38,530 nt of DNA from Bacillota bacterium (lineage in GTDB: Bacteria > Bacillota > Sulfobacillia > Sulfobacillales > Sulfobacillaceae): the NCBI GenBank assembly GCA_021841025.1, contig JAKBWA010000049.1, positions 1-38,530 on the forward strand. The letters are read 5' to 3'. This document shows, piece by piece, positions 1-38,530 of this stretch. Positions within the stretch are counted from its first letter, which is position 1. Each line of letters opens with the position of its first letter. Both the position numbers and the translations under genes were made by a program. The notes beneath the pieces were generated by a model. It was given only the letters and a program-made list of their open reading frames with translations. It made no database searches and had not been told where the DNA came from.

Positions 1-17
1 AAGATTTGTTTAATATT

Positions 18-953
18 TCAGGCCCGAGGATGGGTTTGGTCATAGACCGGACGCAGCCGTTTTTGGCTTACGTGCGTATAAATTTGTGTAGTTGAAATAT
101 CCTGATGGCCTAGCATCTCTTGAACCGCCCGCAAATCCGCACCATTTTCCAAAAGATGGGTGGCAAATGAGTGGCGAATCATATGAGGAGTGATAGGCTG
201 GCTTACTTGCGCTTTAGCAGCATATTTCTTGATAATTTTCCAAAATCCCTGGCGGGATAGAGGTTGTCCACGGTGATTGAGAAAAAGCACCGGTTCATTG
301 GGATTTTTTAGCAACCGGGGACGTATAACATCAACATATTGCATCAACCACCTGGCAGCCACTCGTCCCAAGGGAATATAGCGCTCTTTGGACCCTTTTC
401 CCAGGCAACGGACTTTCGGAGGATCAAGCCACCAGTCGTTGATAGTCAAATGACACAACTCACTCACGCGCAATCCGGTAGCATAGAGGACTTCTAGCAT
501 AGCACGATCACGCACTCCACCCTTCGTGCTCAAATCAGGAGATTCGATAAGTCGCGTCACCTCTTCAACCGTTAACACGTGAGGCAGGTGCCGGTATAAT
601 TTGGGTGAACTCAATAGTTCTGTGGGATTCTCACTGAGAATGTGATCGTTCACCAGAAAGCGGTAAAACCCTTTAATCGCTGCGAGCCGCCTGGCTTGAG
701 TTGAAGGCGATCGATCCTGTTCGCGTAAATATTCAAGATATCTGATTACACTGTTTTCATCAGACGGCTGACCTTGAGATTTCACAAACGCAAAATAATC
801 AGAAAGATCTCGTTGATACGATTCCACCGTATTAAGAGAAAGATTTCGTTCAAAACGCAAGTAATCCAGGAATGCCTTAACTTCGTGTGTCACACTATTC
901 GCCCCATTAGTTCGTGCCTTATTGTTAATAAGGCATTCGACGACCGAAGCCAA
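18..953 (-). CDS. xerD: XerD-type tyrosine recombinase
   Basis: Site-specific recombinase of the XerC/XerD family, expected to resolve chromosome dimers at dif in the cytoplasm. The N-terminal SAM-like core-binding domain (residues about 22-110, FERNLSLNTVESY) is followed by the catalytic domain. Catalytic elements visible in order are Arg in ATGLRVSEL, HMIRHS (HxxR), LGHQ and the nucleophile Tyr in IYTHVS. The phrase RDRAMLEVLYATGLRVSEL and the VRCLGKGSKER stretch are closer to XerD than XerC. The start is uncertain: the longest frame begins at a TTG (953) with AGGA just upstream, giving 311 residues. An internal GTG at 893 would give about 291, nearer the usual XerD length of about 295-300. 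It is not next to an integrative element, so a housekeeping role is most likely. Confidence 0.9.
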   Translation of the reverse strand: MASVVECLINNKARTNGANSVTHEVKAFLDYLRFERNLSLNTVESYQRDLSDYFAFVKSQGQPSDENSVIRYLEYLREQDRSPSTQARRLAAIKGFYRFLVNDHILSENPTELLSSPKLYRHLPHVLTVEEVTRLIESPDLSTKGGVRDRAMLEVLYATGLRVSELCHLTINDWWLDPPKVRCLGKGSKERYIPLGRVAARWLMQYVDVIRPRLLKNPNEPVLFLNHRGQPLSRQGFWKIIKKYAAKAQVSQPITPHMIRHSFATHLLENGADLRAVQEMLGHQDISTTQIYTHVSQKRLRPVYDQTHPRA

Positions 954-1057
954 ATTCCTGCTGCCACTTTAAAAAATCGCCACAGCAAAGAAGACCGACC
1001 ATTGGTCGATCCTCTTCCGTCTGAAACTTCACTTCCTAAATGGACACCCACCACAGA

Positions 1058-2203
1058 CTAAGCCAAAATTTCCTCTGGTGCGATATAGGGTTTTTGATGG
1101 GCCTCAGCGACAGCTTTAAAAGTCACAGAACCTTGATAAACATTCAGCCCTTTGGCCAAAGATGCATCTTGCTTCATCGCTGCAATCGCCCCATAACGGG
1201 CCAAAAGCCTGGTATATCTCAGCGTTACATTCGTCAAAGCTAGGGTCGAGGTTCTGGCCACGGCTCCGGGCATATTTGCCACCGCGTAATGAACGACACC
1301 GAATTTTACGTAAGTCGGGTGACTATGCGTGGTAACATGATCAATCGTCGCGATGGACCCACCCTGATCTATCGCAACGTCCACAATAACTGTTCCGGGG
1401 CGCATAGTTGCCACCATTTCCTCGCTCACTAGATGAGGGGCTCGAGCACCCGGTATCAAAACCGCACCGACCAGCAAGTCACAGGATTTTACGGCTTCCG
1501 CAATATTGTATTCATTGGACATTAACGTTCGAACATGGCCATGAAACATATCATCAAGTTGGCGTAGACGTTCAGCATTTATGTCGACAATTGTCACATC
1601 AGCGCCGAGTCCCAAAGCAATGCGCGCGGCATTGGTTCCAACGATCCCCCCGCCTATCACTAAGACGGACCCAGGAAGAACCCCGGGCACTCCCCCCACT
1701 AGGATACCCCGGCCGCCCTGCGGCTTTTCCAAAAAATGCGCCCCGATTTGTGTCGCCATCCGTCCCGCGACTTCGCTCATCGGAGTCAAAAGAGGCAAAG
1801 ACCCGTCAGGTGCTTGTACAGTTTCATAAGCTATAGCTGCCACACCGGAATCTGCCAAGGCCTGAGTCAATTCAGGCTCAGGTGCCAAATGCAAATACGT
1901 AAATAGGATCAAATCTCTTCGAAAGTACTGATATTCTTCCGGTAGAGGTTCCTTAACCTTTACGACCATCTCGGCCTCTGACCACGCACTTTGTGCATCG
2001 GGAACCATAGTTCCGCCTGCCGCTCGGTACTGATCGTCAGAAAATCCGCTGCCGATCCCTGCTCCTTTCTGAATCAACACTTGATGGCCCTCCCGTGTTA
2101 GGTCCAACACTCCTGCCGGCGTCAAAGCCACACGGTTTTCATCGGATTTAATCTCCGTCGGTAAACCGATTTTCACGATAGTCCCTTCTTCCCCAATTCT
2201 CAT
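1058..2203 (-). CDS. ald: Alanine dehydrogenase
   Basis: NAD-dependent L-alanine dehydrogenase, which reversibly deaminates alanine to pyruvate and ammonia. The N-terminal signature ([19 protein letters not shown]) matches the family. The catalytic Lys lies in MVVKVKEPL and the catalytic His in [10 protein letters not shown]. The Rossmann nucleotide site is [12 protein letters not shown] followed by the acidic VDIN. Two starts are possible: ATG at 2203 with AAGGA five bases upstream (381 residues), or GTG at 2176 behind AAGGGA. The latter gives 372 residues and begins exactly where other Ald proteins begin (VKIGLPTE). The gene is followed upstream, 73 bp away on the same strand, by an amino-acid permease, so the pair may serve alanine uptake and catabolism. 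Confidence 0.95.
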
Positions 2204-2276
2204 AACAATCCTTGGGCATACACGCCCGGATCAGCATCATTCTAACACACCAGAATTCGACGACCCAGACATTGCC

Positions 2277-3710
2277 CTATTTTTCATGCTGTTGTCTGAG
2301 ACGCTTAAAGCGGATGGGCACATAGGCAATAAAGAACGCCAATGACGCTGCCACGCTGATTTCGAGGGCAGTCAACTCATGAGGGGCCAAAGGGGCGGTA
2401 GCAATAACTCCAGCGATCAAAATCAGTGTGAGAATTGAAGTATAAGGATATCCTTTCAGACGAAATTTCAAATCTTTTCCTCGGCGAAGAAGAATTTTGC
2501 GATAAACAATCTGCGTGACAATGATCAATCCCCAGATAAACAAAGCCTGGAAGCCCGTAGCAGTTACCAAGTAGAGATAAGCCGTTTTGGGCAAGAAATA
2601 GGCGAGGCCACTGATCAAGACGAACAAAATTCCTGTGATCAGATTGGCTACGCGGGGCAGTCCGGAAGATTCTTTTGCCACGGCTTTGGGAGCCGCATCA
2701 ATGCGCCCGAGCGTGGCTAGAACCCGGTCCGTGGCAAATAGTCCAGCATTCATGGCACTTAGCACAGCCAGTAAAATCGTGATATTGAAGACATTCGCGA
2801 TCCAACCCCAAGGCAAGGCCTTTAACGCCACCGTAAAAGGGCTCTGAGCAGTCGGCACGGTATGCCACACCACAAAAGAGGTTAAAGCCAGAGATGCACC
2901 CACGTATAAGATATAAATGGCAATGGTGGTGTTCCGAATTGTTTTAGCGATGGTCGACTCGATATTTTTCGCGTTAGGTGCTGCCAGTCCCAAAATCCCA
3001 GTGCCTGACATCGAGAAAAGTACCAATACCATGGCTGCCAAGATTCCTTTGATACCATGGGGAAAAAAACCAGGCAGCGCATACCATCCGCGAATGCCCA
3101 CATAATGGGTTGTAGGCAATATGCGGGCCAACACCATCACTGCCACCACAATGAAGAGCACTGTCGCCGTGATTTTGGTTCCTGACATCCATGCCTCTAC
3201 GGTGCTAAATCCGCGAACAGTCAAGAAATTAATGCCAACGACAACGAGAGCATAACCCACACTGAACACAAAGACAGGTACCTGAGGAAACCAAAGTCGC
3301 GTAAAGATAGCCCCCGCCGTCGCTTCAGCCGATATGTTAAGAATACTCGAAAACCAGAAAATCCATCCCCCCACGAATGCTGATCCGGGGCCCAAAGCGT
3401 GATGCGCAAAGGCCAAAAAAGATCCGCGTTCCCGGTCAGCTGCCGACATTTCCGCTAAGGCGGCCATTTCCATCGCCATGATAGTCACGCCAATCAAAAA
3501 GGATATACTAATGGCAGGACCAGCTAAGCGAATCGCCGGGCCAACCGCCAAAAACAGGCCGGAACCCATGATTCCCCCAACAGTCATTAAGCTTAGGCGT
3601 GTCGAATCAATATTGCGCGGAACCTTGGCCTTGCCTCCTGAGCCGTACTTTCTGCTAACAAGTTGTGATTGTGTAGGCTGCTTCAGTCTGGATGTTTTTG
3701 TTTTATTCAT
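2277..3710 (-). CDS. APC-family amino-acid permease
   Basis: Integral membrane amino-acid or amine transporter of the APC superfamily with about 12 hydrophobic segments. The first helix carries the family's substrate-site glycine motif, seen here as GGIMGSGLFL, shortly after a basic cytoplasmic N-terminus. Substrate cannot be read from sequence. Its position just upstream of ald on the same strand suggests alanine or a related amino acid, which is an inference. The frame is open to an ATG at 3812 (511 residues), but neither that ATG nor the ATG at 3710 (477 residues) has a convincing ribosome site. The 3812 start would sit about 8 bases from TATAGT, a possible -10 box, so the downstream start is preferred and a leaderless long form is the alternative. 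Confidence 0.85.
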   Translation of the reverse strand: MNKTKTSRLKQPTQSQLVSRKYGSGGKAKVPRNIDSTRLSLMTVGGIMGSGLFLAVGPAIRLAGPAISISFLIGVTIMAMEMAALAEMSAADRERGSFLAFAHHALGPGSAFVGGWIFWFSSILNISAEATAGAIFTRLWFPQVPVFVFSVGYALVVVGINFLTVRGFSTVEAWMSGTKITATVLFIVVAVMVLARILPTTHYVGIRGWYALPGFFPHGIKGILAAMVLVLFSMSGTGILGLAAPNAKNIESTIAKTIRNTTIAIYILYVGASLALTSFVVWHTVPTAQSPFTVALKALPWGWIANVFNITILLAVLSAMNAGLFATDRVLATLGRIDAAPKAVAKESSGLPRVANLITGILFVLISGLAYFLPKTAYLYLVTATGFQALFIWGLIIVTQIVYRKILLRRGKDLKFRLKGYPYTSILTLILIAGVIATAPLAPHELTALEISVAASLAFFIAYVPIRFKRLRQQHEK

Positions 3711-3882
3711 AGTGCGATTATGCTGTCCACGATTTACCGTCTTTATTCCAGACTCATTCGGGAATTTTATTACTGAATTTAGAGCATCTATAACAGAAAT
3801 TGCGAATTTCATGGTATACTATAACTAGATTTTTAAACCTGATTCTATGATGTTGTCAGGTTTTGAAGGAGGGGGAGTTGCG

Positions 3883-3990
3883 ATGATTACAGCAAGTGAC
3901 CTTCTGGTTATCGCAGTGGTAGGAATCGCATTTATTGGGGCAATTGCGGTACTGGCGCCTATGCTTTACCGCGATTACAAGAGGGAATAA
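3883..3990 (+). CDS. 35-residue single-helix membrane peptide
   Basis: This short frame starts at an ATG preceded by a very strong ribosome site (GGAGGGGG about 8 bases upstream) and encodes MITASDLLVI, then a hydrophobic Ala/Ile/Val helix, and ends in MLYRDYKRE. The result is one transmembrane segment with a charged cytoplasmic tail (positive-inside). TATACT at 3815-3820 could be the -10 box of its promoter. The gene is alone on plus between two minus-strand genes. I do not recognise the family. The architecture resembles small accessory subunits of membrane complexes such as KdpF or CydX, but no homology is claimed. Confidence 0.6.
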   Translation: MITASDLLVIAVVGIAFIGAIAVLAPMLYRDYKRE

Positions 3991-4027
3991 TGGGTACGAC
4001 CTTGCGCCATCCTCCCACGCCTTTTAA

Positions 4028-5149
4028 CTAGCGTGTCGAGGATGTTTTACTTTGCGGGAAAAACGGGGTTAAGACGGGCACGTCAGCATTGGCCGCGTGG
4101 CCCAGATAGGGAAGATGCCAGCTATCTTCTATGGTTTTCAGTACACTATAATGATCGGCCCACAGATTCGTACGAATGGCGTGCGAATGGCGCCCGTACA
4201 GTACCACCAGGGGCACGCGGCCTCCACCAATGGCAATATTGAAAACTGGTATGACAGGCGTTTGAGGCCCTGGCTTCAAATAACTTCGCAATCCGGATAC
4301 AGATAAAAAGTGAGCAGGGTCATTGGTTTCATCCCATGTGAGGAAGATGACGGAATGACTGGTCCAGGCTTTAGAGTGAAGGATCGCCGGAATCAGTTGA
4401 CGCAAAAAGTCATTGCCCCGACTGATTAATAATCTTGGGTTGTTGACCGGACAACGACTTCCTGGACCCAACGACTGTCCATGCATATCATTGCATAAAT
4501 TTGGCGTCACCCATGTAAATTGCGCTAAATGGCCGACCGCCAACTCCTGTCGAAATTGGGTCAAGTTCACGGTATGTTTTCGGCGCAGAGAGTTTAACTG
4601 AGGAAACAAGGCGAATGGATTGTGCTTTTTTGCGTATAACGCTACGGGCGGAGCTACTATAGGCGCGGTATTTTTGCCGAGATTATCAGGATACCAATTC
4701 CCTCCAAATCCGGATGAGGGAATGCTTTGCATCACGGCTTGCCACGTCATGTGATGGCGATTCAATTCTTCGGCCAAGGTCATTTGTTTAAAGACCTGCA
4801 CCGGGCTGTCACTGTGGGTCCCCATCATTCTACCCGATAAGGCTGCCACATAATTAGGTAGACTCGGATGAGTCACCCCATAATAATTTGTATCATATCC
4901 CCCCGTGCGCATAAGCTGATCAATATAAGCCGCGCGAGGATTATGGGTCAGTACATTATCCCCATGATTTTCCATCATAATAACAACCACGTGAGTGAAA
5001 TAAGGAAGAGAGGGACGTTTTGGTTGGGCTACCGTTTTTTGAAATTGCGGACCGAGAACAACCTTCACCACAATCAACAACACCATGACAAATCCTGCCA
5101 ATGTAATAATCAACCGCCCAATCCAGCGCATACCTTCGCTCCAATTCAT
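4028..5149 (-). CDS. Membrane-anchored phosphoesterase (acid phosphatase/phospholipase C-like)
   Basis: This 373-residue protein has one N-terminal transmembrane segment (residues about 11-30, LIITLAGFVMVLLIVV) followed by an extracytoplasmic domain of the phosphoesterase family (AcpA/phospholipase C superfamily, alkaline-phosphatase-like fold). Metal- and phosphate-site signatures visible are VVIMMENHGD, the THPSLPNY stretch containing the likely nucleophile, FLTWDETNDP and the late ADHYSVLKTIE. It should hydrolyse phosphate esters at the outer face of the membrane; the substrate is unknown. AAGGA stands 9 bases before the ATG. A small gene begins upstream on the same strand. Confidence 0.8.
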   Translation of the reverse strand: MNWSEGMRWIGRLIITLAGFVMVLLIVVKVVLGPQFQKTVAQPKRPSLPYFTHVVVIMMENHGDNVLTHNPRAAYIDQLMRTGGYDTNYYGVTHPSLPNYVAALSGRMMGTHSDSPVQVFKQMTLAEELNRHHMTWQAVMQSIPSSGFGGNWYPDNLGKNTAPIVAPPVALYAKKHNPFALFPQLNSLRRKHTVNLTQFRQELAVGHLAQFTWVTPNLCNDMHGQSLGPGSRCPVNNPRLLISRGNDFLRQLIPAILHSKAWTSHSVIFLTWDETNDPAHFLSVSGLRSYLKPGPQTPVIPVFNIAIGGGRVPLVVLYGRHSHAIRTNLWADHYSVLKTIEDSWHLPYLGHAANADVPVLTPFFPQSKTSSTR

Positions 5150-5171
5150 TGATCTTGATCCTTGTTAATCT

Positions 5172-5351
5172 TTACGTTCTGGATGCCACTCTTTGTCCCG
5201 CGGGTTGATGGATCACTTGGATATAGCGGGAAAACAATAACCGAGCCTCTGCTGAGGAGACAAAAACGTCGCAGCCTCGTAATAGAACGCGTAATTGTTC
5301 AGCATTTAATGGTTGACCTGCCCGCATGATCTTTTCTACAAGGTTCACCAT
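5172..5351 (-). CDS. Small protein of unknown function, 59 residues
   Basis: The chosen ATG (5351) follows GGGAGGTGTT, a strong ribosome site, and gives a 59-residue soluble protein beginning MVNLVEKIMRAG. It is mostly helical with many basic residues and ends GQRVASRT. There are no metal-binding motifs and one Cys in LLRGCDVFV. I do not recognise a family. It lies 22 bp upstream of the phosphoesterase gene on the same strand and may share its transcript. Confidence 0.55.
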   Translation of the reverse strand: MVNLVEKIMRAGQPLNAEQLRVLLRGCDVFVSSAEARLLFSRYIQVIHQPAGQRVASRT

Positions 5352-5436
5352 AACACCTCCCAGCATTCGTTTCCGTTATTACATTATTCGATCTCTCTAG
5401 TGCCCAATCCGGGTATCGTACGCTAATCATTCCAAT

Positions 5437-5811
5437 TTAAACGATATGCGCGGAAACCCATGCTAAAAACCCCCACGCTATAATAAACGCCGCACCGCCA
5501 AATGGCGTTACCATCCCCCACTTTTTTCGTCCTGACGTTGACAAAATATAAAGACTTCCTGAAAACAAAATGATGCCGACAAAGAAGAGCCATCCTGCCC
5601 AGTCCAGTAAAGGGTTCGAAGACGCCATTCGCATGACCAATCCTGTCACGATAAGCCCCCAAGCATGATACATTTGGTACTGAACCCCCGTTTGGTAGTT
5701 GGCTAAATTGGCCGCGTCAATCCGAGACCTTAGAGCATGGGCTCCAAAGGCTCCCAGACCCACACTTAATAGTGCCATTACGCATCCAAGCGCTAGAAAA
5801 ACTGAACTCAT
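5437..5811 (-). CDS. DUF423 family membrane protein (YgdD/YwdK-like)
   Basis: Small integral membrane protein, 125 residues with about four hydrophobic segments. The family-defining features are the N-terminal GLGAFGAHAL motif and the YQMYHAWGL segment, followed by LFFVGIILFSGSLYIL and the C-terminal TPFGGAAFIIAW. Biochemical function is unknown for DUF423. The ATG at 5811 is chosen because AGGAGG (5818-5823 on plus, reverse-complemented) precedes it by 6 bases. The frame continues upstream but without a better site. Confidence 0.9.
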   Translation of the reverse strand: MSSVFLALGCVMALLSVGLGAFGAHALRSRIDAANLANYQTGVQYQMYHAWGLIVTGLVMRMASSNPLLDWAGWLFFVGIILFSGSLYILSTSGRKKWGMVTPFGGAAFIIAWGFLAWVSAHIV

Positions 5812-6115
5812 GACAAGCCTCCTCACATTCCTTTATAAGCTCCACTTTAGCATCCGAACCCCGGTCACTCCCACTTTCGACATCGACTCTGAGTTTTCGT
5901 TGGACTTCAACACCGTAAATCGAGCCTCAATGGCGGCGGTGGCTTCTCTTTGTGAGATTATGCGATCTTACCATATTCTTTATCACATTCTTCTGTAAAA
6001 AATGATGACGGAACGGTTTTCTTTTCCCAGTCATGCAATGGATTATGGTTTGCTAGCATGCTATTAGACAATCCGGCTAGAAGGGCGCATAATCTGTAGA
6101 TATAAAGGAGGGCTA
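5812..6115. other. Intergenic region between divergent genes
   Basis: About 300 bases between the divergent DUF423 and small-membrane-protein genes. Apart from the two ribosome sites at its edges I see no hairpin, repeat or clear promoter hexamers. Confidence 0.5.
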
Positions 6116-6331
6116 ATGATGTGCTCAACCTCATCGAAGGCGCTGATGACCCTAGGGGTCGTGAGCGGTCTTCTCAATCATTGGTTTATCCTTATTGCGC
6201 TTTATCCGGTTACCGCAAATCTATTGTCGCGTTTGTTGCATCGCAACATCTGGCCAGCAAAGGCAATATGCCCCATACCGTCTAAATCAGCTTACGTTCG
6301 TTTAGAAGAAGGGATGGAGAAAACGAAATAA
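6116..6331 (+). CDS. Small membrane protein coupled to sulfurtransferase
   Basis: A 71-residue protein with one long or two short hydrophobic segments (residues about 9-37, LGVVSGLLNHWFILIALYPV), then a basic tail ending EEGMEKTK. An AAGGAGG site lies 4 bases before the ATG. Its stop overlaps the start of the following sulfurtransferase (TAATG), so the two are translationally coupled. I do not recognise the family with confidence. A YgaP-like membrane segment (DUF2892), often found with rhodaneses, is one possibility. Confidence 0.65.
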   Translation: MMCSTSSKALMTLGVVSGLLNHWFILIALYPVTANLLSRLLHRNIWPAKAICPIPSKSAYVRLEEGMEKTK

Positions 6332-7167
6332 TGTCCTTGAAATCAGCAAAATGGTTAGCTAGCGAAAATTCGGATCAGGTAGTCATTGTCGATTGCCGCT
6401 ACAATTTAACCGAACCAACCCAAGCTGCCCGGGATTATTGGCAGGCTCACATACCTGGAGCCCATTTTGCGGACCTCGAGTCCGATCTGTGTGCTCCCAA
6501 AACCCTTCATGGCGGACGCCATCCACTTCCATCCTCTCGCCAGTTTTCGGAACTCTTATCACGATTGGGATGGACAAAAGATAAAATGCTCATAGCCTAT
6601 GACAGTGAGGGGTCCGGTGCCGCGCACTTTTGGTGGCTATGCCACTATTTCGGTGTTGACCAGGTTAGCGTATTGCAAGGCGGGTTTCAGCAATGGCTCA
6701 ATTCGGGTTTTCCTGTTAGTACCGAGTCGCCTCACCTCAATCCGTCACCGGTGCCAGAACTAGTGCCTAATCCGTCGCTTGCGGTCACCAGAGATTTTGT
6801 ACTCGAACATCTCGGGCGCCGCCTGATGGTAGATTCCCGGTCATATGAGAGATACATGGGATTTCATGAACCCATTGACAGAGTTGCAGGCAGGATTCCA
6901 TGCGCCTATCATTACGATTACAAAAAGGTCTATAATTTACCTGGGGAGTATCATTCGACAGACGTTTTGAAGCATCACTTTTCGCCAATACCTACTGATC
7001 GTGGTGAAGCTCCCATTGTTTACTGCGGGTCGGGTGTTTCGGCATGTGCTAATGTTTTCGCCTTGTCCCTCATTGGCATTCCCGCTTTGTTGTACCCGGG
7101 CAGCTTTAGTGATTGGATCAGTTACGCGGACTCACCAATAGAACGGGGTGACGCACATGGAGTATAA
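6331..7167 (+). CDS. sseA: Two-domain thiosulfate/3-mercaptopyruvate sulfurtransferase
   Basis: Tandem-rhodanese enzyme of 278 residues that moves sulfane sulfur from thiosulfate or 3-mercaptopyruvate to a thiol acceptor. The N-terminal inactive rhodanese domain spans about 5-130 (WLASENSDQVVIVDCRY, then DSEGSGAAHFWW where the active Cys would be). The C-terminal domain carries the active-site loop CGSGVSAC with Cys232. CGSGV(T/S)A is the loop typical of the mercaptopyruvate branch, though thiosulfate use cannot be excluded. It is coupled to the genes on both sides (TAATG before it; its end overlaps the next gene). In an organism with an sHdr pathway such enzymes can feed TusA, but this copy is 12 kb from that cluster. 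Confidence 0.92.
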   Translation: MSLKSAKWLASENSDQVVIVDCRYNLTEPTQAARDYWQAHIPGAHFADLESDLCAPKTLHGGRHPLPSSRQFSELLSRLGWTKDKMLIAYDSEGSGAAHFWWLCHYFGVDQVSVLQGGFQQWLNSGFPVSTESPHLNPSPVPELVPNPSLAVTRDFVLEHLGRRLMVDSRSYERYMGFHEPIDRVAGRIPCAYHYDYKKVYNLPGEYHSTDVLKHHFSPIPTDRGEAPIVYCGSGVSACANVFALSLIGIPALLYPGSFSDWISYADSPIERGDAHGV

Positions 7168-8002
7168 CGACGACAACCACTACGTCATTTTTTTTCGTCA
7201 TGATGCTTTGGATGACACGGAAAACCAGACAAACCAGGATATCAAACAAGTCCCGCCGCCTCGGCGAAAACGTTCCTGGAAAAATGCCATCCTTTCTTTT
7301 TTAGGCGTATTGTATAAAGCGAAAGTCTTCATAGTTTTTGGTAGCTTGATAATATCTATGATACTCTACGGACTCGCTTTTGGCTGGATCTTTGGCATAG
7401 GTCTTGCCCTGATCATCGCCATTCATGAATCCGGACATGTGTTGGCAAACAGGCGCAAGCACCTTGACGCATCCTGGCCTGTCTTCATTCCCTTCCTAGG
7501 TGCCCTTATCAACTTGCGTCAAATGCCTCGAAACGCGGACGACGAAGCGTTTATCGGCATAGCCGGTCCCATTTTTGGATTGGCAGCTACATTGATCACC
7601 TTGGGAATTTATGAATCGACCCATATTCCCGTTTTCCGCTGGCTGGCATTGTTTGGGTTTTTCATGCATATTTTTAATTTAATGCCAATCGTTCCCTTAG
7701 ACGGAGGGCGTACTGTGTCTTTTCTAGGATGGAAAGCGTGGATCATGGGTCTGATAGGATTATTAGTCTTGCTGTTTTATGATCCCTTTAACGGCCAAGT
7801 GCATTTTGACTTGCTAACGGTGGTAATTCTAGCATTCATCATTTGGAACTTCATCGGGCGTGTTAAACATGGCCCGGGGCAAGATTACAATGCTATTCCG
7901 TTATTGCATAAGTGGGGATATACTCTTTTATGGGCTGGCTTAATGCTGATGTCCATTGTGGGATACTTAGCAACAGGATCGCAGGTTGTTTTAATGCATT
8001 AG
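7157..8002 (+). CDS. M50 family intramembrane metalloprotease (site-2 protease)
   Basis: Zinc protease that cleaves within or near transmembrane segments. From the chosen ATG (7157, after GGGGTG) it has 281 residues: a polar basic N-terminus (1-45), then about six hydrophobic segments. The zinc-binding HExxH is IIAIHESGH (His90, Glu91, His94). The third ligand motif is NLMPIVPLDGGR with Asp182. A GTG at 7148 is an alternative start. It overlaps the end of the sulfurtransferase gene by 11 bases. Without a PDZ domain it resembles the compact SpoIVFB/Rip class more than RseP. Its substrate is not indicated by context. Confidence 0.88.
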   Translation: MEYNDDNHYVIFFRHDALDDTENQTNQDIKQVPPPRRKRSWKNAILSFLGVLYKAKVFIVFGSLIISMILYGLAFGWIFGIGLALIIAIHESGHVLANRRKHLDASWPVFIPFLGALINLRQMPRNADDEAFIGIAGPIFGLAATLITLGIYESTHIPVFRWLALFGFFMHIFNLMPIVPLDGGRTVSFLGWKAWIMGLIGLLVLLFYDPFNGQVHFDLLTVVILAFIIWNFIGRVKHGPGQDYNAIPLLHKWGYTLLWAGLMLMSIVGYLATGSQVVLMH

Positions 8003-8114
8003 GCTCAAACCCCAAAATCCCATACAATCTTCTGCAACAGCACCTTTTTTCACCACTTCTGAAACGCACCTCGTCAAGGACAGCAGATGAAGAAAGCAAT
8101 TTCACCGAGCAATA

Positions 8115-8732
8115 TCAGTTTTGTTTTCTGTAAAATGGAGCCTCGTGATCTGGATTGATACACTCGCGGTATTTGTCTACGATCTTTTTTAAATCGTCCC
8201 ATGCTTTAACTTTCCACTGAGGATTACGCAATAGAGCCGCAGGATGGTAAGTCGCTAAAAAGAATACGCCTCCCCGCTCATGCCATCGGCCTCTGGCTGC
8301 ACTTAAAGAAGATATTCCCAAGAGAGTTTGCATGGCGGTTGCACCCAGCAGCACGACGATCCGTGGCGAAAGATACCGAAGCTGAGCTGTTAAGTGGGGC
8401 CAGCAGGCACGGCGTTCCTCCTGTGTGGGTGTTCGGTTAAAAGGAGGGCGGCACTTAACCACGTTCAGAATATAAACGCCATGAAACCGATCAAATCCGG
8501 CCGCATAAAGCATCTTATCCAGTAACCGTCCAGCTGGACCAACAAATGGACGAAGCAACCGATCTTCTTCTTCTCCGGGCCCTTCCCCAATGAACACTAG
8601 GGGAGGATTGTGGCTGTCACCTTCGCCAAAGACCACACCGTGAGCCTCTTGGCGCAAGGAACATCTTTCACACGACAAAATGTCCTCGCGTAATCGGAGA
8701 AATTCTTCATCATCTGACGATTGTTCAATCAT
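8115..8732 (-). CDS. Uracil-DNA glycosylase, family 4 (Fe-S)
   Basis: Removes uracil from DNA. The 205-residue protein has the four cluster-binding cysteines Cys21, Cys24 (SCERCSL), Cys94 (VKCRPP) and Cys110, as in the thermostable 4Fe-4S UDGa class. Catalytic motif A is GEGPGEEED and motif B is TYHPAALLR near the C-terminus. The frame is open far upstream, but similarity starts here. The ATG at 8732 overlaps the stop of the PAP2-like gene and follows AGGTG. Uracil repair is especially relevant at high temperature, where cytosine deaminates faster. Confidence 0.93.
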   Translation of the reverse strand: MIEQSSDDEEFLRLREDILSCERCSLRQEAHGVVFGEGDSHNPPLVFIGEGPGEEEDRLLRPFVGPAGRLLDKMLYAAGFDRFHGVYILNVVKCRPPFNRTPTQEERRACWPHLTAQLRYLSPRIVVLLGATAMQTLLGISSLSAARGRWHERGGVFFLATYHPAALLRNPQWKVKAWDDLKKIVDKYRECINPDHEAPFYRKQN

Positions 8733-9468
8733 GAGTAAGCACCTGACCTTTCCGAGGCAAAAATTCCGCCCATTCCAAGCACAGTGATGCCAACAAATAT
8801 CCGCCAACGGCATCCCAAATCCAGTGACCGCCCGTGGCCACGACTGAAATAGCTGCAATTGTTGCGGCGATAATTCGGAATTTGGGCGAAAGAAACAGCC
8901 CGTACGCATAAGTAATTCGAAACACATGACCGCTGGGAAAGCTCCCGTTGAACAGATGGGAAGACACAAGGCGGACGGACGCCGGTCCTGAATGAATTTG
9001 GCGTATCCATCCCACCACCGTAGAGGGTTCAATATTAGTCCAAATAATAAGGCGTTTAAGGTCCCCGGAAGGTGGTACGTTGGGAGGAAAGGCCGTCGCC
9101 ACAAAATGTTTGGCCACAACTTCGATTACGCTGCCCAAAACAAAAAAACCTAAGATCCACCAATGAGCTGTCTTTTTGCCAAACTGACCACTAGCCACAT
9201 AAAGAACGATCAAGGTCGTTAGGGGAATACCGCCTACAACCCAGATAAGTTGCAATACCGGATATCGCCGGCCCCACGGTTCGAGAAATTGGCTAGTCGT
9301 TACATCCAGGGCATGAATTTGCACGCTGGGTGCCAATGCCATCGCGACAAGAAATCCCACCAGCCAAATAAGCCATATTTTCCGCATAATAGTTATCATT
9401 GAAGCATGCTTTGCCGTTGCTGTCATCTCTTTTACGCTAAGGGTCAAAATTATCCCTTCCCGGTTCAT
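8725..9468 (-). CDS. PAP2-like membrane protein with altered phosphate-site motifs
   Basis: About 230-247 residues with five or six hydrophobic segments arranged as in PAP2 phosphatases. The central motif FPSGHV is intact, and the third motif keeps the catalytic His and Asp (GGHWIWD). The Arg of motif 1 (KxxxxxxRP) is Phe here (KHFVATAFP), and the Arg six residues before the last His is Val. Those arginines bind phosphate in classical members, so the substrate or activity may differ. The start is uncertain: GGGAGG directly abuts the first ATG (9468), and ATGs at 9426 and 9387 are alternatives. Its stop overlaps the start of the glycosylase gene, so the two are co-transcribed. Confidence 0.8.
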   Translation of the reverse strand: MNREGIILTLSVKEMTATAKHASMITIMRKIWLIWLVGFLVAMALAPSVQIHALDVTTSQFLEPWGRRYPVLQLIWVVGGIPLTTLIVLYVASGQFGKKTAHWWILGFFVLGSVIEVVAKHFVATAFPPNVPPSGDLKRLIIWTNIEPSTVVGWIRQIHSGPASVRLVSSHLFNGSFPSGHVFRITYAYGLFLSPKFRIIAATIAAISVVATGGHWIWDAVGGYLLASLCLEWAEFLPRKGQVLTHD

Positions 9469-9700
9469 CCTCCCGCTTCTTCAGGCTGCGAGTACCGGCA
9501 TGTGCCGCCCACAATTCCCCCTAACACCCGTGCCCGTCATCCAATGCGATTCAATCTCCTTCCCTCTTCATAGCCGTCGTCTGATTGCGTAGAATGAAGG
9601 CATACTCACTTAATTGGACATGCCCACACTACTGACACAACCAAGTATGCACAATCTAGACACGACCGTGGCTGCATGAAAAAATGGACAGGAGGTTATT

Positions 9701-10495
9701 ATGGATACCCCAGGCCTCACCAATCATAACCAGACCCTTAACACCACCCCGTCAAAATCCCAAGGTCGGCCGGTAGCCGTTATTACCGGTGGCACTCGGG
9801 GCATTGGCCTGTCAATAGCCAAAAAACTGGCCGACGAAGGCTATGCCCTTGCCTTAATTTATCAACGCCACCACCAATTCGCCCGACAAGCCCGCGACAT
9901 ACTGCGAAAGACGGTACCTGTGGAAATTTTTCAGTCCGACGTACGTCACTGGGATACGCTAAGAGACACTATCGCTTCCATTCATACAGCATGGGGCCCT
10001 ATTTCCGTCGCCGTCCACAACGCCGCCTCAGGTGTCGCCCGACCTTTGTTGGAGACAACCCTCCGCCATTTTGATTTTACGTTGGAAGTTAACGCAGGGG
10101 GGCTCATTGGACTAGCACAAGCGGTTGTTCCCAAAATGGCCACACCTGGTCGCATAATTGCCATAAGTAGTTTGGGGGCACGGGTTTCCTATCCCGATTA
10201 TGGCCTCGTCGGTGCATCCAAAGCCGCAATGGAGGCTATCGTTCGACAACTGGCCCGAGAATTGGGAAGTCAAGGGATCACGGTAAATGCCATAGCCCCG
10301 GGTCCTATACCTTCTCCCACGTTGTCTCATTTTGAGCAAGGAGAATCCTGGGTACAGAAGTTTATTGAAAAAGTCCCTATGCACCAAGCCCTAAGTGACA
10401 ATGATGTGACTCAAGCATTGTGTTGTCTAATCCAACAACAGATGATAAACGGCCAGACTCTCACAGTGGATGGCGGATTTCTCACCATGGCTTAA
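9701..10495 (+). CDS. fabL: Enoyl-ACP reductase III-like short-chain dehydrogenase
   Basis: Classical short-chain dehydrogenase of 264 residues with the nucleotide motif TGGTRGIG (residues 30-37), an HNAASG segment, catalytic Ser in ISSLG, and YxxxxxxK in YGLVGASK. HNAASG plus ISSLG and the YX6K spacing are characteristic of B. subtilis FabL, the NADPH-dependent enoyl-ACP reductase, rather than of FabG (NNAG, YxxxK). AGGAGG lies 5 bases before the ATG. It would catalyse the last reduction of each fatty-acid elongation cycle. It runs toward the fabF-fabD pair, and the 3' ends of fabL and fabD overlap by 14 bases. An unrelated SDR oxidoreductase is the main alternative. Confidence 0.82.
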   Translation: MDTPGLTNHNQTLNTTPSKSQGRPVAVITGGTRGIGLSIAKKLADEGYALALIYQRHHQFARQARDILRKTVPVEIFQSDVRHWDTLRDTIASIHTAWGPISVAVHNAASGVARPLLETTLRHFDFTLEVNAGGLIGLAQAVVPKMATPGRIIAISSLGARVSYPDYGLVGASKAAMEAIVRQLARELGSQGITVNAIAPGPIPSPTLSHFEQGESWVQKFIEKVPMHQALSDNDVTQALCCLIQQQMINGQTLTVDGGFLTMA

Positions 10496-11381
10496 TGTCG
10501 TCCCCACTTGCTAGTATCCAGAGGCTGGGAGAAGATTTGACCAACCGGGAAACGACGTGACCTGGTCCTCCATCAATAATATTCGGGTGAAGGTAGGCCA
10601 GCGTATTATGAACGTGAGGCCAGGACACGGGTTCAACAGTTTGTCTGATTAGACGAAATTGAATTTCTGCAGGATTTCTCGTCACAAACCCATCTATGCC
10701 ACTAATCCAGGGTATGCCCGGAACACCCCACCGCAAATTTTGTAAAGATTGAGTTAAACACGGAATAACCGCGTCCATCAAAATGCAGTGCGAGGGAATT
10801 CCTGATGGAACGGGCATAGTGCGGCCGCCAAGTTGGGCTATTTGTGTTCGGATAGCCTGGAGATCCTCTGAGGATCCCGATAACAAATGAACCCGCTCTG
10901 TGTAAGTAACTGACACATAAACACCTTTGTAGCGCGAGTTCATTACTAACTCGGCTAAACAAGTACTATTAAGTCCCAATACCGCTATCATAGTACCCTT
11001 ACGGGCGTATTCCTGCATACATTGAGCACGAGCCAACACCGCCTGATAACCGTCCTCCCGGCTGAGAGCCCCAGTTGCCATGGCAGCGGCAAATTCTCCC
11101 AGGCTGATTCCGGCAGCAGCTATCAGCTCGAAATCCATATCGCTCAAGCACTCAAGCGTGCTCATATGATAAGCTATCAAAGACATCTGACGCTCAATCT
11201 GTGATGAATTTTCACTTAGAGCTGATAGTGACGGAATCTTCTGTCCACACAAATCCGATAAGGCCAAGAGATTATCCTTAAACACTGGGTGTTGGTCAAA
11301 ACGCGTATCCAAGCGGGTGTCTCCCTGACCCGCAAAAACGATGATTCCGCGCCTCGGCTCAACGGGTTTCAATCGCCTCAT
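10482..11381 (-). CDS. fabD: Malonyl-CoA:ACP transacylase-like protein
   Basis: Acyltransferase of the FabD family, about 299 residues. Visible features are IIVFAGQGD near the start (the usual GQGSQ without its last Gln), the nucleophile loop GISLGEF, Arg in VLARAQCMQ, the catalytic His in PSHCILM, and QTVEPVSW near the end. The loop normally reads GHSLGE; the His before Ser is Ile here. The ATG at 11381 is chosen because it overlaps the fabF stop (ATGA) with GGGGAG 9 bases upstream; an in-frame ATG at 11390 is the alternative. Translational coupling to fabF supports a shared job in making or extending acyl chains. Confidence 0.82.
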   Translation of the reverse strand: MRRLKPVEPRRGIIVFAGQGDTRLDTRFDQHPVFKDNLLALSDLCGQKIPSLSALSENSSQIERQMSLIAYHMSTLECLSDMDFELIAAAGISLGEFAAAMATGALSREDGYQAVLARAQCMQEYARKGTMIAVLGLNSTCLAELVMNSRYKGVYVSVTYTERVHLLSGSSEDLQAIRTQIAQLGGRTMPVPSGIPSHCILMDAVIPCLTQSLQNLRWGVPGIPWISGIDGFVTRNPAEIQFRLIRQTVEPVSWPHVHNTLAYLHPNIIDGGPGHVVSRLVKSSPSLWILASGDDIKPW

Positions 11382-12673
11382 TCGAACCATCTCCCCATGG
11401 CAATCGTCGCATTTTGGCCCCCCAAGCCAAAAGAATTGGACAACAAGACTTCTACCGATGCAGCACGGGAAGATGTGACGATGTCTAAGGGACAATCCGG
11501 GTCGATATGTTCACAACCCATCGTTGCCGGAATGACCTGCTCGTTTAGAATCTTCGCACTCACAACCGCCTCGACAGACCCGGCCGCCCCCAACAAATGA
11601 CCCACACTGCCCTTGATAGAAGACACCGCGCAGTGGGTACCCACCACTTTAGCAATAGACATCCATTCGGACCGATCTCCGATGACAGTCGCCGTACCAT
11701 GAGCATTGACATAATCGACTTCCCCTGGAGTGATGCTGGCATCACGAAGAGCCCGATCCATAGCCCATTGTTGACCATGTCCATCGGCAGCGGGCGCTGC
11801 GGGGTGCTCTCCATCGCCCGCAGAACCATAACCGAGAATCTGCGCATAAGGTTTCGCGCCACGCGCCAAAGCTACTTTCTCGCGTTCCAACACCAAAATC
11901 GCGGCACCTTCTCCCATAACCATGCCCGAACGGTTCACATCGAATGGTCGACACGCCTGATCGGGATCTGAAACAGTGGACAGAGCTCGTGTCTGCATAA
12001 GGCCTGTAACCATTTCCGGAATAAAAAGCGCTTCGGTTCCCCCGGCGACCACCACATCCGCCCGTCCCATGCGGATCATATCGGCAGCCACTCCCAGCGC
12101 GTCTGTTCCGGCCGCACACGCGGTGGTCACTGTCAGGTTCATGCCGTGCAAGGACAACTCCATGGCTATTCTTGCGGCAGCCATGTTAGGTATAAAGGCT
12201 GGGACAAAAAAGGGCGATAATCTGTCCCCTCTCTCATAACTTAAGGTGCCTGAGCGAAACGTTCCGAGTCCGCCCACGGCATTGCCAATGACCACTCCAA
12301 TACGGTGAGAAGGTACGGACAACGCGGGGTTTCCAGCTTGACTCCACGCTTCTTTTGCTGCCACTAAAGCAAAGTGAACGAAACGGTCAGTCTGCCTCAA
12401 CACCTTAGGATGGATATCAGAGGCTAGAGGAAAATCAATCGGAGCCCCCACTAGCGCTTTGGGTGACAAACCCTCTACCATTCGCAAAGCCTTTTTCCCC
12501 AACAATAACTCGGTCCACAGAGTTTCTACACCGATTCCATAAGGAGTTATGGCACCCATTCCTGTTATCACAACCCTACATTGACCCATCTCCGGCGGGC
12601 GACAATCCTTCGCCTCTGGCCGCGGCGCGGAAACCCGGTTTTTTGCGTCCGGCGGAAACAAATTTTCCTGCAT
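11378..12673 (-). CDS. fabF: 3-oxoacyl-ACP synthase II
   Basis: Condensing enzyme that elongates acyl-ACP with malonyl-ACP. The thiolase-fold core begins at residue 29 (MGQCRVVITGMGAITPYG). Catalytic residues are Cys in TTACAAGTD, His in VNAHGTAT and His in GSVGHLLGAAG. The ATG at 12673 has AGGAGG 10 bases upstream, which gives a 28-residue charged N-terminal extension that most FabF proteins lack. The internal ATG at 12589 has only a weak site. It is the first gene of a two-gene unit with fabD. No acyl carrier protein, FabH or FabG is in the window. Confidence 0.9.
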   Translation of the reverse strand: MQENLFPPDAKNRVSAPRPEAKDCRPPEMGQCRVVITGMGAITPYGIGVETLWTELLLGKKALRMVEGLSPKALVGAPIDFPLASDIHPKVLRQTDRFVHFALVAAKEAWSQAGNPALSVPSHRIGVVIGNAVGGLGTFRSGTLSYERGDRLSPFFVPAFIPNMAAARIAMELSLHGMNLTVTTACAAGTDALGVAADMIRMGRADVVVAGGTEALFIPEMVTGLMQTRALSTVSDPDQACRPFDVNRSGMVMGEGAAILVLEREKVALARGAKPYAQILGYGSAGDGEHPAAPAADGHGQQWAMDRALRDASITPGEVDYVNAHGTATVIGDRSEWMSIAKVVGTHCAVSSIKGSVGHLLGAAGSVEAVVSAKILNEQVIPATMGCEHIDPDCPLDIVTSSRAASVEVLLSNSFGLGGQNATIAMGRWFE

Positions 12674-13093
12674 AATGAGAATCCTCCTGCACAGAATAAT
12701 GCTCGTTCTTTGAGTTGTGCCAAAAGTCCAAAGGAAGAGAAGTGCCGCCTTTCCGAAAAAGATGAGGACGCAAGAAGCGCATGTACTAAGAAGTCATCTG
12801 TACTCCTATCTTGACTGGTGCCAGTCACACCCAAAAAGGACATCGCTCAAATCGGGTTGGCGCCAGAATGTTCACACAGACAATTCCTAAGGTCTAATCC
12901 AGAAATTAACTGAAAACACAAGACTTCATAGGCTCTATTTTGGGAGCGTGAGTTTTGGCTCTTGACATTACTCCTCATCTTTTGTCATTGTTTTCTTAAT
13001 TGTTGAATCACCCGCTTATTATAGCGCATGTTGCGTGCCGTCGATGGTATTGGCTACGGGATTCAGCAACTAAAGAAAGGGGTATTATCCATC
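12674..13093. promoter_or_regulatory. Divergent control region fabF / thioesterase with two similar palindromes
   Basis: About 420 bases separate fabF (minus) from the hotdog gene (plus). Two related dyads are visible: 12812-12827 (7-bp arms, TGACTGG and CCAGTCA around TG) and 12857-12866 (core TTGGCGCCAG). They share TGGYGCCAG and lie about 45 bases centre to centre, about four helical turns. They could be operators of one regulator acting on both genes. Neither matches the FapR consensus. No firm promoter hexamers were assigned. Confidence 0.35.
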
Positions 13094-13552
13094 ATGGCTT
13101 CCTCTGCTAAACGTATATTACAGTGGAAGGACAATGTTTGTTATGTTTGCCGCCAACGGCCTGACGTCTCTACGGGGTTTCCCATAAGCTATTGGGGAGA
13201 TGCCGATGGAGTTCAGGCCTGTTGGATTGCTCCGGCCTGGAGTGTTAACCAACAAGGATTTGTGCACCCTGGGGTCATCGCAAGTGTAGTGGACGATGCT
13301 ATGGGACACGCCATTTATCATTCCACCAAAGTGGCTTGCATGACCGCAGATATATCTATTCACCATCACGGTGCTGTATTTCCTGACCATCCCTTACAGA
13401 TTCAGGGTTGGGTCCAGATTCAGGATCGCCGCATCATTCATGCCCATGCTCGTATCATCACTGCAACGGGAACAACCGCCGTCAGTGCTTTTGGAAAGTT
13501 TGTGCCCGCTCCTGAAAACATGCAACCGCCGTCACCATCCCTCTATTTTTAG
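13094..13552 (+). CDS. Hotdog-fold thioesterase (PaaI/4HBT type)
   Basis: Single hotdog domain of 152 residues, expected to hydrolyse acyl-CoA or acyl-ACP thioesters. The N-terminal CYVCRQRP resembles the CFxCG segment at the front of many 4HBT-type proteins. The central helix motif is HPGVIASVVDDAMGHA, with Asp in the position of the catalytic acid, followed by the strand TADISIHHHGAV. The ATG at 13094 is preceded by AAAGGGG at a long spacing; upstream starts back to 13028 are open but unsupported. It is divergent from fabF, which suggests a role in the same lipid pathway. Confidence 0.75.
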   Translation: MASSAKRILQWKDNVCYVCRQRPDVSTGFPISYWGDADGVQACWIAPAWSVNQQGFVHPGVIASVVDDAMGHAIYHSTKVACMTADISIHHHGAVFPDHPLQIQGWVQIQDRRIIHAHARIITATGTTAVSAFGKFVPAPENMQPPSPSLYF

Positions 13553-13662
13553 ATTTTGCTCTGAAATGCGACCAACGAGGCGATATTCCAAGGCCCTTTT
13601 TGATATATGGCGTCCTAGAGAGGATAATAGGCTCTCACCGTTTTTCTGTTTGCGGTTGTCCC

Positions 13663-13694
13663 CGGTGGACTTTAACCACCGCAAGGGCTTTTTC
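13663..13694 (+). terminator. Hairpin terminator after thioesterase gene
   Basis: CGGTGG (13663-13668) pairs with CCACCG (13676-13681) around a 7-base loop. The run CAAGGGCTTTTT follows, and GGG can extend the stem with CCC upstream. It lies about 110 bases after the thioesterase stop. Confidence 0.5.
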
Positions 13695-13802
13695 GATAAA
13701 GAGACGATACGACGACGAGGCTTCTAGACGCAATCTGGCCGTTTTGATATGCTCGTAAAACGAACCCAAAGGTAATGCTCATAAAGGGAAAAGAGGTCAT
13801 CC

Positions 13803-14015
13803 ATGGTATTTGAAGCCTCCATAATATTGGGGTTGCTATTTTGGGTCGGCATTTTTGCACGGTGGTGGTTACGCCAAATGCTCTTTATGGACCGGTCCAA
13901 TTTCAACCTACCTAAAAAATGGCACATTATACGTTCTGCCAAATCTAAGCGATTCCACCAGTGGTTTGAAGATTATCCTTATGATAAATTTGATTCTGGT
14001 TCTCCGTCTCCGTGA
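13803..14015 (+). CDS. Small single-helix membrane protein
   Basis: A 70-residue frame with one N-terminal transmembrane segment (residues 5-24, ASIILGLLFWVGIFARWW) and a basic, aromatic cytoplasmic tail ending YDKFDSGSPSP. AGAGGT lies 5 bases before the ATG. I do not recognise the family. It converges on proA, 59 bases away. Confidence 0.5.
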   Translation: MVFEASIILGLLFWVGIFARWWLRQMLFMDRSNFNLPKKWHIIRSAKSKRFHQWFEDYPYDKFDSGSPSP

Positions 14016-14074
14016 TCAAATCGCATCCCATGGTGAGGAGGTTCAGGGTGAATTGAGGTAGAGGCAAGCTCTTT

Positions 14075-15307
14075 CTACGAGCGGACCTGACCTTGACCTC
14101 GAGCAATCCATTTCCAGGTTGTCAAAGCCTCCAAACCCATAGGCCCCCGGGCATGAAGCTTTTGAGTCGAAATGCCTACCTCGCCGCCCATGCCAAATTC
14201 GTAACCGTCCGAAAACCTCGTCGAAGCATTCCAGTATATTACAGCCGCGTCGACGGCATTCAAGAAACGTTCTCCATTTCGATAGTTATTAGTCACAATG
14301 GCTTCCGAGTGCTTAGTCCCGAAGCGCTCAATGTGGCTAAGCGCTTCATCAAGATCCTCCACGACTTTGATTGCCAGGTCCAAGCTCAGGTACTCCTTGG
14401 CAAAGTCCTCATCCGTTGCATCTACGGAAACTGATAGATGACAACGCGACCGTTCATCGGCATGCAGCACGACATCATAGTGTCTCAATTCATATTCCAA
14501 GGCCGGCAAAAATTTATCAGCAATGTTCTGATGTACTAACACCGTTTCCGCTGCATTGCAGACTCCTGGGTTAGAAACTTTCGCATTGCTCACAATTTCT
14601 ACCGCCATCTGTATATCAGCACTGTCATCTACATATACGTGGCAGTTGCCCACTCCGGTTTCGATTACCGGCACCGTGGCCTCCCGGACTACTCGCTGAA
14701 TAAGTTCGGGACCTCCTCTGGGTATCAACAAATCTAAACCCTCTAGATGCATCAATTCACCCACGTACTGGCGATCAGGATCTAAGACAGCTTGCACCAG
14801 ATTTTTGTCGAAGCCAGCAGCGTCAATGGCGTCTTGCCAACATTCCACAATAACTCGAACCGATTCCAGAGCTTCGTGGCCTCCGCGTAAAATGATGGCG
14901 TTCCCGGATTTCACCATAAGTGCTGTAGCTTCGATTGCCACTCCGGGACGACTCTCAAATATTAAGCCAACGACTCCTAAAGGCACGTGCACCGCCTCAA
15001 TAGTCAGTCCATTAGCCAACCGTTTTTGTCCCTGCCCCTGACCCAAGGGATCTGCCTGTTTGATAACCACATCGATTCCGTCAATGAGGCGGGCAATTTG
15101 CGATGCGCTAAGTCCTAAGCGTTTCTTTAATGATGGCGTCAAGTCCTGCGAATTGTCCAAATCCTTTTGGTTGGCGGCTATGATAACAGATTCCCGTTCC
15201 CGTAGTCTTTCCATCATATTTTCCAAAATCTGGTTTCGCTGTGAGGCTGTGCTGGCACCCACAGCCTTCTGGGCTTGGCGTCCGGACTTTAACATCGTTT
15301 CTAACAT
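14075..15307 (-). CDS. proA: Gamma-glutamyl phosphate reductase
   Basis: NADPH-dependent enzyme that reduces glutamyl-5-phosphate to glutamate-5-semialdehyde in proline synthesis. Length (410 residues) is typical. Landmarks are the aldehyde-dehydrogenase-fold segment PLGVVGLIFESRPGV, the LIPRGGPELI loop and the catalytic Cys250 in SNPGVCNAAETV. It lies 20 bases downstream of proB and is co-transcribed with it under the T-box leader. The ATG at 15307 follows AAAGGGG at a slightly long spacing. Confidence 0.96.
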   Translation of the reverse strand: MLETMLKSGRQAQKAVGASTASQRNQILENMMERLRERESVIIAANQKDLDNSQDLTPSLKKRLGLSASQIARLIDGIDVVIKQADPLGQGQGQKRLANGLTIEAVHVPLGVVGLIFESRPGVAIEATALMVKSGNAIILRGGHEALESVRVIVECWQDAIDAAGFDKNLVQAVLDPDRQYVGELMHLEGLDLLIPRGGPELIQRVVREATVPVIETGVGNCHVYVDDSADIQMAVEIVSNAKVSNPGVCNAAETVLVHQNIADKFLPALEYELRHYDVVLHADERSRCHLSVSVDATDEDFAKEYLSLDLAIKVVEDLDEALSHIERFGTKHSEAIVTNNYRNGERFLNAVDAAVIYWNASTRFSDGYEFGMGGEVGISTQKLHARGPMGLEALTTWKWIARGQGQVRS

Positions 15308-15327
15308 AGATGTCTGCCCCTTTCTCC

Positions 15328-16155
15328 CTAATACTCGTCACCTAAGAGAATTTCCATACCTGAATGGTTGCGAACATTTACTCCAAATGATGGGTCATCA
15401 GGCCGCGACAAAAAATACGTAGCTCGCACGACATCCCCTTGAACAAGATGCGGAACCACGTCGGGGGTTGTACTGTCCGCCAATACCGTCGGAATAGCAT
15501 GTTCTTGCGCAATTCTCGCAGCAAGTAGCTTGGTTCGGATTCCTCCAGTGCCCCATCCACGTGTCTTTGTGCCATGGCGATTTAAAAGCTCCCCAGAAAC
15601 CCACTGAACCGTTCCCACATGCTTGGCCGCAGGAGTCTTTCTGGGATCCTCCGTATATAGCCCATCGACATCGGACAGCAAAATTAATAGATTAGCATTA
15701 ATCAGCACGGCCACTCGTGCAGCCAGGGTATCGTTATCGCCAATCCGGATTTCTTCATGCGCAACCGTGTCATTTTCGTTGACAATTGGCAGTACTCCCC
15801 ATTCTAAGAGGCGTTGGATTGTGTTTACCGAATTCGCGCGACGTCTGGCATCTTCGAGGTCCTGGCGTGTCAATAAAATTTGGGCCAGAACTACATCAGG
15901 CAGATGGCGTTGATAAGCCTGCATAAGATAGGCTTGACCAATAGCCGCTAGAGCCTGCTTTTCCACCACTTCCGAGGGATGCTTGCCGCTGCGGCCAATG
16001 CCCGCCCCGACTGCACCCGACGAGACTACCACTAATTCGTGAGAGTTCTGTCGTGCCCATGCCATCTGCGCTGCAAGATTTTTAATTCGCTCGTCAATCA
16101 ACAGACCATCGTCTCCACACAAACTGGATGTCCCGATTTTCACCACAAGCCGCAA
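15328..16155 (-). CDS. proB: Glutamate 5-kinase (PUA-less form)
   Basis: Phosphorylates glutamate in the first step of proline synthesis. The amino-acid-kinase fold is clear: VVKIGTSSL, VVSSGAVGAG, IVNENDTV, FGDND-like IRIGDNDTLAA, LLSDVDGLYT and GTGGIRTK. At 275 residues it ends about where the kinase domain ends, so the C-terminal PUA domain found in E. coli and B. subtilis ProB is absent. The TTG at 16155 follows GGAGG by 9 bases. A T-box leader with a terminator lies directly upstream, so transcription should respond to uncharged tRNA. Confidence 0.95.
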   Translation of the reverse strand: MRLVVKIGTSSLCGDDGLLIDERIKNLAAQMAWARQNSHELVVVSSGAVGAGIGRSGKHPSEVVEKQALAAIGQAYLMQAYQRHLPDVVLAQILLTRQDLEDARRRANSVNTIQRLLEWGVLPIVNENDTVAHEEIRIGDNDTLAARVAVLINANLLILLSDVDGLYTEDPRKTPAAKHVGTVQWVSGELLNRHGTKTRGWGTGGIRTKLLAARIAQEHAIPTVLADSTTPDVVPHLVQGDVVRATYFLSRPDDPSFGVNVRNHSGMEILLGDEY

Positions 16156-16175
16156 CTTTCATGTCCTCCATTTCA

Positions 16176-16376
16176 TAAAAAATCCGCCCTCGTAGAGGAC
16201 GGAGTAATTTTCCGCGGTACCACCTCGGTTGCCCGTTAAGGCCACTCAAGAGCCAATAACGGCGGCACCGTCTTGTTTATCACAAGAACGCTCCAAAGTG
16301 GGTAAGACTTTCCTGCATGTCGGTTTCCACATAACCCGACTCGCTAGTATGAGGAATACGGTCTATAGCTTCTTCA
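16176..16376 (-). promoter_or_regulatory. T-box leader of proBA
   Basis: On minus the leader contains the conserved T-box sequence AGGTGGTACCGCGG (16212-16225), which forms the antiterminator. It is followed by the competing terminator (16183-16203, 9-bp stem, then six U at 16177-16182), just before the proB ribosome site. The upstream stem-I hairpin has GTCGG/CCGAC arms (16319-16340). A UGGAGCG element (16289-16295) is preceded by UACCCACU, where CCC (16300-16302) would be a proline specifier codon. The T-box itself is seen directly. The specifier assignment is inferred and agrees with known proline T-boxes before proBA. Confidence 0.9.
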
Positions 16377-16385
16377 TTGCGTGAA

Positions 16386-16413
16386 ATGTTATGAAATTTG
16401 TTAACAGAGTTAA
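16386..16413 (-). promoter_or_regulatory. Likely promoter of the proBA T-box transcript
   Basis: On minus, TTAACT (16408-16413) and TAACAT (16386-16391) are separated by 16 bases and would start RNA just where the leader's first pairing elements begin. Both hexamers deviate from consensus. Confidence 0.4.
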
Positions 16414-16673
16414 TTATTCTTCCCTGAGCAATGATGATTGAGTATTATCTTAATAGTCCTCCAAGACGTTGTCAATGAACCCCAATCACTTCTTCAGAAA
16501 AATATTGCAAATTATCCCTTAACCAGGGGCAACACTGGACTTCTCAGTACCTTTTTCGGCCCTAGTTGACCTCCACCTTATCTGTTGAAAAGATCTTGCC
16601 GGGCACAGTTAATATGGGCCAAGGGTCCCTTCCTTCCCTAAGGACTCGCACTTGTTTTATCATCCGGCCAACC
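16414..16673. other. Gene-free stretch between proBA leader and PrsW gene
   Basis: No coding frame, hairpin with U-run or repeat that I can support, beyond the proBA promoter at its left edge. Confidence 0.4.
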
Positions 16674-17618
16674 TTATGGGGTGTCTACCAGCCGACGCCG
16701 CCGACTATTTAACAGCAAGGTTAAAAACACCAAATATGACAGCGCCACATCAATGATTGACATATCTCCGTAGCTTAAAGACGCATCATAGATTCCGTGA
16801 AATACAGCCGCCACCAAATAGGCTCCCACAGCAAGATGCCAGTCCCGATACCCGTGTTGGGCTACAACCCCTAGTCCGTACGCAACAATCCCTGCCCATA
16901 TGGCATGCAGAAACGGTGTATATAACGCGCGGCTCAAAGCAGTTATTGTTCCCAATCCTGCTCCATGGTATAAGACGTCGAACGCGATACCGTGCTGCAC
17001 GTAGGAGATATTTTCAACCGCAGAAAATCCCAGTCCCGAACTAATTCCCACCATCATATACGATAGGGGACTCCAAACTTTCTTCTTCACTCGGTTAAAC
17101 CAAAAGATGAGAAGAATAACAATTTGTTTGGCAAATTCTTCTGTGAGCCCGATAAACAAAATGTAACCCACTGCCGATAACGCCAAGACATGCGAATTCA
17201 GAAGGAGATTTGCTCCATGACTGATCCAAAACGACTCCACAAATAGTGCAAAAAATACCCCAACGGTTCCCGTAAAAATGTAGGCCCCCATATCCAGCAA
17301 AATTGACCGAATGCGAAACTCGGAAGCCATCAACGGCTGAAAAATAAAGAACCAAAACAATGAAAAATACACCATCATCCCATCAACTACGTTCAGGCGC
17401 GCGTCTGCCAACAAAATGGGAGCCGTCGCAAAGATAAACAATCCCCAAAAGAGGCGTGACTTTAGAATAGTCAAGACATAAAGCATTGAATTTTTGGGCA
17501 GAGGACGGTTAGCTACCGCAAACAATCCATTTTGACGATTCCGGCAACTTTCACACAGAACTTCTTCAACAGGAGCTCCGCAATTTTCACATTGATGGCG
17601 ATATGGAGGAAGGTTCAT
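16674..17618 (-). CDS. PrsW-family intramembrane protease with N-terminal zinc ribbon
   Basis: Multi-spanning glutamic-type protease related to B. subtilis PrsW, which cleaves an anti-sigma factor. Family motifs are in order: TEEFAKQ (Glu160, Glu161, Lys164), AVENISY (Glu202), HAIWAGI (His238) and HGIYDAS (His274, Asp278). The 314 residues include about eight hydrophobic segments. The N-terminus is a cytoplasmic CxxC...CxxC ribbon (Cys10, Cys13, Cys22, Cys25), likely zinc-binding. AGGAGG lies 8 bases before the ATG. No sigma or anti-sigma gene is adjacent, so the substrate is unknown. Confidence 0.87.
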   Translation of the reverse strand: MNLPPYRHQCENCGAPVEEVLCESCRNRQNGLFAVANRPLPKNSMLYVLTILKSRLFWGLFIFATAPILLADARLNVVDGMMVYFSLFWFFIFQPLMASEFRIRSILLDMGAYIFTGTVGVFFALFVESFWISHGANLLLNSHVLALSAVGYILFIGLTEEFAKQIVILLIFWFNRVKKKVWSPLSYMMVGISSGLGFSAVENISYVQHGIAFDVLYHGAGLGTITALSRALYTPFLHAIWAGIVAYGLGVVAQHGYRDWHLAVGAYLVAAVFHGIYDASLSYGDMSIIDVALSYLVFLTLLLNSRRRRLVDTP

Positions 17619-18000
17619 TCCAAAATCCTCCTTTCATAGGGTGTCCTAATATGTGGTGTCAACAGTTGCCAGAAAACCTCATCCAACATGATTAACCGTT
17701 GTATGTCTAAGCTTTTTCTTATTCTTTGAGGAGGCAGAGGAATACCGGTCTAGCCTCGTGTCGGCATATCGTGAATCTTTCGTCTAGCACGCCAGTCCCC
17801 TCTTGACTCACCTCATCCCTCCTGCCAACAGGGCTACTCGCGTGCAAGCAACACAAAACGACAGGAGGACATTAGCCCCCGCCTGCACACCTTTTAGGCC
17901 ATCCCATCCAGCTTCTTGAAGAAGATCCGTGACAAGTGACCCAGGCATCCAAAACTCAGTGATTCTTTAAGATCATCATACACGACATCCCTCGTCTTGC
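17619..18000. other. Gene-free stretch
   Basis: About 380 bases with no frame, repeat or RNA structure I can support. An isolated GACAGGAGGAC on plus (around 17870) resembles a ribosome site but is not followed by a usable frame. Confidence 0.4.
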
Positions 18001-18345
18001 CTAATCCCCGAACACGCCGTCGCGCCAAACCTGATCGACACGATCATTCCATGTTTGCCAGGCACCTTCGGGCTGTTTTTGTTCCACTGTCCATATGGCG
18101 TACCATAAGGCGGCTCGGAGCTCCTTTTCCGACACTTGAATGGTTTGAGCTAGAGAAGCCAAAGGAGCCCACTCTTCAATTTTTTTGAGCAGTTCGGTTA
18201 CCGGTTGGCGGGTTCGCCGCGAATAGGGCTGTTGTTCGCATTCCGTCTGACTGTGCCCAATTTCCTTGAAAATCACCCACACAGGGAAACGAGGATCCGA
18301 ACGGGTATCAATCCAGTACTCCAAGCGCAATGACTCCTCATCCAT
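18001..18345 (-). CDS. Protein of unknown function, 114 residues
   Basis: Soluble acidic protein starting MDEESLRLEYWIDTRS at an ATG 8 bases after AAGGAGGG. The C-terminal half includes ASLAQTIQVSEKELRAALWYAIW, which reads like a helix-turn-helix segment with some likeness to DUF433-type antitoxin domains, then a Trp-rich end. I do not assign a family. No partner gene is adjacent. Confidence 0.65.
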   Translation of the reverse strand: MDEESLRLEYWIDTRSDPRFPVWVIFKEIGHSQTECEQQPYSRRTRQPVTELLKKIEEWAPLASLAQTIQVSEKELRAALWYAIWTVEQKQPEGAWQTWNDRVDQVWRDGVFGD

Positions 18346-18792
18346 GAGAATTCCCTCCTTCACTGACACTAATCTATTTACCAGAACCTTTTCTCTTGGA
18401 CCGTCAATTACCTCGTTTCAGCGTTACATGAAACGGACTTTAAGAGAGAATCGTTACTCTTCTTAGAGGCGTGAATCTCAAGAAACCTCTTCATTTCACA
18501 GGCTTTGACGGGTTGTCTGCGTATGATTCTGGGTATTCCTCTTAATCAAAGCTCAACCCTTTTATGAGAACAACTTTCGCTGAGCCAGGATTTCGCCTCA
18601 GTGTGGCAGAAACCGCCCTCCTGTTATCAAAGAGAGTGGACAATCGTTAACGGCGTTTACCTGAGTTTAAGACAAGAAAATTCGTTGAGAACTGCTAACC
18701 TTGTAACCAACCACTGGCGAATACACCCTCCGATTTTGAACTGACACGGCAATTTAAGACATGGACTCCATGGCGACTACTGATGAAAATAA
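18346..18792. other. Gene-free stretch
   Basis: About 450 bases before the sHdr-cluster terminator. I see no supported frame, promoter or long repeat. Confidence 0.4.
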
Positions 18793-18820
18793 AGCGCCGA
18801 ATAACCATTTATTCGGCGCT
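18787..18820 (-). terminator. Strong terminator at the end of the sHdr cluster
   Basis: Perfect 12-bp inverted repeat: 18793-18804 pairs with 18809-18820 around a 4-base loop. Reading on minus, TTTATTTTC follows the stem. It lies 20 bases past the stop of the GAF gene and closes the long minus-strand unit. The short A-run (plus strand) makes it weaker in the other direction. Confidence 0.9.
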
Positions 18821-18839
18821 CGATTCACACTCACTCTTT

Positions 18840-19286
18840 TCAACTCAGAAGCTGAATCACCTCACCCAACCATTCTATGGAGACGAGATCTATGCCATCA
18901 ATCTCGGGAGACTGGCAGTCCAGCACCGCATAAACATGGCTATTCCGAATCAAAGGCAATCCGACTTCTGAACTGGTATTAAAGACTGCAGGAATGTATC
19001 CGGGAAATTTCTTGACCGACCCAACAATTTGGACAGCCCTTTCCGCAGCACACGATCCAATAATACCCTGGCCCCAAGGAATGATTAGGGGCCCGGGAGG
19101 TCCCGAAAACGGTCCTACCATTAAATCGTGGCCCAAATGGAATACCCGGTAAAATCCAATCCAAGTCCACTCGGGCCATAAGAGACGGATTTGCGCTACG
19201 GTATTCGCCATCACTGCTATATCATCGGGACTCTGTTGCTTCCACCGAGCAATGTCCGCCAATATCGATCTCAAATCCCTTTGCAT
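18840..19286 (-). CDS. GAF-domain protein related to fRMsr, catalytic cysteines missing
   Basis: A single GAF domain of 148 residues, closest by eye to free-methionine-R-sulfoxide reductase (MsrC/YebR): WTWIGFYRV, LMVGPFSG, IIPWGQGIIG, VKKFPGYIPA and LDCQSPEIDGID align in order. The three cysteines used by that enzyme are absent: they read Pro/Leu before IIP, Ile in GIIG and Ala in YIPAVF. Two other cysteines, Cys79 (GSCA) and Cys124 (LDCQS), are present instead. It is therefore probably a ligand- or redox-sensing GAF rather than the reductase. ATG 19286 follows GAGG by 6 bases. It is the last gene of the sHdr unit and abuts dsrE. Confidence 0.8.
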   Translation of the reverse strand: MQRDLRSILADIARWKQQSPDDIAVMANTVAQIRLLWPEWTWIGFYRVFHLGHDLMVGPFSGPPGPLIIPWGQGIIGSCAAERAVQIVGSVKKFPGYIPAVFNTSSEVGLPLIRNSHVYAVLDCQSPEIDGIDLVSIEWLGEVIQLLS

Positions 19287-19297
19287 GATGGACCTCA

Positions 19298-19678
19298 CTA
19301 AAAGCTTATCACCACATCTGACTCCAGTGCCATCTCGTTTACAGCACTGCCACCGACAACCCCTTCGGTTTCAATCAGATCATCAAGTGTGCAGTCATTC
19401 AAATCCAGACTCGGTGCACAAACGTAAAACTTAACCCCCGCATCACGCGCCTGGTCTATAAAGAACTGCAGGCGTGCCCCATCACCACCTTCTTTGACCG
19501 TTAATTCCTCCGCTACCCCATGTTTTAATAAAGCGGTCGCACGGATCGTGAACACCATGGACACATCATGATCCATAAGCGCTGCGGTCGTTGCCAAGAA
19601 GAACGGTGACGCCGCTCGGTACGAAACTTCGGGCCCCGTAGTGAGAACATACAAGAATTTTTTGACTTCAGAAGACAT
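19298..19678 (-). CDS. DsrE-family sulfurtransferase
   Basis: A DsrE/TusD-like protein of 126 residues that should carry persulfide sulfur. The fold signature begins KKFLYVLTTGPE, and the conserved Cys87 lies in VKFYVCAPSLDL; a second Cys96 follows (NDCTLDDLI). The C-terminal VVGGSAVNEMALESDVVISF fits the DsrE3-type branch found next to tusA in sulfur oxidisers; the exact subtype is inferred. The ATG at 19678 follows AAGGAGA. It is directly downstream of tusA, consistent with sulfur exchange between the two. Confidence 0.85.
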   Translation of the reverse strand: MSSEVKKFLYVLTTGPEVSYRAASPFFLATTAALMDHDVSMVFTIRATALLKHGVAEELTVKEGGDGARLQFFIDQARDAGVKFYVCAPSLDLNDCTLDDLIETEGVVGGSAVNEMALESDVVISF

Positions 19679-19705
19679 CACGGGTTCTCCTTTCGGTTAT
19701 CACAA

Positions 19706-19948
19706 CTATTTGGTCCGACGAATTAAAAAACGAAAGACCTCTCCCTCTTGCTCAGCCAACAATAGCTCATGTCCGGTGGATTTGGACCACGCTTTGAAAT
19801 CAGCCATGGAACCTGGATCTGTACTAAGCACTTCAACGACCTGCCCAATTTCAACACTGGTAATCCCTTTTTTGGCCCGAATAACCGGCATCGGACATTT
19901 CAGCCCGGAGGCATCCACCTTAAGATCGGCTTCAATCGGAGCATTCAT
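19706..19948 (-). CDS. tusA: TusA sulfur-carrier protein
   Basis: Small sulfur carrier of 80 residues with the CPxP motif (GLKCPMPVIRAKK); the active Cys is Cys18. The C-terminal part (VVEVLSTDPGSMADFKAW) is typical. In sulfur oxidisers TusA receives sulfane sulfur from rhodaneses or DsrE and delivers it to the oxidising complex. The start is placed at ATG 19948, where similarity begins. The frame is open to 19993, with AAAGG directly before an ATG at 19960. The next gene, 27 bases on, is dsrE. Confidence 0.93.
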   Translation of the reverse strand: MNAPIEADLKVDASGLKCPMPVIRAKKGITSVEIGQVVEVLSTDPGSMADFKAWSKSTGHELLLAEQEGEVFRFLIRRTK

Positions 19949-20270
19949 CTGCTCACACATCCTTTCAAAAAGTTTTACAATACAACAAAACACACTCGTT
20001 CAGCGCCGAATCTTGCATCCCCTATGACCACACTTTTCTTAAAAGAAGAGTCTTCCAAAGGCATTGGATGAACCCTTGCGATTTCCCGAAACCCTCTCTT
20101 CATAAACCATGGTGCCTGGGCGGGCACAAAAACTCGTAAGATTCCATTTACGGACCTCGCGCCAAACCTTGATCCCCCTTTAAACTTGATCGTCTTTTTA
20201 AGATGCGAGGGGCACCCTTCTCATCACAGCATCATTCTTGCCTCCTCATTCCCCGCACGCGAAACTCTGG
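19949..20270. other. Longest gap inside the sHdr unit
   Basis: About 320 bases between the second lipoate-binding gene and tusA. It contains a short dyad TTCTT-AA-AAGAA around 20035-20048 and no coding frame. It may hold a separate promoter for tusA-dsrE-GAF, but I could not assign hexamers. Confidence 0.4.
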
Positions 20271-20735
20271 TTATCCCAGCGAGTCATTCTCTACGGGCTC
20301 ACACCGGATGCACGTCAAGCCTTCTTCTTGCAGTTTAACACGGTACAAGCTGGCCACTTCGGACCCCTTAATTAAATGGGGAGTCGGCCAAGGGGTGCTA
20401 GCGCGAAATTCGACTATCCATCCCTCACCATACGGATCCCGGTTAATGATGTTGGGGTCCCTTAGCACATGTTGGTTGACCTTGACAATACTGCCGTCAA
20501 AGGGAGCCGGAAACGGTCCGACCCATTTCGCCGATTCGATCGTCGCAACATTCTTTGCCTCTTTAACCGTTTTCCCTTCTCGAGCCCGGACGTGCAGTAC
20601 CTTTCCGGCCCGGGTTTGAGCCGGATCAGTCATGCCTAGACGAAACACGCCGGACGGCATCGGGGCAACCCAGACATCTTTGTCCACATCAAACCAATAA
20701 TCGTCGGGGAATTCACAAGCAAAAACCTGGGCCAT
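20271..20735 (-). CDS. lbpA: Lipoate-binding protein, second copy (GcvH/LbpA-like)
   Basis: GcvH-fold protein of 154 residues whose lipoyl-lysine is expected at Lys70 in IESAKWVGPF, followed by the hairpin FPAPFDGSIVKVN. It differs from glycine-cleavage H protein in its N-terminus (Cys7 in FACEFPDDY) and in a C-terminal tail with CIRC (Cys142, Cys145). In sHdr organisms such LbpA proteins serve sulfur oxidation instead of glycine cleavage. No other glycine-cleavage gene is nearby. A GGGGGGAG ribosome site precedes it, and it starts 15 bases after the first copy. Confidence 0.9.
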   Translation of the reverse strand: MAQVFACEFPDDYWFDVDKDVWVAPMPSGVFRLGMTDPAQTRAGKVLHVRAREGKTVKEAKNVATIESAKWVGPFPAPFDGSIVKVNQHVLRDPNIINRDPYGEGWIVEFRASTPWPTPHLIKGSEVASLYRVKLQEEGLTCIRCEPVENDSLG

Positions 20736-20750
20736 TGACTCTCCCCCCTT

Positions 20751-21188
20751 TTATTGGGAACATTTAATGCCTTCTTGTTGAAGTTTCTCCCGGTACGACA
20801 ACACCCCCTCTTCACCGGTAACGAGCCTGTTTTTGTCTTCTTCCCAATTAGTCGGCCTGATTTTCAACAACCATCCCTTCCCGTAAGGATCTTCATTAAC
20901 GAGACTGGGATTGGCCTTTGCATCCTGGTTGACCTCTATCACCTCCCCTGCAACGGGGGTTGGGATCGAGCCCACCCACTTTCCACTTTCAAGAGTTCCT
21001 CCACTCTTGCCGCGGGCCAAGGTTTTGCCTGCGGACTTCAAATTCACTACAATAATCTTACCGGCAAGATTTTGGGCGACATCGCTTAACCCGATCACAA
21101 CCACATCGTCGTCAGGCTTCGCCCATACATGCTTCTCAATCCAGTAATACAAGTCCTCCGGTATGTTGCATCCGTCCACTACAGCCAT
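20751..21188 (-). CDS. lbpA: Lipoate-binding protein, first copy (GcvH/LbpA-like)
   Basis: GcvH-fold protein of 145 residues with the predicted lipoylation site Lys70 in LESGKWVGSIPTP. Cys7 (DGCNIPEDLYYW) and Cys143 at the extreme C-terminus (IKCSQ) are in positions like those of the second copy. The two share the frame KWVG..P.P...G.(I/V)..VN but differ widely in surface residues, so they are old paralogues rather than a recent duplication. Its gene follows the membrane reductase by about 20 bases. The expected role, known for the family, is as carrier or cofactor partner of the sHdr complex in oxidising sulfane sulfur. Confidence 0.92.
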   Translation of the reverse strand: MAVVDGCNIPEDLYYWIEKHVWAKPDDDVVVIGLSDVAQNLAGKIIVVNLKSAGKTLARGKSGGTLESGKWVGSIPTPVAGEVIEVNQDAKANPSLVNEDPYGKGWLLKIRPTNWEEDKNRLVTGEEGVLSYREKLQQEGIKCSQ

Positions 21189-21207
21189 AATCTTCCCGCC
21201 CTTTCGG

Positions 21208-23205
21208 TCATTTTATCGCCACCGCAGATTGCGGAACACTGAGTCCGACTGCCTGCGCCAAAAGCTCTGCTACGTCCACTACTTTGATGCGGTTCTCACT
21301 GCCCGTGCTTTGCACAGCTGCCGAAAACATCGACATATCCTTCGGGCATGCCACCACAAAATAATTAACATCGTTCAGGCTCAAAGCTTCTCGAATACGG
21401 TTGTCCGCGGGCCGCTCCTTAATACCCACTTCCTCCATCCATATCCGTCCTCCGCCGGCCCCACAACAGAAACTGTTGGCTCCATGGCGCGGCATCTCGA
21501 TCAGTTCAACTCCCATTCTCTCCAGCAATTGACGCGGTGCATCCAAGACGCGGTTCCATCGCCCTAGATAACAGGGATCATGATAGGTAACACGAATACG
21601 CAACGGAGCAGGAGAAAGGCGGCCCTGTTCGATAAGATCTAAGAAGGCTTGGGTGTAATGCTTTACGGGTTTTTCAAACCCAAACTTGCGATACTCGTTA
21701 CGCAAGGCATTGAACGAATGCGGGTCCGTGGTAAAGATTTGATTATACTGCGCACTTTCCAGCCATTTCAGATTTTTTTGGGCTAAAGTCTCAAACAACC
21801 CGAATTCTCCCAGACGTAAGGCTTCATTGCCCGCATTGGCTTCACCTTCATATAATATGCCAAAGTCTATACCGGCTTGTTGCAAAATTTGTGCAACCAA
21901 TCTTGAAAGTTCTTGCAACCGAGGATCATACGAAGCAAAATCCCCAACAAACCATAGCCAATCCACCGCTTCCTTACGGGCATCTTTTATCGGCGCCTCT
22001 AAGGCTTTTGTCCATGCTGGACGCTTGCGAGGAGGCTGACCAAACGAGTTGCCTTGTCGATCCCATCCCACTAAGACTTTTTGGCTATTTTTATCCACTT
22101 CTCCGTCTTCCAGCAACGCCGCCCGCAATCCGGCAATTTTGGGAACATGCTCAATAAATACCGGACAGGCTTCCTGACAAGCTCCGCATGTGGTACAAGC
22201 CCATAACTCTTCGGCTTTCACCACTCCTCCCGCCAAAGGCACCGAGTCTTCTCCATTCAATTCCTTGCGCAAGGCATCTCTCAATTCCAAAATCACCATT
22301 TTAGGAGAGAGCGGCTGTCCTGCGGCATAGGCCGGGCAGACGGCCTGACAGCGTCCGCACTCCGTACAGGTGAACAGATCCAAGACATCCTTCCAATTCA
22401 CGTCTGTAAAGGTTCGGATAGCCATGCCTTCATCTTCTGGCAATGGAGGCACCAACTCGCCATGAGGCCGCGTCTTGTGAAGAAAGATGCTCGGCACCGC
22501 CAAGAAGATGTGCAAGTGCTTGGAAGTCGGCAAATATGCCAGAAACGCAAAAACCATCCCGATGTCTAAAAGATAACCCAAGATGTATCCGCTCTCTGCA
22601 ACAACGGGATTAGAGGCCAAGTGAGTGCTAAGCCACAAATGTCCCAGCAAATAGCCGACAAAACCCCACGGATTGAGACTTGGGTGTACATGAAACAAAT
22701 ACGGGGCCGCAAAGGGATAAAAGGACTCATGCAAAAAGATTCCGATCATAATCGTGGCAATCATTGCCAAAATGATGTACCCATCTCTTTCGTCGGACCC
22801 ATGATAGCGCTCCGGTTTTATCACAGCTCGTTGGTAAACGGCCAATAAAATCCCAATCAGTACGAGAACCGCCCACAGATCGACAACAAAAGCCAAGGGT
22901 GCATCCAAGGTTATATGGGGATCAAAAACCTGCACAATAGCCGTGATAACATCAATCATCAAGACTACAAAGCCGCTAAAGATAAAGAAATGAAGAATCC
23001 CTGATAACCTTAGGCGCAATAAGCGCTTATGCCCAAAGACCTGGCCCAGCATAAAGCTGAGCCGCCTGGGCCAGTTATCCAATCGGTTTGTAGATCGGGC
23101 CTTTTGCATCACTCGAAAAATCGGGAGCATTCGATAGACGAAGTATCCCGTGGCCGACAGAAACATGAGGATGGTTAAGACCATTAAAATGTCTTGGCCG
23201 ATCAC
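21208..23205 (-). CDS. Membrane-bound Fe-S oxidoreductase (EtfAB:quinone reductase/HdrD-like)
   Basis: 665-residue protein with three parts. The N-terminal membrane domain (about 1-240) has five or six helices and histidines suited to heme b, as in NarI-type subunits. The ferredoxin domain has CxxCxxCxxxCP twice (Cys280-290 and Cys337-347). The C-terminal part has two CCG-type domains. The second CCG domain keeps its cysteines (Cys545, Cys580-581, Cys620), but the first (about 415-500) has none. This architecture matches DUF224 proteins that pass electrons from EtfAB to (mena)quinone. GTG 23205 follows AAGGGGGG, one base after the etfA stop. Placement next to etfBA supports that role. Confidence 0.88.
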   Translation of the reverse strand: MIGQDILMVLTILMFLSATGYFVYRMLPIFRVMQKARSTNRLDNWPRRLSFMLGQVFGHKRLLRLRLSGILHFFIFSGFVVLMIDVITAIVQVFDPHITLDAPLAFVVDLWAVLVLIGILLAVYQRAVIKPERYHGSDERDGYIILAMIATIMIGIFLHESFYPFAAPYLFHVHPSLNPWGFVGYLLGHLWLSTHLASNPVVAESGYILGYLLDIGMVFAFLAYLPTSKHLHIFLAVPSIFLHKTRPHGELVPPLPEDEGMAIRTFTDVNWKDVLDLFTCTECGRCQAVCPAYAAGQPLSPKMVILELRDALRKELNGEDSVPLAGGVVKAEELWACTTCGACQEACPVFIEHVPKIAGLRAALLEDGEVDKNSQKVLVGWDRQGNSFGQPPRKRPAWTKALEAPIKDARKEAVDWLWFVGDFASYDPRLQELSRLVAQILQQAGIDFGILYEGEANAGNEALRLGEFGLFETLAQKNLKWLESAQYNQIFTTDPHSFNALRNEYRKFGFEKPVKHYTQAFLDLIEQGRLSPAPLRIRVTYHDPCYLGRWNRVLDAPRQLLERMGVELIEMPRHGANSFCCGAGGGRIWMEEVGIKERPADNRIREALSLNDVNYFVVACPKDMSMFSAAVQSTGSENRIKVVDVAELLAQAVGLSVPQSAVAIK

Positions 23206-23206
23206 T

Positions 23207-24157
23207 CTATTCCCCCCTTAGCCTTTCTGTTAAGGCCGGCATAAGTTCTAACATATCCACCGTAGTTCCAAAATGGGCAATATCCATAATGGAGGCGTTT
23301 TCATCGGTATTAACGGCAATAATCAGATCCGCGTCTTTCATTCCCTGCTGATGTTCCGGAGCCCCTGATATACCGAAGGCCATGTACAGTTTCGGTTTCA
23401 CAGTTTGGCCGGATTTTCCGACCTGCCGGGACTTCGGCAGCCACCCAGCATCAACGACAGGTCTCGAGCAACTTACCACCCCACCGATAGCCTCGGCCAA
23501 TTCTTCAGCCAAAGTTAAATTTTCAGGACCTTCGATGCCTCGTCCCACACTGATCAAAATGTCGGCTTTGGTAATATCGACATCGCTCTTTTCCGGTTCA
23601 ATGGTCCGTAAGATCCTCATACTGGGCGGAATATCTACAGAGAGCACATCAACTTGCGGGGATCCCGAATCCTCTGTCGCACTCCAAGCTCCAGGCATGA
23701 CCGTCAGTACGGCACCCGATTTGGGCACCACAATCTCCGCCATCAGTTTACCGGCAAAAACCGATGATGTGGCCACCACCTCTTGACCGGCAATCGCCAC
23801 TTGATTGCAATAGGCTATCAAAGGCAACGATACTGAAGATGCCACTCCAGCGCCCAAATCCATTCCCATCGTGGTATTAGCCACCAAAGTCAGATAGGGC
23901 TCTTCCTTCTTGACAATTTCACTTAAAGTCTTTTCGTATGCCAACGGATGATACTGCGACAATTCGGGATTGGTGATTGCTATCACGCGGTCCACAGGAA
24001 GATTTTTGAGCTGACTCTCGGCATCCTGGCCAAAACCGACCGCAATCGATGAGATCTCAAGGTTTTTTGCAATCTCTCGCCCCTTGGTGATAAGTTCTTT
24101 ACTCGAATCGACAAAACCCGATGCGCCATTTTCCATCACAATCAGTATAGGTCCCAC
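23207..24157 (-). CDS. etfA: Electron transfer flavoprotein alpha subunit
   Basis: 316 residues. The C-terminal FAD domain is standard: SVGRGI, SRPVVDAGWLP, QVGKSGQTVKP, YMAFGISGAPEHQQGM and AVNTDENASIMDIAHFG. With EtfB it forms a soluble heterodimer that carries electrons from a dehydrogenase to the membrane. GTG 24157 is used; its ribosome site AGGAGGTAG contains the etfB stop codon, so the two are tightly coupled. In this cluster the donor is inferred to be the sHdr complex and the acceptor the adjacent membrane Fe-S protein. Confidence 0.96.
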   Translation of the reverse strand: MGPILIVMENGASGFVDSSKELITKGREIAKNLEISSIAVGFGQDAESQLKNLPVDRVIAITNPELSQYHPLAYEKTLSEIVKKEEPYLTLVANTTMGMDLGAGVASSVSLPLIAYCNQVAIAGQEVVATSSVFAGKLMAEIVVPKSGAVLTVMPGAWSATEDSGSPQVDVLSVDIPPSMRILRTIEPEKSDVDITKADILISVGRGIEGPENLTLAEELAEAIGGVVSCSRPVVDAGWLPKSRQVGKSGQTVKPKLYMAFGISGAPEHQQGMKDADLIIAVNTDENASIMDIAHFGTTVDMLELMPALTERLRGE

Positions 24158-24162
24158 AATAT

Positions 24163-24930
24163 CTACCTCCTCAGCAAGTTGCGTTCTTGAAGAATCTCAG
24201 CAATTCTAGCGGCCACGTCCTCAACATCCCCGTCGACCATTTCAGCGTGAGCGGATGCCACTGGTTTATAAAAGCGGCGAACCGTAAGCGCCGGAACATT
24301 CGACAGTGGCACTTCCACTTCTTCGATTTGCCGACTCTTTGCGACTTGCCGGACTTTGGCAATAGAGGCATACCGGGGTGGTTTGCGAGCCGCTTGGATT
24401 CCCACAACAACAGGGGTTGATGATTCGATTTCGGCTACGAGTCCTCCGGCGTACTCTTGACGCAGAATGATGCCTTGGTCTTTGACGCGAACTTCCGTCA
24501 CAACTGATGCATGCGGCCATCCCATGATGCCCGCTACCAACCCAGGAATCTGCCCATCCACATCGTCGATCGCTTGAACTCCCGACAAGATCAAGTCAAA
24601 TGGTTGTTTATGCAAGTAATCGGCGAAGATTTGCGCCCGTTGCCGATTAGTCAGAGACAAATCAAAATCACCGACCAACTTGACGGCGTTATCCGAGCCT
24701 TTAGCCAATGCCGTAAAGAGAAGGTTATCGCTGTCTTGGGTCTCTATGCTCACGGCAGTAACCTCGGCACCGGATTCTTCCTTTATCACCAGAGCTTCTT
24801 CGAGAGCCTGATCATCCCACTCACTCGGAACATAACTCATCTCATCGAACAGTATCTGACCCTCATGTTCATCCAATGCAATATCTTCCACCAAATCGGG
24901 AACAGATTTCATCAACACTGCAATGTGCAT
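24163..24930 (-). CDS. etfB: Electron transfer flavoprotein beta subunit
   Basis: 255 residues beginning MHIAVLMKSVPD, with the nucleotide-binding segment QAIDDVDGQIPGLVAGIMGWPH and the region VVGIQAARKPPRYASI that corresponds to the recognition-loop area. AMP or a second FAD binds here in different ETF classes; which one cannot be decided by eye, so confurcation or bifurcation is possible but unproven. The ATG follows AGGAG. It lies 28 bases after the fused hdr gene and is coupled to etfA. Confidence 0.95.
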   Translation of the reverse strand: MHIAVLMKSVPDLVEDIALDEHEGQILFDEMSYVPSEWDDQALEEALVIKEESGAEVTAVSIETQDSDNLLFTALAKGSDNAVKLVGDFDLSLTNRQRAQIFADYLHKQPFDLILSGVQAIDDVDGQIPGLVAGIMGWPHASVVTEVRVKDQGIILRQEYAGGLVAEIESSTPVVVGIQAARKPPRYASIAKVRQVAKSRQIEEVEVPLSNVPALTVRRFYKPVASAHAEMVDGDVEDVAARIAEILQERNLLRR

Positions 24931-24958
24931 AATCTCCTGACTCCTCCCATTAGTAACT

Positions 24959-26242
24959 TCAATTGGCCATGACTAATGAATCCACCAACCCCATCGCGTA
25001 AGCTAGCAACTCCGTAATATCCATAACTGCCAGCTTGCCAGCATTGCCGGTAGACTTGACAGCGTCTTCAAATCGAGGAACTTCATAAGGACAACTCACT
25101 GCCAAGATATCCGCCCCATATTCCACAGCTTCTTTGACCCTTCGCTCAGAAAGCCGTTCACTGGCATAATCCCGGGTGAAGCTGTCAAGCCACATTCCCC
25201 CGCCGCCGCCTCCACAGCAGTATGACGTTTCACGGCAATGTCCCATTTCTACCAGATCCACTCCTGGCAACGCTTTTAACAGTTGACGGGGGGCATCATA
25301 CTCGCCGTTGTGGCGCCCTAAGTAGCAGGGGTCATGAAATGTCACACGGTAAGGGATGTCGTGAGTAAAACTCATATCCGGCAGACGCTGAGATAAGTAT
25401 TGCGTGTAGTGCTGAACCACATATTCTCCTCCATATTTGGGATACTCGTGAAGAAACGCGTTGTAGGCATGAGGGTCTGTCACCACAATCTGATTAAACG
25501 AGTATTTGGACAGCATCTTGATGTTATGCTCTGCCAGCATTTCAAACAGGCCATGTTCTCCCGCCATGCGTTGGGAATCCCCGGAACATTTTTCCTCGTT
25601 TCCCAAGATTCCGAAATCAACATGCAAAGAATCAAACACTCGAGCTAAGGCTGTCGACGCTTGTTTGCCGCGGGGATGATACGAAGGATAGCATTCGACA
25701 AACCACAGCACATCGACAGGAGACTTTTTCTGGGACATGATGGGGACTGACACACCTGCAGACTTAGTCCACTCGGCCCGCTTGCGACCAGGCTCCCCAA
25801 TAGGATTACCGTAGCGAGCCGTATTTTCAAAGGCCTGCAGTAATTCCTCAGGGGCATTGCCCTCTAACACTGCCCGCTCTCGAACCGCTGGCATGATGTC
25901 AATCATGTTTACTTCTTTAGGACAGACTCTCAGACAATTTCGGCACGTTGTACACAACCACAAATCGGGTGAGTCCATAAGGGAGATGCCTAATTGGGTC
26001 CGGCGAAAAATCTTACGGGGAGAATAGTCTCCGACGGTGTCCACTGGGCAAACTCCAGTGCATTTTCCGCACTGATAGCAATATCCCAAAGACTCGGCTC
26101 CTGGTATAGCGGTGATTTCATCCAAGATTGAGAGATCATATTCCGATATAGCTCTTGGTTCGAACATGCGATTCCAGGATCCCTTTAACTCGACCCCATC
26201 CACGACGGCCACGTCTAGTTCAATGGGCTTTGCTTTTTGCAA
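24959..26242 (-). CDS. Fused sHdrC2-sHdrB2 subunit
   Basis: 427-residue protein joining an HdrC-type ferredoxin domain to an HdrB-type domain. Two CxxCxxCxxxCP motifs (Cys55-65, Cys97-107) are followed by two CCG-type modules. The second module has Cys306, Cys336, Cys342-343 (YCCGGGGGG) and Cys384. The first module retains only Cys184 and Cys219. In many sHdr clusters C2 and B2 are separate genes, so this is an HdrD-like fusion. The start is set at TTG 26242 because GGGAGGG lies 8 bases upstream; it overlaps the preceding gene by 23 bases. The longer frame to 26323 has no such site. The protein is expected to be part of the cytoplasmic sHdr complex. Confidence 0.9.
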   Translation of the reverse strand: MQKAKPIELDVAVVDGVELKGSWNRMFEPRAISEYDLSILDEITAIPGAESLGYCYQCGKCTGVCPVDTVGDYSPRKIFRRTQLGISLMDSPDLWLCTTCRNCLRVCPKEVNMIDIMPAVRERAVLEGNAPEELLQAFENTARYGNPIGEPGRKRAEWTKSAGVSVPIMSQKKSPVDVLWFVECYPSYHPRGKQASTALARVFDSLHVDFGILGNEEKCSGDSQRMAGEHGLFEMLAEHNIKMLSKYSFNQIVVTDPHAYNAFLHEYPKYGGEYVVQHYTQYLSQRLPDMSFTHDIPYRVTFHDPCYLGRHNGEYDAPRQLLKALPGVDLVEMGHCRETSYCCGGGGGGMWLDSFTRDYASERLSERRVKEAVEYGADILAVSCPYEVPRFEDAVKSTGNAGKLAVMDITELLAYAMGLVDSLVMAN

Positions 26243-26930
26243 CGCTATAACCCTCCCATCTCGCAATTCCGAGCAAATTAGCCACCACCTTTGGAAAATG
26301 GGGCAGGACTTGCGTAAATTCATCAGTTAAACGCCATGATGCCAAGGTGAAAAGGTAAACCGCATACACCATCGCCAGGGCCACCATATGGCGATAGGGT
26401 GAATCAATGAGGTAAGGACGGCGCCACCCTTCAAGCACCTGCTCCGCAAAATGGCCCGTGCGCAGAATTTGAGAATACAAAAGACCCGGTTCCACCATCA
26501 AACAAGTAGGATCTGTAAGCACCAACGCTATAGCTCCGGTCTTGCTATCAGCCCGGTACATCCAGCGTGACCACCACACATAGTCCTCGGGATACGCGTT
26601 GGCTATCCAAAAGGTTCCCCACTCCCACAGCCATGGCGGTGCATTGCCGTGGGCCAAAATTTCAATGACTCGCCCGGGTTCATGGTGTTCCACGGCCCCG
26701 CGAATCAAAGCTTCCACCTTCCTCCACATATCTTGTTGTTCTGGTTTGATACGAGACGTGGAAGGCACGACCCGAAGACATTGCTCGGGATCGTCGAGCG
26801 GTTCGAGGATGTTCTGGGAGCGGGTGGCTAAAACCTCGTTCCAATATCTGCAATCGGCCTGGGACACCATAGATTCCGCCTTATCCAGAAATTCTACGAG
26901 AGCTTCTGCATCAATCACCGGTGGTGTCAT
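26220..26930 (-). CDS. sHdr-cluster protein of unknown function
   Basis: 236-residue soluble protein rich in tryptophan (PPWLWEWGTFW, YVWWSRWMYR) with no cofactor motif and few cysteines. Its position between hdrA and hdrC2B2 is that of the 'hyp' gene conserved in shdr operons, and this synteny is the main evidence. It may be an assembly factor or structural subunit (inference). The ATG at 26930 overlaps the hdrA stop (TGATG), and its 3' end overlaps the next gene, so all three are translationally coupled. Confidence 0.85.
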   Translation of the reverse strand: MTPPVIDAEALVEFLDKAESMVSQADCRYWNEVLATRSQNILEPLDDPEQCLRVVPSTSRIKPEQQDMWRKVEALIRGAVEHHEPGRVIEILAHGNAPPWLWEWGTFWIANAYPEDYVWWSRWMYRADSKTGAIALVLTDPTCLMVEPGLLYSQILRTGHFAEQVLEGWRRPYLIDSPYRHMVALAMVYAVYLFTLASWRLTDEFTQVLPHFPKVVANLLGIARWEGYSVAKSKAH

Positions 26931-27988
26931 CACACGTGCAAGGCGGAGCGGTTTAACACGCCAACGGCCTTTGCCGCTGCCGCGGCTCCCATAGACACGG
27001 AATCCTCGATATCTTTTGGGCCCGCAGCCGCTCCTGCCACAAAGATTCCCGCCACAGGCGTTGAAACCGTATCCAAGGGTCCTCCGACAACCTGAAGGAA
27101 TCCATGCTCCTCCCGAGGGATTTGAAAAATGCGTGACATTTCGATGGTGCCCTTGGATGGTTCCATCCCCACGGATAAAATAACCAGATCCATCAGAACC
27201 TCCATCGGGCGCCCCATCGTGGTATCTTCGCCTTTCACCAGCAATTTATCGCCTTTTTTGATAATTTCAGTGACGATTCCGCGAATGTAATTGACCTTGT
27301 ACTCCTCTTGGGCCTTCCAGTAGATCTGATCCTCCCAGAAGCCATACATCCGCATATCAATATAGAAGATGAAAACCTTGGAATTGGGTAGCATACGCTT
27401 AATTTCAATGGATTGTTTGGATGCGATGCCACAACATACTTTGGAGCAATACTTGTTGCCGATTTGACGATCTCTAGACCCAACACATTGGATAAATGCC
27501 ACTTTTTCCGGCGGCTCTTGAGTTGAGGGACGAACCACTTTACCTTCCTTGAACATTTTTTCCGCATCGACCAAGGTAATTACATCATCATACTCATAGT
27601 ACCCGTACATCTGGGTTTCTCTGCCGGGATCAAAATGTTGAAAACCCGTGGCCACAACGATAGCGCCAACTTCCTCCACAGTTTCCTTACTCTCCTGTGA
27701 CAGACTCACGCGAAAGGCACCGAGTGCGCCTTCGCTTTTAACAATGCGGGTATTGACCCTGACATCCACCGCAGGATTTTGTTGTACGGCATCCAGCATG
27801 TGCTTCATACTGGCTTCGGTTTCCTTTAAATCTGGCGTCAAGGTAGCATAAGACGCATAAGGCGTGCCACCCAAATCCGCTTTGGCCTCTACCAAAATAG
27901 CCTTTTTTCCCAATTCGGCGACGGTTCTAGCGGCTTCCAAGCCAGCTGGCCCCGCTCCCACAATCAGTATTGTATCCGCGTTTGCCAT
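26930..27988 (-). CDS. hdrA: sHdrA, FAD-binding subunit
   Basis: 352 residues: a compact HdrA without the extra ferredoxin domains of methanogen HdrA. The FAD site is ILIVGAGPAGLEAA with GG at 40-41 (ADLGG). A cysteine cluster follows: Cys168 (QCVGSRD), Cys181, Cys185 and Cys186 (YCSKVCCG), characteristic of HdrA proteins and likely binding an Fe-S cluster. The C-terminal FVAGAAAGPKDIEDSV segment completes the flavin domain. AGGAG lies 9 bases before the ATG. In sulfur oxidisers this is the flavin core of the complex that handles sulfane sulfur. Confidence 0.95.
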   Translation of the reverse strand: MANADTILIVGAGPAGLEAARTVAELGKKAILVEAKADLGGTPYASYATLTPDLKETEASMKHMLDAVQQNPAVDVRVNTRIVKSEGALGAFRVSLSQESKETVEEVGAIVVATGFQHFDPGRETQMYGYYEYDDVITLVDAEKMFKEGKVVRPSTQEPPEKVAFIQCVGSRDRQIGNKYCSKVCCGIASKQSIEIKRMLPNSKVFIFYIDMRMYGFWEDQIYWKAQEEYKVNYIRGIVTEIIKKGDKLLVKGEDTTMGRPMEVLMDLVILSVGMEPSKGTIEMSRIFQIPREEHGFLQVVGGPLDTVSTPVAGIFVAGAAAGPKDIEDSVSMGAAAAAKAVGVLNRSALHV

Positions 27989-28019
27989 TCGTTCGATCTC
28001 CTGCCTTTCCGCGCTTAAG

Positions 28020-29219
28020 TTAGAGAACGTGTTCCCACGTCAGATACTCCATCTCTCCCTGTTTCACTTTGTCGACGTCTGATTGAAATTCAGACCATGC
28101 CTTATCGACATCGATGCCCATCTTCTCCAAAAGCAGTCTGTAATCGACAGAATGCCAGTGCAGCTGGGTAACACGAAAAGGATGGGCTCCTAATGCCAAC
28201 GCGGCAAACTGAGATTCAGACATCACTGGCACTCCCACATTCCGGCCATGCGCTTGAGCCGCAAACTGGCTTTTATCCAAGGATGTAACACAACCGGTAT
28301 CATGGGTTAACACCACATCGGGATTGGCTTCTTGCTTCATCACCTCAATTTTGCGCAGGGTTGCAAAACTGCGGGTGAAGTCACGCTGCACCAAAATATG
28401 CCGAAATCCAAAACCACAGCAGTCATACCAGGTCGAATAATCCGCCACGTTGGCACCAAGCGCCTGAACAACGCCGGTCACTGCAGCAGTTCTTTGCCCT
28501 CCATAAATTTCGGGGTCATAAATAGCATCGCCCGTCTGCAATTTATAGTAATGGCAAGCCGGATGTACAGTAGCGGTGATGCCTGACACATCTAGCTGAC
28601 GCCTTGTTGCTAATTCCTCTCGAACGGCATACATCCATTCGCTGTAATGCACAATTTCTTCGGGCATCACAAACGGACGACCTAGCTTTTCAATGATGTT
28701 TCGCACTTGACGCCGCAATTTGGCATCATGCACTAATTCATGCCGAACTTCTTTGTAGTGCCCGAAACTGGTTCCACAATGAATGAGAGGAAAATATCCG
28801 GTTTCATATGCTGCCGAAAAGTTTCGCATGGCTACTGCTGCCTGTGCAGCCTGATTGGACGTGGCGGAAGCGTAATAATTCCAAGCAGTACACGAGGTTT
28901 GGTCTCGAGGATCGAAATAGTCGTATCCCAACACGCGGTTAAGCCAAAAGATGGAGGTGGAATACCCGGGAATATGGCCACACTGCCCACAACTCTTGTG
29001 ATGCCATGTGTGTTCCAATGGAATTTTCTTCAATCGGCCGTATTTTGTGGGAGCCAAATAATATGGCTCGGGCACCGGCTGCACAATCCATTCGCCTTCG
29101 CGCCCCAATTCCCATATCGCTTCCCTCAGGTCCTCATCACGCACCGTCTCAGGATCGCGCTCAAACTTCCGGGACGTTTCCACCTTGGTTCCGTTTACCC
29201 GAACATCCAATGAGTCCAT
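28020..29219 (-). CDS. hdrB: sHdrB1 subunit (CCG domains)
   Basis: 399 residues. An N-terminal extension of about 90 residues precedes two CCG-like modules. The first contains CGQCG, TSCTAW and HCGTSF. The second contains HPACHYYKL, YDCCGFGF and DTGCVTSLDKSQ. Such modules bind the noncubane Fe-S clusters of HdrB; the last motif shows one Cys where a CxxC is usual. AGGAGG lies 9 bases before the ATG. It sits 31 bases before hdrA and 60 bases after hdrC1. It is expected to form a complex with HdrC1 and HdrA in the cytoplasm. Confidence 0.93.
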   Translation of the reverse strand: MDSLDVRVNGTKVETSRKFERDPETVRDEDLREAIWELGREGEWIVQPVPEPYYLAPTKYGRLKKIPLEHTWHHKSCGQCGHIPGYSTSIFWLNRVLGYDYFDPRDQTSCTAWNYYASATSNQAAQAAVAMRNFSAAYETGYFPLIHCGTSFGHYKEVRHELVHDAKLRRQVRNIIEKLGRPFVMPEEIVHYSEWMYAVREELATRRQLDVSGITATVHPACHYYKLQTGDAIYDPEIYGGQRTAAVTGVVQALGANVADYSTWYDCCGFGFRHILVQRDFTRSFATLRKIEVMKQEANPDVVLTHDTGCVTSLDKSQFAAQAHGRNVGVPVMSESQFAALALGAHPFRVTQLHWHSVDYRLLLEKMGIDVDKAWSEFQSDVDKVKQGEMEYLTWEHVL

Positions 29220-29279
29220 CTCGCTTTGCCTCCTTTTGAAATTGCCTAAATTTGTTGATGAAGGACTTAGGTAGAGCGG

Positions 29280-29966
29280 CTACTCCGCTACTAGCCCACT
29301 TTCTTCCAAAGCATCATCCATGATCTCCTCCATGATGTCGTGAAGACCCTCATCGAGCTCACCAATCATGTCGAGACATCCAGTCATTTTCCAAATCGCA
29401 TAGAGTTCGTGCATCGTCCGTTCTTCAACTTGCCAAGATAATCCGGTGGTATGCAACGTTTCCGGCGGAAGCACGCGGCGCCAAACGTCCAGGTTTTCGG
29501 ATACCGCTTTGACTTGGGGTCCCCAATCAGGGAAAGCATCTTCTTGCAGCATGTCAGGCGATACTTGGGTCCCTGTCGTCATAATTTTGTAAATAATGCG
29601 GGTATACCCCGCCAAAGCTTCTTTAGTCGTTCGCAGTCCATTTTTGACAGCCACTTCTCGCATTATAGTAATGAGCCCGCCCGGGCTATTTTGTCTGGGG
29701 CATCGGTTGCAGGAAAAACACTGAGAACAGTTCCATACATCATCATTTAGTTGCTCGTAAAAAAGTTCAACATCTTCACGCGCCAGTGTTTGGGTTATTT
29801 TTCTCGGAGAAAAATCGTAAAATCGCGCTGAAGGACAAGCTGCCACACAAATTCCACATTCATAACACCCATATAAATAACTCTCATACCGCGCATCCGC
29901 CTTAACTTCATTAAAGAGTCGTTGTTTTTCTTCAAGCGCAACATCGGTATATCGATCAGAGGGCAT
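29280..29966 (-). CDS. hdrC: sHdrC1 subunit (ferredoxin-like)
   Basis: 228 residues with two cluster motifs. The first is canonical (CYECGICVAACP, Cys34-37-40-44). The second is CSQCFSCNRCP (Cys80-83-86-89), one residue shorter than the usual CxxCxxCxxxCP. The helical C-terminal half (about 100-228) is typical of HdrC. AGGAG is close before the ATG at 29966, with a further GGAGG upstream. This is the first gene of the sHdr unit and passes electrons between HdrB1 and HdrA. Confidence 0.93.
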   Translation of the reverse strand: MPSDRYTDVALEEKQRLFNEVKADARYESYLYGCYECGICVAACPSARFYDFSPRKITQTLAREDVELFYEQLNDDVWNCSQCFSCNRCPRQNSPGGLITIMREVAVKNGLRTTKEALAGYTRIIYKIMTTGTQVSPDMLQEDAFPDWGPQVKAVSENLDVWRRVLPPETLHTTGLSWQVEERTMHELYAIWKMTGCLDMIGELDEGLHDIMEEIMDDALEESGLVAE

Positions 29967-30481
29967 TCTCCTACCTCCTTGGCCTGCCTATCTGAAAACA
30001 CAAACGCCCACGCCGTGCCCAAGAACAAAACCTCAAGCACACGGTCAGCAAGCAGCTGAATATGACTCACAACCCCGACGACTCCGGTACAGAAGTCTCG
30101 AAAATTGTTTGTCCAGGGAACCTTCTCACGCTAGTTAAATTGAGCCAAGATTTCTTCTGGCATAACACTTCATAGACATCACTCTTCCGAACTATTAGTT
30201 TTCAGGAATACCGTACGATGCGATGCTCTCAAGGAGTCTATGTTGCAGACCTGCCGTTTCTTCCCACATCGTTTCGTTCGACTTTGCCTCCTTTTCCTAA
30301 CCCCTCTCACCTATATCTTATTATCTAGTTATTTCGACTGTTTTAATGATATAGTGTTTAACAATAAAATACAATCCATTATATTTTGTGAATTATATAA
30401 CTTGTTTTCTTTAAATCGTGTTCTTCACTTCTTAACTTGTATTAGATTCTCGTAGAACCAAAATTGAAAGGAGCGATCTCT
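29967..30481. promoter_or_regulatory. Divergent control region of the sHdr cluster, AT-rich core
   Basis: About 515 bases between hdrC1 (minus) and a small plus-strand gene. The part around 30310-30430 is markedly AT-rich compared with its surroundings. On minus it contains two TATAAT hexamers (30392-30397 and 30378-30383), but without a good -35 at 17 bases. On plus, TTAACA followed after 16 bases by TATATT is possible. It is the only obvious place for the main sHdr promoter, which would leave a leader of about 400 bases. An open frame from 30240 is not credible as a gene. Confidence 0.4.
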
Positions 30482-30850
30482 ATGGAGGTTCTGAACATAA
30501 GCTTATCTCGGCTCGATGAATGGATTCCCGGACTTGCCGAGACTTTGATCGAGGTTAATCGCGCTTTACGCAATATTAACCGGGGGAAAATGGATTTTTT
30601 ACCTTATTGCAATTCTATTGACACTTTAGAATGGTATATGGAGGCGCGTTTAACCCCCCAAGGGTCCAACCTTCCTCCCACGGTGGGGCATTGGCAAATC
30701 CACATTGTCCAAGACGGAAACAAGCCGGATATTATTCTTCAGGGAAAGTCCCGGGCACAAGATGAAAGAGGTCTCTTGCTCTTTCACTGTGAGGGAACCC
30801 CTTGGCAAGACGCCGCCTCAAAATGGCCAGAATCCGGAGAAGGATCCTAA
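30482..30850 (+). CDS. Protein of unknown function, 122 residues
   Basis: Soluble protein starting MEVLNISLSRLDEWIPGLAE at an ATG 9 bases after AAAGGAG. The N-terminal half is helical, and the middle has alternating strands (GHWQIHIVQDG, PDIILQGKS, LLLFHCEGTPW). I do not recognise the family. It is divergent from the sHdr cluster across the AT-rich region and might share its regulation. Confidence 0.65.
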   Translation: MEVLNISLSRLDEWIPGLAETLIEVNRALRNINRGKMDFLPYCNSIDTLEWYMEARLTPQGSNLPPTVGHWQIHIVQDGNKPDIILQGKSRAQDERGLLLFHCEGTPWQDAASKWPESGEGS

Positions 30851-31295
30851 AACCTCGCTGATACTGCCCCCCCAGACGAACGGCGTGACTTTTGGCCATT
30901 ACCGGTGAAGCGCACCGGAAGACGTCAAATTCATAAAGCCCCCCACCATGTCTGCGGCAAGAGCGGACGGGACCGATAATTCCTACAAACGGCATGGTAA
31001 TTTCAGAACAAGTGGACTGTCACGTCCACCGGATGCTGGAAAGACGCAACCTTTTAGCGACGGGCATACGACGAGCATTCTGTTAGGCTTATTCGTCCAA
31101 GCGCTCCAAACACAAGATAAAGAACCTGGGGTTACTAATTTGGCCATGCCTCGAGGCATGATATTCAACATTAATACCCGGGTGCCCCCTCAAGGAATTC
31201 CATAGCAAACCGCCTTGGGCCCCACGAATTTATCTAGTGAGGGACCAGGCGGCATTCACCAAAGAGCTTATAGGAATACTTTTCCAAACGGTCAA
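30851..31295. other. Gene-free stretch between convergent genes
   Basis: About 445 bases without a credible gene. It holds a perfect 14-bp palindrome, ATGCCTCGAGGCAT at 31146-31159, and a longer interrupted hairpin (about 31209-31252; arms CCGCC-TGG-CCC and GGG-CCA-GGCGG). The hairpin lies just past the stop of the fibronectin gene on minus and is followed there only by TTTG, so it is at best a weak terminator. Confidence 0.4.
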
Positions 31296-32270
31296 TTAGT
31301 TTGACGAGGAGGACAGGGCAACAAATTGGCCAGAAGCGTTAGTCATACCGCACACCTGAGAATACCCATTCAGTACAATAGCCCCGGCAGGAAGTCCTTC
31401 CGTCATGGTCCCGGCAAATGATTGATACTGCCAGTGCCCATTATGACGCCACACCACAACATTATTGCGGCTTAGGCTGCCCAACTGCAGTGATGGTGCT
31501 TTGGAAGACATCCCGGGGTTCCGAAGCACCGCGAGACGATCCAAGGATTTCACGTGTTCCAGACGGGTATGGCCTTGCGTCCACGTACTCCAACGCCGAA
31601 CCAACCAGTTCGAATGAACCGCGGATGGCGGCAAATACAAGGACGTATAAAGCACATGGCCAATACGGAACGCCATTGCCTTCTTGACATGATCTACCGG
31701 AGAAAAAAGTCCCATGCCTCCTTGACTCCACAAATGGGCTTGAATCTGCACCGCCGCTTGTTCAGCACTACGGGCAATAACGGCAGAAGATAAGAATGTT
31801 CGGCCGCTGACACCTGTACTAGGAGGTCCCATGCCCGCTCCGTTAGCGGCGGCAACCCAATACGTATAGGGATGTCCCGGCGTTACCGACAAATCGGCAA
31901 ATTCAATCTGGCGAACAGACTGACTAACCTGGCCAATTATTTTAGCCTGGGCGAAGCCCAGGTCTCCCTCGGCCCGGTAAACGGTATATTTGCTGGCACC
32001 AGGCACCCGGGACCATGTCAACAGAACTTTCGACTTTCCCCAACTCACATGAATTTGGGGACTGGCGCCAGGCGGCTCTTGGGAAACAGATAGTGGTTTG
32101 GCTGGCGTTTTTTGTTGAACACGGCCCAATTGCGTCAACACGGGACGGATTTGGCTCAAGTCTGCTAGCCATCCCGCAAAAAACGCCAAGGGCAAAAGTA
32201 CCACAAATGCGCTTGCCACGATAACATAATGCCACCGTGTCCACGCTCGTTTATGGGAAATATCTATCAT
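31296..32270 (-). CDS. Membrane-anchored protein with fibronectin type III domain
   Basis: 324 residues. One transmembrane segment near the N-terminus (residues about 15-35, YVIVASAFVVLLPLAFFAG) is followed by a linker and a fibronectin-III domain at about 70-160 (VLLTWSRVPGASKYTVYRA through YTYWVAAANGAGMGPPS). The C-terminal 160 residues (about 165-324) are not recognised and have one Cys. It is therefore extracytoplasmic and likely involved in protein or surface contacts. Only a weak site (TGGGG, 11 bases) precedes the ATG. Confidence 0.75.
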   Translation of the reverse strand: MIDISHKRAWTRWHYVIVASAFVVLLPLAFFAGWLADLSQIRPVLTQLGRVQQKTPAKPLSVSQEPPGASPQIHVSWGKSKVLLTWSRVPGASKYTVYRAEGDLGFAQAKIIGQVSQSVRQIEFADLSVTPGHPYTYWVAAANGAGMGPPSTGVSGRTFLSSAVIARSAEQAAVQIQAHLWSQGGMGLFSPVDHVKKAMAFRIGHVLYTSLYLPPSAVHSNWLVRRWSTWTQGHTRLEHVKSLDRLAVLRNPGMSSKAPSLQLGSLSRNNVVVWRHNGHWQYQSFAGTMTEGLPAGAIVLNGYSQVCGMTNASGQFVALSSSSN

Positions 32271-32602
32271 AATTTACTAACCCCAGTTCATAAAATACCG
32301 TTAGGTTGCATAATTCCTTAAGGAAGACTCCATATTTAGTATACTCTGACCGTCACACGGGGCAAGTCCTGTGGTTCCATGTTATCGTCGCACCGTCTCT
32401 GGACATCCTTTCTCGGCATTAAACGCGTAGGGTTTGGTGCAACAAGCGGGGGCATCGCACCTTTTCTGCTTGCCTGTCTATCACCAGATTTGAGAGGGTT
32501 AATGCTTTGGCCTCGCACTCACCGGAAATGAAAACTGTGGTGATCCTAACCAGCCGCAACGATTGTTTTAGACTTCACATCAGCCAAAGCACAAGAAAGG
32601 CT
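32271..32602. other. Upstream part of the cimA intergenic region
   Basis: About 330 bases between the divergent fibronectin gene and the cimA promoter. A frame starting ATG 32528 encodes MKTVVILTS and runs about 44 codons to a stop near 32669. It has only a weak ribosome site and is not counted as a gene. No T-box sequence was found. Confidence 0.35.
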
Positions 32603-32631
32603 TTGATCATAATTCTGAAATGCTTTACACT
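32603..32631 (+). promoter_or_regulatory. Promoter of cimA leader
   Basis: TTGATC (32603-32608) and TACACT (32626-32631) with a 17-base spacer. RNA would begin near 32638, about 157 bases before the cimA start. Confidence 0.6.
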
Positions 32632-32718
32632 TTACGGAACCGAGAAAATTCCATTCATGACTACTTAGATTCATAGGGTCATTTAGCGTCCATTGTAAGC
32701 TCAAAGGCTTAACGTCTT

Positions 32719-32748
32719 AAACGCTGCCACTTTGTTCGAGCGTTTTTT
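32719..32748 (+). terminator. Attenuator-type terminator in the cimA leader
   Basis: AAACGCT (32719-32725) pairs with AGCGTTT (32739-32745) across a 13-base loop, followed by a run of T. It ends about 47 bases before the cimA start. No plus-strand gene lies upstream for it to terminate, so it most likely controls read-through into cimA. Confidence 0.6.
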
Positions 32749-32794
32749 GACACTCACAACTAAACGTTCCTCTAAGGAAGTGAAGAAATCATTG

Positions 32795-34384
32795 ATGTCC
32801 ACACGAGTTCAGCTTTACGACACGACACTGCGAGACGGCACTCAGCGTCGCGGCATCTCGTTGTCTGTGGAAGACAAATTACAAATTGCCAAGCTGCTAG
32901 ATGAATTTGGTTTCGATTATATTGAGGGAGGATGGCCGGCCTCAAATCCCAAAGACGCGGCATTTTTTCAATCGGCCGGATCTGTGGTGAAACATGCCAA
33001 GATCACAGCCTTTAGCAGCACCAGGCGGCGTGGGGTTTTTGTAGACAGCGACGCCAACCTGCGCGCTATTTTGGAAGCGGAATGCCCGGTAGCCACCTTG
33101 TTTGGCAAATCTTCCATATTTCAAGCCACCAAAATTCTCGGCCTGACTCCTGACGAAAATCTCACTCTTATTGAAGAGTCCGTTCGATATCTGGTGGATC
33201 ACGGATTGGAAGTCATTTTTGACGCCGAACATTTTTTTGATGGATGCCAAGAAGATATCGCCTATGCGCTAAAAGTGTTGAAGTCCGCTGAAGACGGTGG
33301 AGCTAACTGGATTGTCTTATGCGACACAAACGGAGGCAGTTTGCCAAATCAGATTGAAGCATATATAAAACAAGCGCAATCCTCGATTCAAACCCCTCTC
33401 GGTATCCATGCTCATAATGACGGTGGGCTTGCCGTGGCTAATTCTCTTATTGCAGTTGATGCTGGGGCCTTAATGGTGCAAGGCACGATCAACGGGTACG
33501 GAGAACGCTGCGGAAATGCCAACCTATGCACCATCTGGCCCAATCTCGTTTACAAAATGCATAAATCCGCCGGCAATGAAGACATGATCCAAGAACTGAC
33601 CCGCTTATCACGCACTGTTGCGGAGGTTGCCAATTTGATCCCCGACGACTCAGCCCCGTTCGTAGGAGACAATGCCTTCACCCATAAAGCTGGGGTTCAT
33701 GTCGGCGCAGTCCGCAAATATGCCGAAGCCTATGAACACATCCGACCGGAACAAGTGGGCCAAACACGCCGTATTTTGGTTTCCGAACTTGCTGGCCGCT
33801 CCAATCTACTCTACCATTTCCAAAATCTCGACCCATCATCCGAGACAGTAAAAGAACTGGTCCAAACCGTAAAACGAATGGAAGCCCGAGGCTATCAATA
33901 TGAAGACGCTCCCTCATCCATGAAATTATTGGTGGAGCGATCATTAGGCAATGTTCCCGATTATTTTGAGGTAGATCGATTCCATGCTTCCGTGACCCAT
34001 GACCAAAGAACGATTGCTGAAGCCACGGTACGCATTATAGTCGGCGACTCGCATTTTGTTGAAGTCGGCGAAGGTGACGGTCCGGTTCATGCCCTGGATG
34101 TGGCTTTGAGACGCGCTTTAACTCGGATCTATCCCGTTATCGCCGGCCTGCGTCTGCAAGACTATAAGGTTCGGGTTCTGGACGGGCGGGACGGGACTCG
34201 CTCTCAAGTTCGCGTTTGGATTCTTTCCGAATTTCGCGACGAACCGGTTCGCACTGTGGGCGTGTCACGTAATATTCTTGAAGCATCGTGGCTGGCATTG
34301 CTGGATTCGGTGAATTACACATTGTGGGCATCTCATACCGTCCCACAAAACTTGACAGGGTCCCAAGCGCAGCCGCTATCCTAA
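32795..34384 (+). CDS. cimA: Citramalate synthase / 2-isopropylmalate synthase family
   Basis: 529-residue DRE-TIM metallolyase that condenses acetyl-CoA with an oxoacid. Motifs are YDTTLRDGTQRRG (catalytic Arg and metal Asp), IEGGWPASNPKD, GIHAHNDGGLAVANS (metal HxH), GYGERCGNANL and a full C-terminal LeuA-type allosteric domain (about 390-510). The IEGGWP signature and overall length point to the CimA branch, which makes (R)-citramalate from pyruvate for isoleucine synthesis. A frame to 32732 is open but runs through the terminator. ATG 32795, where similarity begins, is preferred; GTG 32780 is also possible. Confidence 0.88.
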   Translation: MSTRVQLYDTTLRDGTQRRGISLSVEDKLQIAKLLDEFGFDYIEGGWPASNPKDAAFFQSAGSVVKHAKITAFSSTRRRGVFVDSDANLRAILEAECPVATLFGKSSIFQATKILGLTPDENLTLIEESVRYLVDHGLEVIFDAEHFFDGCQEDIAYALKVLKSAEDGGANWIVLCDTNGGSLPNQIEAYIKQAQSSIQTPLGIHAHNDGGLAVANSLIAVDAGALMVQGTINGYGERCGNANLCTIWPNLVYKMHKSAGNEDMIQELTRLSRTVAEVANLIPDDSAPFVGDNAFTHKAGVHVGAVRKYAEAYEHIRPEQVGQTRRILVSELAGRSNLLYHFQNLDPSSETVKELVQTVKRMEARGYQYEDAPSSMKLLVERSLGNVPDYFEVDRFHASVTHDQRTIAEATVRIIVGDSHFVEVGEGDGPVHALDVALRRALTRIYPVIAGLRLQDYKVRVLDGRDGTRSQVRVWILSEFRDEPVRTVGVSRNILEASWLALLDSVNYTLWASHTVPQNLTGSQAQPLS

Positions 34385-34473
34385 CATTGTTTACCGTTTT
34401 ATCTGATGGCGGATATCCTTAAGTCGAGATATCCACATTACATCACCGATTAACAAGGAGTACGAAAGAAACC

Positions 34474-35286
34474 ATGGAACCAGTTATCCAACTTGACCAA
34501 GTAAACTTTTCCCGGGATGGTTCTGCCATTCTTCAAGATATATCCTGGACAGTTAGGCCTGCACAACATTGGGCTCTTATTGGCGCCAACGGTTCGGGCA
34601 AGACAACCTTGTTAAAAATTATCACGGGCTATTTATGGCCCTCATCAGGACAGGTGCAAGTTCTGGGCCACACGTTCGGCCACGTGGACTTGCGTGAACT
34701 ACGGAAACAAATTGGATGGGTCAGCGTTTCTCTAGGAGAATGGTTTACGTCCCATCATGGAGACAATACGGTGCTGCAAGTTGTTGCTAGCGGACAAGAT
34801 TCCTCCATCGGGGTTGCTTACCGTAATATATCCCAAGAAATCAAACACAAAGCCCGTCAAGCGCTGGAAGTCGTGAGGATGGACACAAAAGCCGATCGCC
34901 AATACCGTTTGTTATCGCAAGGAGAAAAGCAGCGAGCATTACTGGCTCGCGCTTCAATGACGTCGTTTCGTCTCTTAATTCTTGACGAACCATGTTCAGG
35001 ATTGGATATTCCATCGCGCGAGCTCCTGCTTGACGGAATTGAGCATTTATCTCACAATCCTCGCAACACTTTGATTTACGTCACCCATCATGTGGAAGAA
35101 TTGCGGGATGTTTTTTCTCATGCTTTGTTGTTAGCCAATGGCCGCATTTTGGACCAGGGCAGGCTGAAAGAAATCATTACCGACCGTTCGCTTACAGATG
35201 CTTTTGGACTCCCAATTGAGGTACAATGGGATCATGGTCGCCCCTGGGTTAAAATCGCTCGTACAGCGACGCCTTCGAAGCGTTAG
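34474..35286 (+). CDS. ABC transporter ATPase, YlmA/ModF-like
   Basis: 270-residue nucleotide-binding protein. Walker A is GANGSGKTT (37-45). The signature loop is LSQGEKQR, Walker B is LLILDEPCSG, and the switch His is in YVTHH. The divergent signature (SQGE instead of SGGQ) and the His-rich switch resemble the B. subtilis YlmA/molybdenum-type group. No permease or binding protein is adjacent, so transport is not assured. AAGGAG lies at a long spacing before the ATG. Confidence 0.85.
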   Translation: MEPVIQLDQVNFSRDGSAILQDISWTVRPAQHWALIGANGSGKTTLLKIITGYLWPSSGQVQVLGHTFGHVDLRELRKQIGWVSVSLGEWFTSHHGDNTVLQVVASGQDSSIGVAYRNISQEIKHKARQALEVVRMDTKADRQYRLLSQGEKQRALLARASMTSFRLLILDEPCSGLDIPSRELLLDGIEHLSHNPRNTLIYVTHHVEELRDVFSHALLLANGRILDQGRLKEIITDRSLTDAFGLPIEVQWDHGRPWVKIARTATPSKR

Positions 35287-35364
35287 GGGGTGCTACCAAG
35301 AAAAGTTTGAAAGTAACGAATTCGTGCCAATATGGGCCATTACTCATTAAAGGAGTTATTTCCA

Positions 35365-36462
35365 ATGGCAAGTGTAGTATTAGAACACGTGACTAAACGC
35401 TACGGTTCCGTGGAAGCTGTACATGACGTGAACTTAAATATCAAAGATCAAGAATTTTTGGTTTTTCTAGGCCCTTCTGGTTGCGGCAAGACCACAACAC
35501 TGCGTATGGTAGCCGGGCTGGAGGAGTTGTCTGATGGCGACATCTTTATCGGCAGCGAAAATGTTAGTCAAAAACCCCCTAAAGATCGTGATATTGCCAT
35601 GGTGTTCCAAAATTATGCTCTGTATCCTCATATGACCGTCTATGAAAATATGGCATTTGGTTTGAAACTGCGCAAAACACCCAAATCCGAAATCGACCGC
35701 CGCGTTAAAGAGGCCGCAGAAATTTTGGGTCTGGGGCAGCTTCTTACCCGCAAACCCAAAGAATTATCAGGTGGTCAACGCCAACGGGTCGCATTAGGAC
35801 GGGCCATTGTCCGTGAGCCCAAGGCCTTTTTAATGGACGAGCCGTTATCCAACCTTGATGCCAAATTGCGCACCCAAACGCGGGTTGAACTCAAAAATTT
35901 GCATCGGCGTTTGGGAGCCACGATCATCTATGTGACTCACGATCAAACCGAAGCCATGACGATGGGCACGCGCATCGTTGTAATGCGTGACGGCCTAGTG
36001 CAGCAAGTGGATACCCCGGATAACATTTACAACAAACCTGCTAACCAATTTGTTGCCACCTTCGTGGGGACTCCGGCAATGAATCTGATCAGAGGCACTT
36101 TAGAAACTCAAGGCGATCAGCGTTTCTTCCATGTCGGCACACAGTCAATCGCCCTGCCTCCGGCCATAGCCCACGCCTGTTCTGATTTGCTCAACAACAA
36201 TCTGACAATTGGTATCCGCCCGGAAGACATATTTCTCCATAACTATCCAGAAACAACAGCTGTCTTGAAAGCCATGATTCAAGTCATTGAGCCCATGGGC
36301 CATGAAAACATTGTTTATCTGGATTTGGAGGGGCAGCCCTTAACGGTCCGGACCGACAACTCCTGGGAAGCCAAGGTAGGCGAAACGGTTAACATGGCTA
36401 TTAATTTGCCGCGTTTACACGCTTTTGATCCGGCTACCGAACTTTCGTTGCTGTATTCCTAA
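35365..36462 (+). CDS. ugpC: MsmX/UgpC-type sugar ABC transporter ATPase
   Basis: 365 residues. Walker A is GPSGCGKT (36-43), the Q-loop is MVFQNYALYPHMTV, the signature is ELSGGQRQR (133-141), Walker B is FLMDEPLSNLDAKLR and the switch is YVTHDQTEAMT. The C-terminal TOBE regulatory domain (about 235-365) marks the MalK/UgpC/MsmX class. Orphan ATPases of this class energise several sugar importers encoded elsewhere, as MsmX does in B. subtilis; this fits the absence of permeases here. AAGGAG lies before ATG 35365. A strong terminator follows. Confidence 0.93.
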   Translation: MASVVLEHVTKRYGSVEAVHDVNLNIKDQEFLVFLGPSGCGKTTTLRMVAGLEELSDGDIFIGSENVSQKPPKDRDIAMVFQNYALYPHMTVYENMAFGLKLRKTPKSEIDRRVKEAAEILGLGQLLTRKPKELSGGQRQRVALGRAIVREPKAFLMDEPLSNLDAKLRTQTRVELKNLHRRLGATIIYVTHDQTEAMTMGTRIVVMRDGLVQQVDTPDNIYNKPANQFVATFVGTPAMNLIRGTLETQGDQRFFHVGTQSIALPPAIAHACSDLLNNNLTIGIRPEDIFLHNYPETTAVLKAMIQVIEPMGHENIVYLDLEGQPLTVRTDNSWEAKVGETVNMAINLPRLHAFDPATELSLLYS

Positions 36463-36485
36463 AAAATTCAGGATTCGAACACTCT

Positions 36486-36512
36486 AGCCGTCCTTTTCAA
36501 GGACGGCTTTTT
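36486..36512 (+). terminator. Rho-independent terminator after the sugar ATPase gene
   Basis: Perfect 10-bp stem (36486-36495 with 36499-36508) around a 3-base loop, followed by five T. It lies 24 bases past the stop codon. It also sits just beyond the 3' end of the convergent murQ gene. Confidence 0.95.
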
Positions 36513-36537
36513 GCATGCTGTGCCCGAACACGATGAA

Positions 36538-37437
36538 CTAAATAAGCTTATCCAACATTCCCCCATGCTCTAGCAACAACTCTCTCGCTTGAACCGTATC
36601 TATTTTCAAGATTTCCATTAAAATAGCCGTTTTCACTTCATAATCCGACTCTTCCAACAGACGGGCAGCTCTCTGATAATCTACATTTGCAGCGAGCATT
36701 ACCATACGATGAGCTCGTTCTTTCAGCTTCACATTCGTCGCCTTCACATCAACCATCAAATTATGATAAGTCTTGCCCAGTCGAATCATCGCTCCGGTTG
36801 ACAGCATGTTCACGACGAGTTTGGTCGCGGTGCCCGCTTTTAGACGCGTCGAACCCATAATGGCTTCGGAACCTGTAGGGACTACAATAGCGACATGAGA
36901 ATACCGGGCGAGTTCCGGACCGGGGTTACAACTGACAGAAATGGTGTAGGCCTGAAGTCGCTGGGAATTTTGCAAAGCCCCTAAAACAAAGGGAGTACGA
37001 CCCGACGCAGAAAGACCAACCACCACATCGTTGCCGTTAATGCCGTAACGCACTACTACGTCTTCACCAGCCCCAAAATCATCTTCGGCTCCTTCAACGG
37101 CCTCTTTCCATGCATTTTCTCCCCCTGCTATGATGGCTTGGATCATGGAGGGGTCTGTGTTAAACGTCGGAGGGCATTCCGCCGCGTCAACGATTCCAAG
37201 CCTTCCGCTGGTTCCAGCACCCACGTAAAATAAACGTCCATTCCGCCGCAATTGTTCCACGATTAGATCAATAGCCCGCGCAATTTCTGGAATCTGTTCG
37301 CCCACAATAATAGGGACCTGTTGGTCTGCCTGGTTCATGACCTTTAACATCTGTTCTGTAGATAAGGATTCCAGCCATGGTGCAGACGAATCCCACATTT
37401 CGGTATCCAAACGTTCGATTGACTTGTCAGGTTCCAA
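36538..37437 (-). CDS. murQ: N-acetylmuramic acid 6-phosphate etherase
   Basis: SIS-domain lyase of 299 residues that removes lactate from MurNAc-6-phosphate in peptidoglycan recycling. Motifs are VGAGTSGRLG, the catalytic Glu87 in AAECPPTF, GLSASGRTPFV and GSTRLKAGTATK. The start is the TTG at 37437 (TTG GAA CCT), 7 bases after GGGGAGG. This gives the usual family length; the longer frame to 37587 overlaps the upstream gene. The gene is 25 bases downstream of the cysQ-like gene and probably co-transcribed. No MurNAc phosphotransferase system or regulator is in the window. Confidence 0.93.
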   Translation of the reverse strand: MEPDKSIERLDTEMWDSSAPWLESLSTEQMLKVMNQADQQVPIIVGEQIPEIARAIDLIVEQLRRNGRLFYVGAGTSGRLGIVDAAECPPTFNTDPSMIQAIIAGGENAWKEAVEGAEDDFGAGEDVVVRYGINGNDVVVGLSASGRTPFVLGALQNSQRLQAYTISVSCNPGPELARYSHVAIVVPTGSEAIMGSTRLKAGTATKLVVNMLSTGAMIRLGKTYHNLMVDVKATNVKLKERAHRMVMLAANVDYQRAARLLEESDYEVKTAILMEILKIDTVQARELLLEHGGMLDKLI

Positions 37438-37462
37438 CGAATTTCCTCCCCATCTCCAGTGG

Positions 37463-38269
37463 CTAATCAAATACGGCTTGAGACGCAAAATACTGGGCCC
37501 AGGTTTTCCAGTCGCCAACACCCACAAAACCATGATTATGCAAATCGGCTTTGTTATAGCGCAGCGGGTGTCCGTGAAAGTCGACAACCTGCCCCCCAGA
37601 CTCGATCACTAAAATATGTCCTGCCGCACTGTCCCACTCCATATTTGGTGTCAGCCGTGGATAGATGTCGTTGCGGCCTTCAGCTATGCGGCAAAATTTT
37701 AAAGCACTGCCGACATAATCAACAGATTCAATATCAAGGTGACATTGCCGGACCCACTCCACCTCGGACTCCCGGTGTGAACGGCTAATTACGACTTTCA
37801 CCGCCGAAGAAAATTGTCGCCCGTAAAGACGGGTTGTCATGTCCCGTTCAAGACGATACGCTCCTTGCCCAGAAATCGCCAGATAGGTCATGTTCCCCAC
37901 GGGCCAGTCAATAATTCCGACGACGGGATGATGATTTTCAATCAACGCAACATTGATGGTAAACTCACCATTGCCGCGAACAAATTCCTTGGTTCCGTCG
38001 AGGGGATCAATCATCCATAAGCGGGTCCAATTTAAGCGCTCCCCGTAAACTGTATCTGCCATTTCTTCAGAAACCACCGGTATAGAAGGATCTATATTTT
38101 TCAGTTTTTTCAGCAAAACTTCTTGTGACGCCACATCAGCATCCGTGACCGGAGAGTGGTCCTTTTTGTATTCCACAGCATATGCCCGTTTCATCGTGGC
38201 CAGCACCTCAATTCGCGCCAACTGTACAGCCTCCATCGCGCCTTGAGCCAGCACCTTCCATTCGTTCAT
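37463..38269 (-). CDS. cysQ: Inositol-monophosphatase-family phosphatase, CysQ-like
   Basis: 268-residue Li-sensitive phosphatase family member, probably 3'(2'),5'-bisphosphate nucleotidase, which clears PAP formed in sulfate assimilation. Metal motifs are SPVTDADVASQE, VSEEM (Glu68, Glu69), MIDPLDGTKEFV (Asp88, Asp91) and EWDSAAGHIL. The DPLDGTKEF form with Lys-Glu-Phe is typical of CysQ rather than of inositol phosphatases. GGCGGTG precedes the ATG. Its pairing with murQ suggests that a sugar-phosphate substrate is also possible. Confidence 0.88.
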   Translation of the reverse strand: MNEWKVLAQGAMEAVQLARIEVLATMKRAYAVEYKKDHSPVTDADVASQEVLLKKLKNIDPSIPVVSEEMADTVYGERLNWTRLWMIDPLDGTKEFVRGNGEFTINVALIENHHPVVGIIDWPVGNMTYLAISGQGAYRLERDMTTRLYGRQFSSAVKVVISRSHRESEVEWVRQCHLDIESVDYVGSALKFCRIAEGRNDIYPRLTPNMEWDSAAGHILVIESGGQVVDFHGHPLRYNKADLHNHGFVGVGDWKTWAQYFASQAVFD

Positions 38270-38459
38270 GGTTCACCGCCTTTGGCCTGGTAATTTTATT
38301 GTAATGAACTTTATCCAAAGCCGCACAATGCCAAAGTCTAACACCGACTTAGCCATCCATCTCATCATACCCGGAAGCTGCAAATGCGGAAAGTTAGGTG
38401 AGCTGCGTAAAGCCACTAATTGTGATTGTCGTTAGTCTTTAGATCTAAGTTTATCAAAT

Positions 38460-38503
38460 GCGCCTGATATCCCCCTCGCTAAAGCGAGGGGGATATCAGG
38501 CGC
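38460..38503. repeat. Perfect 21-bp inverted repeat
   Basis: Positions 38460-38480 are exactly complementary to 38483-38503, with only AA between. A second small hairpin (TCGCC / GGCGA, about 38504-38516) follows immediately. There is no U-run beside it, and the nearest upstream gene is transcribed away. It looks like a palindromic repeat unit or the subterminal hairpin of an insertion element continuing past the window. Confidence 0.85.
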
Positions 38504-38530
38504 TCGCCGCCAGGCGAAGCTTTGGCATGG

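Follow-up and report, generated by a model that had tools for sequence, protein, structure and literature searches.

The 38,530-nucleotide stretch of DNA analysed here (the window; Bacillota bacterium, Sulfobacillaceae, GCA_021841025.1, contig JAKBWA010000049.1, positions 1 to 38,530) contained a type II sHdr–LbpA operon of a Sulfobacillus species. The operon probably oxidizes sulfur to sulfite and passes the electrons from sHdr through EtfAB and the membrane protein EMO to menaquinone. This route is plausible and was largely anticipated by published work. The gene arrangement has already been published and hence represents no new wiring; the additions made here are details of the Fe–S ligands and the cassette-like behaviour of etfBA–EMO.

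Overall organization of the operon

The operon was composed of 13 co-directional genes on the minus strand (29966–18840), followed by a strong intrinsic terminator. The features were as follows.

29280..29966, minus strand: sHdrC1, 228 residues, Fer4 electron-carrier subunit (Pfam Fer4_8)
28020..29219, minus strand: sHdrB1, 399 residues, CCG protein, proposed catalytic subunit (Pfam CCG)
26930..27988, minus strand: sHdrA, 352 residues, FAD/Fe–S flavoprotein (Pfam Pyr_redox_2; synteny)
26220..26933, minus strand: Hyp, 237 residues, conserved shdr-associated protein (position kept in type II loci)
24959..26242, minus strand: sHdrB3, about 427 residues, two Fer4 clusters and two CCG domains (Pfam Fer4/CCG)
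24163..24930, minus strand: EtfB, 255 residues, electron transfer flavoprotein beta subunit (Pfam ETF; solved relatives)
23207..24157, minus strand: EtfA, 316 residues, alpha subunit with FAD domain (Pfam ETF and ETF_alpha; solved relatives)
21208..23205, minus strand: EMO, 665 residues, predicted EtfD-type EtfAB:menaquinone oxidoreductase (homology, fold and ligand survey)
20751..21188, minus strand: first LbpA, lipoate-binding protein, 145 residues, lipoyl lysine K70 (Pfam GCV_H)
20271..20735, minus strand: second LbpA, lipoate-binding protein, 154 residues, lipoyl lysine K70 (Pfam GCV_H)
19994..20270, minus strand: 277-bp gap, the site of a lipoate-protein ligase gene (about 350–369 residues) in relatives
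19706..19993, minus strand: TusA sulfur carrier (Pfam TusA); the true start probably lies downstream of the ORF start
19298..19681, minus strand: DsrE-family sulfurtransferase, 127 residues (Pfam DsrE)
18840..19298, minus strand: GAF-like protein, 152 residues, no conserved cysteines (alignment of 23 sequences)
18792..18821, minus strand: intrinsic terminator, 13-pair stem directly 3' of the GAF-like gene, the last of the unit

All ORFs were confirmed at these coordinates. The genes were separated by 1–60 bp or overlapped slightly, with the exception of the 277 bp between the second lbpA gene and tusA. The tight, unidirectional packing described in the sequence-only reading was thus borne out, as were its family assignments apart from the GAF gene; the Fer4, CCG, pyridine-nucleotide-disulphide oxidoreductase, ETF alpha and beta, GCV_H (twice), TusA and DsrE families were all found by Pfam. 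A Pfam search with Hyp gave no match. The same reading had named the first five genes hdrC1-B1-A-hyp-C2B2. Their order and the fused gene were correct, whereas the fused gene is B3. Its start is very probably the TTG at 26242 rather than the ORF start at 26323, because in relatives the upstream extension is interrupted by stops and the TTG has a ribosome-binding site (GGGAGGG) in front of it. The true start of tusA is also likely to lie beyond its ORF start, because the first residues were not conserved. A promoter scan of the region gave a result at chance level.

Comparison with known sHdr clusters

In 2014, Justice et al. (PMC4378227) described the arrangement from every Sulfobacillus genome as 'hdr gene cluster II', in which the hdr genes are syntenous with etfAB and a gene for a long HdrC-like protein with six transmembrane helices and CCG domains. 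It was later named 'Group III' (PMC6067878, 2018), and 'type II sHdr' was defined as shdrC1B1AHB3 and etfAB in one cluster (PMC11582611, 2024). The window shared this content: shdrC1, B1, A, Hyp and the fused B3 formed a single syntenic cluster, etfAB lay within it, and the lbpA genes encoded the conserved lipoyl lysine. Close relatives with a name included, by B3 identity, S. benefaciens AMDSBA1 (89%) and S. thermotolerans Kr1 (82%). The window differed from hdr gene cluster II in lacking lpl between the second lbpA gene and tusA, and otherwise matched the order of its closest relatives.

When compared with type I sHdr (shdrC1B1AHC2B2, the Hyphomicrobium/Acidithiobacillus type), homologues of C1, B1, A and Hyp, together with LbpA, TusA and DsrE, were common to both. 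Type I sHdr has separate C2 and B2 genes, with canonical CCG motifs in B2, whereas the window encoded a single fused protein. The host genome additionally carried a type I cluster on another contig (C1), which lacked etfAB and EMO; the type I HdrB1 of this cluster was 53% identical to sHdrB1 of the window. Among 34 genomes of the Sulfobacillus family, a close B3 was found in 23, a type I HdrB2 in 11, and both in 9.

Scanning genomes with B3 yielded 80 loci, assigned by record names to Bacillota, Chloroflexota, Bacteroidota, Calditrichota, KSB1, Gemmatimonadota, Actinomycetota and others. In the comparison of synteny that the earlier reading had proposed, gene order was near-invariant across these 80 related loci. 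The sHdrC1 and sHdrB1 proteins were 55–97% and 64–96% identical, respectively, to their counterparts in other type II loci. In all 59 loci with etfA and at least 2.6 kb of sequence after it, EMO followed etfA within 2.5 kb. The proposed coupling of sHdr–LbpA to EtfAB and a membrane heme/Fe–S protein was upheld at the level of synteny. Loci of Verrucomicrobia, Acidobacteria and Armatimonadetes (L089–L091, L093–L096, L098 and L099) lacked C1, B1, Hyp and LbpA; where the sequence sufficed, they carried B3-like, EtfBA and EMO genes, most with HdrA.

The membrane protein EMO

The EtfD of Mycobacterium smegmatis is a structurally characterized wire from ETF to menaquinone. The 665-residue protein of the window matched this EtfD (PDB code 9ojn) with an E-value of 2.8e-89 by phmmer and an identity of 31%. 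Its AlphaFold2 model had a pLDDT of 90.9, and the top Foldseek match of the model was EtfD, with a TM-score of 0.89. The protein was composed of a membrane domain with heme ligands, two [4Fe–4S] sites, and CCG domains without D1 ligands. The heme-ligand histidines, H72 and H232, and the eight Fer4 cysteines were invariant among 43 aligned EMO homologues, and both the heme histidines and the two [4Fe–4S] sites were shared with EtfD. By sequence, predicted fold and heme ligands, the protein is an EtfD/EMO homologue.

The sHdr-linked proteins differed from EtfD in the CCG domains. Every correctly assigned sHdr-linked EMO lacked all four D1 cysteines, which bind the linear [3Fe–4S] cluster in EtfD, and had Asp in place of the fifth D2 cysteine (CPKD); sequences L045 and L088, which were mis-assigned or truncated, were excluded. 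An EMO paralogue in the same genome (L103, contig C58) had the D1 ligands, and 20 of 20 Bacillota comparator EMOs kept the D1 cysteines wholly or mostly. The D1 ligands do not define the EMO/EtfD family, since FadF and DgcB likewise lack D1 according to the EtfD paper, in which direct reduction of D2 by ETF was suggested.

The DgcB-type EMOs of Proteobacteria also lacked the D1 cysteines, mostly had CPKD, and were encoded beside etfBA where annotated, but were partnered with GMC or other FAD-dependent oxidoreductases and not with sHdr. Five Proteobacterial plasmid EMOs without D1 interleaved with the sHdr-linked EMOs in a FastTree phylogeny; for the three annotated ones, the neighbouring genes included etfBA and one for a GMC or another FAD-dependent oxidoreductase. 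A single clade of the sampled sHdr-linked EMOs, seen in a first tree (UFBoot 96), was dropped once these five sequences interleaved. Loss of D1 as a hallmark of sHdr-linked EMOs was also rejected, since D1-less Proteobacterial EMOs adjoin other FAD-dependent oxidoreductases. The D1-less state therefore characterizes a wider ETF-linked subfamily and not sHdr.

Relationship of sHdrB3 to EtfD and HdrD

B3 has been described as equivalent to C2 and B2 joined in one protein (PMC11582611). In contrast to this description, the CCG half of B3 resembled EMO and not type I HdrB2: its profile scored 243 bits against EMO and 240 bits against the EMO paralogue, and only 15 bits against the type I HdrB2 of the same genome. 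Against type I C2, the profile of full-length B3 scored 87 bits. The closest solved fold to B3 was EtfD, with a TM-score of 0.78. From these comparisons we infer that the ancestor of B3 may have been an EtfD/HdrD-type protein and not a C2–B2 fusion. The broad term 'EtfD/HdrD-type' is used because B3 clustered in the tree with some soluble, HdrD-like proteins of Bacillota; on the same ground, a close sister relationship between B3 and EMO was rejected.

B3 retains two D1-type cysteines. They are probably not essential, because only 50 of 81 sequences kept them; most Chloroflexota and some other sequences had lost them. B1 appears to be a better candidate for catalysis than B3. As an ETF donor, B3 is suggested by homology. 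It is a tentative idea, rather less than evenly probable, that B3 is a soluble EtfD/HdrD-type protein and that EtfAB shuttles between two homologous docking partners, B3 as the donor and EMO as the acceptor.

Sulfur carriers, lipoylation and the GAF-like protein

The lipoyl lysine K70 was identical in 62 of 62 sequences in each of the two LbpA alignments. Cys33 of TusA and Cys88 of DsrE were likewise identical in all aligned sequences (53 of 53 and 50 of 50, respectively).

Most Sulfobacillus relatives carried a lipoate-protein ligase gene between the second lbpA gene and tusA, whereas the window and its two closest relatives did not. The sequence comparison points to loss of the gene from this spot in the window; a ligase remnant was not recognizable in the 277-bp gap. 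The ligase gene is usual in Sulfobacillus clusters and lies outside the definition of type II sHdr. Nevertheless, the word 'complete', applied to the unit in the sequence-only reading, was too strong in view of its absence. Two ligase homologues were found elsewhere in the genome. One, with 49% identity, was located beside the type I sHdr cluster on contig C1. The other, with 33% identity, was located on contig C85, where its neighbours encoded two radical SAM proteins, which by position resemble LipS1/LipS2, and a GcvH-like protein.

The last gene had been called a GAF gene. The ORF exists, but Pfam and NCBIfam searches with its 152-residue product gave no match, and the product has what we take, by eye, to be a degenerate GAF-like fold. 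Among the loci compared, matches to this protein were limited to Bacillota. A role as free methionine-(R)-sulfoxide reductase (fRMsr), the GAF protein used for comparison and presumably dependent on conserved catalytic cysteines, was rejected, as no cysteine was conserved above 0.26 in 23 homologues.

Proposed electron route

In the proposed mechanism, DsrE and TusA would deliver sulfane sulfur, which would be loaded onto lipoylated LbpA. The LbpA-bound sulfur would be oxidized to sulfite by the sHdr complex (C1–B1–A–Hyp with B3), and the electrons would leave sHdr through B3 to EtfAB and pass to the adjacent EMO. Within EMO, electrons may move from a noncubane-type site through the two [4Fe–4S] clusters and heme b to menaquinone. 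A direct route of this kind had been read from the gene order. Synteny, EtfD/EMO homology, fold and heme ligands agree with it, whereas we infer the transfer steps themselves, as well as the substrate, the direction, the ETF-donating subunit and quinone as the acceptor. In the accessible literature, neither biochemical data on any type II sHdr nor an experiment on the conversion of sulfane sulfur to sulfite in vivo by a type II system was found.

Exchange of etfBA–EMO and alternative explanations

The etfBA–EMO genes changed position or were exchanged as one block. In the Sulfobacillus IIb order, they are located together after dsrE instead of after B3. When the Alicyclobacillus tolerans locus (L030) was compared with the window, C1, B1, A, B3 and dsrE were 76–86% identical, whereas etfB, etfA and EMO were only 39–45% identical and had their nearest relatives outside Bacillota. 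This relocation and joint replacement support EtfBA–EMO as one functional unit, probably exchangeable relative to sHdr. Outside Bacillota, correlating distances across the cluster gave no information. The relocation and joint replacement also bear on whether the gene order merely reflects a block inherited after horizontal transfer and is no guide to direct electron transfer. The interleaving of sHdr-linked EMOs with those of other oxidoreductases, by which EMO is not exclusive to sHdr, would suit such an origin; nevertheless, it is very improbable, as etfBA–EMO was kept beside sHdr in several phyla, stayed together where it was placed elsewhere in the cluster and, in one genus, was swapped as a unit while the neighbouring genes were not. 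An improbable alternative for the sHdr-based operon is that EtfAB is bifurcating or confurcating and splits electrons between menaquinone, via EMO, and ferredoxin or NAD. HdrA proteins of methanogens bifurcate electrons, and the best solved matches of EtfA were bifurcating ETFs (C. difficile 5ol2, 7koe and CarE). EtfB, in contrast, was nearest by a wide margin to the non-bifurcating Methylophilus ETF, so that the ETF class appears ambiguous by sequence, and the cluster contained no separate gene for a ferredoxin- or NAD-dependent partner.

The published expression of type II hdr genes is mixed, and it is also relevant to a role as a thiol/disulfide redox system for persistence in energy-limited cells, in place of dedicated, growth-supporting sulfur oxidation. 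In S. acidophilus TPY, transcript levels of six hdr genes (TPY_3527–3532) on FeSO4 somewhat exceeded those on S0. This pattern is at odds with simple induction by sulfur and would be in keeping with persistence. The homologous 19-gene cluster of Thermomicrobium roseum (Chloroflexota), for which an ETF route was proposed, was 45-fold up in nutrient limitation (PMC6776052), as persistence would also predict. On the other hand, hdr and dsrE genes of S. thermosulfidooxidans were very highly expressed in bioleaching and rose with tetH and rhodanese genes. The strongly expressed genes included Sulth_2770, 2771 and 2782; since the locus-tag spacing fits, Sulth_2770 (C1) to Sulth_2782 (DsrE) would constitute the type II cluster, including the ligase gene. 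Furthermore, proteobacterial sHdr–LbpA is genetically required for the oxidation of thiosulfate to sulfite. The persistence role is accordingly judged unlikely, and sulfur oxidation with electron transfer through EtfAB and EMO is preferred.

Implications

How sHdr-based sulfur oxidizers pass electrons to respiration is still largely unproven. The type II clusters make a direct test possible, because in several phyla their sHdr genes are accompanied by those for EtfAB and a quinone reductase. The homology of B3 and EMO and the missing D1 cluster lead to concrete predictions about the ETF docking site and the cluster that is reduced by ETF. If B3 is indeed an EtfD/HdrD-type protein, type II sHdr would represent a distinct electron-exit architecture, with an ETF-docking module in place of the C2B2 arm, and etfBA–EMO would be a portable quinone-reducing cassette common to other dehydrogenases.

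The source genome was found to carry both kinds of EMO, the EtfD-type membrane protein and putative EtfAB:menaquinone oxidoreductase, because a paralogue on contig C58 (L103:1417-3471; 38% identity) retained all cysteines of the iron-sulfur cluster sites D1 and D2.

The same genome contained an additional sHdr cluster, of type I, on contig C1:

L018:81-9600, type I sHdr cluster: thioredoxin-like, LbpA, B2, C2, Hyp, A, B1, C1, DsrE

Divergent tusA, dsrE, and lipoate ligase genes accompanied this cluster. On contig C85 (L198:2511-7194), a GcvH-like gene lay between two lipoate-ligase-like genes, followed by two radical SAM genes similar in position to LipS1 and LipS2. No lipoate-protein ligase gene was present at window positions 19994-20270, a site that holds one in most Sulfobacillus relatives, or at the matching site of the two closest relatives, L020 and L021.

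Among the other window genes, the GAF-like gene (18840-19298) matched Bacillota loci only, contained no conserved cysteines, and is possibly regulatory. A two-domain rhodanese gene (6331-7167), 3-mercaptopyruvate/thiosulfate sulfurtransferase-like, was located ~12 kb from the operon.

Clusters of B3-like, EtfBA, EMO, and HdrA genes lacking C1, B1, Hyp, and LbpA were observed in Verrucomicrobia, Acidobacteria, and Armatimonadetes (L089-L091, L093-L096, L098, and L099); L096 additionally contained one Oxidored_q6 gene and one HdrC-like gene. In the loci L030 (Alicyclobacillus tolerans) and L032, etfB, etfA, and EMO had apparently been replaced as a block, and the adjoining sHdr genes were still Sulfobacillus-like.
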